Source: Exiguobacterium sp. s146 (GTDB lineage Bacteria; Bacillota; Bacilli; Exiguobacteriales; Exiguobacteriaceae). From it: a DNA stretch of 64,000 bases. This document shows, one piece after another, positions 1 to 64,000 of the stretch; within the stretch, counting starts at the first letter, position 1, and each line of letters opens with the position of its first letter. The position numbers and the translations under genes are program-made. Under the pieces are notes generated by a model. That model was not told the DNA's origin, did not search any database, and saw only the letters and a list, made by a program, of their open reading frames with translations. The stretch lies in NCBI RefSeq assembly GCF_018618415.1, contig NZ_JACSMA010000001.1, positions 744,001 through 808,000 on the forward strand, given 5' to 3'.

Positions 1-1
1 A

Positions 2-1222
2 GTTATGGGTGTTTGGCTCGAACTCACACCTGAAATCATCGCACAAGGTGACCCAGCTTACGCATCAGTACTCGGGATCCCAACGCTCCAAACAGGGGTA
101 TTCGGGGGGATTATCGTCGGTCTGATTGCCGCTTGGGCCTATAATAAGTACTTCAACATCGAATTGCCGCAATTCCTTGGCTTCTTTGCTGGTAAGCGTT
201 TCGTCCCAATCGTCACGGCTGTTGCCGCTGTCGTCGCTGGTTTCGTCATGCTTCTCATCTGGCCACCAGTTCAGCACGGCTTGAACTCATTCTCAAACTT
301 CATGTTGACTGAAAACCGCACGTTCGCGGCGTTCATCTTCGGTTTGATTGAACGTTCATTGATTCCATTCGGTCTTCACCACATCTTCTACTCACCGTTC
401 TGGTTCGAGTTCGGCTCGTACACAGATGCAGCGGGTAACATCGTCCGTGGTGACCAAGCAATCTTCTTCGCACAAATTCGTGATGGCGCTGAGCTTACAG
501 CCGGTACGTTCATGACTGGTAAATACCCGTTCATGATGTTCGGTCTTCCAGCAGCAGCACTCGCGATGTACCATGAAGCACGTCCTGAACGTAAAGCAGT
601 CGTCGGTGGTCTCTTGGCTTCGGCAGCACTTACATCGTTCTTGACTGGTATCACTGAGCCGATCGAGTTCTCATTCTTGTTCGTTGCTCCACTCTTGTTC
701 GCTGTACACGCAGTCTTCGCTGGCCTTTCATTCATGGTCATGCACATCTTGAACGTCAAAATCGGGATGACGTTCTCGGGCGGTTTGATCGACTACCTTC
801 TCTTCGGTGTACTTCCTAACCGTACAGACTGGTGGCTCGTCATCCCAGTCGGTCTCGTGTTCGCAGTCGTTTACTACTTCGGATTCCGCTTCGTTATCCG
901 TAAGTTCAACCTTAAAACACCGGGCCGTGAAGATGAAGTCGTTGAGCAATCAACTGCTACTGGTTCGGAACTTGCACAAGATATCCTCGTTGGTTTCGGT
1001 GGTTCGCAAAACATCAAACACCTTGACGCATGTATCACACGTCTTCGCGTCGAAGTAAAAGATAAGAGCCAAGTCAACAAAGAAGAGTTGAAACGCCTCG
1101 GGGCAGCTGGTGTCCTTGAAGTCGGTAACAACGTTCAAGCCATCTTCGGACCACGTTCGGATGCTTTGAAATCAGAAATGCAAGCGGTCATCGCTTCAGG
1201 TAACGAAAAGAAAGCCAACTAA
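2..1222 (+). CDS. PTS glucose-family permease EIICB, 5' end missing
   Basis: Membrane permease of the PEP-dependent phosphotransferase system that imports and phosphorylates a hexose, probably glucose or a relative. The frame is open to the window edge. Compared with the full paralogue that follows, about 110 N-terminal residues lie outside, so the ATG at 5 is internal. Most of the EIIC domain (with a GITEPIEF motif) is followed by an EIIB domain carrying the phosphorylated cysteine in [10 protein letters not shown]. The protein stops after EIIB, so EIIA must come from another protein, perhaps the neighbour. Its codons look more T-ending and highly-expressed-like than those of the neighbour. 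The family is certain; the exact sugar is not. Confidence 0.9.
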
Positions 1223-1232
1223 TCTATGTGAG

Positions 1233-1262
1233 AAGCCAATCCATTATGGGTTGGCTTTTTTT
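1233..1262 (+). terminator. Rho-independent terminator after first PTS permease
   Basis: AGCCAATCC pairs with GGGTTGGCT (one G-U) around a 5-nt loop and is followed by a T run. It separates the two tandem permease genes, so the downstream gene may need its own promoter or read-through. Confidence 0.85.
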
Positions 1263-1331
1263 GTATGATGAAACGGTTTCGGTCAACTAGTAGATGGGGA
1301 AAAGTAAGTATTCTGACAAAAGGAGGGAACC

Positions 1332-3365
1332 ATGATGTGGAAGAAAGTGTTTGGTGTTTTGCAGCGAATCGGGAAGGCACTCATGCTTCCGGTTGCGATT
1401 CTACCGGCAGCCGGTCTATTACTCGCATTTGGTACGGCGTTCCAAAACCCTGATCTCGTTTCGCTCTTACCTTTCTTGGCAAACGATTCACTCGTCCTCG
1501 TCTGGCAGGTCATGACCGATGCCGGGGATATCGTGTTTGCCAATCTAGGTCTGCTGTTCGCCGTCGGTGTCGCCATCGGGCTAGCCAACGGGGACGGTGT
1601 TGCCGGGTTAGCAGCTATCGTTGGTTATTTGATTATGAACAAGGTTATCAGCACGTGGAACGGTATTACCGCGGAAATTGCCCAGGGTGACCCGGCTTAT
1701 GCGACGGTACTCGGGATTCCGACGCTCCAGATGGGGGTATTCGGCGGTATCATCGCCGGTTTGATTGCCGCCTTCGCCTACAACAAATACTTCAACATCA
1801 AGTTGCCGGATTTCTTAGGGTTCTTCGCGGGGAAACGGTTCGTGCCAATCGCGACCGCCGCGTTCAGCTTGTTGATCGGGATTGCGCTCGCCTACATTTG
1901 GCCGCCGATTGGTTCGGCCATCAACACATTTTCAAGCACGATCATTGAAGCGAACGTCGCCGTCTCCGCTTTCGTATTCGGATTGGTCGAACGTTCCTTG
2001 ATTCCGTTCGGTCTGCACCACATCTGGTACTCTCCGTTTTGGTTCCAGTTCGGAGAATATACGAACCAAGCGGGAGATCTCGTGCAAGGGGACCAACGGA
2101 TCTTCTTCGCCCAGCTTCGTGACGGGGTCGAATTTACAGCCGGGACGTACATGACCGGTAAATTCCCGTTCATGATGTTCGGATTACCTGCCGCTTGTCT
2201 CGCCATGTTCCATACTGTCCCGAAAGAACGTCGGAAAGACGTCGAAGGACTTTACTTCTCAGCAGCCCTCACTTCATTCTTGACTGGAATCACTGAACCA
2301 GTCGAATTCTCGTTCGTCTTCGTTGCACCTCTTCTCTTTGGGATTCATGCCGTCTTCGCCGGACTTTCCTTTATGACCATGCACTTGCTCAACGTTAAAA
2401 TCGGGATGACGTTCTCAGGCGGACTCATCGACTATCTCTTGTTCGGGGTGTTACCGAACCGGACAGCATGGTGGCTCGTCATTCCAGTCGGTCTCGTCTT
2501 CGCGGTCATCTATTACTTTGGATTCCGTTTCGCGATCACGAAGTTCGACTTGAAAGTGCCGGGACGTGAAACCGTCGCCGAAGGCAAAGGCGGCCGCGCC
2601 GCTGTCGGAGATGACTTACCGCATGAAGTGCTTGTCGGTCTCGGAGGACCGGAGAACATCAAGCACCTCGATGCTTGTATCACACGATTGCGCGTCACCG
2701 TGAACGATGTCAAACAAGTGGATAAAGACTTGCTGAAAGATTTAGGGGCGGCCGGAGTACTCGAGGTCGGAGATAACATCCAAGCGATCTTCGGTCCGAA
2801 ATCAGATACGCTCAAATCGCAAATCGCGGCCATCATCGAAGGTGGTGAGTATAAACCGAAAGAAAAAGCCGTCATCACGCCAGAAGCAGCCGAACATGCC
2901 GATCATCGATTCCTTGCCCCGATGTCGGGTGTTATCTTATCGCTTGACGATGTGCCAGACCAAGTCTTCTCGGGCCGAATGATGGGTGAAGGATTTGCCA
3001 TCGAGCCGAGCTCGGGACAAGTCGTAGCACCGGTCACTGGTCAGATCACCACGTTCTTCCCGACGAAACATGCGATCGGTCTACTCTCAGACGACGGACG
3101 GGAGATTCTCATCCACGTCGGGCTCGATACGGTCAACCTGAAAGGGGAAGGGTTCGTCGCCAAGGTGAAAGAAGGCGACCGGGTCGAAGCAGGGGACGTC
3201 TTGCTCGATGTCGATCTCAACTTGATTCGTGACAAAGTCCCATCGCTCATCACACCTATCATATGGACGAACGGGGATGGTAAAATCGTCGTCGTTCCAT
3301 TCGGAGAGACGGTCGTCGCCGGAGAAGCGATCGACTTCAGAACGGATGACAAAGGAGCCGAGTAA
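1332..3365 (+). CDS. ptsG: PTS glucose-family permease EIICBA
   Basis: Full-length 677-residue glucose-type PTS permease. Domain order: EIIC (about 1-400, multiple membrane helices), EIIB with phospho-Cys449 in HLDACITRL, a short linker, and EIIA with the conserved histidine pair His580 and His595 (HVGLDTV); His595 is the expected phosphate acceptor from HPr. The start follows AGGAGGG at 1321. It is closely similar to the truncated gene upstream, so the pair is a tandem duplication in which only this copy kept EIIA. No ribonucleic antiterminator site was recognised in the short gap before it. It converges on ptsI, the general enzyme that feeds it. Confidence 0.93.
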   Translation: MMWKKVFGVLQRIGKALMLPVAILPAAGLLLAFGTAFQNPDLVSLLPFLANDSLVLVWQVMTDAGDIVFANLGLLFAVGVAIGLANGDGVAGLAAIVGYLIMNKVISTWNGITAEIAQGDPAYATVLGIPTLQMGVFGGIIAGLIAAFAYNKYFNIKLPDFLGFFAGKRFVPIATAAFSLLIGIALAYIWPPIGSAINTFSSTIIEANVAVSAFVFGLVERSLIPFGLHHIWYSPFWFQFGEYTNQAGDLVQGDQRIFFAQLRDGVEFTAGTYMTGKFPFMMFGLPAACLAMFHTVPKERRKDVEGLYFSAALTSFLTGITEPVEFSFVFVAPLLFGIHAVFAGLSFMTMHLLNVKIGMTFSGGLIDYLLFGVLPNRTAWWLVIPVGLVFAVIYYFGFRFAITKFDLKVPGRETVAEGKGGRAAVGDDLPHEVLVGLGGPENIKHLDACITRLRVTVNDVKQVDKDLLKDLGAAGVLEVGDNIQAIFGPKSDTLKSQIAAIIEGGEYKPKEKAVITPEAAEHADHRFLAPMSGVILSLDDVPDQVFSGRMMGEGFAIEPSSGQVVAPVTGQITTFFPTKHAIGLLSDDGREILIHVGLDTVNLKGEGFVAKVKEGDRVEAGDVLLDVDLNLIRDKVPSLITPIIWTNGDGKIVVVPFGETVVAGEAIDFRTDDKGAE

Positions 3366-3370
3366 ACGAA

Positions 3371-3406
3371 AAAGAAGCTCTCGCAACTGCGAGAGCCTCT
3401 TTTTTT
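3371..3406. terminator. Bidirectional terminator between ptsG and ptsI
   Basis: GCTCTCGC/GCGAGAGC stem (3377-3384 with 3389-3396), flanked by an A-rich left arm and a T run on the right. It can end both converging transcripts. Confidence 0.85.
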
Positions 3407-3407
3407 G

Positions 3408-5126
3408 TTACTTCTTAATATCGAATTTTTCACTGAGGAAGTTCACGACTTCTTCAGCTGTATCCATGTTGAGGACGTCGTTGACGATTGCTTCTGTTTC
3501 CGACTTCGTCAAACGCTTCACGAGGCTACGTGCGCGAAGGACGCTTGAAGCCGACATCGAGAATTCGTCAAGACCGAGTCCGAGAAGGATTGGAATCGCG
3601 AGCTCTTCTCCAGCCATCTCGCCACACATGCCGACCCATTTACCGGCTTTGTGTGCTTCTGTGATGACGTTGTGGAGCAAGTTCAAGATGGCCGGGTTGA
3701 ACGGTTGGTACAAGTACGAGACTTTCTCGTTCATACGGTCCGCTGCCATCGTGTATTGAATCAAGTCGTTCGTGCCGACCGAGAAGAAGTCGACTTCTTT
3801 CGCGAATTGCTTCGCCATGACGGCAGTCGATGGAATCTCGACCATCATCCCTGTCTCGTAGTTACCGACAGCGATGCCTTCTTCTTTCAACTTCGCTTCT
3901 TCTTCGAGCAAGATGGCTTTCGCAGCACGGAACTCTTCGAGCGTCGCGATCATTGGGAACATGATGGCGAGGTCACCGTGCGCCGAGGCACGGAGAAGCG
4001 CGCGAAGCTGTGTGCGGAACAAGTCCGTCTCTTCAAGGCAAAGGCGAATCGCACGATAGCCGAGGAACGGGTTCATCTCTTTTGGAAGGTCGAGGTAAGA
4101 CAATTCTTTATCTCCACCGATATCGAGCGTACGGATGACGACTTGTTTGCCGTCCATACCTTCGATGACTGCTTTATATGCTGTATACTGCTCTTCTTCC
4201 GTCGGGAACGTTTCCGAGTCCATGTAGAGGAACTCCGTCCGGTAAAGACCGATGGCGTCAGCGCCGTTTTTCAATACGCCTTCGAGGTCGTTCGGTGTAC
4301 CGATGTTGGCCGCCAATTTGACTTTGTGGCCGTCGGCTGTGACTGACTCTTCGTTGACGAGTTGTTTCAATTCTTCTTTATACGCTTCGAATGCTGCGCG
4401 TTTTTCGTTATATTCGTTGACGAGTTCTTCAGACGGGTTGACGAACACGTCGCCCTCTGTCCCGTCGATGACGACGAGATCGCCATTTTTGATTTCTTCA
4501 AGTGCTACTTTTGTCCCGACGACGGCAGGAATCTCGAGTGAACGAGACATGATGGCCGAGTGAGACGTACGTCCACCGATGTTTGTCGCGAATCCTTTGA
4601 CGTATTTACGGTTGAGCTGTGCTGTGTCAGATGGCGTCAAATCTTCAGCGATGATGATGACTTCTTCTGAGATTGAGGCTGGCGTCATGAACGTGACGCC
4701 GAGAATGTGCGCCATGACACGTTTCGTGACGTCACGAACGTCTGCTGCGCGCTCACGCATGTATTCGTTGTCCATCGATTCAAAGATCATGACCATCATC
4801 TGAGCGACTTCATCGAGCGCCTTCGCAGCGTTCATGTGTTCGCTTTCAATTTTGTCGTTCACTTGTGAGACGATCTCTGGATCCTCGACGATGAGCAAGT
4901 GGGCCGAGAAAATCTCTGCCTTGTCTTCACCGAGTTCACGGAGTGTGATTTGACGGATTTCTTCGAGTTCTGTTTTCGACTGAGCGATGGCCGCTTGGAA
5001 ACGGGCTTTCTCAGCTGCTACGTCCTCGATTTTGTTTGTCGGGATGTCGAATGAAGGTGTCTCCATGACGAATGCTTTCGCAACTGCGATTCCTGCAGAT
5101 GCGCCAATACCTTTAATGTGTGACAT
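3408..5126 (-). CDS. ptsI: PEP-protein phosphotransferase, enzyme I of the PTS
   Basis: Cytosolic enzyme that autophosphorylates with phosphoenolpyruvate and passes phosphate to HPr, energising every PTS permease. 572 residues, the usual length. The phosphorylated His189 lies in [10 protein letters not shown]; the C-terminal PEP-binding barrel shows [14 protein letters not shown] and MCGEMAG. The start MSHIKGIG is chosen because AGGGA sits 8 nt upstream; the frame runs 13 codons further without a good ribosome site. Unlike most Firmicutes, no ptsH (HPr) gene precedes it: about 330 bp of non-coding leader separates it from divergent pepA. Confidence 0.95.
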
Positions 5127-5172
5127 AAGCGTAGTCCCTCTCTTCAAAGAAATAGTGGTTTCCAATGTTATC

Positions 5173-5210
5173 TCGTTAGTTCTTACCCGAAATGAAAAAG
5201 GAACTAACGA
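5173..5210 (-). promoter_or_regulatory. Inverted repeat in the ptsI leader
   Basis: A perfect 10-bp inverted repeat, TCGTTAGTTC at 5173-5182 and GAACTAACGA at 5201-5210, lies about 47 nt upstream of the ptsI start. There is no T run after it on the minus strand, so it is not an obvious terminator. It could be an operator or a leader stem-loop. The rest of 5127-5455 holds no gene; I see only a weak possible minus-strand promoter (TTGTGA, 18 bp, TAGGAT) near 5320-5345. Confidence 0.4.
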
Positions 5211-5455
5211 AAACCTGGAAGATTAAAGTAGCAACGGTCTACTACTAGGGGAAGCCTCGACCGAACAAAATGGCCTCGCCTCAACAGTGAGGGATGCCTG
5301 ATTGCGTACTTTCTTATCCTATCATAAAATAAATCATCGTCACAACGAGGAGTTAACGCCTGAATTCGAAGAATTCATGACTCTTACGCATACTGTTTCA
5401 TTATTTCGCCGAAGTTCGTTATGCTAACCATATATAAAGAAGGGAAGTGGCAAAC

Positions 5456-6898
5456 ATGTATCAAGTGAAGGATTTAGATTGGAACGGTTCATACGACACG
5501 ATCGTCGTCGGAATCGGTGCGGCCGACACGATTGACGAAGGCCTCGATACGTTGTTTAACGGGCGCGTCAAGTCGCTCATCCAAGCGTCGGACGTCTCGA
5601 CGAAGACAGGGGAAGTATCGATTGTCCCGACGTTCGACGGAAACGTGAAACGCATCGTCTTCGTCGGTCTCGGACAACGCAACGAGAATTCGCCTGAGAA
5701 CGTACGCAATTGGTTCGGGAAAGTCGCGAAACAAATCAAAGCACGCGCCTTCACGGACGTCGCGGTCGCGCTCGACACGTTCGGACCGAACACGGCGAAA
5801 CTGTTTGCAGAAGCGTATGAGATGGCGACGTATGAGCACCCTACATACAAATCGGAACCGAAATCGACGAAGTCAGACGTGACGATCACGTTGTTCGGCG
5901 CTGAAGGGCAGGAAGAGGCGTTGACGGGTGCCGCTTACGGACGTGGTGTCAATGTGGCGCGGACGCTCACGATGATGCCGGCCAATATTTTGACGTCGGA
6001 AACACTTGCGGACTATGCGGTCGAATTGGCCGAACGTCATGGCTTCAGCCATCGCATCTTGGAGAAAGAGGAGATGGAGGCGCTCGGGATGGGTGCACTG
6101 CTCGCCGTCAACCAAGGGTCGACGATCCCGCCGAAGTTGATCGTCCTCGAATACCGTGGTGCAGGCGATGCAGCGCCGGTCGCCGTCGTCGGAAAAGGGA
6201 TCACGTTTGACACGGGCGGTTACTCGATCAAACCGAAAGACGGCATCGTCGGCATGAAAGGCGACATGGGAGGAGCTGCGACCGTGCTCGGCCTGTTCGA
6301 GACGCTCGCGACGACGAAACCGAACGTGAACGTCATCGGCGTCATCCCATCGACGGACAATATGATCTCTGGGGATGCGTTCAAACCGGATGATGTCATT
6401 ACGGCGATGAGCGGGAAGACGATTGAAGTGCTCAACACCGACGCGGAAGGCCGTCTCGTCCTCGCTGACGCGGTCACGTTCGCCAAGACGTATGACCCGC
6501 AAGCCATCATCGATGTGGCGACGCTCACGGGCGGCGTGCTCGTCGCGCTCGGTACGGAAGTGACGGGTTGCCTGACGAACGACGACTCGCTCTACGGCGC
6601 GCTCGAAACGGCGAGCCGTGAGACGAACGAACTCGTCTGGCAGATGCCGTACTTTGACGTCTTCATCAAACAAGTCCGGAAATCGGAAGTGGCGGATTTG
6701 AACAACTCGCCGGGCCGTTTCGGGCATATGATCTTTGGCGGCGCGTTCGTCGGTGAGTTCGTCGGCGACACGCCATGGCTCCACCTCGATATCGCCGGGA
6801 CGAGCGAACGTTCGGCCGCAAACGATCTCGGACCAAAAGGGCCGACCGGCGTCATGGTGCGTACGCTCGCGACGATGCTTGAAACGTGGAACCGTTGA
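5456..6898 (+). CDS. pepA: Leucyl aminopeptidase, M17 family
   Basis: Cytosolic two-metal aminopeptidase that removes N-terminal residues from peptides. 480 residues. The family signature NTDAEGRL is at 327-334, and the metal and catalytic cluster VGKGITFDTGG (Lys247, Asp252) is intact. I chose ATG at 5456 because AGGG lies 11 nt upstream. The GTG at 5447 is only 2 nt from that ribosome site. The stop overlaps a TTG that could start the next small ORF. The N-terminal non-catalytic domain is present. Confidence 0.93.
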   Translation: MYQVKDLDWNGSYDTIVVGIGAADTIDEGLDTLFNGRVKSLIQASDVSTKTGEVSIVPTFDGNVKRIVFVGLGQRNENSPENVRNWFGKVAKQIKARAFTDVAVALDTFGPNTAKLFAEAYEMATYEHPTYKSEPKSTKSDVTITLFGAEGQEEALTGAAYGRGVNVARTLTMMPANILTSETLADYAVELAERHGFSHRILEKEEMEALGMGALLAVNQGSTIPPKLIVLEYRGAGDAAPVAVVGKGITFDTGGYSIKPKDGIVGMKGDMGGAATVLGLFETLATTKPNVNVIGVIPSTDNMISGDAFKPDDVITAMSGKTIEVLNTDAEGRLVLADAVTFAKTYDPQAIIDVATLTGGVLVALGTEVTGCLTNDDSLYGALETASRETNELVWQMPYFDVFIKQVRKSEVADLNNSPGRFGHMIFGGAFVGEFVGDTPWLHLDIAGTSERSAANDLGPKGPTGVMVRTLATMLETWNR

Positions 6899-7053
6899 AG
6901 GTAGGATTGTTATTGATTGGCGTAGCCGTCGTCTCCGGTCTCGGATACACGGCTTGGCCAAGTCGATGGTTGTTAGGAGTGACCGTCTTATGTGCGGTGC
7001 TTGGAGTATTGTTTTTGATGCAGGAGGGACGACGTGGTCGGAGTAGGGATTGA
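6895..7053 (+). CDS. Predicted 52-residue two-helix membrane protein
   Basis: Short ORF bridging pepA and the DUF429 gene. It overlaps the pepA stop by 4 nt (TTGA) and the next gene by 20 nt. The peptide has two hydrophobic stretches (about 4-20 and 26-42) and a basic tail, QEGRRGRSRD, as expected for a small membrane protein with a positive-inside end. Possible starts are TTG 6895, 6907 or 6913; AAGG at 6898 and GGA at 6904 favour the later ones. I do not recognise a family. The hydrophobic pattern and fit between coupled genes argue for a real gene, but it could be chance. Confidence 0.5.
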   Translation: MKVGLLLIGVAVVSGLGYTAWPSRWLLGVTVLCAVLGVLFLMQEGRRGRSRD

Positions 7054-7693
7054 TGGCGCGCGCGGGAGCTGGGTACGAATCACGTATGATAGCATCTCGC
7101 TCTGTTTGACCATCTCAGAAAAGTTGGAAGATTTATTGATTGAAGGGGCCGTCCATTTTGTCGACATGCCGAAAGACTTGGCGACGATCGATGCGCCGGA
7201 CCGGTCGTGTGACGCCTGGATGCGGTCGCAATTGAAGCAGCGGAAGTCGTCGATTTTCACGCCGCCGATCCAAGACGTGCTCATGGAGGCGTCTTATGCC
7301 GAGGCGAACGCGAAGAGTCGGGAACTGGTTGGAAAAGGGATCAGTAAACAGGCGTGGAACCTCGTGCCGCGAATCCGTGAGTTTCAAACGATTACGGATG
7401 TGGACGTGTACGAGTCACATCCTGAAGTGTGCTTCGCCGTCATGACAGGTAACGAGGCGGCCTTCAGCAAGAAGACCGAGGCGGGAGAGCTCGAACGGAT
7501 CGAGTTGTTGCGCCGCTATTCGAACAGCTCGCCATGGAAATGGAAGATGTCGAACGTGAAAGTCGATGATATCATTGACGCCTGTATTTTGGCCGTTGCC
7601 GCCTATGAGGCGGGCACGACCGGGATAGTGACGCATCCGGACCAAACTGAAGGGGCACCGTTCGTAGCGGTACCGAAGACAAAAGAGCGATGA
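7034..7693 (+). CDS. DUF429 family protein, predicted RNase H-like nuclease
   Basis: 219-residue cytosolic protein. It opens with VGVGIDGARGSW, where the Asp matches the first acidic residue of the RNase H-like fold proposed for DUF429. It continues with the family blocks VYESHPEVCFAVMTG, SKKTEAGELERIELL and DDIIDACILAVAAYEAG, whose Asp pair would complete an acidic centre. Start is GTG 7034, with GGAGGG 5 nt upstream; an inner start is unlikely because the GIDGA motif begins at once. The biological substrate is unknown. It follows pepA and the 52-residue ORF with overlaps, suggesting one transcript. Confidence 0.8.
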   Translation: MVGVGIDGARGSWVRITYDSISLCLTISEKLEDLLIEGAVHFVDMPKDLATIDAPDRSCDAWMRSQLKQRKSSIFTPPIQDVLMEASYAEANAKSRELVGKGISKQAWNLVPRIREFQTITDVDVYESHPEVCFAVMTGNEAAFSKKTEAGELERIELLRRYSNSSPWKWKMSNVKVDDIIDACILAVAAYEAGTTGIVTHPDQTEGAPFVAVPKTKER

Positions 7694-7710
7694 CGTGTCA
7701 TCGCTCTTTT
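7681..7710. terminator. Shared terminator containing both stop codons
   Basis: AAAAGAGCGATGAC pairs with GTCATCGCTCTTTT, a 14-bp perfect dyad with A and T ends on both strands. The stop codons of the converging DUF429 gene (7691-7693) and the permease gene (7698-7700) lie inside the stem, so the genes are only 4 bp apart. Confidence 0.85.
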
Positions 7711-8825
7711 GGTGTCGTCGGCCCAATGACGAACTTCCACATATAATGAAATACTTGGGCGTTATAGAGGGCTTTGAGCAGGACGGCCAACACCGGTCCT
7801 AAAATGAAGCCGAGCACACCGAACAGCTGGAGCCCGACAAAAATCGAGATGAGGGCGGCGAGCGGGTCGAGGCCGATGTGAGAGCCGACGATTTTCGGTT
7901 CGGCCAGATTGCGTTGCACGATGACGATGATATAGAGGACGGCGAGCCCGATGGCGAGGAACCATTCGCCCGTGACGGCAGCATAGGCGGCCCAAGGCAA
8001 TAATAGTGTCCCGACACCGAGGTACGGCAACAAGTCAAAGATGGCCGCAAGCAAGGCGAACGAGAACGGATTGTCGACGCGGAGGATGAACATGCCGATC
8101 AAGACGATTCCGAACGTAATCGAGATGAGCGTCAATTGCGCGCGGACATAACCGAACAGCGCCAATCGTAAATTTATCATGACGAGCTCGAACTCCTTGA
8201 AGCCTTTGCGCGCATTCAAACGGGCGATGGACTTCATATAGTCCGGCCAGTCTTTCGTGATGAAGAACCAGGCGAGCACGATGACGATGAACAAGAGCAA
8301 GACGAGCGGCAATGCGCTCAAGATGTCCTGCAACAAGCCGGCGACACCACGTGACAAGACGCCGATCGCGGCACCGAGTTGGACGCCGATTTCGGTGATA
8401 CCGCCTTCGAGCGAGTTCGCCTGGCCGGGATTGAGCCGTTGGATGCTGTCGTACGCATCGTTGACCAACGGGGCGAGTTTTTCATTGAACAGGCGTTGTA
8501 TGTATTCGGTGAACGTTTCAATCTGGGCAGGCAATTTTTCGGCGGCAATCGTCAAGTAACGAATGAGTTGCGTCACGACGATGGCGATGATGCCGCTGAC
8601 GACGCTCATGACAATCAATAAGGATACGAGCGTGCCGAGGGCGCGTGGCAACTTGGTCTCACGCTCGAACCAATTGACGAGCGGGACCGTCAACAAGGAT
8701 AACAAGAGGGCGAACACGAATGGATAGGTGTACGTGAAGAGGACACTCAGTCCCCAGATGACGAACACGAGGCCGATGATGACGAGCAGGAAACGAAGTA
8801 ATTGCCATAGTCTGGCTGGCGACAC
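7698..8825 (-). CDS. AI-2E/PerM family membrane protein, YtvI-like
   Basis: 375-residue polytopic membrane protein of the AI-2 exporter-like (UPF0118) family, nearest in my recollection to the Bacillus sporulation membrane protein YtvI. About eight hydrophobic helices; a long soluble region (about 70-145) lies between the early and late helices. The C-terminal half holds the conserved DLLPYLGVG and LGFILGPVL blocks. Start is GTG 8825, with AAGGGG 9 nt upstream; a TTG at 8849 in frame lacks a ribosome site. The transported substrate is unknown, and the name AI-2E should not be read as proof of autoinducer transport. Confidence 0.8.
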   Translation of the reverse strand: MSPARLWQLLRFLLVIIGLVFVIWGLSVLFTYTYPFVFALLLSLLTVPLVNWFERETKLPRALGTLVSLLIVMSVVSGIIAIVVTQLIRYLTIAAEKLPAQIETFTEYIQRLFNEKLAPLVNDAYDSIQRLNPGQANSLEGGITEIGVQLGAAIGVLSRGVAGLLQDILSALPLVLLLFIVIVLAWFFITKDWPDYMKSIARLNARKGFKEFELVMINLRLALFGYVRAQLTLISITFGIVLIGMFILRVDNPFSFALLAAIFDLLPYLGVGTLLLPWAAYAAVTGEWFLAIGLAVLYIIVIVQRNLAEPKIVGSHIGLDPLAALISIFVGLQLFGVLGFILGPVLAVLLKALYNAQVFHYMWKFVIGPTTPKER

Positions 8826-8910
8826 GATACATAGCCCCTTTCCGAACAATTGGATTGAGCATAGTATACCACGCAGGCGGTAAATATAGAGGATGGATAG
8901 GTGATTAAAT

Positions 8911-9699
8911 ATGAAGGAATTACAACGACGAATCGATCAAATGATTATTCATTTAGGTGGCTATTGGCGACCGTTGTCGGGCTTGGCCCGACTATTGGAA
9001 GAAGTCGGAGAGGTGGGCGGGGCGTTGTATGCGAACGACCAGACGGCGTTACGGGAAGAATTGATGGACGTGTTCGTCATTTCGACGTGTCTGGCGAACC
9101 AGTACGCGATCACGCTTCAGCATCAAGAGGCGGGGAGCGGTGAGGAAGCGCAGGACAAGACGTACTATCGGCTCGTCCGTGAGGCCGGTGAAGTCGGGCG
9201 GATTTTGAACGCCTATGAGGGGGACAAAAAACTGAAGGCGTCGGCGACGCCGGGGTCGTTGCAACGTCATATCGAGGCCGTCCAACTAGCGGTCCTCGAC
9301 CTCGCGTCTCAGCACGGGTTTGATTTATACGGGGCGATCATCCCGCTCATCGAAGATAAGTCGTCTCGTGACTTCGGACGTTTCGACCATACCCCGGACC
9401 CGATCACAGAAGCATCGGTCCGCGTCTATTCGGAATATGTCCAGGGACGGTACTGGGGCGGGGTGGCGGCTAAACCTTTCGAGGAGGCGAGCCGATATAG
9501 AGAGCGAGAAGGGCATTTGACGCGATTCTTAAAAATTGCCGAAGTGGAAGGACTTGATGGATTTGTCGTCCGTCAGCCAGACCCTCCGCTCCAAACAAAC
9601 GGCTCGTTGACTGCAGCTTTCCAGCTCCCGGAACCTTTCGTGGTCGAGACCGAGCGGCATGGTGCCGACACGTTCTTGATCGTTCGAAAACAAGGGTAA
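8911..9699 (+). CDS. MazG-like nucleotide pyrophosphohydrolase-fold protein with extra C-terminal domain
   Basis: 262 residues. The first 60 match the all-alpha MazG pattern: EEVGEVGGAL, then EELMDVFVIS, giving the acidic EExxE...ExxxD metal site. A second, degenerate copy follows (REAGEVGRIL about 92-101, then HIEAVQLAVLDL), so the N-terminal two-thirds look like a tandem MazG fold with one good site. Residues about 165-262 are a further region I do not recognise. A house-cleaning NTP pyrophosphatase role is likely by family, but the substrate cannot be told. Start ATG 8911 follows AGGTGA. Confidence 0.65.
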   Translation: MKELQRRIDQMIIHLGGYWRPLSGLARLLEEVGEVGGALYANDQTALREELMDVFVISTCLANQYAITLQHQEAGSGEEAQDKTYYRLVREAGEVGRILNAYEGDKKLKASATPGSLQRHIEAVQLAVLDLASQHGFDLYGAIIPLIEDKSSRDFGRFDHTPDPITEASVRVYSEYVQGRYWGGVAAKPFEEASRYREREGHLTRFLKIAEVEGLDGFVVRQPDPPLQTNGSLTAAFQLPEPFVVETERHGADTFLIVRKQG

Positions 9700-9754
9700 A
9701 AACATTCCCCTTTTTTTGTAAAAAGTATTAATCATTTTTTCAAATATTTACTTT

Positions 9755-9782
9755 TTTACTAAAAGCAATGTGCTACTATGAA
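9755..9782 (+). promoter_or_regulatory. Possible sigma-A promoter of the amidase gene
   Basis: TTTACT (9755-9760), 16-bp spacer, TATGAA (9777-9782), about 45 nt before the start codon. It is the best match in the gap. Confidence 0.4.
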
Positions 9783-9826
9783 GGTGTTGTCAGTTGCGAT
9801 GCGCGTAGAAGAAAGGAATATTTTGG

Positions 9827-11770
9827 ATGAATATGAAGCTGTTTAAACTTGCCCTCATCATGATCGTCTTGTTGTTTTCAATCCAAATACCGTCAGCTAA
9901 AGCGGCTACCTTGGAAGGAGAAACAACTGTCAATCTGAATGTGCGCGCCACACCGAGCACAAGCGGGAAATTGATTCAAACGCTAAAAAAGGGAACAAAA
10001 GTAAAATATGGAACTTATAGCAAAGAGTGGAGCAAGATATATTTAAACAATCGTACGTATTACGCTTCGGCCCAGTATATCAAGCGAATCTCGACGCCGG
10101 CTAAGACGGTAGCGAAGCAAGCCGCTACTTCGACAGGTGTGACCACGGTCAACTTGAACATCCGGGTGTCCGCCCATAGCCAAGCGACCGTCTATCGGAC
10201 GCTCAAAAAAGGGACGACCGTTCAATATGCGGTCCACAACTCATCTTGGGCCAAAGTATTCGTCAACGGCAAAACGTATTATGCGGCCAAGGCGTATATC
10301 GCCCCGAAAATTGTCGCCTCGACACCGACCGTGACGAAAGAGGACGGTTACGCCAACCGCGAGTTGAAGCTGTTCGGAGAACGGAATCAACGGTCGACGG
10401 TGTTGAAAGTATTGCCGACGAAAACGAAAGTCGTCTCGAGCAAATACAACACGAGCTGGTCAATCGTCTATCTCGGTAGTGAGACATACTTCACGCCGAC
10501 CGCCTGGATCACGGCGGGAACGCCAGCCACTCCTCCGGCGACAACAACACCGTCAGTGGTGAAAACGGACGGATACGCCAACCGCGAGTTGAAGCTGTTC
10601 GGTCAGCGCAATCAACGTTCGACGGTGCTGAAAGTACTGCCGGCGAAAACGAAGGTCGTCTCGAGCAAGTACAACACGAGCTGGTCGGTCGTCTATATCG
10701 GCAGCGCGACGTACTACGCGCCGACCATTGGAATCACGACGGGAGCGCCTCCGGTCGCAAAACCACCTGCAGCGAAGCCGCCGGTCATTCAAAAAGTACA
10801 AGGCTACGCGAATCGGAATGCGAATCTCTATAAGAAGACGCTTCAGTCCTCACCGGTCGCTCGCGTGGTGCCGAAGTATACGACGGTGACGTACAGCAAA
10901 CATAATACGAGCTGGTCGGTCGTCTATATCGGGACGGAAACGTTCTATACACCGACGTCTGGATTGACGGCAGGAAAAGCGCCGGCCGCACCAGCCGCAA
11001 AACCGCAAGGGAAAGTGTACACGAACACGCCGGGCGACGTCTTGAACGTCCGGGCGAGCGCCTCGGCGAGCTCGACCGTTCTCGGTCGCCTCGCACACGG
11101 GACCCAAGTCGACCATTACGGTTCGGCGAACGGCTTCTACAAAATCAAGTACAATGGCCGCGACGGCTACATCTCGACGGCTTACGCGATGACACTCAAA
11201 CCGAATGCGACGAGTAGCGCCATCATCGTCCTCGATGCAGGACATGGGGGCGGTGACCCGGGAGCGGTCAATGGATCGCTCTATGAGAAGACGATCGTCC
11301 TCGATGTGACGAAACGGGTCGAGACGTATCTACGCTCGAAATATGGATATCAAGTTCGGTTGACGCGCTCGACAGACGTTTATTTGACGCTCGATCAACG
11401 TGTTCAGACCGCCAAGACGCTTCGCGGCAACTTGTTCGTCAGCCTGCATACGAACGCGGCGACGACGCCTGCGGCCAAGGGCGTCGAAACGTTCTATTCG
11501 TCTTATTCGGCCCATAGCGCCAAGAGCCGTGTCCTGGCGACGAACATCCAGTCCAACTTGATGGGGAAAATGTCCGGGATGACGAACCGTGGCGTCAAGA
11601 CGGCGAACTATTATGTCATCAGTTATAATACGATGCCATCGGCACTCGTCGAACTCGGGTTCATCTCATCACCTCAGGACGTCACACATTTACGGAATGA
11701 CGCTTCGCGTCAACGGATGGCAGAAGGCGTCGCAGAAGGCATTGCCCAGTACGTACGCGCTTACCATTAA
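9827..11770 (+). CDS. N-acetylmuramoyl-L-alanine amidase with six SH3b repeats
   Basis: Secreted cell-wall hydrolase cutting the amide bond between muramic acid and the stem peptide. 647 residues: signal peptide ending near PSAKAAT (about 27), six SH3b-type wall-binding repeats between about 30 and 460, then a C-terminal Amidase_3 domain (about 468-645). The zinc and catalytic blocks are visible: LDAGHGGGDPGA, a Glu in YEKTIVLD, SLHTNA, and ALVELGFIS. Repeats 3 and 4 are nearly identical at DNA level. Start ATG 9827 follows AAAGGAA at 8 nt. Probably acts in cell separation, turnover or spore/vegetative lysis; the sequence does not say which. Confidence 0.9.
   Translation: MNMKLFKLALIMIVLLFSIQIPSAKAATLEGETTVNLNVRATPSTSGKLIQTLKKGTKVKYGTYSKEWSKIYLNNRTYYASAQYIKRISTPAKTVAKQAATSTGVTTVNLNIRVSAHSQATVYRTLKKGTTVQYAVHNSSWAKVFVNGKTYYAAKAYIAPKIVASTPTVTKEDGYANRELKLFGERNQRSTVLKVLPTKTKVVSSKYNTSWSIVYLGSETYFTPTAWITAGTPATPPATTTPSVVKTDGYANRELKLFGQRNQRSTVLKVLPAKTKVVSSKYNTSWSVVYIGSATYYAPTIGITTGAPPVAKPPAAKPPVIQKVQGYANRNANLYKKTLQSSPVARVVPKYTTVTYSKHNTSWSVVYIGTETFYTPTSGLTAGKAPAAPAAKPQGKVYTNTPGDVLNVRASASASSTVLGRLAHGTQVDHYGSANGFYKIKYNGRDGYISTAYAMTLKPNATSSAIIVLDAGHGGGDPGAVNGSLYEKTIVLDVTKRVETYLRSKYGYQVRLTRSTDVYLTLDQRVQTAKTLRGNLFVSLHTNAATTPAAKGVETFYSSYSAHSAKSRVLATNIQSNLMGKMSGMTNRGVKTANYYVISYNTMPSALVELGFISSPQDVTHLRNDASRQRMAEGVAEGIAQYVRAYH
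10342..10740 (+). repeat. Two near-identical 225-bp-period SH3b-coding repeats
   Basis: Units begin at 10342 and 10567 (period 225 bp, 75 codons), both encoding GYANRELKLFG and KVVSSKYNTSWS blocks. The closeness at DNA level points to a recent internal duplication, or ongoing recombination, in the amidase wall-binding region. Confidence 0.8.
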
Positions 11771-11787
11771 ACTTCATCACAGTATAA

Positions 11788-11823
11788 AAACTCCCCGACT
11801 CATCGTGAGTCGGGGAGTTTTTT
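11788..11823. terminator. Bidirectional terminator between amidase and nrdB
   Basis: A 15-bp stem (AAACTCCCCGACTCA with its complement, 3-nt loop) has an A-rich left and T-rich right side and serves both converging genes. Confidence 0.9.
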
Positions 11824-11827
11824 GTAC

Positions 11828-12868
11828 TTATAGGTCGTCGAAGCCGTTGGCGTCGGTGACTTTTGCGTACGAGCGTGACTTCTGTTCGAAGAAGTCCGAT
11901 TTCGTGGCGTTCAATGAATCGTCTGAATAGGCGCGAATCCAAGGCATGACATCCTCGTTGAATCCTTCATACAAATCGTTCAAGCCAATGACACGGAGGC
12001 GCTTGTTGGCGAGGTATTTGACGTAGTCACGCATCTCGCTGACGTCGAGTCCGTCGAGATCGCGCAACACATACTCACACCATTCGATTTCAAGGTCAAC
12101 GGCTTCTGCCATCGTGTCATAGACGAATTGGCTAAAGCTGCCGTCCGCATCAATCTCTGGATTCTCCGTCAAGACGGCCCGGAGCAACTGGCTAACGAAA
12201 TACGAGTGCTGCATCTCGTCGCGTTGGATATAACTGATCATCGTCGACGTACCGACCATCTTCTGATGGCGCGCCAAGTTATAGAAATAGGCAAATCCAG
12301 AATAGAAGTTGATGCCTTCCAGAATGATCGAGGCAACAAGCGACTTGGCGAACGTCTCGGCCGTTTGATCGGCGCGGAAGTCCTCATATAAGTCCAAGAT
12401 GAATTGGTTGCGTTTCATGACCATCTCGTCGTCCTTGGCGATATCGAAAATACGATTTTGTTCGCTGAGCGGGACGAGGCTCGAGAGGACATAGCTATAC
12501 GATTGGTTATGCACGACTTCCTGCTGGGCGATGACGGCGAGCACAGCGTGCACCGACGAGTCGGATGAGAACATCGACGACTCGAGGATGTAACGCGTCT
12601 GTACCGAGTCAAGAATCGACAGCAAGCCGATGATGCGTTTGAAGGCGTCTTGCTCGCGCTCCGTCAACTGCGGCCATTGCTGCATGTCTTTGGACATCGA
12701 GATTTCATCTGGAATCCAAAAGTTCGAGAGCAACTGCTTATAAATGGTGTAAAACTGTGGATAGGCGATGTCGTTCCAATTCACGATGGAACTCGTCTCG
12801 CCTCCGATAATAGCTGTCGCCCGGTTAGGATGTTTGGGCGACAGTAGTTTGATCTTTTGAATGGTCAT
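11828..12868 (-). CDS. nrdB: Class I ribonucleotide reductase, small (radical) subunit
   Basis: Dimetal subunit that holds the tyrosyl radical for ribonucleotide reduction. 346 residues. All expected ligands are visible in order: Asp in LLSILDSVQ, Glu and His in QEVVHNQSY, Glu in EGINFYSGF, and Glu and His in RDEMQHSYF. The radical Tyr is in HNQSYSYV. The protein resembles the NrdB type rather than B. subtilis NrdF, though I cannot compute this. I prefer the ATG at 12868, 9 nt after AGGAG; an ATG two codons earlier is only 3 nt from it. It overlaps the 3' end of the flavodoxin gene by about 44 nt, so translation is probably coupled. Confidence 0.9.
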   Translation of the reverse strand: MTIQKIKLLSPKHPNRATAIIGGETSSIVNWNDIAYPQFYTIYKQLLSNFWIPDEISMSKDMQQWPQLTEREQDAFKRIIGLLSILDSVQTRYILESSMFSSDSSVHAVLAVIAQQEVVHNQSYSYVLSSLVPLSEQNRIFDIAKDDEMVMKRNQFILDLYEDFRADQTAETFAKSLVASIILEGINFYSGFAYFYNLARHQKMVGTSTMISYIQRDEMQHSYFVSQLLRAVLTENPEIDADGSFSQFVYDTMAEAVDLEIEWCEYVLRDLDGLDVSEMRDYVKYLANKRLRVIGLNDLYEGFNEDVMPWIRAYSDDSLNATKSDFFEQKSRSYAKVTDANGFDDL

Positions 12869-13331
12869 GGACATATACTCCTTCTTCGGCGTTTCTAGCC
12901 AACCGTTCGGCCCAATGACGGACGTTGTACGGTTGATTGCGCGGTGATTGCTCGATTTTCAACGTTTCACCGGCGAGGGGAATCCCGTATTTTGAAAGGT
13001 GGTATGCCATCTCATCGACCGCTCGACAGAAGTGGACGAACATCTTGTCCCCGGTCCCGAATACGGCGGCTTGGCGAAGCGGCACGTCGAGCTCTTTCAA
13101 GACGAGTCGGAACGTGTCTTTCATCTCGTCCGGCAAGACGCCGTCGGCCCACGTGTACGACCCGAAATAGACGAGGTCGTACGTGGCGAGCAATCGGGCT
13201 TCGCGATGGCCGATGCGGTCCGCTTCGAACAAGACGACGCGGTCGCCCCGATTAACGTGACTTTCCTGAATCAGCTCGGCGACCTCTTCTGTATTGCCGC
13301 TCATGGAACTGTAGACGATGGCGATATGCAT
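12825..13331 (-). CDS. Flavodoxin inside the ribonucleotide reductase operon
   Basis: 168-residue FMN protein. The N-terminal phosphate-binding loop is SSMSGNTEE. The isoalloxazine-binding segments are GSYTWADGVLP and FGTGDKMFVHFCRAVD, which follow the YkuN/YkuP short-chain flavodoxin pattern rather than the NrdI pattern as I remember it. It lies between the alpha and beta genes, where many operons carry nrdI, so a role in reducing or activating the beta-subunit cofactor is likely (inference). Start ATG 13331 has AAGGTGG 8 nt upstream; the frame extends 14 codons further without support. Confidence 0.85.
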   Translation of the reverse strand: MHIAIVYSSMSGNTEEVAELIQESHVNRGDRVVLFEADRIGHREARLLATYDLVYFGSYTWADGVLPDEMKDTFRLVLKELDVPLRQAAVFGTGDKMFVHFCRAVDEMAYHLSKYGIPLAGETLKIEQSPRNQPYNVRHWAERLARNAEEGVYVHDHSKDQTTVAQTS

Positions 13332-13360
13332 GGTCGTTCCCACCTTTCTGTTACGTGACG

Positions 13361-15628
13361 TTATGAAGCACACGATTCACATTCGTCGACTTCAACGGTC
13401 GTCGAACGCGTGTAGTAGATTGATTTCATTCCGAGCGACCATGCCTCGAGGTGCATCGAGAGGAGCTCGGTCGCTTTGACGTCGTTTTTGACGTATAAGT
13501 TGAAGCTGATCGCTTGGTCGATATGACGCTGGCGCGCCGCGTTTTGACGGATGCTCCAGAGTTGGTCGACTTCGAACGCTGATTTATAGAACCAGTTCGT
13601 CTCCGGATTGAGGTCAGGCACCGTCACCGGGATCTTATAGTTTTTCTTCTCTTCTGAATACACTTTCTTGTAGACCGGGTCGATTGACGCGGTGCTGCCG
13701 GCGATGATGGCCGTCGACGAGTTTGGTGCGACCGCCATCATGTAAGCGTTACGGACACCGTTTTGGTGAACCGCTGCCGCGAGACCGTCCCAATCGAGTT
13801 CGTCGTGTGAACGGTAATTGCGGCGCTTGAAGTACTCACCTGTATGCCATTCCGATCCTTCGAAGACGCCGAACGCGCCTTTTTCCTTGGCGAGTTCCAT
13901 CGAAGCTTGAATCGTCAAATAGGCGATTTTCTCATACAGCTTCTCCGCGTATTGAACGGCATCGACCGATTCCCAACGGATGCCTTCCAGTGCAAGCAAG
14001 TGATGCCATCCGAACGTGCCGAGTCCGACGGCGCGGTATTTCTGGTTCGTGATCATCGCTTGTGGCACTTCGATCGTGTTCAAGTCGATGACGTTATCGA
14101 GCATCCGCATTTGAATCGGGATGAGTCGCTCGAGGACGTCCGATTTGACGGCTCGGGCGAGGGCAATCGAGCTCAAGTTACAAACGACGAAGTCGCCGGG
14201 CGTCTTCGTGATGACGATTTTCCCGTCTTCTGTGTACTCTTCATCGATGGTCGTCGGCGACATGTTTTGCGCGATCTCCGAGCAGAGGTTCGAGCTGTAA
14301 ATCATGCCGGCATGTTTGTTCGGGTTGGCGCGGTTCACGGCGTCGCGGAAGAACATGTAAGGCGTTCCTGTCTCGAGCTGTGAGCGCATATACCGTTTGA
14401 CGAGGTCGATGGCCGGTACCGTGACGCGAGTCAGTTCAGGCGTATTGACGCACGCCATATACTTCTCTGTGAATGAGCCGCCGTTTTCCGTCTCGTCATA
14501 GAAATCTTCGAGGCTGAAGCCCATGACCGTCCGAATCTCGTGCGGGTCGAACAAGTGCCAGTCACCGCGGGCTTCGACCGTACGCATGAACAAGTCTGGC
14601 AAACAAACGCCCGTGAACAAGTCGTGGGTCCGGAGACGTTCGTCCCCGTTATTCAATTTCGCATCGAGGAATTCGAAGATGTCCTTATGCCAAATGTCGA
14701 GGTAGACGGCGATCGATCCTTGACGCATGCCGAGCTGGTCGACCGAGACGGCCGTGTTGTTCAACTGCTTCATCCAAGGGAGCGCGCCGCTTGAGACGCC
14801 TTTAAAGCCTTTGATGTCGCTGCCGCGTGAGCGGATCTTACCGAGATAGACGCCGATGCCGCCGCCGCCTTTCGAGAGCGTGGCTACATCTGTGTTCGAA
14901 TCGTAAATACCGCGGAGTGAGTCGTCGACCGTATCGATGAAACATGAGCTGAGCTGTCCGTATGATTTGCCGGCGTTTGAGAGCGTCGGGGTGGCAACCG
15001 TCATATAGAGGTTCGAGAGTGCCCAGTACGCTTCTTCGACGAGCTTGACGCGCTGGTCGGCATTCTCTTTTTGCATGAGCGTCATGGCGATGACCATGAA
15101 CCGCTCTTGCGGCAACTCGTACAGGTTCTTGACGTGGTCACGGCCGAGGTAACGGTCCGACAACGTCCGGAGACCGATGTAAGTGAACATGCGGTCACGT
15201 GACGGGTCGATCAACGTCTCCAAGTAGGCGATGTCTTCTTTTGAATACGTATCGAGCAGGGCCGATGTAAAGATACCTTTCGTCGTGAGCGTCTCGATCA
15301 TCGGATAAAGCGGACCGTAGCGCATTGAGGCTTCATAGCCGCGGTTTCGTGCCGCTTCTAAATAAAGGCGGTTTAAGTACATCTCCGTGGCGACGAACGT
15401 CCAGTCCGGCTCTTCTGCCTGCAACATGTCGAGGGCGTGCATCGTCAAGAGCTCATATACTACATCTTGTGTCAGTGTCTTTCCTTCTAGCGCCCGAACG
15501 GCCCGTTCTTCGTATCGTTCAACACTGAGCTGTGGGTAGCGTTGTTTCAGAGATTGGATCAATGTCGAGACGTCAGCGAGCGTTGGCGTCGCGGCCAACA
15601 GCGTCTCGTGGTGGATAGGGGATGTCAA
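13361..15628 (-). CDS. nrdA: Class I ribonucleotide reductase, large (catalytic) subunit
   Basis: Catalytic subunit converting ribonucleoside diphosphates to deoxy forms. 755 residues. Visible features: first active-site Cys in QLSSCFIDTV, GGGGIGV loop, NLCSEI and VVCNLSS cysteines, and a C-terminal redox pair in ECESCAS. The body matches E. coli NrdA in order (DRMFTYIGLRTL, MRQGSIAVYLDIWH). The N-terminal ATP-cone is incomplete: it starts part-way and lacks the usual basic KRDG-type strand. Start is TTG 15628, 8 nt after AAGGAG; an ATG at 15760 in frame lies in the promoter. First gene of the alpha-flavodoxin-beta operon. Confidence 0.9.
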   Translation of the reverse strand: MTSPIHHETLLAATPTLADVSTLIQSLKQRYPQLSVERYEERAVRALEGKTLTQDVVYELLTMHALDMLQAEEPDWTFVATEMYLNRLYLEAARNRGYEASMRYGPLYPMIETLTTKGIFTSALLDTYSKEDIAYLETLIDPSRDRMFTYIGLRTLSDRYLGRDHVKNLYELPQERFMVIAMTLMQKENADQRVKLVEEAYWALSNLYMTVATPTLSNAGKSYGQLSSCFIDTVDDSLRGIYDSNTDVATLSKGGGGIGVYLGKIRSRGSDIKGFKGVSSGALPWMKQLNNTAVSVDQLGMRQGSIAVYLDIWHKDIFEFLDAKLNNGDERLRTHDLFTGVCLPDLFMRTVEARGDWHLFDPHEIRTVMGFSLEDFYDETENGGSFTEKYMACVNTPELTRVTVPAIDLVKRYMRSQLETGTPYMFFRDAVNRANPNKHAGMIYSSNLCSEIAQNMSPTTIDEEYTEDGKIVITKTPGDFVVCNLSSIALARAVKSDVLERLIPIQMRMLDNVIDLNTIEVPQAMITNQKYRAVGLGTFGWHHLLALEGIRWESVDAVQYAEKLYEKIAYLTIQASMELAKEKGAFGVFEGSEWHTGEYFKRRNYRSHDELDWDGLAAAVHQNGVRNAYMMAVAPNSSTAIIAGSTASIDPVYKKVYSEEKKNYKIPVTVPDLNPETNWFYKSAFEVDQLWSIRQNAARQRHIDQAISFNLYVKNDVKATELLSMHLEAWSLGMKSIYYTRSTTVEVDECESCAS

Positions 15629-15723
15629 AACGATCACTCCTTCTTCAGATGTAGATATTATAAAGGTATAGCGGAACTTGTCCGATACGACGTCAATAAG
15701 AGCGGAACGTGATAAAAGTCCGT

Positions 15724-15785
15724 TAACTATATATTGACGTTTTCTTGTCTTTTTAATCATAAATCACCTATATTTAGTTTTGCAA
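15724..15785 (-). promoter_or_regulatory. RNR operon promoter with two NrdR-type boxes
   Basis: Minus-strand promoter: TTGCAA (15785-15780), 18-bp spacer, TATGAT (15761-15756). Two NrdR-like cores, CTATATTTAG (15768-15777, inside the spacer) and CTATATATTG (15727-15736, downstream), are 41 bp apart, about four helical turns. This is the spacing expected for co-operative NrdR binding. It predicts repression by NrdR with ATP/dATP and a leader of about 120 nt. Confidence 0.75.
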
Positions 15786-16008
15786 TCTTGACATTCGTCA
15801 AACTGCAGACGCATGAATTACTTTTACTCGAAAACGGCGCTGTCATCCGATTTGAGATGAGATTTGAGATAGAAAAAAGTTTGAGCGACGGATTAACGAC
15901 AGCACATTCATTTTTATGTAAGCGGTCAATCAAGTGGTAGGCGATTACATCTAGAGGTCGCCTTCGTGATTTTTTGAGAAAATCCTGCTTCTTTGCTTAG
16001 ATGATTCA

Positions 16009-16024
16009 TTACTATATATAGTGG
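16009..16024 (+). promoter_or_regulatory. Third NrdR-type box before the DUF1871 gene
   Basis: The core CTATATATAG (16012-16021) within TTACTATATATAGTGG fits the NrdR consensus acaCwATATwGtgt-type palindrome well. It overlaps a possible plus-strand -10 (TATATA, with TTGCTT 16 bp upstream). No partner box was seen at 31 or 41 bp. The rest of 15790-16137 contains no convincing gene. Confidence 0.5.
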
Positions 16025-16137
16025 TCGTGTGTTTTTGAAAACAAGGGAAATTTGAACGCTCACTAGCATCGGATTGAAAAGTGAGGTAGATTGAGGGAGT
16101 ACGATTTGAAATCACGGTAAAAAGAAGGGTTTAACAA

Positions 16138-16371
16138 ATGAGAGCAGAAGACTTATTATTAGCATGGGACCCACTCGGTTACGGGCTTGGGTCGTATGGG
16201 CCAGAGTTTGATGATATCGCCTTGGCGCTCGTGCACATCGACTCAATCGATGAGTTGGATGAAACGATTAGACGGATTTTGACAGACGCGTTCGGCGACT
16301 GTCCGACCGAATCGGAAACACGGGTCATGGCGGCAAATTTACTCGCGTCTTCAGAATCTTGTCACTTATAA
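16138..16371 (+). CDS. DUF1871 family protein (YugE-like)
   Basis: Small cytosolic protein of 77 residues. The WDPLGYGLGSYGPEFDD opening and helical remainder fit DUF1871, as in B. subtilis YugE. Function unknown. Start ATG 16138 follows AAGGG at 8 nt. It heads a tight run (DUF1871, Nfu-N, glycosyltransferase, Lrp regulator, aminotransferase) matching the Bacillus yugE-G-H order with two other genes between. A NrdR-type palindrome lies about 120 bp upstream. Confidence 0.7.
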   Translation: MRAEDLLLAWDPLGYGLGSYGPEFDDIALALVHIDSIDELDETIRRILTDAFGDCPTESETRVMAANLLASSESCHL

Positions 16372-16383
16372 GGGGGAACCACG

Positions 16384-16632
16384 ATGTTACGTATCGATCC
16401 AACACCGAATCCAAATGCAATGAAAATCACACTTCCTGAGAACGTCTTCGGCGCGAAAAGCCAAAGCGTGAAAGCCGGCGAAGAGACAGAACAACCGCTC
16501 CTCGCGAAACTCGTCGCCATCGAAGGTGTCGAAAGCGTCTTCGCCTACGGCGATTTCGTCACGGTATCAAAAGAGAACGGCGTGAGCTGGGAAACCATCT
16601 TGCCGCACGTCGAAACTGCTTACCGCGGATGA
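16384..16632 (+). CDS. Stand-alone Nfu/NifU N-terminal domain protein
   Basis: 82 residues covering the Nfu_N fold only: RIDPTPNPNAMKITL, then GVESVFAYGDFVTVSK. The usual C-terminal domain with its CxxC iron-sulfur site is absent, so it cannot be a full Nfu scaffold. It may be a partner or an iron-sulfur accessory (inference). Its stop overlaps the next start (ATGA), implying translational coupling. Confidence 0.8.
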   Translation: MLRIDPTPNPNAMKITLPENVFGAKSQSVKAGEETEQPLLAKLVAIEGVESVFAYGDFVTVSKENGVSWETILPHVETAYRG

Positions 16633-17429
16633 ACCCGCTCGTTTCAATCGTCATCCCGGTCTACTCCCGGGAGACGGAACTGACGGAGCTGCTGGAAAGC
16701 TTGGTCGTCCAGACGTTCCAACAGTTCGAAGTACTTGTAATCAATAATGACGGGCCGCCAAAACAGCATCTTTTGGCGCCTTTTTTGAATCGATTGTCGA
16801 TTCGCTATATCGAACTCGGCGAGAACCATCACGTCAAGGCGCGCAATCGCGGCGTGCAAGAGGCGAGCGGCGAGTATATCTTATTGCTCGACGATGACGA
16901 TTTGCTCATGCCGACACATCTCGAACAGGCGCTCGCGGACATCCGCTCGGCCGACCTCGTCTTCACGGACGCGGAACTGTTCCGCTTCAAATGGGAAGAC
17001 GGTCGCCGCCGCGTCACCGACTGGGAAGCGTTCGCCTACGACCTTGATTTGGAACGACTCCGCCAAGACTCGACGTTCATCCCGTCCGGCACACTGTATC
17101 GGAAAGCACTCCACGAGACGATCGGACCGTTCGACGAGGACGTCTATAACTATTGGGACTGGGATTTCATTCTACGTGTCAGCGAAGTCGGGAGGATTCG
17201 GCACCCGGCGCGCGCGACCGTGCTCTACGCGTTCAACGGCACCGACAACTTGTCGGCCAAACAGGACGAGACGCGTCGTCGTTACTTTGATCGGTTCTGT
17301 CACAAGCACGGCCTCGTCGATATGGAGATGAAAAACTTCCATATCGTTCAAGCCGAGCGACGTGACTACGTGAGACAGACAGAGAGAACGTTCACAGGGG
17401 CGTTCCCCGGTAGAACGGAAGGAGAATAA
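16629..17429 (+). CDS. Family 2 glycosyltransferase
   Basis: 266-residue GT-A fold enzyme. It has the N-terminal SIVIPVYSRETEL, a nucleotide-sugar DDDD motif near 88-91 (LLLDDDDLLM), a YWDWDFILR segment that resembles the acceptor-side acidic motif, and no membrane helices. The sugar and acceptor cannot be told. It is coupled to Nfu-N upstream by ATGA overlap and is followed 3 nt later by the Lrp regulator. Its place between these genes looks like an insertion into a yug-like cluster rather than a polysaccharide locus. Confidence 0.85.
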   Translation: MNPLVSIVIPVYSRETELTELLESLVVQTFQQFEVLVINNDGPPKQHLLAPFLNRLSIRYIELGENHHVKARNRGVQEASGEYILLLDDDDLLMPTHLEQALADIRSADLVFTDAELFRFKWEDGRRRVTDWEAFAYDLDLERLRQDSTFIPSGTLYRKALHETIGPFDEDVYNYWDWDFILRVSEVGRIRHPARATVLYAFNGTDNLSAKQDETRRRYFDRFCHKHGLVDMEMKNFHIVQAERRDYVRQTERTFTGAFPGRTEGE

Positions 17430-17432
17430 ATT

Positions 17433-17927
17433 ATGTACACATCAAAAGAATTAGAACTGCTCGAGTTGCTCGAAGAGAAAGGCTATCTCGAGACGAAATT
17501 GTTGGCGAACTTGCTCGCGACCGACGAGGCGACCGTTGAGGCGATGCTCGAGAAGTTCAAAGCGGACGGGATTTTGCTCGGCTTTCGGGCGATGGTCAAC
17601 TGGCAAAAAATCAACCGGCACGATGTCACGGCGTTCATCGACGTCAAAGTCACACCGAAGCGCGGCCGTGGTTTCGATGAGGTCGCGGAGCGGATTTATC
17701 GCTTCCCGGAAGTGACGGCGCTCTATTTGATGTCAGGGGCCTACGACCTGCAAGTCGTCATCCGGGCGAACTCGCTCCAAGACGTCGCCTCGTTCGTGTC
17801 GGATAAACTGTCGCCGCTCGACTCGGTCGTCTCGACAACGACACACTTCAAATTGAAGACGTACAAGCATGACGGCATCTTGTTCACCCCACAAGTCGAA
17901 GACAAACGGTTGAACATCACGCCATGA
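17433..17927 (+). CDS. Lrp/AsnC family regulator (YugG-like)
   Basis: 164-residue DNA-binding regulator: N-terminal winged helix (about 1-60), then the RAM ligand-binding domain (about 75-145), including VTALYLMSGAYDLQVVI. Members usually sense amino acids and control their metabolism. It overlaps the downstream aminotransferase start by 4 nt (ATGA), as in B. subtilis yugG-yugH, so the regulator and enzyme probably form one module. Start ATG follows GAAGGAG. Confidence 0.88.
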   Translation: MYTSKELELLELLEEKGYLETKLLANLLATDEATVEAMLEKFKADGILLGFRAMVNWQKINRHDVTAFIDVKVTPKRGRGFDEVAERIYRFPEVTALYLMSGAYDLQVVIRANSLQDVASFVSDKLSPLDSVVSTTTHFKLKTYKHDGILFTPQVEDKRLNITP

Positions 17928-19111
17928 AGTCGCTATCTCAACAAGTCGTCTCTATGAAGCCGTCCGGCATCCGCCGCTTCTTCGATTTGGCGCAAACGAT
18001 GGAAAACGTCGTCTCTCTCGGGGTGGGGGAGCCTGATTTCATCACGCCATGGAACGTGCGCGAGGCAAGCTATGCGGCGCTCGAACAAGGCTATACGGCC
18101 TATAGCGCCAACGCCGGACTGCTCGAGCTACGACAAGAAATCGCGAGCTATATGACGGACCGGTTCGGGGCGACGTATGATCCGGCGACGGAACTGATTG
18201 TCACGACGGGCGCATCGCAAGCGCTCGATATCGCGTTTCGGGCCCTGCTCAACCCAGGTGACGAAGTCATCGTCGTCGAGCCGGCATTCGTCTCGTATGG
18301 ACCGCTCATTGAACTCGCTGGCGGGACGGTCGTACCGGTCGCCTGTCGTCCAGAAGACGGCTTCCGGCTGAACCGGGACGATGTAGAGGCGGCCATCACC
18401 GACCGGACGAAGGCGATGCTCCTCTGCTTCCCGTCGAACCCGACCGGGGCCACGATGACGGGGGAAGAACTCACCCAAATCGCAGAACTCGCGACGAAAC
18501 ACGATCTTTGGGTCGTCAGCGATGAGATTTATGCCGAGCTGTCTTATGATGAGCCGTTCACAAGTTTCGCGACGCTCCACGATATGCGCGAGCGGACCAT
18601 CGTCGTCAACGGGTTCTCCAAGGCGTTCGCAATGACGGGCTGGCGGCTCGGGTTCACGTGCGCGCCGGAAGTCGTGACACGAGAGATGCTCAAAGTCCAT
18701 CAGTACGGCATGATGTGCGCCCCGACGCTCGTCCAATTCGGCGGGCTCGAGGCGCTCCGCAGCCGCGACCAGCACGTGCCGAAGATGGTGAAGAGCTATC
18801 GGCAACGCCGCAACTATTTCATCCAGGCGCTCAATGACGCGGGACTTCCGACGCACGTACCGGGCGGCGCATTCTACGCCTTCCCATCGATTCGCCATAC
18901 GGGCTTGACGAGCGAGGAGTTCGCCGAGCGTCTCTTGCTCGAGGAACGGGTCGCGGTCGTGCCGGGCAACGCGTTCGGTGCGAGTGGCGAAGGGTTCGTC
19001 CGTGCCAGTTATGCGACGTCGGTCGAACAATTACAAGAAGCGATTCGTCGCATCGATCGGTTTATGAAACAGTTCGAAGTGACGACGACAGCAACAGACT
19101 CTCAGCGATGA
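17924..19111 (+). CDS. PLP-dependent class I/II aminotransferase (YugH-like)
   Basis: 395-residue fold-type I aminotransferase. PLP-binding Lys233 is in NGFSKAFAMTGWRLGF. Asn in SNPTGA, SDEIYAEL and the C-terminal substrate-binding Arg in FVRASYA are present. Probably transaminates an aromatic or branched amino acid; specificity cannot be fixed from sequence. Its start is coupled to the Lrp-type regulator. B. subtilis YugH is the positional counterpart. Confidence 0.88.
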   Translation: MKSLSQQVVSMKPSGIRRFFDLAQTMENVVSLGVGEPDFITPWNVREASYAALEQGYTAYSANAGLLELRQEIASYMTDRFGATYDPATELIVTTGASQALDIAFRALLNPGDEVIVVEPAFVSYGPLIELAGGTVVPVACRPEDGFRLNRDDVEAAITDRTKAMLLCFPSNPTGATMTGEELTQIAELATKHDLWVVSDEIYAELSYDEPFTSFATLHDMRERTIVVNGFSKAFAMTGWRLGFTCAPEVVTREMLKVHQYGMMCAPTLVQFGGLEALRSRDQHVPKMVKSYRQRRNYFIQALNDAGLPTHVPGGAFYAFPSIRHTGLTSEEFAERLLLEERVAVVPGNAFGASGEGFVRASYATSVEQLQEAIRRIDRFMKQFEVTTTATDSQR

Positions 19112-19131
19112 GGGTCTGTTTGGCGTTTTAG
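19093..19131 (+). terminator. Possible weak terminator after the aminotransferase
   Basis: A 12-bp stem (AACAGACTCTCA with TGAGGGTCTGTT, one G-U) contains the stop codon. It is followed by a broken T run (TTTGGCGTTTT), so efficiency is doubtful. Confidence 0.45.
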
Positions 19132-19170
19132 CGGTATAATAGGTGGGAAAAGACGAGCGAGGTGAAGCCA

Positions 19171-20415
19171 ATGGAACAAGTGGATTTTGTAGCGATCGGC
19201 TGTGGGCCGTACAATCTCGGATTGATGGCGCTCAGTGAAGCGACGTCATTGACGGGTGTCTGTTTTGAGGAACGGGACGACTTCAAGTGGCACGAAGGCA
19301 TGTTACTCGAGTCGGCGACGATGCAGACGCATTACTTATATGATCTCGTGACGCTCGCCGATCCGACGAACCGTCACAGTTATTTGAACTATTTGAAACA
19401 GAACGGGCGTCTCCAGACGTTCATCGTCCAAGAGAGTCCGACGATTCCACGGACGGAGTTCAACCGGTATTTACAGACGGTCGCCGCCTCGCTCGACACG
19501 ATTAAGTTCTCGCATCGGGTGATCGATGTCCGTCCGGCCACAGATGGATTTGTCGTCACGGTCGAGACGCCTGATGGGGAAACGGTGCTCTCGGCGCGTC
19601 ACGTCGTCGTCGGGACGGGAGCGGAACCGCTCATCCCGGACGCGTTTCAAGACGTCGTCCATACGAGCTCGTATCGGATGGAGCGAGAGCGATTGCTTGA
19701 AACCGACCGTATCGTCGTCATCGGCAGCGGTCAAAGCGCGGCCGAGGTATATCTCGATTTATTGACGCGGTCCGATAAAACGCGCCAACGCATCGACTGG
19801 GTGACACGTTCGGACGTATTCGAATCACTCGAGAGCGGAAAGCTCGGCGAGGAGATTTTCAGCTTGCCGTACGTCGAGTATTTCAACCGTTTGCCATATG
19901 CGGAGCGGGAACGACTCGGAAAAGCGTTCGACCGGTTCCGGAACGGGGTCAATCCCGAGACGCTCCGGGCGATTTATGGACTGTTGTATCATCGGACGGC
20001 GGACGGGAGTGAGCAAGCGACGAACCTGTACACGCAGATTGAAATCGAGCACATCGCACATGAAATCGTTTATACTGTCGAAGGGACGCAACAATATACG
20101 GGACAATCGTTTACGGGTGAATATGATGCGGTCGTGGCGGCGACCGGATATCGACCGCGCATCCCGACATGGGTCGAACGGTTCGACATCGAATGGGAAG
20201 CGGAACAGAAGTGGCGCGTCAATAACCGCTATCAGATTGCGACGCAGACAGCGCTTCCGGGAAATTTATTTACCCATACGAATTTAGAACATTCGCACGG
20301 TCCGGCGGCGACGAACTTAGGGATGGCGGTGTATCGAAACGCAATCATCTTGAATGAAATGATAGGGGAAACGGTATTTGAAGTGGCCGCGCAACAACCG
20401 TTTACAAGTTTTTGA
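19171..20415 (+). CDS. Lysine/ornithine N-monooxygenase-like flavoprotein (IucD/SidA/PvdA family)
   Basis: 414 residues. The family N-hydroxylates lysine or ornithine using FAD, NADPH and oxygen, the first step of hydroxamate siderophore synthesis. Visible: FAD loop IGCGPYNLG near the start, NADPH loop VIGSGQSAAE near 184, and C-terminal ATGYRPRIP and HSHGPAATNLGM. Start ATG 19171 has GAGGTGA 5 nt upstream; the GTG three codons earlier overlaps that site. No siderophore synthetase, acetylase or transporter is nearby, so it is an orphan here. It may serve a distant pathway. Confidence 0.85.
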   Translation: MEQVDFVAIGCGPYNLGLMALSEATSLTGVCFEERDDFKWHEGMLLESATMQTHYLYDLVTLADPTNRHSYLNYLKQNGRLQTFIVQESPTIPRTEFNRYLQTVAASLDTIKFSHRVIDVRPATDGFVVTVETPDGETVLSARHVVVGTGAEPLIPDAFQDVVHTSSYRMERERLLETDRIVVIGSGQSAAEVYLDLLTRSDKTRQRIDWVTRSDVFESLESGKLGEEIFSLPYVEYFNRLPYAERERLGKAFDRFRNGVNPETLRAIYGLLYHRTADGSEQATNLYTQIEIEHIAHEIVYTVEGTQQYTGQSFTGEYDAVVAATGYRPRIPTWVERFDIEWEAEQKWRVNNRYQIATQTALPGNLFTHTNLEHSHGPAATNLGMAVYRNAIILNEMIGETVFEVAAQQPFTSF

Positions 20416-20426
20416 ACAAAAAAAGG

Positions 20427-20444
20427 GCTAGGCGTTAGCCTAGC
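20427..20444. other. Hairpin with T run only on the minus strand
   Basis: GCTAGGC/GCCTAGC dyad preceded on the plus strand by AAAAAAA. As a terminator it would work for minus-strand transcription, yet no minus-strand gene is seen nearby. Confidence 0.4.
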
Positions 20445-20544
20445 GGAATCAGGGGGGAATACTTGAAGTCTTGCTTGATTTGTATTTACCCGACCCGTCG
20501 ACTTTGAAACACAAAAACAATCCCAAATAATCTTTTTTACTAAT

Positions 20545-20577
20545 TTGTACACTTTATCGAAAAAAGTATGTTATAGT
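20545..20577 (+). promoter_or_regulatory. Possible promoter of the S1-domain gene
   Basis: TTGTAC (20545-20550), 16 bp, TATGTT (20567-20572), with an overlapping TATAGT at 20572-20577. Confidence 0.45.
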
Positions 20578-20609
20578 AAGTTGATGAATTTAGCATAGGA
20601 GTGTTTGTA

Positions 20610-21002
20610 ATGGCAAAATACGAAAAAGATCAAGTTTTAAAAGGTAAAGTAACAGGAATCCAACCTTTCGGTGCGTTCGTCGCACTCGACGACGAGACTC
20701 AAGGTCTTGTCCACATCTCTGAAATCTCACACGACTACGTGAAAGACGTGAACGAGTACGTTCAAGTCGGTCAAGAAGTTGAAGTGAAAATTCTTGATGT
20801 TGATGAAGCATCTAAGAAAATCAAGCTTTCAATGAAAGCGACACAAGAAGCTCCAAAACGCGAGAAGTCGGCTAAGCCAGCTCGTCGTGGCGCACCACGC
20901 CGCAACGAAGCTTCTAACTTCAAGCAAGAAGAAGCTCCAGGTTTCACTGTCCTCAAGGACAAGCTCGAAGACTGGATCAAAAACACGAACTTCAAAAAGT
21001 AA
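20610..21002 (+). CDS. S1 RNA-binding domain protein (YugI, general stress protein 13-like)
   Basis: 130 residues: one S1/OB domain (about 5-75, VLKGKVTGIQPFGAFVAL, VHISEIS) and a basic, disordered linker rich in Lys/Arg/Ala (KREKSAKPARRGAPRR). It probably binds ribosomes or RNA. Codons are of the highly expressed type. Start ATG 20610 has TAGGAG 8 nt upstream; a GTG three codons earlier is too close. The position after yugH matches B. subtilis yugI. Confidence 0.88.
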   Translation: MAKYEKDQVLKGKVTGIQPFGAFVALDDETQGLVHISEISHDYVKDVNEYVQVGQEVEVKILDVDEASKKIKLSMKATQEAPKREKSAKPARRGAPRRNEASNFKQEEAPGFTVLKDKLEDWIKNTNFKK

Positions 21003-21010
21003 GTGATTAA

Positions 21011-21043
21011 GGCGACCTGCCCTGTGCAGGTCGTCTTTTTTTT
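21011..21043 (+). terminator. Terminator after the S1-domain gene
   Basis: CGACCTGC/GCAGGTCG stem (21013-21033) followed by a T run of eight. Confidence 0.9.
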
Positions 21044-21096
21044 GTACAGGAAATGTTCCTTTCGTTCGCGAACAGTACAGAAAAGGAGTGAGGACC

Positions 21097-22095
21097 ATGA
21101 AAATCGGAATCATCGGGACGGGCGGGATTGCCAAGACCGCCCACATCCCGCAGTATATCGCGGCAGGAGCTGAGGTCGTCGCCGTCATGAATCGGACGCG
21201 TGAACGCGGCGAGGCAGTGGCGAAGCAGTTCGGAATCGAACGAGTGTATGACACGGTCGAAGACATGTTCGAAACCGAGCAGTTAGATGCGGTCAGCGTC
21301 TGTACACCGAACGCCTTACATAAACAGCAAGTCATCGCCGCACTCGAGGCCGGCTGTCACGTCCTCTGCGAGAAACCGCCGGCCATCTCGGCCGAAGAGG
21401 CGAACGAGATGCTAGCAGCGGCCAAGCGAGCCGAGCGGACACTTCATTATGGGTTCCACTATCGGCATCGGTCGGATACCCAACTGTTGAAGCGGATGAT
21501 TGATGCCGGCGAACTCGGACACGTCTATGCCGCGACCGCCCTTGCCCTTCGACGCCGTGGCATCCCAGGGTGGGGCGTGTTCACGAATAAAGAGCTACAG
21601 GGCGGCGGTGCCCTGCTCGACATCGGCGTGCATATGCTCGACCTCGCCCTCTATTTGATGGATTATCCGAAACCAATCGACGTGGTCGGTCACGTCGGTC
21701 AATATCTCGGCACACGGCCTGGTGTCGGCCTGATGGGCGAGTGGGACGCGGACGCGTTCTCGGTCGAGGACACGGCCCGGGCGATGGTCACGTTCGATAA
21801 CGGGGCGTCCTTGTTCTTAGACGCGAGTTTCATGGCCAACGTCGAAGCAGCGGACACGATGCGGGTCGAACTGCGCGGCACGAACGGCGGGGCGTCGCTG
21901 TTCCCGCTCGTCATCCATACGGAAGAGCACGGGGCGTTATTCGATAAGACACCGGCCCACCTCGCGCTCGAGGACCCGTATGCAAGACAGATTCGAACGT
22001 TCCTCGAGGCGTGCCGTCAGGAGCCGTCTTACGAGCAAGCCGCACAAGCGGTGACGCTCCATACAATCATCGACCGCATCTACGCTCAGGCCTGA
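21097..22095 (+). CDS. Gfo/Idh/MocA family oxidoreductase
   Basis: 332-residue NAD(P)-dependent sugar or cyclitol dehydrogenase family protein: Rossmann loop IGIIGTGGIAKTAHIP at the N terminus, EKPP motif near 94 (CEKPPAIS), and the C-terminal alpha/beta domain with GGGALLDIGVHMLD carrying the catalytic Asp/His. Substrate unknown. Start ATG 21097 follows AAGGAG at 8 nt. It stands alone between two transcription units, inserted between yugI and yugJ counterparts. Confidence 0.87.
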   Translation: MKIGIIGTGGIAKTAHIPQYIAAGAEVVAVMNRTRERGEAVAKQFGIERVYDTVEDMFETEQLDAVSVCTPNALHKQQVIAALEAGCHVLCEKPPAISAEEANEMLAAAKRAERTLHYGFHYRHRSDTQLLKRMIDAGELGHVYAATALALRRRGIPGWGVFTNKELQGGGALLDIGVHMLDLALYLMDYPKPIDVVGHVGQYLGTRPGVGLMGEWDADAFSVEDTARAMVTFDNGASLFLDASFMANVEAADTMRVELRGTNGGASLFPLVIHTEEHGALFDKTPAHLALEDPYARQIRTFLEACRQEPSYEQAAQAVTLHTIIDRIYAQA

Positions 22096-22163
22096 TTGCT
22101 TTTCAATCCTAAAAAACAGGGTATATAGTGTAGGTGTTACATATTTTCAAAGGAGGATGAATC

Positions 22164-23327
22164 ATGCACAACTTTGAATACAAAAATCCAACGAAACTCA
22201 TTTTCGGGACGCATCAGATTGAAAAACTCGCCAGCGAGTTGCAGGCGCTTGACGCCAAGAAAGTGATGCTCGTCTATGGAGGCGGGAGCATCAAAAAGAA
22301 CGGCACGTATGAAGAAGTCGTGGCCGAGTTAAACAACGCTGGAATCGAGTTCGTCGACTTCTCAGGCGTCGAGCCGAACCCGCGCATCGAGACAGTACGT
22401 CGCGCGGTCAAACAAGCACGCGAAGAGAACATCGACGCGTTGCTCGCGGTCGGCGGTGGTTCGGTCATCGATTGTACGAAACTCATCTCGGCGGCCATCC
22501 CGTATGAAGGCGACGCTTGGGATATCGTGCTTCGCGACCACATCCCGACCGAAGCGGTCCCGTTCGGTACGGTGCTCACGCTCGCAGCGACTGGTTCTGA
22601 AATGAACTCGGGCTCGGTCATCACGAACTGGGAGACGCAAGAGAAGTACGGTTGGGGCCACCCGCTCGTCTATCCGACGTTCTCGATTCTCGACCCACGT
22701 TATACGGTATCGGTACCGAAAGACCAAACGATTTACGGCATCGTCGACATGATGAGCCACTGCTTCGAGCAGTACTTCCACCCGAACCACGCTCCGGTCC
22801 AAGAGCGCATGACGGAAGGTGTGTTGAAAGCGGTCGTCGAATCGGCACCGAAACTCGTCAACGACTTGGAAAACGTCGACTTGCGTGCCATCATCTTGTT
22901 CGCTGGCACGATCGCCTTGAACGGTGTTCTCCAAATGGGCGCCTCGGGCGACTGGGCGTCACACAACATCGAGCATGCGGTCTCGGCCGTCCATGACATC
23001 CCGCACGCAGGTGGCCTCGCCATCTTGTTCCCGCGTTGGATGGAGCATGTGCTCGAAGAAGACAACGCCGCTCGTTTCGCACGATTAGGCACAGAAGTGT
23101 TCAACGTTGAACCGGCCGGTAGCGACCTCGAGACGGCGAAACGGACGATTGCGGCTGTCCGTGCCTTCTTCGACGAGCTCGGCGCACCAAGTTCGCTCCG
23201 TGACTATGACATCGATGAATCGACATTCGACGCCATCCTTGACTCAGCGATGAAGCGAGGCGCATTCGGTCGCTTCCGTACACTCGAACGTGAAGACGTC
23301 GCAGCGATTCTTGAACTGAGCAAATAA
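22164..23327 (+). CDS. Iron-containing alcohol dehydrogenase (YugJ-like)
   Basis: 387-residue group III alcohol dehydrogenase, similar to NAD(P)H-dependent butanol dehydrogenases. NAD-binding [12 protein letters not shown] and the metal-site region [12 protein letters not shown] ... [20 protein letters not shown] with its histidines are intact. It likely reduces aldehydes during fermentation. The position before pgi matches B. subtilis yugJ/yugK. Start ATG follows AAAGGAGG. Confidence 0.9.
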
Positions 23328-23357
23328 GGCGATTTGATGCCTATTTTGCAATAATGA

Positions 23358-23387
23358 TTGAACGAATCCGACGTTTCCGTTTATGAT
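23358..23387 (+). promoter_or_regulatory. Sigma-A-type promoter of pgi
   Basis: TTGAAC (23358-23363), 18-bp spacer, TATGAT (23382-23387). Confidence 0.6.
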
Positions 23388-23434
23388 GGGTCATGTATGG
23401 CTCGTCAATGAACGATTTATAAGGAGGAAATGAC

Positions 23435-24787
23435 ATGTCAACTGTACGTTTCGATTATTCAAACGCCCTGTCTTTCGTCGGGGAACACGAAGTCAATCAA
23501 TTGCAAGAAACCGTGAAAGCAATGCATTCGGTCATTCACGACCGCAGCGGGGCAGGTAGCGATTTTCTTGGATGGGTCGACCTTCCAACAAACTACGATA
23601 CGGATGAGTTTGCCCGCATCAAAGCGGCCGCGGAACGGATCCGTGAAAACTCGGACGTCCTCGTCGTCGTCGGGATCGGTGGATCTTACCTCGGCGCGCG
23701 CGCGGCAATCGAGATGCTCCAACATTCATTCTTCAACGTGTTATCTAAAGAAGAACGCAACGCACCACAAGTCTTCTTCGCCGGCCACAACATCTCGTCG
23801 ACTTACTTGACGGAGTTGCTCCACGTGCTCGAAGGCAAAGACGTCTCGGTCAACGTCATCTCGAAATCGGGAACGACGACAGAACCGGCCATCGCTTTCC
23901 GTGTACTCAAACAGTTCATGGAAGACAAGTATGGTCAAGATGGCGCACGTGAACGCATTTACGCGACGACAGACCGTGCCCGTGGCGCCTTGAAGACGCT
24001 CGCGGATGCCGAAGGCTACGAGACGTTCGTCATTCCAGATGACGTCGGCGGTCGCTTCTCAGTGCTCACACCGGTCGGGCTCCTTCCGATTGCGGCAGCA
24101 GGCATCGACATCGACGCCCTCATGGAAGGGGCACGCGATGCTCAGACGGCTTATTCGTCTCCGAACTTGGCGGACAACGAAGCGTACCAGTACGCGGTCG
24201 TCCGTAACGCCTTGTATGCGAAAGGCAAGTCGATCGAGTTGCTCGTCAACTACGAACCAGCTCTTCATTACGTGTCAGAGTGGTGGAAACAGCTTTACGG
24301 CGAGTCAGAAGGAAAAGACAACAAAGGGATTTTCCCGGCGGCAGTCGACTTCTCGACGGACCTCCACTCGATGGGGCAATACATTCAAGAAGGTCGTCGT
24401 GACTTGTTCGAGACGGTCATCCGTGTCACGAACGTCCGTCACGCAATGAACGTGCCGGAAGACGCACAAGACCTCGATGGCTTGAACTTCCTCGCTGGCG
24501 AGACGATTCAATTCGTCAACGACAAGGCAGCTGAAGGCACACTCCTCGCCCACACGGATGGAGAAGTCCCGAACCTCGTCGTCGAATTGCCAGAGATGAC
24601 ACCGTACCACCTCGGTTACTTGTTCTACTTCTTCGAGAAGGCATGCGCGATGAGCGGATACATTCTCGGCGTGAACCCGTTCAACCAACCAGGCGTTGAA
24701 GCGTATAAAGCGAACATGTTCGCTTTGCTTGGAAAACCAGGTTACGAAGAGCAAAAAGCTGAGCTTGAAAAGCGCTTGAACCAATAA
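23435..24787 (+). CDS. pgi: Glucose-6-phosphate isomerase
   Basis: 450-residue glycolytic enzyme interconverting glucose-6-phosphate and fructose-6-phosphate. SIS-type substrate loop [12 protein letters not shown], the second SIS block with [10 protein letters not shown], and the C-terminal active-site Lys region [12 protein letters not shown] are present. Start ATG 23435 follows AAGGAGGAAATGAC. Cytosolic, single-gene unit with its own promoter and terminator. Its place after yugJ mirrors Bacillus. Confidence 0.96.
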
Positions 24788-24794
24788 TTTCGTG

Positions 24795-24823
24795 TAGGTC
24801 CGCTCCGGCGGGCCTATTTTTTT
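24795..24823 (+). terminator. Terminator after pgi
   Basis: TAGGTCCGC pairs with GCGGGCCTA around a 4-nt loop, then a T run. Confidence 0.85.
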
Positions 24824-24885
24824 GTTTGAAACTAGGGGAAGACAAGGTAAAGTGAGAGTAGACAGGGGAAAGAAAGGGATGGACT

Positions 24886-25359
24886 ATGTTGACATTCACG
24901 GACTACTATCACAATAAAGTCGAATTGAGCTTTGCGCACTATCCATTTTCGGATACACCGCTCCACGTCTGGGTCGTCGCTCGCTTTGAAAATCAATGGG
25001 TGCTGACGAAGCATAAACAGCGTGGACTCGAGTTTCCGGGTGGGAAAGTCGAACCTGGCGAACACGAGGATGACGCAGCGATTCGGGAAGTGTATGAAGA
25101 GACGGGCGGTGTCGTGAAGACGCTCCATTATCTCGGCCAATATCGCGTGCTCGGGCGCGGCGACACGGTCATTAAAAATATTTATTTCGCCGAAATCGAA
25201 CGATTTGACGATCACCCGGCGGTCGACGAGACCGATGGGGCCGTCCTCATGAAGGAATTGCCGACGAATCTGCTTCGGAACAATCGGTACAGTTTCATGA
25301 TGAAGGACCGGGTCCTACCGGAGACGATGAAGGTGCTCCATGAAAAACGATTGGTTTGA
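24886..25359 (+). CDS. ytkD: NUDIX hydrolase YtkD
   Basis: 157-residue nucleoside triphosphate pyrophosphatase. A complete Nudix box starts at residue 52 (GGKVEPGEHEDDAAIREVYEETGG spans it, read as GX5EX7REVXEEXG). The overall sequence fits the YtkD/MutTA 8-oxo-dGTPase group, which cleans the nucleotide pool of oxidised dGTP. It overlaps the next gene by 20 nt, so the two are co-translated. Confidence 0.85.
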   Translation: MLTFTDYYHNKVELSFAHYPFSDTPLHVWVVARFENQWVLTKHKQRGLEFPGGKVEPGEHEDDAAIREVYEETGGVVKTLHYLGQYRVLGRGDTVIKNIYFAEIERFDDHPAVDETDGAVLMKELPTNLLRNNRYSFMMKDRVLPETMKVLHEKRLV

Positions 25360-26095
25360 CAAAATCGAGGTCCTGCCGCCGTACGCCGGCTATCCGGTCC
25401 ATCGCGGCTGGTATGCGACGCGTGACGGTGAGGACGTCGTCGCCTATACGATCACGCCGAAGCGGCCGAACGGGCACGTCTTGTTTTATCTACGCGGCGG
25501 AACGGGACGCATCGGGGATGTGCGCTTGCCCCGGTTGATGCAGTTCGCGGCCAAAGGCTTTCACGTCGTGGCACCCGTTTACCGGGGCAACCACGGCGGG
25601 AGCGGGAAAGAAGACTTCGGTGGCGCCGATTTGGAGGACGTCTTGTCGCTCTACGATCGCGTCCGTGGAACGGACACGCTCATTCACGCCCTCGGCTTCT
25701 CGCGTGGGGGGATGATGGCGCTATCGCTCGCCGCGGAACGACCGCTCACGTCGGTGACGTCGTGGGCCGGCGTGACCAACCTCGAGTGGACGTACGAAGA
25801 ACAGCGCTCGATGCGGAAGATGTTGCGCCGTATGACAGGGGGTGACCCGGAGGCAGCCCGTGCCGCTTACGTCGAGCGCTCGCCGCTCTATAAGGAATGG
25901 GATGCCCCGACGTTATTGATTCATGGCACCGATGACGAACAAGTCCGCCTCCGCCATGCGACGGCGGTCGCGGAACGGATGGGGGAGCGGGCCGAACTAT
26001 GGGTCGTCCCGTTCGCCCATCAACTCCCGTTCTGGGAAAAGTGGAAGACGACCGATGCGGCAATGGACTGGATGCTCGCCAACGCAAAAAAATGA
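25340..26095 (+). CDS. Alpha/beta hydrolase, prolyl-oligopeptidase-like
   Basis: 251-residue serine hydrolase. Nucleophile Ser121 is in GFSRGG, the acid is in HGTDDEQV (about 197), and His is in PFAHQLPFW (about 228). The lid-less core resembles the catalytic domain of S9 peptidases or YtmA-type hydrolases. Substrate unknown. Its start lies 20 nt inside ytkD. The stop is within a terminator stem shared with pckA. Confidence 0.8.
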   Translation: MKNDWFDKIEVLPPYAGYPVHRGWYATRDGEDVVAYTITPKRPNGHVLFYLRGGTGRIGDVRLPRLMQFAAKGFHVVAPVYRGNHGGSGKEDFGGADLEDVLSLYDRVRGTDTLIHALGFSRGGMMALSLAAERPLTSVTSWAGVTNLEWTYEEQRSMRKMLRRMTGGDPEAARAAYVERSPLYKEWDAPTLLIHGTDDEQVRLRHATAVAERMGERAELWVVPFAHQLPFWEKWKTTDAAMDWMLANAKK

Positions 26096-26130
26096 GACGA
26101 CTGCCGATTCGGCAATCGTCTCATTTTTTA
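26086..26130. terminator. Bidirectional terminator between the hydrolase gene and pckA
   Basis: A long 18-bp stem with one mismatch (AAATGAGACGACTGCCGA against its complement), A-rich left and T-rich right ends. Confidence 0.88.
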
Positions 26131-27702
26131 TTACACGATGATTGGTCCGGCCGCGACGACCGCCTCACTCGCTTTTGTGAATCGCTTGAAATTGTCCTGG
26201 AACTTCCGGGCGAGCGCCGTTGCCTCGGCATCGTAGCGCGCTCCGTCTTTCCATGTATCCCGTGGATTGAGCACATCGCCGGGCACGCCGTCAATCTGGC
26301 GTGGAATCTCGACGTTGAAGATGTCGTGGAGCGTCGTCTCGACGTCACGCAGTTTGCCGTTGACGGCCGCGTTCACCATCGCCCGAGTGTAGGCGAGCTT
26401 CATGCGTGAGCCTTCTCCGTACGCCCCGCCGGTCCAACCGGTGTTGACGAGGTAGACGTCGACATCATGCTTCTCAATCAACGTCCCGAGCATGTCCGCA
26501 TAGCGCTCCGGTGCGAGCGGCAAGAACGGTGAGCCGAAGCACGTCGAGAACGTCGCCTGTGGTTCCGTGACGCCGCGTTCCGTGCCGGCGAGCTTGGACG
26601 TATACCCTGACAAGAAGTGATACATCGCTTGCTCCTTCGTCAATTTGCTGATTGGAGGCAATACCCCGTATGCATCGGCCGTCAAGAAGACGATCGTGTT
26701 CGGATGACCGGCCCTTGACGGGAGCAGCGCGTTATCGATGAACTGAATCGGATAGGCGGCCCGTGTGTTCTCAGTGAGCGAGATGTTCTTATAATCCGGG
26801 GCCCGATTCTCGTCCAAGACGACGTTCTCAATCAAGGAGCCGAAACGGATGGCGTCATAGATTTCCGGCTCGTTCTCGCGCGACAAGTTGATCGTCTTCG
26901 CGTAGCAACCGCCCTCGATATTGAAGACGCCGTCGGGTGACCAGCCGTGCTCGTCATCCCCGATTAAATGGCGCTCCGGGTCGGCCGATAGTGTCGTCTT
27001 CCCGGTACCCGATAACCCGAAGAAGAGGGCCGTCTCGCCGGCGTCCGATACGTTCGCCGAGCAATGCATCGATAACACGTGTTGTTCTGGCAACAGGAAG
27101 TTCATGACCGAGAAGATCGATTTTTTAATCTCGCCGCCGTATTCTGTTCCCCCGATCAGAATGGTCCGCTTGGCGAATGAGACGAGAATGAACGTTTCCG
27201 AGTTCGTCCCGTCGACGGCTGGATCGGCCTTATAGCTCGGTGCATAGATGACCGTGAACGGGTCGAAGGCACCTTTCGTCGGCCATTCGCGTAAGAACAG
27301 CTGTTTGGCGAACAAGTTGTGCCATGCGTATTCCGTGATGGCACGGACCGGGAGCGTATAGTGCTCGTCTGCCCCGGCAGACGCCTCGAGATAATAGAGC
27401 TTGTCTTTCGTTTCGAGGTGCGTCAACACTTTGTCGAGCAACGCGGTGAACTTGTCTTCCGCGATCGGTTGGTTGACCGGACCCCAGTCTACTAAATGAT
27501 TGCTGACTTCATCTTGCACGACGAATTTGTCTTTCGGTGACCGTCCTGTGAATTTTCCGGTACTGACCGATAAAGCCCCGTCTTTCGTCAGTACGCCTTC
27601 ACCGTTACGAATGGCTTCTTCCACCAGTTCTGGAACCGTCAAGTTCCGCATCATGTCGGCACCTTTAATTAATTCTTCGATTTTCAGGAGCGTTGTCGCC
27701 AT
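26131..27702 (-). CDS. pckA: Phosphoenolpyruvate carboxykinase (ATP)
   Basis: 523-residue gluconeogenic enzyme making PEP from oxaloacetate and ATP. Visible: P-loop [12 protein letters not shown], the preceding MHCSAN(V) region with its metal-binding residues, IGDDEHGW (kinase-2 Asp pair), and the [10 protein letters not shown] block. Start ATG 27702 has AAGGTGG 8 nt upstream; a GTG four codons earlier overlaps that site. The promoter region carries a cre-like box, fitting repression on glucose. Confidence 0.95.
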
Positions 27703-27825
27703 CCTGAATCCCACCTTTCCCCTAAATAGATGTGGATGAAATCCGCATACTTCCGCGTTTAATCAGTATGACGTTTTTATTATATGTGACATACTAATCA
27801 AAAACAAGCATTTTCCACCCTTTAA

Positions 27826-27839
27826 AGTAAGCGCTTTCT
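27826..27839 (-). promoter_or_regulatory. cre-like catabolite-response site at pckA
   Basis: AGTAAGCGCTTTCT matches the CcpA consensus TGAAAGCGCTTTCA at 11 of 14 positions, with the central AAGCGCTT intact. It lies just downstream of the predicted pckA start of transcription (about +8 to +21), a roadblock or repression position. Confidence 0.65.
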
Positions 27840-27853
27840 TACATTGTCATTCT

Positions 27854-27882
27854 AACATATTCTGTACCAGGTCATAGTACAA
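27854..27882 (-). promoter_or_regulatory. pckA promoter
   Basis: Minus strand: TTGTAC (27882-27877), 17-bp spacer, TATGTT (27859-27854). Confidence 0.65.
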
Positions 27883-27912
27883 AAACCAAAACCGACAAAA
27901 AAATGTTTGATA

Positions 27913-27946
27913 TTTCACAAACATAACTATTTGACCGTTTGTGAAA
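27913..27946. promoter_or_regulatory. TTTCACAAAC/GTTTGTGAAA palindrome between pckA and metK
   Basis: Perfect 10-bp inverted repeat (27913-27922 and 27937-27946) with a 14-nt centre. It lies about 30 bp upstream of the pckA -35 and about 25 bp upstream of the metK -35. The TTGTGAAA half-sites resemble those of Rex, but in inverted order. A shared operator is possible. Confidence 0.4.
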
Positions 27947-27971
27947 AGTTTGACGAATTCGGGCGATACGC

Positions 27972-28000
27972 TTGACAGAACGGGGTGTCATTTATATGAT
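27972..28000 (+). promoter_or_regulatory. metK promoter
   Basis: TTGACA (27972-27977), 17-bp spacer, TATGAT (27995-28000): near-consensus and directly upstream of the SAM riboswitch. Confidence 0.88.
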
Positions 28001-28017
28001 GGTCTTCGTAACGGATA

Positions 28018-28191
28018 CTCTTATTCTGAGCGGTGGAGGGAACAAGGCCCTACGAAGCCCAGCAACCGTCCGATTTGTCATTGTTATTCGGAAAAGGTGC
28101 TATCCTGAAGCGAAGCGGAAGCTTCGAACGATAAGAGGGTAAGGAAGAACGATTCAACCTTTCCCATTTGAACATGGCGAGAGGTTTTTTT
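28018..28191 (+). promoter_or_regulatory. SAM-I (S-box) riboswitch with terminator
   Basis: P1 is CTCTTAT (28018-28024) with ATAAGAG (28131-28137). The conserved core GGTGGAGGGA, GCCC, GAAGCCCAGCAACC and AAGGTGCTA segments are in order. The expression platform is a terminator stem, AACCTTTCCCAT with ATGGCGAGAGGTT, and a T run to 28191. GGGTAAGG after P1 can pair with CCTTTCCC as an antiterminator. High SAM should therefore stop metK transcription. Confidence 0.95.
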
Positions 28192-28269
28192 CATTACCGT
28201 CCCAAAGCAACGCGTAAGGGGAACGAGTACCGTCCACACATCACCCTTTATTATAGGAGGTTTTTCGAA

Positions 28270-29478
28270 ATGGCAAACTTGAACCGTCGTCTTTTCACTT
28301 CGGAGTCCGTCACGGAAGGACATCCGGATAAAATTTGTGACCAAATCTCAGATGCGATTTTGGATGCGATTTTAGCTGAAGATCCAAACGCCCGCGTTGC
28401 GGCTGAGACATCTGTCACAACAGGTCTCGTGCTCGTAGCAGGGGAAATCACAACATCAACTTACGTGGATATCCCGAAAGTTGTTCGTGAAACTGTTCGT
28501 GAGATTGGCTACACACGTGCGAAATATGGTTTCGATGCCGAGACTTGTGCCGTCCTCACATCGATTGATGAGCAATCGGTAGACATCGCGCAAGGTGTCG
28601 ACCAAGCGCTCGAAGCTCGCGAAGGACAAATGACTGAAGAAGAAATCGATGCAATCGGTGCTGGTGACCAAGGTCTCATGTTCGGTTACGCGACAAAAGA
28701 GACGCCAGAACTCATGCCGCTCCCGATTTCACTTGCTCACAAATTGTCACGTCGCTTAGCAGAAGTTCGTAAGAACGGCACGCTCGCTTACCTTCGTCCA
28801 GATGGTAAGACACAAGTGACAGTCGAATACGACGAAGCGAACAACCCAGTCCGCATCGACACGATCGTCATCTCGACACAACACGCGGAAGACATCACGC
28901 TCGAGCAAATCCAAGCTGATTTGAAAGAGCACGTCATCGATGCAGTCATCCCGGCTGAACTCATCGACGCGGAAACAAAATACTTCATCAACCCGACTGG
29001 CCGCTTCGTAATCGGTGGACCACAAGGGGATGCAGGCCTTACAGGACGCAAAATCATCGTCGATACGTACGGTGGATACGCACGTCACGGCGGCGGCGCG
29101 TTCTCAGGTAAAGATCCTACCAAAGTTGACCGTTCAGCAGCGTATGCAGCTCGTTATGTAGCGAAAAACCTCGTTGCAGCAGGACTTGCCGATAAAGCAG
29201 AAGTTCAACTTGCTTACGCAATCGGTGTCGCTCACCCGGTATCAATCGCGGTCGATACGTTCGGCACAGGTAAATTGAGCGAGACTGAGCTCGTCGAACT
29301 CGTTCGTGAGAACTTCGACCTCCGTCCGGCCGGCATCATCAAGATGCTCGACCTTCGTCGTCCAATCTACAAGCAGACAGCAGCTTACGGCCACTTCGGT
29401 CGTACAGACGTGGAACTCCCATGGGAGCAAACGGACAAAGCGGCAGTGCTTGAAGAAGGCGCGAAACGCTTCGCATAA
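28270..29478 (+). CDS. metK: S-adenosylmethionine synthase
   Basis: 402-residue enzyme joining methionine and ATP to SAM. Visible: [17 protein letters not shown], the [12 protein letters not shown] hexapeptide region and [16 protein letters not shown] loop. Start ATG 28270 follows AGGAGG. The frame extends 34 codons upstream, but that stretch is the riboswitch terminator. It is controlled by the SAM-I riboswitch, so the product represses its own gene. Confidence 0.97.
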
Positions 29479-29483
29479 GCATA

Positions 29484-29519
29484 GAAAAACGACCTTTCAC
29501 TCGAAAGGTCGTTTTTTTT
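29484..29519. terminator. Bidirectional terminator between metK and the YtxH-like gene
   Basis: AAAAACGACCTTT / AAAGGTCGTTTTT stem with a 6-nt loop and A/T flanks. Confidence 0.9.
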
Positions 29520-30015
29520 ACGCTTGCGGCTTGTTTTCAGTTGTCGTGTTCTCTTTCCCGAGCGCCGTATCTTTCGCTTCGACGACTTTCTCGCCGATCG
29601 ATTGTAAATCCGATTTCGCTTCTTGCGCCGTTCCGACGACTTTGTTCACGTCTTGTTTGACGGTGTCGACTTCACCGGCGACTTTCTCGTAGACGTTTTG
29701 AACGTCGGTGGCGACGTCTTGAATGACCTCGGTCGCTGCTTTCACTTGACCGATGACTTGTGACGCCGTTCCGGCCGGGTCTTGTTTGACCGTATCGACG
29801 AGACCGCCGACCGATGACTTCGCGCTCGAGAACGATTGTTTCGTGTTCTCGCGATTTGATGTACTAAGTAAGGCGAGTAGGCCGCCGACGAGGGCGCCTA
29901 GGAGCATCCCGGTCACGACGGTGATTTTTGGGCCTCCTGTGTTCGTTTGTTCAAACTGACGGTTCGGATGATTGGCTTGCTCGACTTGTGGGTCGTGCTG
30001 TAACTTCGGTTCCAT
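29518..30015 (-). CDS. YtxH-like membrane-anchored helical protein
   Basis: 165 residues: polar N terminus, one Gly-rich transmembrane helix (about 33-50, VVTGMLLGALVGGLLALLS), then a long amphipathic coiled-coil-like tail with repeats of the VDTVKQD type. This layout fits YtxH-like general stress proteins. Function unknown; an envelope-stress role is inference. Start ATG 30015 has AAGGAG 7 nt upstream; the frame is open 17 codons further without support. Confidence 0.75.
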   Translation of the reverse strand: MEPKLQHDPQVEQANHPNRQFEQTNTGGPKITVVTGMLLGALVGGLLALLSTSNRENTKQSFSSAKSSVGGLVDTVKQDPAGTASQVIGQVKAATEVIQDVATDVQNVYEKVAGEVDTVKQDVNKVVGTAQEAKSDLQSIGEKVVEAKDTALGKENTTTENKPQA

Positions 30016-30179
30016 GGTAACACTCCTTTTTGTAAGTTGGCATTGATACTCATATACCCGACACAAAATGGAAAATAACGTGTTCCTTCATTTCGACATC
30101 AAAAAGTAATGAACGGGCAGGATATTTTTTTGCTGATGGGGAATGTAACTACTAGATTGGCCAAAAGGGGGATGCCGTT

Positions 30180-30650
30180 ATGAAGATTCGAGAAGCCGTG
30201 CCAGAAGATGCCGCCACCATTCGCGACATTGCGCTCGCGACGGTCAGTGAACGAGACGAGGTTCGTACCAAAGTGATGGAACGCGCCTATCAGCAAGAAG
30301 AGATCGTCCGCGCCATCAGTTCGAGCGAGGAAGCGAAAGAGCAGTTGTTCATTGTCGGTGAGGCCGAAGGCGACGTCATCGGCTTCTATCACGCCATCGA
30401 TCGCGGGGACACATGGGAAGTACTACGCCTCTATCTTCATCCGGATCATCACCGTCAAGGCCTCGGGACTGCACTGTTGTCGCATCTACGAGAACGGAAG
30501 GTCCAACCGATTGAGCTGTATGTCGAAAGCTCGAACGAGCAAGCCATCGCTTTTTTGAGTCATGAGTCGTTCGTCGAGTTGAGTCGAATCCAAGAGGAAG
30601 TGTACGACCAACCGATGGAGCTGATTCATTTACGGTACGAGCCGCGCTAA
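30180..30650 (+). CDS. GNAT family N-acetyltransferase
   Basis: 156-residue acetyl-CoA-dependent acetyltransferase. The core motif A, RLYLHPDHHRQGLGTALL (about 82-100), gives the pyrophosphate-binding Q/R-x-x-G-x-G/A loop. The C-terminal YVESSNEQAIAFL and a beta-strand end are typical. Acceptor unknown. Start follows AAGGGGG at 8 nt. Confidence 0.87.
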   Translation: MKIREAVPEDAATIRDIALATVSERDEVRTKVMERAYQQEEIVRAISSSEEAKEQLFIVGEAEGDVIGFYHAIDRGDTWEVLRLYLHPDHHRQGLGTALLSHLRERKVQPIELYVESSNEQAIAFLSHESFVELSRIQEEVYDQPMELIHLRYEPR

Positions 30651-30672
30651 GACCCTAGACGGATTTTCAACC

Positions 30673-30700
30673 AAACATCAGTCTCGGCTGATGTTTTTTG
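30673..30700 (+). terminator. Terminator after the GNAT gene
   Basis: AAACATCAG/CTGATGTTT stem and T run. Confidence 0.85.
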
Positions 30701-30739
30701 TTAGTATAAAGATATGTGATAACAAAATGAGGTGACAGC

Positions 30740-31456
30740 ATGGCATATGAAGAAGAATCACGAAAAGGGGTCATCGTGATCGTATATCCGCTCCAGTTCA
30801 CGTCGCGATTGAGTGAGGCGTTTTTAGGACGATTGCGGGACGAGTATGAAGTCCTCGTCGTGACCGGCCAAACGGTCGGTTTGACGGCGGAAGACCATAA
30901 ATTGTTAATCAAGAACACGTTGCGTGAGGCGAGTCAATACAAACTGCCGATTCACGTCATCGCGTTCAGTCTCGGCGCGCTGTTGACGAACCGCCTGCTC
31001 CAGGAATATGATGTGCCGCTCGGCAGTCTTACGTACATCTCACCGCTGTTCGATTGGCATCCGTCCCGCCAAATCGGCGGTCTGAAACAAGTCGTCGCCA
31101 GTGCGGTCGACCGTTTCCGTCCCGACCTCCCGCTCGGTATGATGACATTCATGGGCGGCGGGGAAGAGTCGTCTCGCTTCGGGGAGATCACGTACGGTCA
31201 ATACCGGGAGATCGAAGAAGAGATTGTCGAGCATCAAGAAGAGAAGAAACATTTGCCGCGTTTACCGCTCGCTTGTTTCTATGCACCGGACGACCGGTTC
31301 GCCGATGTGAAATTGACACTCAACGTTTGCCGGAAAATCGGCGGCGATCAAGTGTATATCCGCCGGCTCGAGGGCTTCCCGCACTTCGGCTATGAACGAT
31401 TGAATACGAAGTTCGCGGAAACGCTCATCACATTTTATGAATTGATTCGAGAATGA
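30740..31456 (+). CDS. Alpha/beta-hydrolase-fold protein, unknown substrate
   Basis: 238 residues. The nucleophile elbow is IAFSLGALL with Ser77. A candidate acid is in YAPDDRFADV (about 184) and a candidate His215 is in GFPHFGYE, a full serine-hydrolase triad in the right order. A charged insertion (about 145-170, EIEEEIVEHQEEKK) probably forms a lid. I do not recognise a named family. Start ATG follows GAGGTGA. Confidence 0.7.
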   Translation: MAYEEESRKGVIVIVYPLQFTSRLSEAFLGRLRDEYEVLVVTGQTVGLTAEDHKLLIKNTLREASQYKLPIHVIAFSLGALLTNRLLQEYDVPLGSLTYISPLFDWHPSRQIGGLKQVVASAVDRFRPDLPLGMMTFMGGGEESSRFGEITYGQYREIEEEIVEHQEEKKHLPRLPLACFYAPDDRFADVKLTLNVCRKIGGDQVYIRRLEGFPHFGYERLNTKFAETLITFYELIRE

Positions 31457-31458
31457 AG

Positions 31459-31490
31459 ACAGGCGACTCGCATGAGTCGCCTGATTTTTT
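31459..31490 (+). terminator. Terminator after the hydrolase gene
   Basis: AGGCGACTC/GAGTCGCCT stem, then a T run that overlaps the stop of the converging ytqB gene. Confidence 0.85.
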
Positions 31491-32061
31491 ATGAACGTTT
31501 TTCAATCGCCACGATGAACGGGGGATGATTGATTTGATTGATGAAGCCGTAGCGGAGGACGCCGGCCCGCTTTTGATCGAGTGCCTCGACGTAGGCGAGC
31601 ACTTCATCGCGCTCGACTTTGCCGCTCTCATGGCCATGATAGATGACGACGACGATGACGCCGCCGACGGCCATGACGTCGAGCAGTTGCTCGAGGGCAT
31701 CGATGGTCGTATTCCCGGTCGTTGTGACCGACTTGTCGCTTCCTGGTAAATAGCCGAGATTGAACACGGCCGCTGTGATTAGGCGTGTCTCGTCTGCCAC
31801 GATGTCCCGGACCGTGTCGTGGCTGTCGTGGATGACGGTGACACGGTCCGTCAATGCTGCCTCCTCGATGCGAGCGCGCGTCGCCTCGACGGCTGCGGCT
31901 TGAACGTCGAACGCATAGACGTGTCCCGTCGCTTCGACGAGTTCGGCTAAAAACAATGTGTCGTGCCCGTTGCCAGCCGTCATATCGATGGCGACGGCAC
32001 CTGGCGTGACATGTTCATGAAGTAGGTATTTCGCGAACGGTAAAACTCTCATTAATCCCAT
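31489..32061 (-). CDS. ytqB: Class I SAM-dependent methyltransferase (YtqB-like)
   Basis: 190 residues. SAM-binding motif I is AIDMTAGNGHDTLFLAE, and the motif IV region is AVFNLGYLPGSDKS, typical of the MraW_2/YtqB group annotated as possible rRNA methylases. Start ATG 32061 follows AAGGA at 8 nt and overlaps the 3' end of ytqA by 47 nt, so it is translated with it. The RNA target is unproven. Confidence 0.87.
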   Translation of the reverse strand: MGLMRVLPFAKYLLHEHVTPGAVAIDMTAGNGHDTLFLAELVEATGHVYAFDVQAAAVEATRARIEEAALTDRVTVIHDSHDTVRDIVADETRLITAAVFNLGYLPGSDKSVTTTGNTTIDALEQLLDVMAVGGVIVVVIYHGHESGKVERDEVLAYVEALDQKRAGVLRYGFINQINHPPFIVAIEKRS

Positions 32062-32992
32062 GGCTCTCATCCTTCTTTTTTCCTTGAAAAGAATCACGAC
32101 GCATTAATTCGGCGTCGATGGCGTTCAGGACGGCCATCTTGTGCCGGCTCCACGTCGGACCAATCAACAAATCGGGGGGACCGTCACCGGTCAACCGATG
32201 GATGACCATCTCGGGCGGTAATATTTCCAATTGATCACAGACGAGCGAGACGTAAATCGTCTCGTCCATGAGCTCGAGCAGTCCTTTTTCGTATTGTCTC
32301 GCGAGCGGGGTCTGCTTCAAGACGTGGAGCAAATGGATCTTGATTCCTTGTACGTCCATTTTAGCAACTTCTCGCGCCGTGTCGAGCATCATCTTCGTCG
32401 TCTCGCCCGGAAGGCCGTTGATGATATGGACGACGACCGCGATGTTTCGACGTCGGAGTTTCGCCAGTCCCTCGAGAAACGTCTTGTAATCATGGCCCCG
32501 GTTTATTTTCTTCGCCGTCGCATCGTGAATCGTCTGCAGGCCGAGTTCGACGGTGAGTGACGTCCGTTCATTCAACTCGGCGAGATAGTCGACGACGTCG
32601 TCCGGGAGACAGTCCGGTCGGGTCGCAATCGATAAACCGACGACGCCTTCTTCCTCGAGGGCGGGCTCGAACAATTCCCGCAGTCGGGCGACGGGGGCAT
32701 ACGTGTTGCTGAACGCTTGAAAGTAAGCGATGTAGCGGGCTTCCTTCCACTTCCGGTGCAACCGTGCCTTCACCTCGGCGAATTGGACCGGGATCGGATC
32801 ACAGGCGTTGCCGGCAAAATCGCCGCTGCCGTCATCCGAACAGAACGTACAGCCACCTTTCGAGACGAGCCCGTCCCGATTCGGACACGTGAAGCCGCCG
32901 TCGAGCGGGACTTTGAACACTTTCCCTCCGAATTCGCGGCGATACGCCTCATTCAATTTGTGATATCTGGCGTCGCCAAACGGATTTTGCAT
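32015..32992 (-). CDS. ytqA: Radical SAM protein (YtqA-like, TIGR01212 type)
   Basis: 325-residue iron-sulfur enzyme. The cluster-binding cysteines lie in FTCPNRDGLVSKGGCTFC, followed by the radical SAM barrel (AYFQAFSNTYAP, GLSIATRPDCLPD, VELGLQT, HIINGLPGE). Close to the Elp3-like tRNA-modifying enzymes, but lacking their acetyltransferase domain. It forms an operon with ytqB, as in Bacillus, hinting at a shared RNA modification. ATG 32992 is preferred, 9 nt from AGGAG; an ATG two codons earlier is only 3 nt away. Confidence 0.88.
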   Translation of the reverse strand: MQNPFGDARYHKLNEAYRREFGGKVFKVPLDGGFTCPNRDGLVSKGGCTFCSDDGSGDFAGNACDPIPVQFAEVKARLHRKWKEARYIAYFQAFSNTYAPVARLRELFEPALEEEGVVGLSIATRPDCLPDDVVDYLAELNERTSLTVELGLQTIHDATAKKINRGHDYKTFLEGLAKLRRRNIAVVVHIINGLPGETTKMMLDTAREVAKMDVQGIKIHLLHVLKQTPLARQYEKGLLELMDETIYVSLVCDQLEILPPEMVIHRLTGDGPPDLLIGPTWSRHKMAVLNAIDAELMRRDSFQGKKKDESHGINESFTVREIPTS

Positions 32993-33064
32993 AAACATCC
33001 TCTCCTTCTTTGCTCATGCTATCACAAAGTCAAGGCGCCGTTATTTCATAATAAGTAATTTTTC

Positions 33065-33093
33065 TTGACAGTTATGAGGCGTTCCGTTAGCTT
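33065..33093 (+). promoter_or_regulatory. Possible promoter of the yttB-like gene
   Basis: TTGACA (33065-33070), 17-bp spacer, a poor -10 TAGCTT (33088-33093). Confidence 0.4.
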
Positions 33094-33112
33094 GGAGTAG
33101 GACTTATTCTTG

Positions 33113-33137
33113 ATTCGGCCGGCGTGCCGAATTTTTA
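33113..33137 (+). terminator. Terminator-like hairpin in the yttB leader
   Basis: ATTCGG/CCGAAT stem with GC-rich loop and TTTTTA tail, placed between the putative promoter and the ribosome site of the transporter. No plus-strand gene lies upstream, so it may attenuate the leader. Confidence 0.4.
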
Positions 33138-33168
33138 TCGTTTAACAGGAGTGAAAGGAGTAACTGGT

Positions 33169-34359
33169 ATGAACAACAAAATGCCGATTTCGGTATGGAT
33201 TTTGGTCATTGCGATGGCGCTCAATACGACGGCGGCGTCTTTTTTATGGCCATTTAATACCCTGTATATAAATGGATATTTAGGCGAATCGATGACGCTC
33301 GCTGGCGTTGCGCTCCTCGTCAACTCGGCGCTCGCCATCGCGGGGAACTACATCGGGGGCACGCTGTTCGACCGGATTGGCGGGAAGCGGACGCTCATCC
33401 TCTCGGTCGGGTTGTTGCTCGTGAGCTCGCTCGGGTTCCTGTTGTTCCATGCCACGTTCCTCGGCTACTTAGGGTGGCTCGGATTAATCGGCTTCTCCGG
33501 TGGTCTCGTCTTCCCGACAGTATACGCCTTTGCCGGCTTGATTTGGCCGGAAGGGGGACGTCGCTCATTCAACGCGATTTACGTCGCCCAAAACGTCGGG
33601 GTCGCCCTCGGGACAGCGATGAGCGGACAGATTGCGCGCATCGATATCGAGTTGATTTTTTATGCGAACTTCTTCTTATCGGTCTTGTTCGTCGTCGTGC
33701 TCTTGTTCGGACTTCGTTACTTGAAAGACCCGGTCCGTCCGGTCGTTCAATCGCAGCTCGAAGCAGCGGCGACGACGCTCTCTGCCGCAACGATGAAATC
33801 GATGTGGTTCGTCGCCATCGGCTATGCCGCCCTCTGGTTCGTCTACGTGCAGTGGCAAGGTACGATTGCCGTCCATTCAAAAGACCTTGGCGTCACAATC
33901 AGCCAGTATTCGCTCCTTTGGACGGTGAACGGCGCGTTGATCGTGTTCGCCCAGCCGCTTCTCAACCGGGCGCTTCGTTACTTTGAAGATGATTTGAAGA
34001 AGCAACTCATCGTCGGTGCCATCATCTTTCTCGCCGCTTTCGCGGTGGTCCCGTTCGCGGGCGGCTTTACGATGTTCATGGTCGCGATGGTCGTCATGAC
34101 GATCGGGGAGATGTTCATTTGGCCGGCCGTCCCGACGATTGCGGCGAAACTCGCACCGCCCGGGAAAGCGGGTCAGTTCCAAGGTCTCGTCAATATTGCG
34201 GCCTCGGTCGGTCGGATGATCGGTCCGACCTTATCGGGTCTCGTCTATGACATATTCGGGATCGGTGCTGTCTTTACGATGCTCTTCTTGCTTACGGCGA
34301 TCGCACTCGCGTTCTTTATTTTCATGAAGGACATCCGGATGCCAGAAAAATCAAGTTGA
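33169..34359 (+). CDS. MFS transporter (YttB-like)
   Basis: 396-residue major facilitator with about 12 membrane helices. The loop 2-3 signature GGTLFDRIGGKRT is a DRxGGK/R-type MFS motif A. Helix 4-5 (FSGGLVFPTVYAF) and a second half starting near 215 complete the fold. Proton-driven efflux of a small molecule is likely; substrate unknown. Start ATG 33169 has AAAGGAG 8 nt upstream. As in Bacillus, it sits next to leuS, whose promoter overlaps its stop codon. Confidence 0.85.
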   Translation: MNNKMPISVWILVIAMALNTTAASFLWPFNTLYINGYLGESMTLAGVALLVNSALAIAGNYIGGTLFDRIGGKRTLILSVGLLLVSSLGFLLFHATFLGYLGWLGLIGFSGGLVFPTVYAFAGLIWPEGGRRSFNAIYVAQNVGVALGTAMSGQIARIDIELIFYANFFLSVLFVVVLLFGLRYLKDPVRPVVQSQLEAAATTLSAATMKSMWFVAIGYAALWFVYVQWQGTIAVHSKDLGVTISQYSLLWTVNGALIVFAQPLLNRALRYFEDDLKKQLIVGAIIFLAAFAVVPFAGGFTMFMVAMVVMTIGEMFIWPAVPTIAAKLAPPGKAGQFQGLVNIAASVGRMIGPTLSGLVYDIFGIGAVFTMLFLLTAIALAFFIFMKDIRMPEKSS

Positions 34360-34385
34360 CGCTCTAAAACGGATTGGGCTAAAAT
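34356..34385 (+). promoter_or_regulatory. leuS promoter
   Basis: TTGACG (34356-34361), 18-bp spacer, TAAAAT (34380-34385); the -35 contains the stop codon of the upstream transporter gene. Confidence 0.7.
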
Positions 34386-34399
34386 GAACGAGTGAGATA

Positions 34400-34638
34400 A
34401 AACACATGTGTTGAAGAGGAATAGTATCGTGACGTCTATATGTATAGAGAGCCGGTGGTTGGTGGAAACCGGTATATGGACCGCGAGAACTCGCCTTGGA
34501 GCAGTTCGCCTGAACTAGAGTAGGGTGAACCGAAGTTACGCCTCGTTACCGGCGTCTCAAGTGGCAGAAATGCAACATGGGTGGTACCGCGGAGAGCTTT
34601 CAAGCCTTTCGTCCCATTACCGGGGCGGAAGGCTTTTT
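34400..34638 (+). promoter_or_regulatory. T-box leader of leuS
   Basis: Contains the T-box core TGGGTGGTACCGCG (34578-34591) and a long stem I region. The likely specifier is CTC (leucine, 34490-34492) in GAGAACTCGCC. The terminator is AAGCCTTTCGTCCC with GGGGCGGAAGGCTTTTT (34602-34638). Uncharged leucine tRNA should favour read-through into leuS. Confidence 0.93.
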
Positions 34639-34657
34639 ATTATGCAGAGGAGGATGA

Positions 34658-37063
34658 ATGTTGGACTATTTTAAACATCAAGACATCGAGCCGAAATGGC
34701 AAAAACGCTGGGACGAGAAAGACGCATTCCGGACGACAGAGGACCCGGACAAGGAGTGTTTCTACGTCCTTGACATGTTCCCTTATCCGTCAGGAGCCGG
34801 ACTTCACGTCGGTCACCCGGAAGGTTACACGGCGACGGACATCATCGCCCGCATGAAACGGATGCAAGGCTACAACGTCCTTCACCCAATGGGATGGGAC
34901 GCGTTCGGTCTTCCGGCCGAGCAATATGCCCTCGATACAGGGAACGACCCGCGTGAGTTCACGGAGCGCAACATCGGCACGTTCCGCCGTCAGTTAAAAG
35001 AACTCGGTTTTTCATACGATTGGGATCGTGAAATCAGCACGACCGATCCGAAATACTACAAGTGGACGCAATGGATCTTCACACAGCTCCATGACCGCGG
35101 ACTCGCTTACGTCGACGAAGTCGCCGTCAACTGGTGCCCGGCCCTCGGGACGGTACTCGCCAACGAAGAAGTCATCGACGGATTGTCAGAGCGCGGAAGC
35201 CATCCGGTGTACCGTGTGCCAATGAAACAATGGGTGCTTCGCATCACAGAATACGCGGAGCGCTTGCTCGATGATTTAGAAGGACTTGACTGGCCGGAGA
35301 GCGTCAAAGAGATGCAACGCAACTGGATCGGCAAGTCGGTCGGCGCCGAAGTCGATTTCAAAGTCGACGGTCACGATAAAGTCGTGACGGTGTTCACGAC
35401 ACGTCCAGACACACTTTACGGCGCGACATACGTCACGCTCGCACCGGAGCACCCGTTCGTGAAAGCAATCGCGACACCGGAACAAGTTGTCGCCATCGAA
35501 GCGTATGTCGAAGAAGTCTCGAAAAAGACCGACCTCGAGCGGACCAATCTCGCCAAAGAGAAGACGGGTGTCTTCACAGGCGCTTACGCCATCAACCCGG
35601 TCAATGGGGAGAAGCTTCCGATTTGGATTGCCGACTACGTGTTGTCGACATACGGCACGGGCGCGGTCATGGCCGTACCAGGACATGATGAGCGCGACTA
35701 TGAGTTCGCGAAGACGTTCGACCTTCCAATCCGTGAAGTCGTCACAGGCGGCAACTTGGATGAGGCGGCGTACGTGGAAGATGGTGTCCACGTCAACTCG
35801 GGATCACTTGACGGCCTCAACAAAGCTGACGCGATCGCCAAAATCATCGAAGAACTCGAACTTGCCGGCACCGGCCGCGCCAAGACGACATATCGTCTCC
35901 GCGACTGGTTGTTCAGCCGTCAACGCTATTGGGGTGAGCCGATTCCAATCGTTCACATGGAAGACGGGACGCTCAAGACGGTACCGGTCGAAGACCTCCC
36001 GCTCGAACTCCCGATTATCGACGAAATCAAGCCATCAGGCACGGGCGAATCACCGCTTGCGAACGCGGACGATTGGTTGACGTACACGGACCCGGTCACA
36101 GGTGAGAAGGGTCGTCGCGAGACGAACACGATGCCGCAATGGGCCGGCAGCTGCTGGTACTACATTCGCTTCATCGATCCGCACAATGAAGACATGATCG
36201 CGGACCCGGAGAAGTTGAAGCGCTGGCTTCCGGTCGACTTGTATATCGGCGGGACGGAGCACGCGGTCCTTCACTTGCTCTACGCTCGCTTCTGGCACAA
36301 AGTGCTCTACGATATCGGCATCGTTCCGACGAATGAGCCATTCCAAAAGCTTTATAACCAAGGGATGATTCTCGGTGAGAACAACGAGAAGATGTCGAAG
36401 TCAAAAGGGAACGTCGTCAACCCGGACGATATCATCAAATCGCACGGGGCCGACACGCTTCGTCTTTACGAGATGTTCATGGGACCGCTCGACGCAGCCA
36501 TCGCTTGGTCGACGAACGGTCTTGACGGGGCACGTCGCTTCCTCGACCGCGTCTGGCGCTTGTTCGACCAGACGGAACTCACAGACGCCGCTCCGACGGC
36601 CGACTTCGAGCGGACGTACCATCAGACGGTGAAGAAAGTGACAGAAGACTACGAGGCGCTCCGTTTCAACACGGCGATTTCGCAACTCATGGTCTTCATC
36701 AACGAAGCATACAAACAAGACACGCTTCCGAAGCAAGAGATGGTCAACTTCATCAAGATGCTCGCTCCGGTCGCACCACACTTGGCCGAAGAATTGTGGG
36801 AGCGTCTCGGCATGACGGAAGACTTGACGTACGCGGCATGGCCGACGTTCGATGAGTCGAAGCTCGTCAGCGACACGATTGAAGTCGTCATCCAAGTGAA
36901 CGGAAAGCTTCGTGCGAAGATGCACGTGGCCCGCGACGCTTCGAAAGAAGTGCTCGAGGCCGATGCGCTCGCGAACGAACGCGTTCAAGAGTTCACGGAA
37001 GGAAAGACGGTCCGCAAAGTGATCGTCGTTCCAGGAAAACTCGTCAATATCGTCGTTGGATAA
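34658..37063 (+). CDS. leuS: Leucyl-tRNA synthetase
   Basis: 801-residue class Ia synthetase, bacterial length. HIGH-type motif is HVGH in [18 protein letters not shown] is in [11 protein letters not shown], and the CP1 editing domain with the TTRPDT-type segment ([11 protein letters not shown]) and VPGHDERD is intact. Start ATG 34658 follows GAGGAGG at 4 nt; the TTG just after it is a possible alternative. Expression is set by the upstream T-box. Confidence 0.97.
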
Positions 37064-37065
37064 GC

Positions 37066-37106
37066 AAAGGAATGTGTGACATTGTCACACGTTCCTTTCT
37101 TTTTCG
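37066..37106 (+). terminator. Terminator after leuS
   Basis: AAAGGAATGTGTGAC pairs with GTCACACGTTCCTTT around a 3-nt loop, followed by CTTTTTC. Confidence 0.9.
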
Positions 37107-37174
37107 TCATGTCGTTTTCTTTTCGGGGCGGGTTTGTTACACTAAAGGGCGATACTGCATATAAAGGGGACGAA

Positions 37175-38221
37175 ATGTCCATGAAACGTTCTTACGTACT
37201 ATATACGACGCTATTTGCCGTCGTCGTCGGCGTGATTTTATGCTATGTGTTCGTCTTTTCAGATGAGGACATTCAAAGCCAAATCGCCTCGACGTTTGAG
37301 AAAATCGATATTCAAACGAGCCATCAATCGACATCGGTCCCACCCGTCGAGGCATCGCCGGACGAGGAGGACATCGATACGACCGATGCCCTCGAACAGA
37401 TTCAACAGCTCGATGAAGTGTACTATAGTGACACGATTGGCTCGTATCTCGTCTTGACGAAAAATAAAGAGTTCTTCGAAGTGAGCGGGAACGCCAATCG
37501 TGTGAACGCGTCGCTCATTTTGGCGAACGAGGGACAGCCGTATCGCTTCGGCGAATTCATCGGCATGCGCATGATTTCCGAGGACAAGATTTATGCCGTC
37601 ACGGCGAACGGGGTTCTCGTCACAATCGAGCGGGTAGAAGGCCGATGGACGGAACAACGACGCAAATTGATTAAAGGGATCGCCTCGACAGACCGATTGT
37701 TCGGCCTCGGTTACGACGAGGAGACGAAACGTCTGATTATCATGAGCCGTTTGGCGGATACGCCGGACGTGGAAATGTTGTACGTCCAAGAGCGGACGCT
37801 CGAGGAAGAGACGGCCAACGATCTTGAGGCGGCAACGGATGCAGGGACCGAGACGGATTCAGACACCGATTTGACATCGCCTACAGATGAAGCGGATGCG
37901 GAAGCTGTGCCGGAACCGACAACGGAATGGGCCATCGAGTCGAGAAAACCGCTCACGACCGAAGGGATGAGCGCTTCGATTCAACAGAAGTTCGAGAACT
38001 TCCGGGGCGTCGGACTCGTCGAACGCCAAGGGCGCATTTACGTCCTCGATTCGGAAGAGCTCGTCCTGTATACGATCAACCCGGACGAAGGGACGATGAA
38101 CGGGCAGATGGTGACACCTCGTGTCTACGGATCGACCGGTATGTTCCTGCAGGACAATGAAATATTCGCCATCGTGCGACCAGATGTGTTCGACCTCGAC
38201 GATTTCGTCTCGGTCGACTGA
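37175..38221 (+). CDS. Membrane-anchored extracytoplasmic protein of unknown function
   Basis: 348 residues: short basic N terminus (MSMKRSYV), one transmembrane helix (about 8-28) without a clear cleavage site, then an acidic outside region. An Asp/Glu/Thr-rich low-complexity segment (about 215-255, TETDSDTDL) splits two parts with beta-strand-like repeats such as GSYLVLTKNKEFFEV, KIYAVTANGVLVTI and RIYVLDSEELVLYTI, suggesting a beta-propeller-type fold. I do not recognise a family. Start ATG 37175 has AAAGGGG 5 nt upstream. It is followed by a MazG-like gene after 14 nt. Confidence 0.7.
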   Translation: MSMKRSYVLYTTLFAVVVGVILCYVFVFSDEDIQSQIASTFEKIDIQTSHQSTSVPPVEASPDEEDIDTTDALEQIQQLDEVYYSDTIGSYLVLTKNKEFFEVSGNANRVNASLILANEGQPYRFGEFIGMRMISEDKIYAVTANGVLVTIERVEGRWTEQRRKLIKGIASTDRLFGLGYDEETKRLIIMSRLADTPDVEMLYVQERTLEEETANDLEAATDAGTETDSDTDLTSPTDEADAEAVPEPTTEWAIESRKPLTTEGMSASIQQKFENFRGVGLVERQGRIYVLDSEELVLYTINPDEGTMNGQMVTPRVYGSTGMFLQDNEIFAIVRPDVFDLDDFVSVD

Positions 38222-38235
38222 TAGGAGAGAATGAG

Positions 38236-38748
38236 ATGAGCAAACGTTATTTTTATGAAGAAGTCCGTCAATTCCACGAGACGTTCGGTCACCCGGAAGC
38301 GAGTGCACCGCAACCGCTCGAATTAGACCGTGCCGTCAAACGTTCGGTCTGGACGGCAGAAGAAGCCGTCGTCGAATTCTTACATCAATCAGCCCGGAAT
38401 GAGGCTGAGTTTCTCGAGGCTGTCGCCACGTTTCAACAAGGATTTGAACAGGCGGTTCAAAAATCGCTTCAGGACGCACCACCGACGGACGACGTCGCGC
38501 GGCTCGTCGGGCAAGGCGACGCGCTCACGGATGCGCTTTACTTCGTGATGGGCAGTTTCGTCGAGCTCGGGCTCGACCCGGTGCCGTTGTTTGAAATCGT
38601 GCAACGGGCCAACATGGCGAAACTCGGACCGGACGGGAAGCCGATTCTCCGGGCGTCAGACAATAAAGTCATGAAGCCGGAAGGCTGGTTGCCACCTGAG
38701 CCAGAGCTCGAGGCGGAAGTACGACGTCAACTCGAAGCAAAACGGTGA
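38236..38748 (+). CDS. Phosphoribosyl-ATP pyrophosphohydrolase-like (MazG-fold) protein
   Basis: 170 residues. The all-alpha NTP pyrophosphatase pattern is visible as WTAEEAVVEFL and GDALTDALYFVMGSFVELG. The tail PVPLFEIVQRANMAKLGPDGKP and MKPEGWLPPEP is typical of the PRA-PH-like group that includes Deinococcus DR2231. It is not in a histidine operon, so a house-cleaning nucleotide (for instance dUTP-type) role is more likely than HisE (inference). Start ATG follows AGGAGAG. Confidence 0.75.
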   Translation: MSKRYFYEEVRQFHETFGHPEASAPQPLELDRAVKRSVWTAEEAVVEFLHQSARNEAEFLEAVATFQQGFEQAVQKSLQDAPPTDDVARLVGQGDALTDALYFVMGSFVELGLDPVPLFEIVQRANMAKLGPDGKPILRASDNKVMKPEGWLPPEPELEAEVRRQLEAKR

Positions 38749-38752
38749 TACC

Positions 38753-38781
38753 AAAAAGAGAGCACCTCGAGAGGTGCTCTC
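38753..38781 (-). terminator. Minus-strand terminator downstream of ytfP
   Basis: GAGAGCACCTC/GAGGTGCTCTC dyad (38758-38781) with a T run only on the minus strand. It probably ends transcripts that start at ytfP and pass the repeat region. Confidence 0.7.
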
Positions 38782-38789
38782 AGGCTGTT

Positions 38790-38831
38790 GACGAACCAAA
38801 TTGCGCATCGCGATTTGGTTCGTCTTTTTTT
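38790..38831 (+). terminator. Terminator for the 37-38.7 kb unit
   Basis: GACGAACCAAAT pairs with ATTTGGTTCGTC, followed by a run of seven Ts. A second stem (GCG/CGC) sits in the loop. Confidence 0.9.
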
Positions 38832-38869
38832 GTGTTCAATGAGCTCGAGGCGCTCTGCCCGGCATAGAA

Positions 38870-39150
38870 TTGAAGAAATGCTATGTAGGCGGTCTTATTC
38901 GGCTAACAGGTTGGTGCACTGGACCTCTTTCACCGGTTCGAAGACATGTCCGGGACTTTTTCTTCGGCCATCGAGGTCTTAGAAAAAGACAAACGGCCGC
39001 CCGACGGCGACCGTTTGCGTTGCTCGCCCGACGGCGCCCCGACTCCTGCAGGAAAGCAATCCAACGGAGACCCAGCAGCGACATCAGTCGCGATGCGGCT
39101 CCAGGATTGCCTGCGGAAAGCGTGGGCGCCGGAAGGACGAGCGATTCTAT
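38870..39150. repeat. Dyad-rich intergenic repeat element, Bacillales type
   Basis: Gene-free stretch of about 280 bp. A 12-bp direct repeat CGCCCGACGGCG occurs at 38998 and 39025. AAACGG/CCGTTT and GGACCTC/GAGGTC stems flank it. GGCGCC (39033) and GCAATCC (39055) pair with GGATTGC (39104) and GGCGCC (39125), forming a long imperfect stem that contains CTCCTGCAGGAAAGC, GGAGACCC and CTGCGGAAAGCG segments. From memory these match a repeat scattered through intergenic regions of Bacillaceae. Short ORFs here read in Arg/Pro-rich frames and are not convincing genes. Confidence 0.55.
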
Positions 39151-39159
39151 TGATGTTAG

Positions 39160-40434
39160 TTATACGGTCGTGCGTACCGCGAACTCGGCCGCGTGTGAAC
39201 CGGCGCAATGTCCGGTCGTGAAGGCGGCCGTGATGTTATACCCACCTGTGTACCCGTGGATGTCGAGCACCTCACCGGCAAAGAACAGGCCGTCCGCTTT
39301 CTTCGACATCATCGTCTGCGGTGCGATTTCCTTGACGGAGACCCCGCCACCCGTGACGAACGCCTTATCGAAATCGAGCGTCCCGGTGGCGTGCAACTCG
39401 AACGTCTTCAATCGGGTCGCGAAATCGATGACCGACTGCTTCTTCAATTGGCTGGCATCCTCTTCCCCGAAGCCGAGCTCAGCGAAGAGAAGGTCGAGCA
39501 TCCGTTCCGGGATGAACCCTTTCCAGACGTTCTTGACGGCCCGCTTCGGTTGATCTTGCACTTGGTTCCATAGTTCTTGATACAGCTCGTCCCGGGCCAT
39601 GTCCGGGAACAAGTCGAGCGAGAGGGCGACGACGCGCTCTTTGCTGCGTTTGCGCTCTTTGATCGTATATTGGCTACACCGGAGGGCGATCGGACCCGAG
39701 ATGCCGAAATGCGTGAAAATCATGTCGCCGCGGTGCGTCTTAATCGGCTTGCCTTTCTTACCGTGGACCGTGAGGGCGACGTCACGGAGCGACAGCCCTT
39801 GTAGCTGTTTCGTGCCGATGAACGCATCGTTCAACAAAATCGGGACTTCGGTCGGGAACAGCTCGGTAATCGTATGCCCGGCTTTCTCGGCCCATGGATA
39901 GCCGTCCCCGGTCGAGCCGGTGTGAGGGACGGATTGTCCGCCGACGGCGATGACACAGGCACTTGCCTCGATGCGTTCGCCATCCTCGAGTTCGACCGCT
40001 TCAAACTCATTTGCTTCATTAAAATGGAGCGTCTTCACTTTCGCGTTTTTGCGAATCTCGACGCCGAGCGCGTCGATGGCTCCGAGGAGCGTGTTGACGA
40101 CGTCTTGTGCTTTGTCCGTCACCGGGAACATCCGGCCGTTGTCTTCCTCTTTTAACGGGATGCCGAACCCGGTGAACAAGTCGATAATCGACTGGTTGTC
40201 GAACTGGGCGAGGGCGCTATACAAGAAGCGTCCGTTCCCCGGGATGAATTGAATCAACTCGTCGACGGGCTTGCGGTTCGTCACGTTACAGCGTCCTCCG
40301 CCAGAAATGGCGAGCTTGCGTCCGAGCTTCGAACCTTTATCAATCAGGAGCGTGTTCGCTCCGGCTTTGGCGGCAGCGTAGGTCGCCATCAGACCGCTTG
40401 GGCCTCCTCCGATGACGATTACATCTTTCATCAT
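39160..40434 (-). CDS. ytfP: FAD-dependent oxidoreductase (YtfP, HI0933/BaiN family)
   Basis: 424-residue flavoprotein. The dinucleotide loop VIGGGPSGLMATYAAA is at the N terminus. GRKLAISGGGRCNVTN, CVIAVGGQSVPHTGSTGDGY and the C-terminal FFAGEVLDIHGYTGGYN blocks define the HI0933-like family. The physiological substrate is not established. Two adjacent ATGs follow GAGGG; the second (40431) has the better spacing. It is divergent from the flippase gene, as ytfP and ytgP are in Bacillus. Confidence 0.88.
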   Translation of the reverse strand: MMKDVIVIGGGPSGLMATYAAAKAGANTLLIDKGSKLGRKLAISGGGRCNVTNRKPVDELIQFIPGNGRFLYSALAQFDNQSIIDLFTGFGIPLKEEDNGRMFPVTDKAQDVVNTLLGAIDALGVEIRKNAKVKTLHFNEANEFEAVELEDGERIEASACVIAVGGQSVPHTGSTGDGYPWAEKAGHTITELFPTEVPILLNDAFIGTKQLQGLSLRDVALTVHGKKGKPIKTHRGDMIFTHFGISGPIALRCSQYTIKERKRSKERVVALSLDLFPDMARDELYQELWNQVQDQPKRAVKNVWKGFIPERMLDLLFAELGFGEEDASQLKKQSVIDFATRLKTFELHATGTLDFDKAFVTGGGVSVKEIAPQTMMSKKADGLFFAGEVLDIHGYTGGYNITAAFTTGHCAGSHAAEFAVRTTV

Positions 40435-40562
40435 GGTATCCCTCGTTTCTCTTTCAAATCAAATTCGTAACTTTATTATCTGCAACAGTAAGAGTATAAT
40501 GAGAAACGGTCGTTTTGTAAAATTAGGTACATTAGTTGTGAAAGAATAGATGGAGGTATCTC

Positions 40563-42260
40563 ATGTCATCAAGCGTCAAACAAGATTCAGGACGAGAGTC
40601 CTTCGTCAAAGGCACGCTGCTGCTGTCAGCCGGAAATTTGATTTCACGTGCGCTCGGACTGCTCTATACGTTCCCGTTCCAAGCGATGGTCGGGATTGCC
40701 GGTGTCACGCTCTATCAGGCGGCGTACACGTATTACGCGCTCATGATCGCCATTTCGACGGCGGGGATTCCCGTGGCCGTATCGAAATTCATCGCCAAGT
40801 ATAACGCGCTCGGCGAATATGGCACGAGTCAGCGCTTGTTCCGCCAAGGGATGAAGCTGATGCTCGTGACCGGCGTCGTCGCTTTTTTATTACTGTTCTT
40901 CTCAGCCCCGTGGTTATCGGAACTCATGGTCCGCAACTCGGAGAACAATCAACAATACATCGATTCGTTGACGCTCGTCACGCGTAGCGTCAGTTTCGCC
41001 CTCCTGCTCATCCCGGCGATGAGTATGGTGCGCGGATATTTCCAAGGACATCAAGACATGGCCCCGACGGCCATCTCACAAGTCATCGAACAGATCGTCC
41101 GCATCATGTTCTTGCTCAGCGGGACGATGCTCGTCTTGTTCGTCTTCTCGGACTCGGCACTCGTGCGTCCGCTCGCCGATTCACTCGGCGGGACCGCGGC
41201 AGTGGCGACGACGGAGTTGAACGGTTTGAAAGTCCTCGCCGTCACGATTGCGACGTTCAGCGCCTTTATCGGTGCGATCGGGAGTATCGTCGTGCTCGCC
41301 ATGTACTGGCGAAAACGGAAAGACATCCATCGCCAAACCGATAATCCGGCCGGCACACCGGTCCGTTCGATGAAATCACTCTTGCTCGAGTTGCTCAGCT
41401 ACTCGATTCCAATCGTTATGGTCGGTCTGTCGACGCCGCTCTATCAGTTCGTCGATCAGTTGACGATGGTCAACACGTTGCTCAACTCAGGGAAGTCGGT
41501 CGCCGAAGCAACGTCCGCGTTCGGATTCTTGACCGGGAACGCCCACAAGATCGTGTTGATTCCGGTCTCGATCGCGGCGAGTGTGTCGATGGCGACCATC
41601 CCGCTCGTGACGAAATCGTTCACGCACGGCGATTTGAACAAGGTCCGTAATCAAGTGAACCACATTTTCCAAGTCTCGTTCTTTGTCACAATCCCGGCCG
41701 TCATCGGATTGGTCGCGCTCGCAGAGCCGTTGTTCGGGACGTTGTTCCCCGGTGACCGGGAAGGGTGGGTCTACTTGCTCCACTATGCACCGAGTGCGTT
41801 CTTCCTCGCCTATTACTCGGTGGCGGCGGCCATCCTGCAAGGGATCAACCGTCAATACTTCACCATCTTTGCGACGGCGATGGGTCTCATCACGAAAGCG
41901 GTGCTCAACGTACCGTTCGTATATGCACTTGGCGGCATCGGCGCTGGATATGCCACGATCGTGGGTTATATCGTCGCCATCATCCTCATGGTATGGAAAA
42001 TTCAGCGGGCGCTTCATTTCCCGTATAAACAACTATTGCGTCGGACGATGCTCATGTTCGCCATGGGTGGGGCGATGTTTATCGCCGTATATGGCTCGCT
42101 GTTCGTCACGCTCATGAATGAACCAAGTTGGGGCAATGATATCGTTGCCACGATCGTCGGTTTCGGAATCGGTCTCGTCGTATACGGCTATCTCGGTTGG
42201 AGAAGTCACTTGGCCGGCAAACTATTAGGGAAACGATTCCAGTATCGGAGGAAAGCTTAA
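40563..42260 (+). CDS. murJ: MurJ-like polysaccharide/lipid II flippase (YtgP)
   Basis: 565-residue MATE/MOP-superfamily membrane protein with about 14 helices. Features: SFVKGTLLLSAGNLISRALGLLY near the start, GYFQGHQDMAPTAISQVIEQIVR, and the paired-bundle repeat in the second half. B. subtilis YtgP (MurJ) of the same type and position moves lipid II across the membrane, so a peptidoglycan role is likely. Start ATG follows TGGAGG. The stop overlaps the next start (TAATG). Confidence 0.88.
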   Translation: MSSSVKQDSGRESFVKGTLLLSAGNLISRALGLLYTFPFQAMVGIAGVTLYQAAYTYYALMIAISTAGIPVAVSKFIAKYNALGEYGTSQRLFRQGMKLMLVTGVVAFLLLFFSAPWLSELMVRNSENNQQYIDSLTLVTRSVSFALLLIPAMSMVRGYFQGHQDMAPTAISQVIEQIVRIMFLLSGTMLVLFVFSDSALVRPLADSLGGTAAVATTELNGLKVLAVTIATFSAFIGAIGSIVVLAMYWRKRKDIHRQTDNPAGTPVRSMKSLLLELLSYSIPIVMVGLSTPLYQFVDQLTMVNTLLNSGKSVAEATSAFGFLTGNAHKIVLIPVSIAASVSMATIPLVTKSFTHGDLNKVRNQVNHIFQVSFFVTIPAVIGLVALAEPLFGTLFPGDREGWVYLLHYAPSAFFLAYYSVAAAILQGINRQYFTIFATAMGLITKAVLNVPFVYALGGIGAGYATIVGYIVAIILMVWKIQRALHFPYKQLLRRTMLMFAMGGAMFIAVYGSLFVTLMNEPSWGNDIVATIVGFGIGLVVYGYLGWRSHLAGKLLGKRFQYRRKA

Positions 42261-42970
42261 TGCGAATTGATAAATTATTGGCGAACATGGGATATGGTTC
42301 GCGCAAAGACGTCAAGATTTTACTGAAACAAGGAGTCGTCCGCGTCGATGACCAACCTGTCAAAGATGCGAAACGTCAAGTCAACCTTGAAACGGAACGG
42401 GTGACCGTGCAAGGTGAGGTCGTCGAATACAAACCGTTCGTCTATTTGATGATGAACAAGCCGGCAGGTGTCATCAGCGCGACCGAGGACAAGGTCGAAT
42501 CGACGGTCGTCGATTTAATCGACCCGTCTTACGCCCATTACGAGCTGTTCCCGGTCGGACGTCTCGATAAGGACACGACCGGTCTGTTGCTCCTTACGAA
42601 CGATGGCGCGTTCAATCATACACTCATGTCACCTCGCAAACACGTCGACAAAGTATATGTCGCTGAGGTCGATGGGGAGATGACGGCAGACGATGTGCGT
42701 CGCTTCGCTGAAGGTGTCGAGCTTGAAGACGGCTATACGACAAAACCGGCCCGGCTTGAGCTCATTAGCAAATCCGGACGTCGCTCGACGGTCCGCCTGA
42801 CGCTCTCGGAAGGGAAGTATCATCAAGTGAAACGGATGGTCGCCGCGGTCGGGAAACACGTCGAGCGGCTCGATCGGGTCCAAATCGGTGCGCTCGAGCT
42901 CGACCCGACGCTCGAACCCGGGGCATACCGGGAGTTGAGCGAAGAGGAAGTCAACTTGTTCTTCACATGA
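42260..42970 (+). CDS. RsuA/RluB-type 16S rRNA pseudouridine synthase
   Basis: 236 residues: N-terminal S4 RNA-binding domain (RIDKLLANMGYGSRKDVKILLKQG), then the pseudouridine synthase core with catalytic Asp in GRLDKDTTGLLLLTNDG and the KVYVAEVDG and QVKRMVAAVG blocks. It modifies a uridine in small-subunit rRNA by family. The start is coupled to the flippase stop; an earlier in-frame start is inside that gene. Positional match to B. subtilis ytzG. Confidence 0.92.
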   Translation: MRIDKLLANMGYGSRKDVKILLKQGVVRVDDQPVKDAKRQVNLETERVTVQGEVVEYKPFVYLMMNKPAGVISATEDKVESTVVDLIDPSYAHYELFPVGRLDKDTTGLLLLTNDGAFNHTLMSPRKHVDKVYVAEVDGEMTADDVRRFAEGVELEDGYTTKPARLELISKSGRRSTVRLTLSEGKYHQVKRMVAAVGKHVERLDRVQIGALELDPTLEPGAYRELSEEEVNLFFT

Positions 42971-42974
42971 AATC

Positions 42975-43007
42975 AAGGCACGTGTCAGCCGACACGTGCC
43001 TTTTTGG
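42975..43007 (+). terminator. Terminator after the pseudouridine synthase gene
   Basis: AAGGCACGTGTC/GACACGTGCCTT stem with 4-nt loop and T run. Confidence 0.92.
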
Positions 43008-43012
43008 GCGCA

Positions 43013-43042
43013 AAAAAAGGGACCCGCTGCCGGAATCCCTCG
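43013..43042 (-). terminator. Terminator of the ytzE-like gene
   Basis: On the minus strand, an interrupted GGGA...TCCC stem with inner CG pairs is followed by seven Ts. Confidence 0.65.
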
Positions 43043-43053
43043 TAACTTGTTAT

Positions 43054-43275
43054 TTAATTTGCCGTCTTGAGCGAACGTTTTGATGACGTCCACGTTCCGC
43101 GACTCGGACTTTCAACCAGATTGTTGTATTCAAGCACGTTCAAATCACGCTGTACGGTGCGTGATGTGATTCCGAACTCCTCTACAAGTTCAGAAGTGGT
43201 GACGCATTCCCTTTCATTAATGAACAAATAAATGGACTTGATGCGGGTTAGCATACGATCTGTTGAACCTTTCAT
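43054..43275 (-). CDS. ytzE: DeoR-type helix-turn-helix protein (YtzE-like)
   Basis: 73-residue stand-alone DNA-binding domain: ECVTTSELVEEFGITSRTVQRDLNVLEYNNLVESPSRG is the DeoR winged helix, with no effector domain. Start ATG 43275 has GGGAGG 7 nt upstream. It faces the pseudouridine synthase gene and is divergent from pepV, as in Bacillus. Its target is unknown; the nested dyad before pepV is a candidate. Confidence 0.82.
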   Translation of the reverse strand: MKGSTDRMLTRIKSIYLFINERECVTTSELVEEFGITSRTVQRDLNVLEYNNLVESPSRGTWTSSKRSLKTAN

Positions 43276-43483
43276 TGGATAACCTCCCAATGCGTAGAAT
43301 GATGAAAGACAAAACCTACGGACGACAAATGAAATATGAAATTGTTATTTTCTAAAATTACATCTTTAGTATACCGCTCCTACATAGAATTGCAAGGGAA
43401 AAGCACGAACAATTGAAATGTAAAGAAACGATTATGAACGTAAATATCGAATGAAGGGTATGTAAAGGTCCGTACAAACGGTT

Positions 43484-43527
43484 AAAAGACGAACGAAAAA
43501 ATATTTTCGAAATGAATGTTCGTCTTT
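43484..43527 (+). promoter_or_regulatory. Nested inverted repeat upstream of pepV
   Basis: AAAGACGAAC (43485-43494) and GTTCGTCTTT (43518-43527) form a perfect 10-bp dyad enclosing a second one, CGAAAA...TTTTCG (43494-43509). A TATACT -10-like hexamer follows about 11 bp later. The remainder of 43276-43581 shows nothing else. Confidence 0.45.
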
Positions 43528-43581
43528 CTAACATTTGGATATACTAATAAGGGAGAGAACATTCGCAAAGGGGAGATCCAC

Positions 43582-44967
43582 ATGAATTGGAGACAAGAAG
43601 TCGACGCACGAAAAGACGCGTTTTTAGAAGATTTAACCGGGTTGTTACAAATCCCGAGCGTCCTTGATGAGACGAAGACCGGCCCGAACGAACCGTTTGG
43701 ACCCGAAGTCCGACGCGCCCTCGATTATATGTTCGCACTCGGAGAGCGAGACGGGTTCGCCACGAAAGACGTCGCCGGGTATGCCGGACATTTGGAGTAC
43801 GGTTCAGGAGAAGAAATCGTTGGCATCCTCTGTCACTTAGACGTCGTGCCGGCTGGAGAAGGATGGACGTATGGGGCGTACAATCCGACAATCGCGGACG
43901 GAAAACTGTTCGCCCGCGGCAGCAATGACGATAAGGGTCCGACGATGGCCGCTTATTACGGACTTCGCATCGTCAAAGAACTCGGGTTGCCGCTATCGAA
44001 ACGCGTCCGCCTCATCGCCGGTTGTGACGAGGAGAGCGAATGGCGTTGTGTCCGCGAATACTTCAAACAAGAGGCGATGCCGACATACGGCTTCGCGCCA
44101 GACGCTGATTTCCCGATCATCAACGCCGAGAAGGGGCTATACGACGGCGTCTTGAAACAGCTCCCGATTCAACGGGTGCCAGGCTCGAAGCATCACTTGG
44201 TTTCGTTCGTAAGCGGAGAACGGCCGAACATGGTCCCTGACTTTGCGACAGCAGTACTCGAGACGGAAGACGTACTCGAAGAAAAATTTGAAGCGTATCT
44301 CGAAAAATATGAAGCAGACGGTACGTGCACGTGGGATGCGGGCACGTATACGTTTACAATGAAAGGTGTGGCCGCCCATGCGATGGAACCGGATAACGGG
44401 GTCAACGCGGCGTACGTCCTCGCCGGCTTCTTGTTGACGCTTCCGCTCGACGTTCAAGGAGAGCGCTACATTGAGTTCATCCGTCACGTCTTCGCCGATT
44501 CGCGCGGGATTTCGCTCGGCATCGAAGCGAGTGACGAGACGGGCGATTTGACGATTAACGGTGGCGTGTTCCGCTATGAAGGCGAGGAGCGGACGGCAAC
44601 GGTGAACATCCGTTATCCGTATACTGCGAAGTTCGAGGAGCGGTTGCAAAACTTGAGAGAGATTGCGTTGTCGTTCGGATTCGAGCTGTCGACGCGTCAT
44701 CATATGCCGCCGCACCACGTGGCCGAAGACCATCCGCTCGTGAAAACGTTGGCGGGCGTCTATGAGCGCCAGACCGGTGAGTCGGCACATTTGATGGCGA
44801 TCGGCGGGGGCACGTATGCGCGTTCGCTCGAGGCCGGTGTCGCGTTCGGGGCGCTGTTCCCAGGAGCGAAAGACGTCGCCCACCAAGTCGATGAATACAT
44901 GGAAATTGAAGATTTACTTCGCGCTGCCGCCATCTATGCGGAAGCGATTTATGAGCTCGCTAAATAA
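43582..44967 (+). CDS. pepV: Dipeptidase PepV, M20 family
   Basis: 461-residue cytosolic zinc dipeptidase. Metal ligands and catalytic residues are in GILCHLDVVPAGEGW (His/Asp), ARGSNDDKGP (Asp), AGCDEESEWRC (Glu pair) and the C-terminal GGGTYARS. The lid domain (about 180-380) includes the AAHAMEPDNGVNA block. Start ATG 43582 follows AGGGGAG. The frame extends 22 codons earlier through the promoter region without support. Confidence 0.93.
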   Translation: MNWRQEVDARKDAFLEDLTGLLQIPSVLDETKTGPNEPFGPEVRRALDYMFALGERDGFATKDVAGYAGHLEYGSGEEIVGILCHLDVVPAGEGWTYGAYNPTIADGKLFARGSNDDKGPTMAAYYGLRIVKELGLPLSKRVRLIAGCDEESEWRCVREYFKQEAMPTYGFAPDADFPIINAEKGLYDGVLKQLPIQRVPGSKHHLVSFVSGERPNMVPDFATAVLETEDVLEEKFEAYLEKYEADGTCTWDAGTYTFTMKGVAAHAMEPDNGVNAAYVLAGFLLTLPLDVQGERYIEFIRHVFADSRGISLGIEASDETGDLTINGGVFRYEGEERTATVNIRYPYTAKFEERLQNLREIALSFGFELSTRHHMPPHHVAEDHPLVKTLAGVYERQTGESAHLMAIGGGTYARSLEAGVAFGALFPGAKDVAHQVDEYMEIEDLLRAAAIYAEAIYELAK

Positions 44968-44975
44968 TAACCCGT

Positions 44976-45003
44976 GAGAGCTGACTAATTCGGTCGGCTC
45001 TCT
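44976..45003 (+). terminator. Weak terminator-like hairpin after pepV
   Basis: GAGAGCTGAC pairs with GTCGGCTCTC (one G-U); the T run is poor, so read-through into the transporter gene is possible. Confidence 0.5.
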
Positions 45004-45026
45004 GTCTGTTAGGAAGGAAGTTTACA

Positions 45027-46178
45027 GTGAACCAAAAAAAACTATCGTTTCAATCGATTTACGTCGCCATCTTCTTTGCCCAAGGAGCACTCATTCCGTA
45101 CATGGCACTTTTCTTCTCGCAGGCACGTTTTGACTTGTCTCCGGGTCAGGTCGGGACGATCGTCGCTATCATGCCGATTCTCTCGATTGGTGTGCAGCCG
45201 TTGTGGGGCATGCTCGCCGACCGGACGGGACGGGTGCGGGCTTGGCTGATTATCGCGATGCTCGGAGCGGCCGCCTTATCGCTCACGTTCTTGTTCGCGA
45301 CGTCTTACGTTTGGATTATTGTGTTGATGATCGCCTGGTCGATTTTCCAATGTGCGCACATCCCGCTCGTGGATATGATGACGCTCGAGTATACGTCACG
45401 CACCAAAATCGACTATGGGGCCATTCGCCTGTTCGGATCGGCCGGGTTTGCAATTGCGGTGTTCGTCATGGGACGCATCTCGGACACGACGTGGGGCCTC
45501 GCAAGTACGTTTTTGCTTAGCGCGGTCATGCTGACGATCGGGACGCTGTTCGTACGGAGCGTATCGGAACAGGAGCCGAAGCAAGTGGCTACGACGGCGC
45601 CGTTCCAATGGTCGGCCGTCTGGAATGGTCCGTTCATCGCCTTTTTGATCGGGGGCATGCTCGTCTTCGGTCCGATTTACGCGAATAACTATTACTTCGG
45701 GATTTATGTGACAAGCATCGGCGGTTCGACGACGCTCGTCGGGACGTTGTTCCTCGTCGCCGTATTATGCGAGATCCCGTTCATGAAAGTGGCTTATCAA
45801 ATCGTCGAACGTCTCGGGACGGTCAACGTGCTTGCGGGTGCGGCATTGATTTCAGCGCTTCGCAACGGTTGGTTGGCGCTCGAGCCCCCGATTTGGGTCG
45901 TTTGGATTCTTGCCATCGTCCAAGGGCTCGTCGTCGGATTGTTGATCCCGGTCGCGCTCCAGTTTGTCCGCAGCCTCGTCAGCCGCAACGTCGTCTCGAC
46001 GGCGATCGGGGTCTATATGGCCGTCACGTCTGGGTTGGCGACGGCGGGCTTCAACTTGCTGAGTGGATTTATCATTGAATATAACAGCATCATCGGTGTA
46101 TTTTGGATGTACACGGTGGTCAGCATTATAGGAGCGGTCCTGTTCTTTGGACTAAGACGTTATCGAGTGAAAGGATGA
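45027..46178 (+). CDS. MFS transporter
   Basis: 383-residue, about 12-helix permease. It resembles the lactose/nucleoside-permease-like MFS group (PPLWGMLADRTGRVRAW as loop 2-3 motif; short central loop). Substrate unknown. Start is GTG 45027 with AGGAAGGAAG just upstream. Downstream genes (RNA phosphoesterase, YtlQ-like, pullulanase) follow closely on the same strand, suggesting a long transcript. Confidence 0.82.
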   Translation: MNQKKLSFQSIYVAIFFAQGALIPYMALFFSQARFDLSPGQVGTIVAIMPILSIGVQPLWGMLADRTGRVRAWLIIAMLGAAALSLTFLFATSYVWIIVLMIAWSIFQCAHIPLVDMMTLEYTSRTKIDYGAIRLFGSAGFAIAVFVMGRISDTTWGLASTFLLSAVMLTIGTLFVRSVSEQEPKQVATTAPFQWSAVWNGPFIAFLIGGMLVFGPIYANNYYFGIYVTSIGGSTTLVGTLFLVAVLCEIPFMKVAYQIVERLGTVNVLAGAALISALRNGWLALEPPIWVVWILAIVQGLVVGLLIPVALQFVRSLVSRNVVSTAIGVYMAVTSGLATAGFNLLSGFIIEYNSIIGVFWMYTVVSIIGAVLFFGLRRYRVKG

Positions 46179-46183
46179 TGGTC

Positions 46184-46759
46184 ATGTCGACACATTACTT
46201 TTTGGCGCTACCGATCGAGGACGAGACGTTCGAACACATACAGCGGGACATCTTGCCGTTTTATTCGTATCGCCGGACGTATCGTCCGGAGGAATTTCAT
46301 TTGACACTTCAGTTTCTCGGCGCGTTGGACGATGATGAAATTGAGGCCGTGAAAGAACTCACACGGGAAGTGACAATGTCGACGGGCCCGTTCACACTTA
46401 CGTTCCAACGAATCGATCACTTCGGGAGACCGGATCGTCCGCGTGTCTTGACGATCGTCCCGGAACCGTCCGTGGACTTGACGACGCTCACCGGGACGCT
46501 TCGGCGCAAGTTATCCGAAGAGATTCCGGCGCTCGACCGTAAACCGTTCGTCCCGCACGTCACACTCGCGAAGAAGTGGGACACGGGTACACGCATCCCG
46601 TACATCGCCCCGACGTTCACCATCGAGGAACCGGTTGAAACGGTCGTACTTTATCGAATCAATCCGAGTCACACCCCTGCCTATGAGGCAGTCGAAGTAT
46701 TTCCGTTACAGCGGTCAGAGGAGGACACATGGCGATCCCGATTAAAATTTTTGACGTAA
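46184..46759 (+). CDS. thpR: RNA 2',3'-cyclic phosphodiesterase (2H family)
   Basis: 191 residues with the two catalytic HxT motifs of the 2H phosphoesterases: His39 in FHLTLQF and His125 in PHVTLAKK. Family members open RNA 2',3'-cyclic phosphates and were first named 2'-5' RNA ligases. ATG 46184 is preferred, 8 nt after AAAGGA; earlier ATGs overlap the transporter stop. The 3' end overlaps the next gene by 31 nt. Confidence 0.9.
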   Translation: MSTHYFLALPIEDETFEHIQRDILPFYSYRRTYRPEEFHLTLQFLGALDDDEIEAVKELTREVTMSTGPFTLTFQRIDHFGRPDRPRVLTIVPEPSVDLTTLTGTLRRKLSEEIPALDRKPFVPHVTLAKKWDTGTRIPYIAPTFTIEEPVETVVLYRINPSHTPAYEAVEVFPLQRSEEDTWRSRLKFLT

Positions 46760-47568
46760 CATCCAAATATGAACGAAACATGCTCGACCAGTTCAATCGC
46801 TACCAAGAGTATGTCGAGACCGACGTCGCCCGCATGCGTCGTCTTCACGATGCCAATCGGTTGAATCCGCCCGAGATCATGGAGTTTGAGAATCCGTGGT
46901 GGAAGTTTTGGCGTCGTACGGAACGCATCGAACTTGAACCGACCCCGCTCTCGGAGTCGCAGTTCCAGACGCTGCTCACGAACCGCCGTCACATTCAAAA
47001 ATTACAGTACGCCTGTGACGGGGCGACCGAGGCGGACGTTCCGCTATTGCCGTTTTTGCGAGAATACGGCTATCGCAAGATGGTATCAGAATGGAACGAC
47101 CAACACTTCTTTATGTATCGTCCGGTCGTCGAATGGAACGGGGCGACGGTCGAATTGAGCCATCTCATCATCGGGCCGTCGCATATTTATCTAGTCGAAT
47201 GGCTCGATGGTGACCGGAGCATCTATCACATATCGAAGCAGAAGACATGGATTCATCAACCGCTCAAAGGGGAAAATAAACGTGTAGTCAACCCGCTCAT
47301 CGCGTTGACGCGTACCGAAGAAATCGTGCGACAGTTTCTTCCGTCCTATGACGGGGTCATTCAAAAAGTGACGGTGGCCCCACAAGGCTATTTCGATCAT
47401 GTGCCTGAAACACGGTCGACCCAGTTCATCTCACGCTCAGATTATGAGCCGTGGATGAAGCAAGTGAACACGCGGGCGCCGATCGTCAAAGCCCAACAAA
47501 TTCGAGATGTGGCGAAACTACTAGATGCGACAGCCCAGATGCCGTTTCGACAATTTTTGGACCAGTAG
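46729..47568 (+). CDS. YtlQ-like protein, NERD-like region
   Basis: 279-residue cytosolic protein of unproven function. A basic-aromatic N-terminal part (WWKFWRRTERIE about 57-68) precedes a region with HLIIGPSHIYLVEWLDGDR and VNPLIALTRTEEIVRQF, which resembles a nuclease-related (NERD) core, though key catalytic residues cannot be confirmed by eye. In B. subtilis a protein of this kind (YtlQ) also follows the 2H phosphoesterase YtlP. Start ATG follows GAGGAGG, overlapping thpR. Confidence 0.65.
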   Translation: MAIPIKIFDVTSKYERNMLDQFNRYQEYVETDVARMRRLHDANRLNPPEIMEFENPWWKFWRRTERIELEPTPLSESQFQTLLTNRRHIQKLQYACDGATEADVPLLPFLREYGYRKMVSEWNDQHFFMYRPVVEWNGATVELSHLIIGPSHIYLVEWLDGDRSIYHISKQKTWIHQPLKGENKRVVNPLIALTRTEEIVRQFLPSYDGVIQKVTVAPQGYFDHVPETRSTQFISRSDYEPWMKQVNTRAPIVKAQQIRDVAKLLDATAQMPFRQFLDQ

Positions 47569-47589
47569 GTAGGAGAGGATGGAACGCGT

Positions 47590-49755
47590 ATGCATCACAC
47601 ACCAGATCAGCAAACGACGTCTCACGTGACGATTGAACGGGCTTCCTTGCTCTCGTTCGAGACGATTCGACTTGAAGTCATTGCCGAATATGAATCCGTC
47701 CCGGTACAAATCGAACAGAATGGTCGACCGGTCGATTATGTGGTGCTCAACGAATGGACGACAGAGACGGGAACGGTTGAACGGGATATCCAATTGACGC
47801 GACCGGTCACGCTCGAAGCGGTCTATACCGTGTTTCACCCTGGACATAAGACGATTGTCGTCGTGCCTCGCGAAATTGTGCATACGGACGAGTTTGAACG
47901 CCGTTATGCTTATGACGGACCGCTCGGCCTTTCATTTTCTGAGCAATCAATCGAGGCACACGTGTGGTCGCCCGTCGCGTTTTCGATTTGGTTCGTCATC
48001 CATGATCCCGATACGCATCGCGAGATTGAACGATTTCGCATGTCACGGAGCGGGCGAGGCGTCTGGCATGCCGATGTGCCTAGACTATACGAAGGTTGTT
48101 TTTATCGCTTGTACGTCAAGACACCTGTCGAAACGAACGAGGTCGTCGATCCCTACGCCAAAGCCGTCAGCCTGAATGGCGAATTTGGCGTATTGATCGA
48201 TGTCGAGACGGCCGTCGCGGAGCGCGTCGAACCGGCAGAACGACCGCCGCTCCGCAAAGCGACAGATGCCGTCATCTATGAACTGCATATCCGTGACTTC
48301 ACGAGCCATCCTGCCTCGACGAGCAGATGGCAAGGACTATACGCCAGCATCGTCGAGACCGGCTTGAAAACACGAGCGGGAAACAGTGCGGGTTTCGATT
48401 ATTTGAAAGAGCTCGGAATCACGCATTTGCAGTTATTACCGGTCCATGATTTTGGTAGCGTCGACGAAGCGACCCGAATGCCTTATAACTGGGGCTACGA
48501 TCCGATTCATTGGTTCGGGTTGGAGGGCAGTTACGCCTCGAAACCGGAAGATCCGCTATCGCGCATCTTAGAATATGCCGAAATGGTTGATGTCTTGCAT
48601 CGTCATGATATGCGCGTCGTCGTCGATGTCGTCATGAACCACATTTTCATCCGTGAGCAATCATCGCTCGAAGCACTCGTCCCGTACTATTATTTCCGTT
48701 ACGAGCATGACGGCACGGTCGCGAACGGGACCGGCGTCGGAAACGACACGGCCTCGGAACGGTATATGATGCGACGGATGATCGTCGATTGTGTGACGTA
48801 CTTCGCCGAGACGTATCACGTCGACGGCTTCCGATTTGACTTGATGGGCATTCATGACGTCGAGACGATGAACCAGATTCGTGCCGCACTCGATAGAATC
48901 GATCGCTCGATATTGATCTACGGGGAAGGGTGGGACTTGGCGACGCCGCTCAGCCCGTCCTTGAAAGCCTCGTCGCATAATGCGGCCTTCATGCCTCGAA
49001 TCGGTCATTTCAATGACATGATGCGGGACGCCTTGAAAGGGTCGACGTTCAACGACCGAGAGCGCGGATTCGTCTCCGGGAACGAATGGCGGGAGTGGGA
49101 GCTTCGTGAATGTCTCACCGGAGCGGTGCAAATCCCGAACGTTACCGTCGGACGCTTCCCGAGCCCGCAGTACACGATCAACTACGTCGAAGCGCATGAC
49201 AACTATACGACGTACGATAAATTGCTCTTGTCGTGTGAGGATATGGATGAGGCGATGCGATTGCGGATGCAACGGTTCGCCACGGCCATCGTCATCACGT
49301 CGCAAGGCGTCCCGTTCCTCCACGCCGGCCAAGAGTTCGGACGGACGAAACAAGGGGTCGAGAACAGCTACAATGCGCCGGACCGCATCAATCATTTCGA
49401 TTGGGACTTGCGTGACGAGCGACAAGGCGAAGTGGAGTTCGTGAAGACGCTCCTTAAATTGCGACGCCGTCACACCTGTTTCCGCTACGACAGCCGGCAG
49501 AAAGTCATCGAGCAGTTCAAGTTCCTGCCGTCGCCCCCGGGCGTGATTGCCTACGAGCTGACGGCGAGCCATTCGTATGATGCCTGGCAGCGCGTCCGCG
49601 TTTATTTGAACGGGACGTTCCAAGATGTCACGTTCCAAGCGGAAGGGGACTGGAACGTTTACGTCCAAGGGGAAACGGCGAGCCTCGTCCCGATTGAACG
49701 AAATCCGAGCCAGATTCAAGTCGAGTCGTTGTCAATGACGATTATCGCGTGTTAA
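47590..49755 (+). CDS. amyX: Type I pullulanase
   Basis: 721-residue GH13 debranching enzyme cutting alpha-1,6 links. No signal peptide, so intracellular. N-terminal carbohydrate-binding/beta domains (about 1-215), then the catalytic barrel with the type I marker YNWGYDP (about 300). Nucleophile Asp417 is in GFRFDLMG, acid/base Glu446 in IYGEGWD and Asp537 in VEAHDNY. It probably processes imported maltodextrins or glycogen-like stores. The ribosome site is a GGAGAGG about 11 nt before ATG 47590. Confidence 0.93.
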   Translation: MHHTPDQQTTSHVTIERASLLSFETIRLEVIAEYESVPVQIEQNGRPVDYVVLNEWTTETGTVERDIQLTRPVTLEAVYTVFHPGHKTIVVVPREIVHTDEFERRYAYDGPLGLSFSEQSIEAHVWSPVAFSIWFVIHDPDTHREIERFRMSRSGRGVWHADVPRLYEGCFYRLYVKTPVETNEVVDPYAKAVSLNGEFGVLIDVETAVAERVEPAERPPLRKATDAVIYELHIRDFTSHPASTSRWQGLYASIVETGLKTRAGNSAGFDYLKELGITHLQLLPVHDFGSVDEATRMPYNWGYDPIHWFGLEGSYASKPEDPLSRILEYAEMVDVLHRHDMRVVVDVVMNHIFIREQSSLEALVPYYYFRYEHDGTVANGTGVGNDTASERYMMRRMIVDCVTYFAETYHVDGFRFDLMGIHDVETMNQIRAALDRIDRSILIYGEGWDLATPLSPSLKASSHNAAFMPRIGHFNDMMRDALKGSTFNDRERGFVSGNEWREWELRECLTGAVQIPNVTVGRFPSPQYTINYVEAHDNYTTYDKLLLSCEDMDEAMRLRMQRFATAIVITSQGVPFLHAGQEFGRTKQGVENSYNAPDRINHFDWDLRDERQGEVEFVKTLLKLRRRHTCFRYDSRQKVIEQFKFLPSPPGVIAYELTASHSYDAWQRVRVYLNGTFQDVTFQAEGDWNVYVQGETASLVPIERNPSQIQVESLSMTIIAC

Positions 49756-49799
49756 TATGGTGATTGTATCTTTGTAATTCTTAATGAGATTTGAGCGTG

Positions 49800-50600
49800 A
49801 TGAATATGTATTCAGATATAATCGGTGCGCTCGGAGAAGAGTGGACGGTGGCTTCCGCAGGCGGGATTACAGGCGAAGCGTACGTAGCGACGACGCGCCA
49901 ACAAAAAATCTTTGTCAAACGAAACTCGTCCCCGTTTTTAGCCATTCTTTCCGCCGAAGGCATCGTCCCCAAATTGCTATGGACGAAACGGATGTTTAAC
50001 GGTGACGTCCTCAGTGCCCAACAGTTCATCGAAGGTCGCGAGCTATCGCCAGCCGATATGAAACGGGCTGATGTGGCGGCACAGCTAGGGAAGATTCATC
50101 ATTCGAAAGAGCTATTATTCATGTTGCAGCAGTTGAATCATACACCGGTCACATCCTCGCTGTTGCTCCGGCAATGTGCCGCATACGAGCAAGACGAGGC
50201 GGACGTGACGATTGATGAGGCGATTCGTTGGTTGACGGTTCATCAGCCGATCGATGACGAACGTGAGCTTGTCGTCTGTCATTCAGACTTGAACCATAAC
50301 AATTGGATTGAGGGTGAGACCGGTCTGTTATATTTGACCGACTGGGATGACGCCATTATCGCGGACCGTGCCTTTGATTTGGCCATGGTCGTTTACAGCT
50401 ACGTCGATGAGGTGGACTGGGAGGAATGGTTCAGCCATTATGGTATCCGTTTCACGTCCGAGTTACACTACCGGATGCACTGGTATGCGATTGCCCAGAC
50501 GGTTCTCACTTTGTATGGTGAACAGAACGGCGTCGCTCGCGCTGAAGGGTTGACGGTACTCCGGGAACTGCTCGATGAGGCAGAGGAACGGACGCAATAA
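49800..50600 (+). CDS. ytmP: Aminoglycoside-phosphotransferase-fold kinase (YtmP-like)
   Basis: About 266 residues. The kinase catalytic loop VCHSDLNHNNW (Asp163) and the metal-binding LTDWDDA (about 180) are present, and a short N lobe carries IFVKRNSSP with a likely ATP Lys. It resembles choline/aminoglycoside kinases; the substrate is unknown. Start is uncertain: TTG 49791, GTG 49797, ATG 49800 or ATG 49806, with only weak GAG-type ribosome sites. In Bacillus ytmP also precedes trmB. Confidence 0.8.
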   Translation: MNMYSDIIGALGEEWTVASAGGITGEAYVATTRQQKIFVKRNSSPFLAILSAEGIVPKLLWTKRMFNGDVLSAQQFIEGRELSPADMKRADVAAQLGKIHHSKELLFMLQQLNHTPVTSSLLLRQCAAYEQDEADVTIDEAIRWLTVHQPIDDERELVVCHSDLNHNNWIEGETGLLYLTDWDDAIIADRAFDLAMVVYSYVDEVDWEEWFSHYGIRFTSELHYRMHWYAIAQTVLTLYGEQNGVARAEGLTVLRELLDEAEERTQ

Positions 50601-50602
50601 CA

Positions 50603-50637
50603 AAAGGGATGGATCACGAGTGTGAGCCATCCCTTTC
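50603..50637 (-). terminator. Terminator of the 36-residue membrane protein gene
   Basis: AAAGGGATGG/CCATCCCTTT stem whose T run (TTTTGTTATT) lies on the minus strand. It may also slow the plus-strand ytmP transcript. Confidence 0.7.
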
Positions 50638-50645
50638 CATATGCA

Positions 50646-50756
50646 TCAGACATCATCAGGTTTCATGAAATACGCCCATACGAACGTTGCGATGACGGCG
50701 CCGAAGAACGTCAGCGGAGCCGCGTAAAAAATGAGAAATTGATCCAACGTGCTCAT
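50646..50756 (-). CDS. Predicted 36-residue single-pass membrane protein
   Basis: A short minus-strand ORF encodes MSTLDQFLIFYAAPLTFF and on to FMKPDDV. One hydrophobic helix (about 7-30) is flanked by an acidic N terminus and a short charged tail. A perfect AAGGAGG lies 8 nt before the ATG, and a minus-strand terminator follows the stop. These signals make a real small gene likely. I do not recognise a family. It sits between ytmP and trmB, divergent from trmB. Confidence 0.75.
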   Translation of the reverse strand: MSTLDQFLIFYAAPLTFFGAVIATFVWAYFMKPDDV

Positions 50757-50788
50757 CGATATAACCTCCTTGTGAAGGATGATTCATG

Positions 50789-50816
50789 TTCATTAAACAA
50801 TGATTTCGTGTATAAT
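50789..50816 (+). promoter_or_regulatory. trmB promoter
   Basis: TTCATT (50789-50794), 16-bp spacer, perfect TATAAT (50811-50816). Confidence 0.6.
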
Positions 50817-50891
50817 CGCAAGGGGACTGCTCGCGCGAAGCGGCTAGTCAGCTGAAACTTGAACATTTCTTGAACGAAAGGTTGGAAAAAC

Positions 50892-51539
50892 ATGCGTTTA
50901 CGTCACAAACCTTGGGCTAAAGAATACATGGAAGCTCAAGAACACGTCTTTATCACTCATCCTGAAACGTTAAAAGGGAATTGGAAAACAGAATTTAATA
51001 ATGACAACCCGCTCTTCATCGAAGTCGGATCAGGGAAAGGGCAATTCGTATTAGGAATGGCCCAGCAGTTCCCGGACGTCAACTTCATCGCCATCGAGTT
51101 GTTCGAGAGCGTCGCCGTATCGATCGTGCAAAAGCTCGTCGAGACGCCGATGTCGAACGTCCGCGTCTTGACCGTGGATGCCAAGCAACTCGTCGACTAT
51201 TTCGAGGCCGGTGAAGTCGACCGCGTCTATTTGAACTTCTCCGATCCATGGCCGAAGACGCGCCATGCGAAACGTCGTTTGACGTACAAGACATTCCTCG
51301 CCACATATGAGGCTGTGTTGCCACGCGGAGGCGAGATTCACTTTAAGACGGATAACCGTGGGCTGTTCGAATATTCACTCGAAAGCATGAGCCAATACGG
51401 TATGTACTTCACAGATATTTCACTTGATCTTCACGCCAACGAACCGGCAGATAACGTCCGGACCGAGTACGAAGAGCGCTTCAGCGCCATGGGACAACCG
51501 ATTTATCGGATGGAGGCCGCGTTCCGCCCGAAAATTTGA
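50892..51539 (+). CDS. trmB: tRNA (guanine-N7-)-methyltransferase
   Basis: 215-residue SAM-dependent enzyme making m7G46 in tRNA. SAM-binding IEVGSGKGQFV, VYLNFSDPWPKTRHAKRRL (the TrmB signature) and HFKTDNRGLFEYS blocks are intact. Start MRLRHKPWA is typical. The ribosome site is a modest AAGG about 10 nt upstream. Confidence 0.96.
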   Translation: MRLRHKPWAKEYMEAQEHVFITHPETLKGNWKTEFNNDNPLFIEVGSGKGQFVLGMAQQFPDVNFIAIELFESVAVSIVQKLVETPMSNVRVLTVDAKQLVDYFEAGEVDRVYLNFSDPWPKTRHAKRRLTYKTFLATYEAVLPRGGEIHFKTDNRGLFEYSLESMSQYGMYFTDISLDLHANEPADNVRTEYEERFSAMGQPIYRMEAAFRPKI

Positions 51540-51644
51540 CACGCTTTTTTCTTATTTTAATAGCATTTTCTTCACACTTTTTTCTTTCTTCTTGGTACAA
51601 TAGGAATGACGCTAAACTGGAATTAGAGAAGGGGGAACATGGGG

Positions 51645-52154
51645 ATGTTGAAAAAAGCATGGGCAAGCCTGCTTGCACTAATCTTCATTCTAACAATCGC
51701 ACCACTTAATACCTCGGCAAACGAGGCGTTCTTGGACGCCCTTGAAGAGGATTTGAAGGCCACGCACTATGATTACAAAGAAGGAACGGCTGAAATCGTA
51801 AAAGAAGAGACGCTCCGTCACTCGAATGGCAATGAAGTCATCGCGGCGGTCGTCGAAATTGATACGATCCGTGACGGCATCTTCATCACACGTAAGACTG
51901 AGTTCCATTACTATGATGCGACGGACAACAAAATCCTCGCAACAGCTGACCTTGCAGAAGTCGAAGGCGCGACTGAATTCGCAGACGCAAACATCGACAT
52001 GCTCGGCCAACAAATCGTTTATTGGTTGCCTGTCTTGATCTTGTTACTGTTGATTGCAATCCCGGTTGTCATCTTGTTCGTTGTCGTGCCACGTTTCTAC
52101 TCGACGAGTGAATACATGAACCCGATTTACGAGAAAAACGATAACCCACGTTAA
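51645..52154 (+). CDS. Exported or membrane protein of unknown function
   Basis: 169 residues: signal peptide with a probable cut after NTSA (about 25), an outside domain (about 26-120), and a C-terminal membrane helix (about 126-150, WLPVLILLLLIAIPVVILFVV), then a short tail. Its charge-rich outside part contains EIVKEETLRHSNG and RDGIFITRKTEFHYYD. No family recognised. ATG 51645 is preferred, 9 nt after AAGGGGG; the ATG two codons earlier is too close. Confidence 0.7.
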   Translation: MLKKAWASLLALIFILTIAPLNTSANEAFLDALEEDLKATHYDYKEGTAEIVKEETLRHSNGNEVIAAVVEIDTIRDGIFITRKTEFHYYDATDNKILATADLAEVEGATEFADANIDMLGQQIVYWLPVLILLLLIAIPVVILFVVVPRFYSTSEYMNPIYEKNDNPR

Positions 52155-52179
52155 AAAAGAGCCGCGAGGCTCTTTTTTT
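52153..52179. terminator. Bidirectional terminator before dhaM
   Basis: AAAAAAGAGCC/GGCTCTTTTTTT stem with GCGA loop. Confidence 0.9.
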
Positions 52180-52546
52180 ATGCCATCTTCAACTGTTCGA
52201 CGATTTGAGCGACGTCCATCCCGTTACCGGCAGAGACGGAAGCGACGAAGGCACTCTCGACGATCGGACCGTCATAGAATTGGACGGTCTTCTCGCCTTC
52301 ATACATATCGACGGCCAGTTCGGCGTTCATCGTGGCCGAACCGATATCCGATAAGATGAGCGCCTCTTTGTCGACGGCTTCGATCGCGTCGAGGATTCGG
52401 GTCACATCGGTCCCGATGCTACCGTCCTCGAGCCCGCTCGCTAAATGAATCGGAACGGACGGGGCCATCTCTTTCATCAAGTCTTGAATCCCTTCAGCGA
52501 TTTTGGCGCTATGGGATACGATGATGAGCTCTACGATGTCACTCAA
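52178..52546 (-). CDS. dhaM: PTS-dependent dihydroxyacetone kinase, phosphotransfer subunit DhaM
   Basis: 122-residue EIIA-mannose-like protein that takes phosphate from HPr and re-charges ADP on DhaL. The phospho-histidine is His12 in IIVSHSAKIAEG; DIGSATMNAE follows. It has the single-domain form usual in Firmicutes, without fused HPr or EI parts. The annotated start is TTG 52546, overlapping dhaL by 8 nt. That TTG abuts AAGGAGG with no spacer; an ATC codon 9 nt after it (52537) is an unusual alternative. Confidence 0.9.
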   Translation of the reverse strand: MSDIVELIIVSHSAKIAEGIQDLMKEMAPSVPIHLASGLEDGSIGTDVTRILDAIEAVDKEALILSDIGSATMNAELAVDMYEGEKTVQFYDGPIVESAFVASVSAGNGMDVAQIVEQLKMA

Positions 52547-53129
52547 CCTCCTTCATGATCGCTTTTAAGACGATTGAACTCGACAGTGCCCCCGGGTCGA
52601 CGGTACCGCGCGAGTTTTCACCAAAATAAGAGGCCCGTCCTTTCGTGGCGATCATATCCTCGGTCGCACCGACGAGTTGATCGAGTTTCGCATCGAAGTC
52701 GTCTGACTCGTTCAGGTCACTCAGGAACGGTTCCCACACATCGACCATCGTCTTTTGGCCGACTTCCGATTTCCCGCGTGACTTGATGGCTGTCGAGGCT
52801 TCGACGAGCGCTTCTTTGACGAGACTGAAATCGGCTTCGGTCGCGTCACCAAACTTAGGTGCGGCCTTGACGAAGGCGGAACCGTAAAGGGGACCGGCTG
52901 CGCCGCCGACCTTAGACATGAGCGTCATCCCGACTTTCTTACTCAAGTCGCCGAGGCTGGCGTAGTCGTCATCGAGGACAGCGACGACCGCTTCGAAGCC
53001 CCGCGACATATTGATGCCGTGATCCCCGTCGCCGATGGCGCGGTCGAGATCGGTCAGTGTATCCTTGTTCGCCTCAATCTCTGATTGGGCATGCCGTAAT
53101 GCTTGCTTAAATCCTTCAATCGTCAACAT
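52539..53129 (-). CDS. dhaL: Dihydroxyacetone kinase ADP-binding subunit DhaL
   Basis: 196-residue all-helical subunit holding ADP and magnesium as a cofactor. The Asp cluster is in DLDRAIGDGDHGINMSRG, with the glycine loop VGGAAGPLYG and the C-terminal DPGALSSS block. It acts with DhaK to phosphorylate dihydroxyacetone to its phosphate, feeding glycolysis. Start ATG follows GAGGTG at 8 nt. Confidence 0.94.
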   Translation of the reverse strand: MLTIEGFKQALRHAQSEIEANKDTLTDLDRAIGDGDHGINMSRGFEAVVAVLDDDYASLGDLSKKVGMTLMSKVGGAAGPLYGSAFVKAAPKFGDATEADFSLVKEALVEASTAIKSRGKSEVGQKTMVDVWEPFLSDLNESDDFDAKLDQLVGATEDMIATKGRASYFGENSRGTVDPGALSSSIVLKAIMKEVE

Positions 53130-53152
53130 TGCTTGAACACCTCATTCGTAGA

Positions 53153-54130
53153 TTAGAGTTTGAAACCGAGTGCCGCCGATGGTGCATCGAGATAGCTCGT
53201 CAACTCTTCGTCGAGCGGCAAGAGTGTAATCGAGAATCCGTGCATCTCGAGTGACGTCATATAGTTGCCGACGTATTTCCGTTTCAACGTATAGCCGGCA
53301 TCCTCCAATTTTTTCGCGACGAAGTGATACGTCACGTACAGCTCAGATAGAGGCGTCCCGCCCATACCGTTCACCATGACGGCGACTTCGCCGGGATTGA
53401 CCTCTTTTTTCAGATGATCAAGCAGATCGTCGACAATCGCATCAACGTTCGTCGTCGGTTTCCGTTCGACACCGCGCTCTCCGTGAATCCCGATTCCGAT
53501 TTCCATCTCTTCTTCATTCAAATCGAATCCAGGTTTACCGCTCACCGGCATGTAGCACGGTTCGACGGCCATCCCCATCGAGCGGACGTTAGTTGCGACT
53601 TTTTCTGCAAGCGCTTTCACTTCATCGAGTGATTTCCCGCTAGCTGCGGCCGCACCGGCAATCTTATGAACGAACACGGTACCGGCGACGCCGCGACGGT
53701 CCTCTTTATTCGTGATGGCGACATCGTCGGCGACGACGACGTGGTCGACTTTAATCCCTTCGGCGTCCGCGAGCTCGGCGGCGAGTTCGAAGTTCATGAC
53801 GTCACCCGCGTAATTTTTGACGACGAGCAAGACACCGTTGCCGCCATCGGCCGCTTTGATGCCCTCGAGCACCATGTCCGGGGTCGGAGAGGTGAACACT
53901 TCACCACATACGGCGGCATCGAGCATCCCATCACCTACATAACCGGCGTGCGCTGGCTCGTGACCGCTCCCTCCACCTGAGACGAGTCCGACTTTTCCGG
54001 ACTTGGCCCCGTCGGCACGACAGATGACATTGAATCCTTCTACACGACCGTACAGCTCAGGATGGGCATGGACCATACCTTCGACCATTTGAGACACGAG
54101 CTCGTTTGCTTCACCGATCAGTTTCTTCAC
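53153..54130 (-). CDS. dhaK: Dihydroxyacetone kinase substrate-binding subunit DhaK
   Basis: 325-residue subunit that binds dihydroxyacetone covalently through a histidine, here His216 in GIGIHGERGVERKP. GGGSGHEPAHAGYVG and MVNGMGGTPLSELY blocks are present. First gene of dhaKLM. Start is GTG 54130 with AAGGAG 9 nt upstream. No dha regulator is adjacent, and no cre-like site was seen in the short upstream gap. Confidence 0.95.
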   Translation of the reverse strand: MKKLIGEANELVSQMVEGMVHAHPELYGRVEGFNVICRADGAKSGKVGLVSGGGSGHEPAHAGYVGDGMLDAAVCGEVFTSPTPDMVLEGIKAADGGNGVLLVVKNYAGDVMNFELAAELADAEGIKVDHVVVADDVAITNKEDRRGVAGTVFVHKIAGAAAASGKSLDEVKALAEKVATNVRSMGMAVEPCYMPVSGKPGFDLNEEEMEIGIGIHGERGVERKPTTNVDAIVDDLLDHLKKEVNPGEVAVMVNGMGGTPLSELYVTYHFVAKKLEDAGYTLKRKYVGNYMTSLEMHGFSITLLPLDEELTSYLDAPSAALGFKL

Positions 54131-54197
54131 GAGGGATCACTCCTTTTTGAGTTTGAAAAGTACCATATTCAATTTTCCACTCTTTTGGGTGAATTAA

Positions 54198-54228
54198 ACA
54201 AAAAAAGTCGGCGAACATGTTCGCCGAC
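54198..54228 (-). terminator. Terminator of the PepSY-like gene
   Basis: Perfect 22-bp palindrome centred on CATG (GTCGGCGAACATGTTCGCCGAC is split by the two arms), followed on the minus strand by seven Ts. It insulates dhaK from the gene upstream. Confidence 0.85.
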
Positions 54229-54234
54229 CTCATC

Positions 54235-54537
54235 TCATGCATATTCAAGTAGAGCGCCAGTCTCTGAATCGACTGTGAATTGGTACGTCTTCTCTTCGTC
54301 GTTCTCGAGGACCGAGATGCCGCCTTTGAAGACGTCGTACTCGCGTCCGTCATACGTATAAATCTCAGGTGATGCCGAGATCCATGCCCCTTGGACGTGA
54401 CCTTTGGCTGAAAATGCACGCTTCGTGTACTCAAGCGCATCCTCGGCCGATAAGCTTCGTTCGTCTAACACTTTTTTCGTCATAAGTGCGGCTGCGATGG
54501 CAACCCCGATTCCAACTAACCAATATCTTTTCTTCAT
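54235..54537 (-). CDS. PepSY-like membrane-anchored small protein
   Basis: 100 residues: N-terminal membrane anchor (about 5-23, YWLVGIGVAIAAALM), then a PepSY-type domain with SAEDALEYTKRAFSAKG and KTYQFTVDSETGALLEYA. PepSY domains are thought to inhibit proteases or act in the envelope. Resembles YtzB of Bacillus in layout (recollection). Start ATG 54537 has GGGGAGG 7 nt upstream; the much longer frame upstream runs antisense through ytoP and is not real. Confidence 0.75.
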   Translation of the reverse strand: MKKRYWLVGIGVAIAAALMTKKVLDERSLSAEDALEYTKRAFSAKGHVQGAWISASPEIYTYDGREYDVFKGGISVLENDEEKTYQFTVDSETGALLEYA

Positions 54538-54673
54538 ATGACTACCTCCCCTTGAACTATGGCTATCATGTACATCGTACCAAAACCTGTACCCCATTGG
54601 AACGAAAAGCATTCGCATCTGTCGAAAAGTTCTGTATATAATGAAACAAGAACGGTTGAAGGGATGGATGGAA

Positions 54674-55747
54674 ATGGAACAAAAAACGAGAGACTTATTT
54701 AAGACGTTGACAGAGCTTCCGGGCGCGCCTGGGTTTGAATCAGAGGTCCGCCGATTTGTTCGTGACCGAATCACACCGCATGTCGATGAAGTCATGACGG
54801 ATGGCATCGGCTCGATTTTTGGAAAACGGGTCGGGGATGAATCAGGACCACGCATCATGATTGCTGGGCATATGGATGAAGTCGCGTTCATGGTCACCCG
54901 AATCACGGAAAACGGGATGCTGTACATACAACCGCTCGGTGGCTGGTGGAGCCAAGTGCTCATGGCACAACGATTTGATATCGTGACAGCGGATGGATTG
55001 ATTCCGGGAGTCGTCGCATCGACGCCGCCGCACTTGCTCGGACCGGATGCGATGAACAAGCCGATGGACATGAAGCAAATGTTTATCGATATCGGGGCCG
55101 ATTCGAAAGAAGAGGCTGAATCGTGGGGAGTCCGTCCGGGTCTTCCGGCTGTCCCGACGAGTGAGTTCACACCACTCAAACATCCGAAGAAAATTATGGC
55201 CAAGGCTTGGGACAACCGCTATGGCGTCGGTCTCGCTGTCGAGTTGCTCGAAGAGACGACGAAAGCCGATCACCCGAACATCTTGTTCGCCGGGGCGACC
55301 GTCCAAGAGGAAGTCGGTCTCCGGGGTGCCCAAACGGCAGCCGAAATGATTCGTCCCGATGTCGCGCTCGTACTCGACGCGTCACCGGCCAATGATGCAT
55401 CAGGCAATAAGACGGAATTCGGCCAACTCGGGGAAGGGGCACTCATCCGCATCCTCGACCGGGTCATGGTCATGTCTCCCGAGATGCGGGACTTCCTGCT
55501 CGATACGGCATCTGACGAAAACATCAAGACGCAATACTTCGTTTCGCCAGGTGGTACGGACGCGGGTCGCATCCATATGAGCGGGGAAGGAGTACCGACG
55601 GCCGTCATCGGCGTCGCGGCACGCTATATCCACACGCATGCCTCGATTTTGCATACGGACGACTATGACGCGGCGAAAGCGCTCTTGAAAGCACTCGTCA
55701 AGCGACTCGATCGCTCGACGATGGAGACGCTCCGGGCCTCACGCTAA
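54674..55747 (+). CDS. ytoP: M42 family glutamyl/deblocking aminopeptidase (YtoP)
   Basis: 357-residue two-zinc aminopeptidase. Metal ligands: AGHMDEVAFMV (His/Asp), WDNRYGVGLAVEL (Asp), VQEEVGLRGA (Glu pair), DASPA (Asp), RYIHTHASI (His). A dodecameric TET-type assembly is usual. ATG 54674 is preferred, with AGGG about 11 nt upstream; the ATG two codons earlier is nearer. Divergent from the PepSY-like gene. Confidence 0.9.
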   Translation: MEQKTRDLFKTLTELPGAPGFESEVRRFVRDRITPHVDEVMTDGIGSIFGKRVGDESGPRIMIAGHMDEVAFMVTRITENGMLYIQPLGGWWSQVLMAQRFDIVTADGLIPGVVASTPPHLLGPDAMNKPMDMKQMFIDIGADSKEEAESWGVRPGLPAVPTSEFTPLKHPKKIMAKAWDNRYGVGLAVELLEETTKADHPNILFAGATVQEEVGLRGAQTAAEMIRPDVALVLDASPANDASGNKTEFGQLGEGALIRILDRVMVMSPEMRDFLLDTASDENIKTQYFVSPGGTDAGRIHMSGEGVPTAVIGVAARYIHTHASILHTDDYDAAKALLKALVKRLDRSTMETLRASR

Positions 55748-55752
55748 TTCAA

Positions 55753-55788
55753 CGAAAAACGGCACTCCTGTAGTGGCGTTTTTTTTTC
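55753..55788 (+). terminator. Terminator after ytoP
   Basis: AAAACG...CGTTTT outer stem with inner GCACT/AGTG pairing and a long T run. Confidence 0.75.
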
Positions 55789-55791
55789 ATA

Positions 55792-55819
55792 TTGAATTTT
55801 CTTGAGAAACGCTTATACT
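55792..55819 (+). promoter_or_regulatory. Promoter of the PTS EIIC-like gene
   Basis: TTGAAT (55792-55797), 16-bp spacer, TATACT (55814-55819). Confidence 0.6.
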
Positions 55820-55877
55820 GAAAAAAGTGTGAAGACAGAAACTATACGACTGACAAGACAGGATAAGGGGGACTCCC

Positions 55878-56894
55878 ATGCTCAAGAAAAAAGGCATCAC
55901 ACTCAGCCCGTCGCTATACTTTGTGACGGCGCTCAGTTATATGGCACTCGGATTATTCAGTACACTCATTATCGGCTTGATTATGAAGACGGGCGGCGGA
56001 CAATTGCTCGAGACGAACCTGTCCGGATTCGGTTCGACGCTCATCGAGATTGGTGACGTGGCCATCAGTTTGACCGGACCGGCCATCGGGATCGCCATCG
56101 CCTATGCGCTCCAAGCACCACCGCTCATCTTGTTCTCGGCGCTCGTCGTCGGGGCGTTCGGCTATGAGTTCGGGCCGGCCGGCAGTTATGTGGCGACGTT
56201 GCTCGCCGTCGAAGTCGCCAAACTCGTCTCGAAGTCGACGAAACTCGATATTTTGGTCACGCCGTTCACGACGATTGGCGTCGGCTATTTGAGTGCGACG
56301 TATATCGGCAAGTACGTCGGGTTGTTCATGACACAGCTCGGGACGTGGATTGAGTGGGGCACGGAACAACAGCCGTTGTTCATGGGTGTCGTCGTCGCGA
56401 CGCTGATGGGGCTCGCCCTCACGGCTCCGATTTCAAGCGCGGCCATCGCCCTCATGCTCGGCTTGAGTGGAATTGCCGCCGGTGCGGCAACGGTCGGATG
56501 CGCCGCCCAGATGGTCGGTTTTGCCATCACGAGCTATCGGGACAACGGAATCGGGGGCGCCATCGCCCAAGGCATCGGTACGTCCATGCTCCAAGTCGGC
56601 AATATCGTCAAAAACCCATGGATTCTGTTGCCGCCGACCGTCGCCGGCGCCGTGCTCGCTCCCATCGCGATTCTATTGTTTGAACTCGAGAGCGTCGCGG
56701 CTGGCGCCGGGATGGGGACGAGCGGACTTGTCGGACCGATCGTCATGCTCGAGACGATGGGCTTCAGCTGGTATACGTTCATCGTCGTTTTCGGCTTTTT
56801 AATCGTCGGGCCGGCGGTGCTCAGCTATGCCGTCTATCAAGTGTTGGTCCGGATGAACCGGATTCGACCGAACGACATGAAAATCGAATATTGA
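55878..56894 (+). CDS. Orphan PTS EIIC-like membrane protein
   Basis: 338-residue polytopic protein with about 9-10 helices. It fits the PTS_EIIC_2 type found alone in Firmicutes: GLFSTLIIGLIMKTGG, ALTAPISSAAIALMLGLSGIAAGAATVGCAAQMVGF and SGLVGPIVMLETMG. No EIIA or EIIB gene is near, so it either borrows them or works as a non-PTS carrier or sensor (inference). Start ATG follows AAGGGGG. Confidence 0.75.
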   Translation: MLKKKGITLSPSLYFVTALSYMALGLFSTLIIGLIMKTGGGQLLETNLSGFGSTLIEIGDVAISLTGPAIGIAIAYALQAPPLILFSALVVGAFGYEFGPAGSYVATLLAVEVAKLVSKSTKLDILVTPFTTIGVGYLSATYIGKYVGLFMTQLGTWIEWGTEQQPLFMGVVVATLMGLALTAPISSAAIALMLGLSGIAAGAATVGCAAQMVGFAITSYRDNGIGGAIAQGIGTSMLQVGNIVKNPWILLPPTVAGAVLAPIAILLFELESVAAGAGMGTSGLVGPIVMLETMGFSWYTFIVVFGFLIVGPAVLSYAVYQVLVRMNRIRPNDMKIEY

Positions 56895-56900
56895 GCGACA

Positions 56901-56936
56901 AAAAGAGCATCCCTTCCGGCTGGCGGGATGCTCTTG
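56901..56936. terminator. Bidirectional terminator after the EIIC-like gene
   Basis: AAGAGCATCCC/GGGATGCTCTT stem; the T run is stronger on the minus strand. Confidence 0.8.
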
Positions 56937-56941
56937 ATTGT

Positions 56942-57274
56942 TCACCACCCGAAAAAATTCCGGACGACCTCGACCGTTTCGCGCGGGACACGAAAGCTCG
57001 CGAGGAATAACACGAGCAAGACGACGTAGACGGGTAGTAAGAAACGTTTTCGAATGATGGGTAGCCTGCGCACAAGGCGCTTGCCGACGCGTTCAAGTAT
57101 GTAAATCACGGCGAATCCGACGACGAGCCAAATGAAAATCTCGCCCCGTGACTTGTCCGTATCGATGAACAAATAACCGTAGCGTAAAATCGCCAACATA
57201 CCGATGACGCCGACGAGTTGTTCAAGTGGATGCTTCATTTCTGGATTCAACTGTTCGCGGGTCCATTTTGTCAT
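56942..57274 (-). CDS. Small three-helix membrane protein of unknown function
   Basis: 110 residues with hydrophobic segments at about 20-37, 44-60 and 77-94, separated by strongly basic stretches (RVGKRLVRRLPIIRKR). The N terminus is polar. No family recognised. Start ATG follows AAAGGTGA. It is divergent from the thioredoxin gene, with a short shared promoter region. Confidence 0.65.
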   Translation of the reverse strand: MTKWTREQLNPEMKHPLEQLVGVIGMLAILRYGYLFIDTDKSRGEIFIWLVVGFAVIYILERVGKRLVRRLPIIRKRFLLPVYVVLLVLFLASFRVPRETVEVVRNFFGW

Positions 57275-57388
57275 GACTTCACCTTTTTCACGTAGTCTTT
57301 ACTCCCGGTGGTCATAAAACACGAGAGCGGAATGTGACAACGGACTTATGCTATCATGAATGAGGAAAAAAGAACAGGAGTGGTGAAG

Positions 57389-57700
57389 ATGAAACAACTG
57401 ACAACAATGAATGAATATACAGCAGCAAAACAAGAGAAGAGCGTGTTCATGTTTTCTGCAACGTGGTGCGGCGACTGCCGTTTCCTCGACCCATTCATGC
57501 CGAATATTGAAGCGAAATTTTCAGATTGGACATTTTATTACGTCGATCGTGACGAATGGATGGAACTCGCACAAGAACTCGACATTTTCGGGATTCCAAG
57601 CTTCGTCGCTTTCAACGGCGGACAAGAAGTCGACCGTTATGTCGGACGCGAACGGAAGACGCCTGAGCAAGTCGAAGCCTTCCTTCATGGGTTAGGGTGA
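57389..57700 (+). CDS. ytpP: Thioredoxin-like protein (YtpP)
   Basis: 103-residue thioredoxin fold with active-site Cys27 and Cys30 in ATWCGDCRFLDPFMP and the cis-proline in FGIPSFVAF. Cytosolic disulfide reductase by family; partner unknown. Start ATG 57389 follows AGGAG at 8 nt; an in-frame ATG 11 codons earlier lacks one. First of the ytpP-Q-R run seen also in Bacillus. Confidence 0.88.
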   Translation: MKQLTTMNEYTAAKQEKSVFMFSATWCGDCRFLDPFMPNIEAKFSDWTFYYVDRDEWMELAQELDIFGIPSFVAFNGGQEVDRYVGRERKTPEQVEAFLHGLG

Positions 57701-57705
57701 TTTAA

Positions 57706-58497
57706 ATGGAACGGAATGAGTTACGTCGTCATCTCGAAAGTAAATTCAAAGACGGATACCGCACCTCGTACGATCGTGAAAATGAGGTATTGCGCATCGA
57801 ACGGGCGACCGATCGCTTCGGCGTCAATATCCGTCTCGCCCCGCTCGTGGCGAAAACGAAAGTCCGGGGGGAAGTAGCAGTCGAAGAGGTCGTCGACTAT
57901 ATCAAAGTGGCACTCACAGCCGATGATACCGTCACGTTAGCGGGCAATGAGGCCAATATATATCCCGTCATCCGTTCCGCTTCGTTCTCGACCGAGACGA
58001 AACGAGGTGAGTCGTTGGCGATGACGCCGCATACGGCCGAGACGGCAATCTTTTACGCCCTCGATTCAGGTAACGGTTACCGGTTGATTGAAGAACGGCA
58101 TTTGGGCGGAATGACGCTAGAACGTCTCGATGAGTTGGCACGGGATAACGTCAAAAAATTACCGACCGATTTAAAAGAAGACACCGTTGCCGGCAACACG
58201 TTCTATTTCTTGGCAGCGCGGGACGGCTATGAGGCGTCACGGATTTTGAACGATGACTTTTTACGGGTTATGAAACGCCGTATCGAAGGTGATATGCTCG
58301 TCGGGGTGCCGCACCAAGACGTGATGATTATCGCGGACATCCGCAACGACCAAGGCTATGATGCGATGCAACAGCTGATGTTCGACTTTTTCACGAATGG
58401 TCGGATTCCGGTGACGGCTCTTTCTTTCCATTATGAGGCCGGCGAACTCGAGCCAATTTTCATTGTCGGAAAAAAGAACCCACCAACCGACGCATAA
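57706..58497 (+). CDS. ytpQ: DUF1444 family protein (YtpQ, UPF0354)
   Basis: 263-residue cytosolic protein that fits the UPF0354 family throughout (IERATDRFGVNIRLAPLV, NIYPVIRSASF, VAGNTFYFLAARDGYEASRIL). No catalytic motif is known. It starts 5 nt after ytpP and is followed by ytpR 48 nt later. Confidence 0.88.
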   Translation: MERNELRRHLESKFKDGYRTSYDRENEVLRIERATDRFGVNIRLAPLVAKTKVRGEVAVEEVVDYIKVALTADDTVTLAGNEANIYPVIRSASFSTETKRGESLAMTPHTAETAIFYALDSGNGYRLIEERHLGGMTLERLDELARDNVKKLPTDLKEDTVAGNTFYFLAARDGYEASRILNDDFLRVMKRRIEGDMLVGVPHQDVMIIADIRNDQGYDAMQQLMFDFFTNGRIPVTALSFHYEAGELEPIFIVGKKNPPTDA

Positions 58498-58545
58498 TCT
58501 GCTAAACTATTTGTGTCTAGTTTGAAAGAAGGGGCGTTTTTACGT

Positions 58546-59166
58546 ATGCAAATCAATGCTTTTTATAACCGTGAAGGAATCGGCGATGTCCTCATGGTCC
58601 TGTTAAGAGAAGGCGATCGCCATCATCAAGTCGTAGAACGAAAAGACGATGTCGCCATCGTTAAATCGACGACGGGGAAAGTCAATGGCTATAACATTTT
58701 TAATGCCAGCAACTATTTCGATGTCAGTGACTGGCACGGACCTGTCGAGTTGACGGCTGAGCTGATTGAATCACTTGGTGTCATCTTACGTAAACAAAAT
58801 ATTGAAGCCGAGTTGACAGGCGTCGATTTCACACCGAAATTTGTCGTCGGGTATGTCAAAGAAGTTGAAAAGCATCCCGATGCCGACAAATTGTCAATCT
58901 GCCAAGTTGAAATAGATCAAGGAACGGTTCAAATCGTCTGTGGCGCACCGAACGTCGCGGCCGGGCAAAAAGTCGTCGTCGCGAAACCGGGAGCGGTCAT
59001 GCCATCAGGTTTGATCATTCGTCCGTCAAAATTACGGGGTGAAAGCTCGCACGGTATGATTTGTTCAGCCCGTGAATTGAACTTGCCGGATGCACCGCAA
59101 GAAAAAGGGATTCTCGTATTAGATGACGAATATGAAGTAGGGAAAGCATTTGAAATCGGTCGCTAA
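58546..59166 (+). CDS. ytpR: tRNA-binding-domain protein (YtpR)
   Basis: 206 residues: an N-terminal domain (about 1-90) and a C-terminal EMAP/PheT-type tRNA-binding OB domain (about 92-205) with GYVKEVEKHPDADKLSICQVEI, IVCGAPNVAAGQKV and MICSARELNLP. It resembles the N-terminal module of PheT without the synthetase. Function in cells is unknown. Start ATG 58546 is 11 nt after AGAAGGGG; an upstream GTG overlaps nothing useful. Confidence 0.9.
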   Translation: MQINAFYNREGIGDVLMVLLREGDRHHQVVERKDDVAIVKSTTGKVNGYNIFNASNYFDVSDWHGPVELTAELIESLGVILRKQNIEAELTGVDFTPKFVVGYVKEVEKHPDADKLSICQVEIDQGTVQIVCGAPNVAAGQKVVVAKPGAVMPSGLIIRPSKLRGESSHGMICSARELNLPDAPQEKGILVLDDEYEVGKAFEIGR

Positions 59167-59219
59167 ACTCGACCGATTTTTTGCTAAATAGGATTGAGTG
59201 AAGAAGCGAGGAATCAAGT

Positions 59220-60275
59220 ATGGATGCATATGAACGTTCATTAAAACAGCAAGCAGACCGAATTCGACGCGAACTATCCCAAGAAGGGAAAAAGGGTGCG
59301 CCTGCACCGAAGCCCGAGCCGAAGGATGAATTTGTGCCGTCGGATGTGCCGTCTCCGATTTATGGATATGCCCGACCGAAACCGAAAATCATCCTGCCGA
59401 CGGAACATTCTCCAGAGACGCGAGACGATTCAGCGATTCGCCAAGCGAAACGAGTGGCCGTCCCGGTAGAGGAGGATGTGTCGGAAGCGGTGCCGCCGAG
59501 CGTGGCGCCTGAGCCTGAAAACGCACCGGTAATTGAATCGGTCGATGAATCGGTTATGGAGCCAGCAGATGAAGCAATGGTTGAATCGGTCGATGAATCG
59601 GTTATGGAGCCAGCAGATGAAGTTTTGGAACCAACAGATGAAGCAATGGTTGAATCGGTTGATGAACCCGTGAGTGAGTCTGTAGACGAATCGGTAACTG
59701 AGACAGTTGATGAACCGGTGCCGACCGCGCCTGAAGCGTCGATGTCGCAGCCTGACCTCGATGTCGCAGCGGATGAATCACCGGAAACGGAGACGCTTGA
59801 GGAAATGGTGGCCGAGCAAGTGGAGGCACCGATCGAAACGTCGATTATTTCCGCGGAAACGTCGGAACCGATGGAAGAGAGTCCGACCGTCTCGGTAGAC
59901 GAGCCGGTGGAAGCAGACACTAAACCGCTTCTCGGAGAAGTCTCGATTGTCGAGAGCGGATTCGCTTCAGTCTTTATGGGGTCGACCGATTTGAAATCGT
60001 CAAAAATTTCCGTTCGCGAAGAAAAACAGGATATGGCCGAACCATCGTTGCCGATTGAGCCATCAGTCGAAACGGTGGCACCGATTGTCGAGGATGTTGC
60101 GAAAACATTACAGTCAGACGAACCGGTCGATGTGCCTTATGAAGAAACATTGACGCCCACCATGGGCGTGTCTTATAAAGCGGAAGGCCCTCCGCTCAAC
60201 GTCATGATGACACCGCAAGACCGGATGGCGATGTATAAGAGTCGGCGGCTAGCTAAAAAAAACAATAATCTGTAA
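59220..60275 (+). CDS. Acidic repeat protein resembling the SftA N-terminal region, FtsK motor absent
   Basis: 351-residue, mostly disordered protein at the ytpR-murC junction, where Bacillus carries sftA (soluble FtsK-like DNA translocase). Residues about 38-52 (FVPSDVPSPIYGYARPKP) and the end (PLNVMMTPQDRMAMYKS) resemble conserved pieces of the SftA linker as I recall it. No Walker A or B motif is present in any frame before murC. The middle (about 95-230) is Glu/Asp/Val/Ser-rich with 16-residue repeats (ESVDESVMEPADEAMV). Either a decayed sftA or a kept, motor-less version. The start is the ATG at 59220, preceded by AGCGAGGAATCAAGT. Confidence 0.7.
   Translation: MDAYERSLKQQADRIRRELSQEGKKGAPAPKPEPKDEFVPSDVPSPIYGYARPKPKIILPTEHSPETRDDSAIRQAKRVAVPVEEDVSEAVPPSVAPEPENAPVIESVDESVMEPADEAMVESVDESVMEPADEVLEPTDEAMVESVDEPVSESVDESVTETVDEPVPTAPEASMSQPDLDVAADESPETETLEEMVAEQVEAPIETSIISAETSEPMEESPTVSVDEPVEADTKPLLGEVSIVESGFASVFMGSTDLKSSKISVREEKQDMAEPSLPIEPSVETVAPIVEDVAKTLQSDEPVDVPYEETLTPTMGVSYKAEGPPLNVMMTPQDRMAMYKSRRLAKKNNNL
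59533..59628 (+). repeat. 48-bp tandem repeat in the SftA-like gene
   Basis: Two copies of a 48-bp unit start at 59533 and 59581, nearly identical until the last bases. A third partial copy starts at 59650. Each encodes the ESVDESVMEPADEAMV-type unit, a sign of slipped-strand expansion. Confidence 0.85.
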
Positions 60276-60295
60276 TAGCATGACTCCGGTAGTTT

Positions 60296-60304
60296 TGCTA
60301 TAAT
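60296..60304 (+). promoter_or_regulatory. Extended -10 promoter of murC
   Basis: TGCTATAAT is an extended -10 match. The -35 region is weak. Confidence 0.55.
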
Positions 60305-60363
60305 GACAAAGGTTTGTCGCATTTTTGATACAGACCGCAATGAATTAGGGGGGCTATTTACAG

Positions 60364-61671
60364 ATGAACCGTTATCACTTCGTCGGAATTAAAGGAACGG
60401 GCATGAGTCCTTTAGCTCAAATTTTAAATGACATGAACAATGAGGTCCGAGGTTCGGACGTTGACAAAGCATTTTTTACTGAAGAAGCATTGAACCGAAA
60501 AGGAATTGAAATCCTTCCGTTTGACCCAGAAAATATCACTGAAGGGCAAATCGTCGTCCAAGGTAACGCCTTCACAGACGATCACCCTGAAGTGGTGCGG
60601 GCACGCGAACTCGGATTGACGATATACAAGTACTATGAGTTTCTAGGCGAATTGGCCGACCACTATACGAGTGTCGCCATTACTGGATCGCATGGGAAAA
60701 CTTCGACGACAGGTCTGTTGGCCCACGTCATGCGTGGCATCGAGCCGACATCGTTCTTGATTGGCGATGGTACGGGAGAAGGTGTCGAGGATTCGAAGAA
60801 CTTCGTATTCGAGGCTTGTGAGTATAAGCGCCACTTCTTATACTATCGTCCGGACTACGCCATCATGACGAATATCGACTTCGATCATTCTGATTACTTC
60901 TCAGGGCTCGACGACGTCATCGACGCCTTCCAAGAGATGGCCAAGCAAGTGAAAAAAGGCATCATCGCTTGCGGTGATGACGAAAATCTTCAACACATTC
61001 AAGCGAACGTGCCAATCGTCTATTACGGCTTTGGCGCCCATAACGACTTCCGCGCCGAGAACGTGAACTCGACGGAGAACGGGACGACGTTTGATGTGTA
61101 TTTGCGTGACGACTTCTATGGGACGTTCCGGATTCCAGGATACGGCAACCATAGCGTCTTGAACGCACTTGCCGTCATCGCGACATGTGACTATGAGAAC
61201 TTACCGAAAGAGTTGGTCAAAGACCGCCTCGAGACGTTTAACGGCGTGAAACGTCGTTTCAGCGAATCGACGCTCGGAAGCCAAGTGTTAGTGGATGATT
61301 ATGCCCACCATCCACGGGAAATCAGTGCGACAGTGGAAGCGGCGCGTAAAAAATATGTCGGCCGTGAAGTCGTCGCCATCTTCCAACCGCACACGTACAC
61401 GCGTCTTAAATCATTCATGGATGATTTCGCTGCGGCATTAGCCGAAGCGGATGCCGTTTACTTGTGTGACATCTTCGGTTCGGCTCGCGAGCAAGAAGGT
61501 ACGGTCACGATCGAAGACCTGCAATCGCGCATCGAAGGTGCGAACGTGTTGAAGCGCGGCGGGACGCAAGTGCTTCAAGCACATGACAATGCCGTGCTCC
61601 TATTCATGGGCGCTGGGGACATCCAGACTTATCAACGCGAATATGAAAAACACGTCCAATTGGAAGCGTGA
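60364..61671 (+). CDS. murC: UDP-N-acetylmuramate-L-alanine ligase
   Basis: 435-residue Mur ligase adding L-Ala to UDP-MurNAc in peptidoglycan synthesis. Rossmann loop [16 protein letters not shown]-loop [23 protein letters not shown] and the C-terminal [10 protein letters not shown] blocks are intact. Start ATG 60364 follows GGGGGG at 10 nt. Confidence 0.97.
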
Positions 61672-61679
61672 ATCGAGAG

Positions 61680-61708
61680 CGAACGGCTGATGCCGTTCGT
61701 TTTTTTGT
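61680..61708 (+). terminator. Terminator after murC
   Basis: CGAACGGC/GCCGTTCG stem with TGAT loop and seven Ts. Confidence 0.92.
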
Positions 61709-61734
61709 GTTTAACATCGCGCTAAGACGGTAAT
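61709..61734 (+). promoter_or_regulatory. Sigma-B-like promoter of dps
   Basis: GTTTAA (61709-61714), 14-bp spacer, GGTAAT (61729-61734), close to the Bacillus sigma-B consensus GTTTAA-N12-14-GGGTAT. A sigma-A reading (TTTAAC, 18 bp, TAATAC) is also possible. Confidence 0.5.
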
Positions 61735-61772
61735 AATACTAGCGACTGAATTTGGAAAAGGAGATGTTAAGG

Positions 61773-62225
61773 ATGGCAAGCCAAGGCGCATTGAACACAT
61801 TGAACAAAGAGGTGGCCAACTATGGCCTTTTATTCGTCAAGTTGCACAACTACCATTGGTATATTAGCGGCCCTCACTTCTTCACGTATCATGAAAAATT
61901 AGAGGAGCTGTATAACCTCGTCGCTGAACTGTACGATGACGTGGCGGAACGCCTATTGATGAACGATGGCGAACCTTATGCGACGATGAAGGAGTACCTC
62001 GAACACTCGACGCTGCAAGAAGGAGACCGCCACGCGGAAACCGATCAGATGATTAAAGATGTCATCAGCGATTTCAAACAGATTCGCCAAGAGATGCAAG
62101 ATGCGATGGAGAATTTTGAAGATGGGGACGAAGCCATCGAAGACACGTTCGTGTCCCATATCGAGCGACTCGAGAAAGAGATTTGGATGATGTCGGCAGC
62201 GCTCGGTAAAAAGACGAAGCTGTGA
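61773..62225 (+). CDS. dps: Dps family ferritin-like DNA/iron protection protein
   Basis: 150-residue four-helix bundle that forms a 12-mer and oxidises and stores iron, guarding DNA. The inter-subunit ferroxidase ligands are visible: His28 (NYHWYI), His40 (FFTYHEK), Asp55 and Glu59 (LYDDVAER). Start ATG 61773 is 9 nt after AAGGAG; upstream in-frame starts overlap that site. The promoter looks stress-type. Confidence 0.94.
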   Translation: MASQGALNTLNKEVANYGLLFVKLHNYHWYISGPHFFTYHEKLEELYNLVAELYDDVAERLLMNDGEPYATMKEYLEHSTLQEGDRHAETDQMIKDVISDFKQIRQEMQDAMENFEDGDEAIEDTFVSHIERLEKEIWMMSAALGKKTKL

Positions 62226-62227
62226 CG

Positions 62228-62265
62228 AAAAAACAAGCGTGCCGATGACGGCACGCTTGTTTTTT
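62228..62265. terminator. Bidirectional terminator between dps and ampS
   Basis: AAACAAGCGTGCC/GGCACGCTTGTTT stem with A and T flanks on both sides. Confidence 0.9.
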
Positions 62266-62266
62266 G

Positions 62267-63379
62267 TTATTTCAAGTTCTCTGGGTTGAGTGGCAAGAGC
62301 GCGTCGATGACGAAACGCCCATCCTTACGAATCAAGACGTCATCAAACCAAATCTCACCGCCGCCGTAATCGGGGCGTTGGATGTTAACGAGGTCCCAGT
62401 GGATCGATGAATCGTTGCCGTTATAGGCGTCGTCATACGCCTGACCCGGTGTGAAGTGGAAGCTGCCGTCGATTTTCTCATCGAACAAGATGTCTTTCAT
62501 CGGGTGCTGGATGTACGGGTTGACGCCGATGGCGAACTCGCCGACGAAACGGGCTCCTTCATCCGTATTGAACACTTCATTGATTCGGTCTGTGTCGTTC
62601 GCTGTCGCGTCGACAATCTTTCCATCTTTGAACGTCAACGACACGTTCTCGAACGTGAAGCCGTGATACGGTGACGGCGTGTTGTAGGTGATCACACCGT
62701 TGATTGAATCTTTGACCGGCGCTGTGAACACTTCACCGTCCGGGATGTTCATTTGGCCAGAACACTTGATGGCCGGGATGTCTTTGATCGAGAACGTGAG
62801 GTCCGTCCCTGGTCCTTTGAGCGTGACGCGGTCGGTCTCGTTCATGAGGCTGACGAGCGCATCCATGGCCCGGTCCATCTTCCCGTAATCGAGCGTGCAG
62901 ACGTTAAAGTAGAAGTCTTCGAACGCCTCGGTCGATTTACCGGCAAGTTGTGCCATCGACGGCGATGGATAACGGAGCACGACCCATCTCGTTCCTTTGA
63001 CGCGGTCCTCGGTATGCATTTTACCGATGGTGGCCCCGACGAGTTTTTGTTGCTCGGCCGGCACGTCTGACAGTTCGTTGATGTTGTCACCGGCACGAAG
63101 CCCGATGTAAGCGTCCATCGCTTGCATCTGTTTGCGTTCGATATCGGCCATCAGTTCGAGCTGTTCCCGGCTCGCTCCCATGTAGAGCTTGCGCAAGATG
63201 CGACTCTCTTTCAATAAGACGAACGGATGCCCCCCGGCCTCATACGCCTTTTCGACGAGCGCTTCGACGAGTGATTCCTCGACGCCGAAATTTTCAATCA
63301 ATACGCGTTCCCCCGGTTTCAATTTGACTGAATAGTTGATTAATCCATCAGCGAGTTGCGTGATTCTTGGATCTCTCAT
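62267..63379 (-). CDS. ampS: M29 family aminopeptidase (AmpS/thermophilic type)
   Basis: 370-residue two-metal aminopeptidase. Family blocks: KGPGTDLTFSIKD, NIPDGEVFTAPVKDSINGVI (Glu ligand), FVGEFAIGVNP (Glu), HPMKDILFDEKIDGSFHFTPG (His/Asp/His) and DSSIHWDLV. Releases N-terminal residues from peptides in the cytosol. Start ATG follows AAGGGG. It converges on dps. Confidence 0.93.
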   Translation of the reverse strand: MRDPRITQLADGLINYSVKLKPGERVLIENFGVEESLVEALVEKAYEAGGHPFVLLKESRILRKLYMGASREQLELMADIERKQMQAMDAYIGLRAGDNINELSDVPAEQQKLVGATIGKMHTEDRVKGTRWVVLRYPSPSMAQLAGKSTEAFEDFYFNVCTLDYGKMDRAMDALVSLMNETDRVTLKGPGTDLTFSIKDIPAIKCSGQMNIPDGEVFTAPVKDSINGVITYNTPSPYHGFTFENVSLTFKDGKIVDATANDTDRINEVFNTDEGARFVGEFAIGVNPYIQHPMKDILFDEKIDGSFHFTPGQAYDDAYNGNDSSIHWDLVNIQRPDYGGGEIWFDDVLIRKDGRFVIDALLPLNPENLK

Positions 63380-63552
63380 ACGAACACCCCTTTTTACTTT
63401 TTTAAATTTATTTCTATTTTAGTGTAATCGAAAACATAAAAACGGGTAAAGGAATAATCAGACCGGATGGCGAAAATGGTTGTGACAAATCTTTTGAGTC
63501 ATAATGGTGCTATAATGAAACCACCACAATACCGAATAGGAGGAATGAATGC

Positions 63553-64000
63553 ATGGAAATCACATTAGGAGGCATTGCAGGGCTCGTCGCAGCACTTGCA
63601 TTTGTCGTACTCGTATTTTTCTTGGCACGTGTCTTGTCGAACGTCAATCGGACACTCGGCAGCGTCGCCAATACGACTGAAAACTTAGAACGTCAATTAG
63701 ACGGAATCACAATGGAAGTGACGGCGCTCTTACATAAGACGAACCGTCTCGTAGATAACGTCGAAGAGAAAACAGAATTGCTCGCACCGGTGGCACACGC
63801 CCTTGATGAGCTCGGCACGTCACTGAACGAAGTGACAGAGTCGGTACGAACGGTTTCTTCTTCTGTTCACGTGGCGGCAGACGAGAATAAAGAGCAGATC
63901 GCCCAAGCGGTGCGTTGGGGCTCGGTCGCTGTAGAATTATTTAAGAAAAACAAAACCGAAACCTCTTCAGACGAACGACCATCACGTCGTCGCGGCCGTC
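63553..64000 (+). CDS. ytxG: DUF948 general stress protein YtxG, 3' end missing
   Basis: The first 149 residues are in the window. One N-terminal membrane helix (about 7-27, IAGLVAALAFVVLVFFLA) is followed by a long helical tail with heptad-like spacing (NRTLGSVANTTENLERQLDG, TNRLVDNVEEKTELLAPV), the DUF948 layout. A basic end (SRRRGR) reaches the window edge still open. In Bacillus ytxG leads the ytxGHJ stress operon. Start ATG follows TAGGAGGAATG; a TATAAT lies about 25 nt further upstream. Confidence 0.85.
   Translation, partial: MEITLGGIAGLVAALAFVVLVFFLARVLSNVNRTLGSVANTTENLERQLDGITMEVTALLHKTNRLVDNVEEKTELLAPVAHALDELGTSLNEVTESVRTVSSSVHVAADENKEQIAQAVRWGSVAVELFKKNKTETSSDERPSRRRGR

Follow-up and report, generated by a model that had tools for sequence, protein, structure and literature searches.

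In the 64,000-nucleotide stretch of Exiguobacterium DNA analysed here (the window), an open reading frame of 351 codons with an ATG start lies between ytpR and murC, the genes that mark the sftA locus. The original prediction had placed an intact, properly started frame in this interval, and NCBIfam models identify both neighbours. Further upstream of the ytpR-X-murC series are a thioredoxin-like gene and a DUF1444 (ytpQ) gene (Pfam). The frame is called X below; it and the features around and within it are as follows.

58546..59166, + strand: ytpR, marker of the sftA locus on the upstream side of X (NCBIfam YtpR equivalog, E 4.2e-64)
59152..59180, + strand: hairpin and T-run, overlapping the ytpR stop, with 39 nt from its end to the X start (-18.2 kcal/mol, z -4.65)
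59220..60275, + strand: X, motor-less SftA-linker protein of 351 aa (ORF, ATG start; SftA-only profile E 1.2e-8)
59226..59291, + strand: N-terminal helix of X, residues 3-24, predicted by AlphaFold2, family-specific and in the place of the SftA N-terminal membrane-type helix
59331..59381, + strand: linker motif 1, residues 38-54, FVPSDVPSPIYGYARPK, common to SftA (SftA-only profile A3)
59400..59924, + strand: acidic and variable spacer rich in repeats, residues 61-235 (tandem repeats with periods of 12-24; dN/dS 0.36)
59925..60029, + strand: block 3, residues 236-270, LGEVSIVESGFASVFMGSTDL..., conserved in the window's genus only (conservation over 18 sequences; dN/dS 0.03)
60156..60272, + strand: C-terminal module, residues 313-351, with motif 2 PPLNVMMTPQD (324-334) and an end helix (332-348)
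60296..60304, + strand: extended -10 sequence TGCTATAAT, 5' of murC (TGnTATAAT in 37/37 X-murC gaps)
60364..61671, + strand: murC, marker of the sftA locus on the downstream side of X (NCBIfam TIGR01082, E 1.3e-125)

A Pfam scan of X returned no family at E<=0.1, and the NCBIfam scan gave a single meaningless match (E 0.47, scoring 9 bits where the cut-off is 540). By Pfam, X contains neither the FtsK alpha/beta motor with its Walker A and B motifs nor the DNA-reading gamma domain, which was found in a control SftA (L093) and in the SpoIIIE of the window's own genome. With no Pfam motor, X also falls outside the SpoIIIE/FtsK membrane-motor architecture of a transmembrane domain joined to a motor. 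The two blocks previously likened to the SftA linker are present, VPSPIYGY at residues 43-50 and PLNVMMTPQDR at residues 325-335, and the repeats noted earlier correspond to the tandem repeats of the spacer. The A-run near the end of X, TAAAAAAAAC (60254-60263), is real. As had been argued, it hides no frameshifted motor: a -1 shift meets an immediate stop and a +1 shift adds 15 residues.

The gap from the X stop to murC is 88 bp. The original prediction of about 90 bp that include a murC promoter holds for the length and for the conserved TGnTATAAT; the extended -10 sequence at 60296-60304 is absent from the output of the two-hexamer promoter scan. Likewise, the ytpR hairpin at 59152-59180 is missing from that of the consensus terminator scan. 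Both scans returned counts close to the shuffled expectation. In 38/38 family genomes the sequence at the ytpR-X hairpin site folds at -10 kcal/mol or below, and since a hairpin with a T-run stands between ytpR and X, X may be weakly transcribed.

Relationship of X to SftA

SftA (YtpS) is a soluble, septum-associated FtsK-like DNA translocase of Bacilli. X resembles it in occupying the ytpR-murC locus and in having linker motif 1 and, by profile in the window's genus, motif 2 in the same order with a long spacer between them. In X these read FxPSDVPSPIYGY and then PLNVMMTPxD; in SftA they read FxPTDVPSPIYGF/Y and PFNVxMxxxD, the latter preceding the motor. X differs in being without the alpha/beta/gamma motor, Walker A/B and the N-terminal membrane-type helix, and in its length of 236-407 aa as against at least 713 aa.

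The resemblance was evaluated with profiles in both directions. A motif-1 profile made from SftA sequences alone (A3, 21 rows, no Exiguobacterium sequence) matches X in 38/38 family genomes with E values of 3.4e-7 to 6.5e-11 (1.2e-8 in the window's own genome). Outside the family, its listed matches at E<=1e-3 (398 genomes searched) fall in frames at least 713 aa long, Walker A having been read in part of these. The exception is a 337-aa frame in genome G114 (L076) with no ytpR, ytpQ or murC in its stretch, an SftA-like frame that runs off the contig end. Within the window's genus, the corresponding motif-2 profile (A4, 25 rows) has X as its best match in 18 of 19 genomes (E 0.0012 for X itself). 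It finds X in 0/19 genomes of the second genus at E<=10, where motif 2 rests on the within-family alignment to the first genus.

In the reverse direction, among 250 genomes of the class, the family N-module profile matched 60 (22 family and 38 others), and its nine best non-family matches lie in frames of 848-1100 aa. The family C-module profile (A2) matched 29 (21 family and 8 others, seven of the latter in frames of 746-1333 aa and the eighth being G045), including long SftA-locus frames of 1085-1333 aa in family f10. A plasmid search with the N-module gave no match. Several short-frame matches were set aside as chance: G203 (391 aa, L074) and G045 (269 aa, L075), with no ytpR, ytpQ or murC in the stretch; G171 (145 aa, residues 1-24 only) and G122 and G152 (84 aa, with a stop), found with the N-module; and eight A3 matches outside the family at E 0.008-0.05.

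A total of 46 SftA proteins were read, from 17 profile-found loci (15 beside murC) and 29 named loci chosen by the pattern DVPSPIYG. Walker A is intact in 46/46, motif 2 is present in 44 and strict motif 1 in 39. All 29 named loci encode motif 1, motif 2 and Walker A in that order in proteins of 714-1137 aa; for these loci motif 1 was the selection pattern and motif 2 played no part in the selection. Two of the 17 SftA-type loci (L078 and L082, family f12) lie away from ytpR/murC and are without both strict motifs, and they branch separately with f20_G056 in the single-gene motor tree described below.

It is scarcely credible that the motifs are chance or convergent and X unrelated to SftA: they are short and nothing else in X aligns, but the E value of 1e-8 comes from a profile free of Exiguobacterium sequence, both motifs keep their order at the same locus, and no unrelated short frame outside the family scores equally at E<=1e-3 in the 398 genomes, bar the G114 fragment. 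The identity of X as an SftA-derived linker protein is well supported, and the main reading of the original prediction, an SftA-like gene at the sftA locus that has no motor, is upheld by the profiles in both directions, by synteny and by there being no second chromosome-type motor in the 38 genomes. X is SftA-derived and is not a member of the SftA translocases.

Motor loss, conservation and predicted structure of X

The search of the whole genome for a full SftA that had been proposed yielded one FtsK/SpoIIIE match over the cut-off, a 728-aa frame elsewhere that is of the SpoIIIE type. In each of the 38 genomes a single FtsK/SpoIIIE frame is strong; its length is 444-763 aa, with the lowest value in G018, whose assembly has about 60 contigs. 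Other FtsK matches in these genomes are weak and partial (E 1e-4 or worse). For six family genomes the motor type was read from trees: these motors cluster with SpoIIIE, not SftA, at a support of 1.000, and three or four membrane segments are predicted close to their N-termini. The other 32 were typed by frame length and number of matches. Relocation of the SftA motor to another part of the genome is ruled out by these assignments, on trees in the six and by length and match count in the 32, and the earlier statement that the FtsK/SpoIIIE ATPase is gone agrees with the single chromosome-type motor per genome. SpoIIIE, compared with X, is a membrane-spanning motor encoded elsewhere and without linker motif 1. 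Six of the 38 genomes (G004, G008, G020, G021, G022 and G034) also carry an extra FtsK-family frame of 1558-1742 aa, the size of the type VII secretion protein EssC.

In a single-gene SpoIIIE tree with five Exiguobacterium genomes, the family groups with families f10 and f42 (support 0.94), and the larger enclosing group (0.999) holds several SftA-bearing families. With Exiguobacterium thus placed among families whose SftA bears a motor, loss of the motor is the simpler direction. The reverse history, in which a free linker came first and acquired its motor by fusion in other Bacilli, would agree with the family-wide occurrence of X in Exiguobacterium. We consider it very unlikely, given that this single-gene tree puts the family beside and inside motor-bearing SftA families and that f42 retains a recognisable motor remnant, which shows that loss happens (see below).

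Orthologues of X were found in 38/38 family genomes as open frames of 236-407 aa with no internal stops. They cover two genera, both called Exiguobacterium (e.g., E. sibiricum 255-15 and E. chiriqhucha RW-2). In a check of the ytpR-murC interval across these genomes, X is preceded by ytpR in 38/38 and followed by murC in 37; the last locus stops at a contig end. In one assembly (L040) an N-run (4256-4300) falls within the repeat region of X, and the C-terminal module is present after it. The layout is constant: 55-60 conserved N-terminal residues, a variable acidic middle and 35-40 conserved C-terminal residues.

Selection was estimated from close pairs (5 sequences, 10 pairs), the values relied on here. 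Among these five relatives dN/dS is 0.04 at the N end, 0.36 in the middle and 0.03 at the C end; block 3 (residues 236-270) also gives 0.03, and residues 271-312 give 0.32. Across 18 more diverged sequences, in which synonymous sites are nearly saturated, pN/pS is 0.17 at the N end, 0.62 in the middle, 0.17 at the C end, 0.32 in block 3 and 0.51 in residues 271-312. The contig-end locus L018 was excluded from the 18-sequence comparison, and both L018 and L040 from the C-module set. Block 3 follows the pattern LGxVSIxxxGFxSVFMxSTxL and is not conserved in the six second-genus rows of the alignment. The second genus has at this place a different, partly repeated block (EADAGLVPxTD...LLVPEP).

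AlphaFold2, run with a 20-row alignment, predicts helices at residues 3-24 and 332-348 and little else (mean pLDDT 51.6). Residues 1-20 have a pLDDT of 91-92, and this helix is conserved in both genera; the end helix has a pLDDT of 87-94, within a module whose dN/dS is 0.03. Residues 81-237 fall below 50 nearly throughout. X is confidently predicted to have a helix at each end with disorder between. A score combining hydrophobicity and moment at the N-terminus peaks at 0.06 and 0.18 for the two X proteins scored, versus 0.31-0.92 for 11 SftA proteins, and the hydrophobic/amphipathic N-terminal helix of SftA (MSWxKKLF type) is absent from both.

A missing motor, a variable middle, repeats and length changes are what a decaying relic of sftA would display, and a fresh relic had been one of the two outcomes originally envisaged. 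This is contradicted by the open frames in 38/38 species genomes over two genera, by dN/dS of 0.03-0.04 at both ends and by the identity of the motif 1 core, with DVPSPIYG invariant in the 20-row alignment; we regard decay as highly improbable. The same open frames and dN/dS values rule out a recent deletion, and the agreement of 38/38 species genomes rules out an assembly deletion of the motor in the window's genome. Taken together, the computations establish descent of X from SftA, loss of the motor, and retention of the remainder under selection.

Other murC regions and a possible role for X

In 30 genomes with a single strong motor murC was located, and nine of these regions were read; the other 21, where MurC is only distantly related, were left. 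All nine lie outside the Exiguobacterium family. Three (family f42) contain an SftA with a dead motor, two (f5) a short gene with an FRFP/YRFP stretch, and in four (f32, f34, f26 and f45) nothing was recognised as SftA or a remnant of it.

L209-L211, L216-L245, L258-L261: dead-motor SftA of family f42, between ytpR and murC, whole proteins of 532-632 aa

The f42 protein was matched in 33/33 f42 genomes from six genera, and 29 of the 30 loci read first have ytpQ, ytpR and murC in reach. In the one protein scanned with Pfam, FtsK_SpoIIIE is weak (2.6e-11), FtsK_alpha is at 3.1e-7 and gamma is absent, versus 1.6e-68, 3.2e-30 and 1.4e-27, respectively, in the control SftA. Walker A is destroyed in 30/30 loci read first and in three other genomes, hence in 33/33; Walker B shows an altered DE in 29/30 and in two of the other three, so that two genomes keep it. 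The dead beta domain has a dN/dS of 0.06 (four species). By simple patterns, motif 2 occurs in 12/30, a motif-1-like stretch in 15/30 and FRFP in 18/30, so f42 does not retain the linker motifs throughout. A separate SpoIIIE-size frame accompanies the dead motor gene. The f42 protein is like X in its ytpR-murC locus, its loss of Walker A and its being under selection; it is unlike X in keeping a motor remnant, whereas in Exiguobacterium the motor was deleted outright.

Families f10 and f42 are sisters with support of 0.999 (one genome each). Both f10 proteins read have Walker A, and the motor losses in f42 and Exiguobacterium therefore look separate: a deletion in the latter, and a loss of Walker A in a sister of f10, which is probably Staphylococcaceae judging by protein size and layout. 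The f5 regions read (L212 and L213) have before murC a motor-less protein of 265 and 279 aa, matched in 20/29 f5 genomes. Its one link to SftA is an initial FRFP or YRFP stretch, a simple pattern also found at the start of 9/46 SftA proteins; the f5 protein may, tentatively, be a third SftA remnant.

S. aureus FtsK is presumably the product of an SftA-locus gene, and two probable staphylococcal loci (L086 and L087) contain Walker A and motif 2. Passages of PMC12755775 and PMC12272431 give this protein, a DNA translocase unlike X, roles beyond DNA moving: positioning of Sle1 at the septum with trigger factor, and localisation of CxaR. For SftA, passages of PMC11790237 describe binding to the Z-ring supported by SepF and FtsA, slightly elongated cells upon its loss, a block to division when it is overexpressed in an ezrA mutant and a P375S substitution in a B. 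subtilis suppressor strain; a passage of a review states that the FtsZ ring recruits SftA (PMC5357621). The literature passages on SftA contain no source that maps a partner (SepF, FtsA) to motif 1 or motif 2. SepF, the candidate partner, is present in 38/38 Exiguobacterium genomes. From the literature on SftA and S. aureus FtsK and from this distribution of SepF, our proposal is that, of the functions of SftA, X has retained docking and scaffolding.

On the way to Exiguobacterium, everything behind linker motif 2 was deleted, meaning all three motor domains (alpha, beta, gamma), and the membrane-type helix ahead of motif 1 was lost or replaced. What remains is an acidic arm, predicted to be disordered, that carries two conserved putative docking segments between its terminal helices. 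Early division proteins, with SepF or FtsA as the best candidates, may be bound by one of the two motifs or by both, and X would do the non-pumping work of SftA, either Z-ring scaffolding or the positioning of a cell-wall factor, with SpoIIIE alone moving DNA. Lacking the SftA membrane-type helix, X would need another route to the septum, probably one that relies on protein contacts alone. Loss of the whole pump with the arm kept under strong selection suggests that the arm has its own job at the division site. We infer the septal location, partners and scaffolding role of X from these observations, and on balance favour its being a motor-free divisome adaptor. The motor-independent role at the septum raised in the original prediction gains strength from the constrained dead motor of f42.

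X might instead have left division to serve cell-wall metabolism away from the Z-ring, for example by stabilising or positioning a peptidoglycan hydrolase or chaperone or by acting on MurC. X precedes murC in 37/37 loci with murC in reach, and passages of PMC12755775 and PMC12272431 have S. aureus FtsK stabilising and localising the amidase Sle1 via trigger factor. The sftA-murC neighbourhood is, however, common to SftA-bearing Bacilli, so it is nothing special to X, and murC has its own conserved -10 sequence; such a role appears unlikely. A function as a loader in trans, with X held at the Z-ring by the SftA motifs and recruiting SpoIIIE to the septum, is also doubtful, and rather improbable in our view. 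SpoIIIE is the only chromosome-type motor left, and motif 2 with the C-terminal helix is the part that once adjoined a motor, but nothing found here connects X with SpoIIIE, and f42 keeps its dead motor beside a separate SpoIIIE-size frame.

The adaptor reading of X, extended to the other families, leads to a broader proposal that we put forward tentatively: the SftA linker could be an autonomous divisome module, with a selected function separable from pumping, whose motor was discarded at least twice in Bacilli, and perhaps three times if f5 is counted, with the linker or the entire scaffold being kept. If this is true, scaffolding would be better conserved than translocation among the roles of this FtsK-family protein, and translocation would be dispensable. 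Deletion of SftA removes motor and linker together, so a non-pumping role in division is hard to see; Exiguobacterium, with a linker and no motor, and f42, with a scaffold and a dead motor, would be natural separation-of-function experiments. The two short motifs are pointed to as targets for mutation, and a motor-less SftA is predicted to supply part of SftA function in a model Bacillus.

In a literature search, no motor-less SftA appeared among the matches listed (titles and the starts of abstracts); subscription papers fall largely outside its scope, which makes this weak evidence of novelty. Exiguobacterium and SftA both occur in one paper, on Spo0M.
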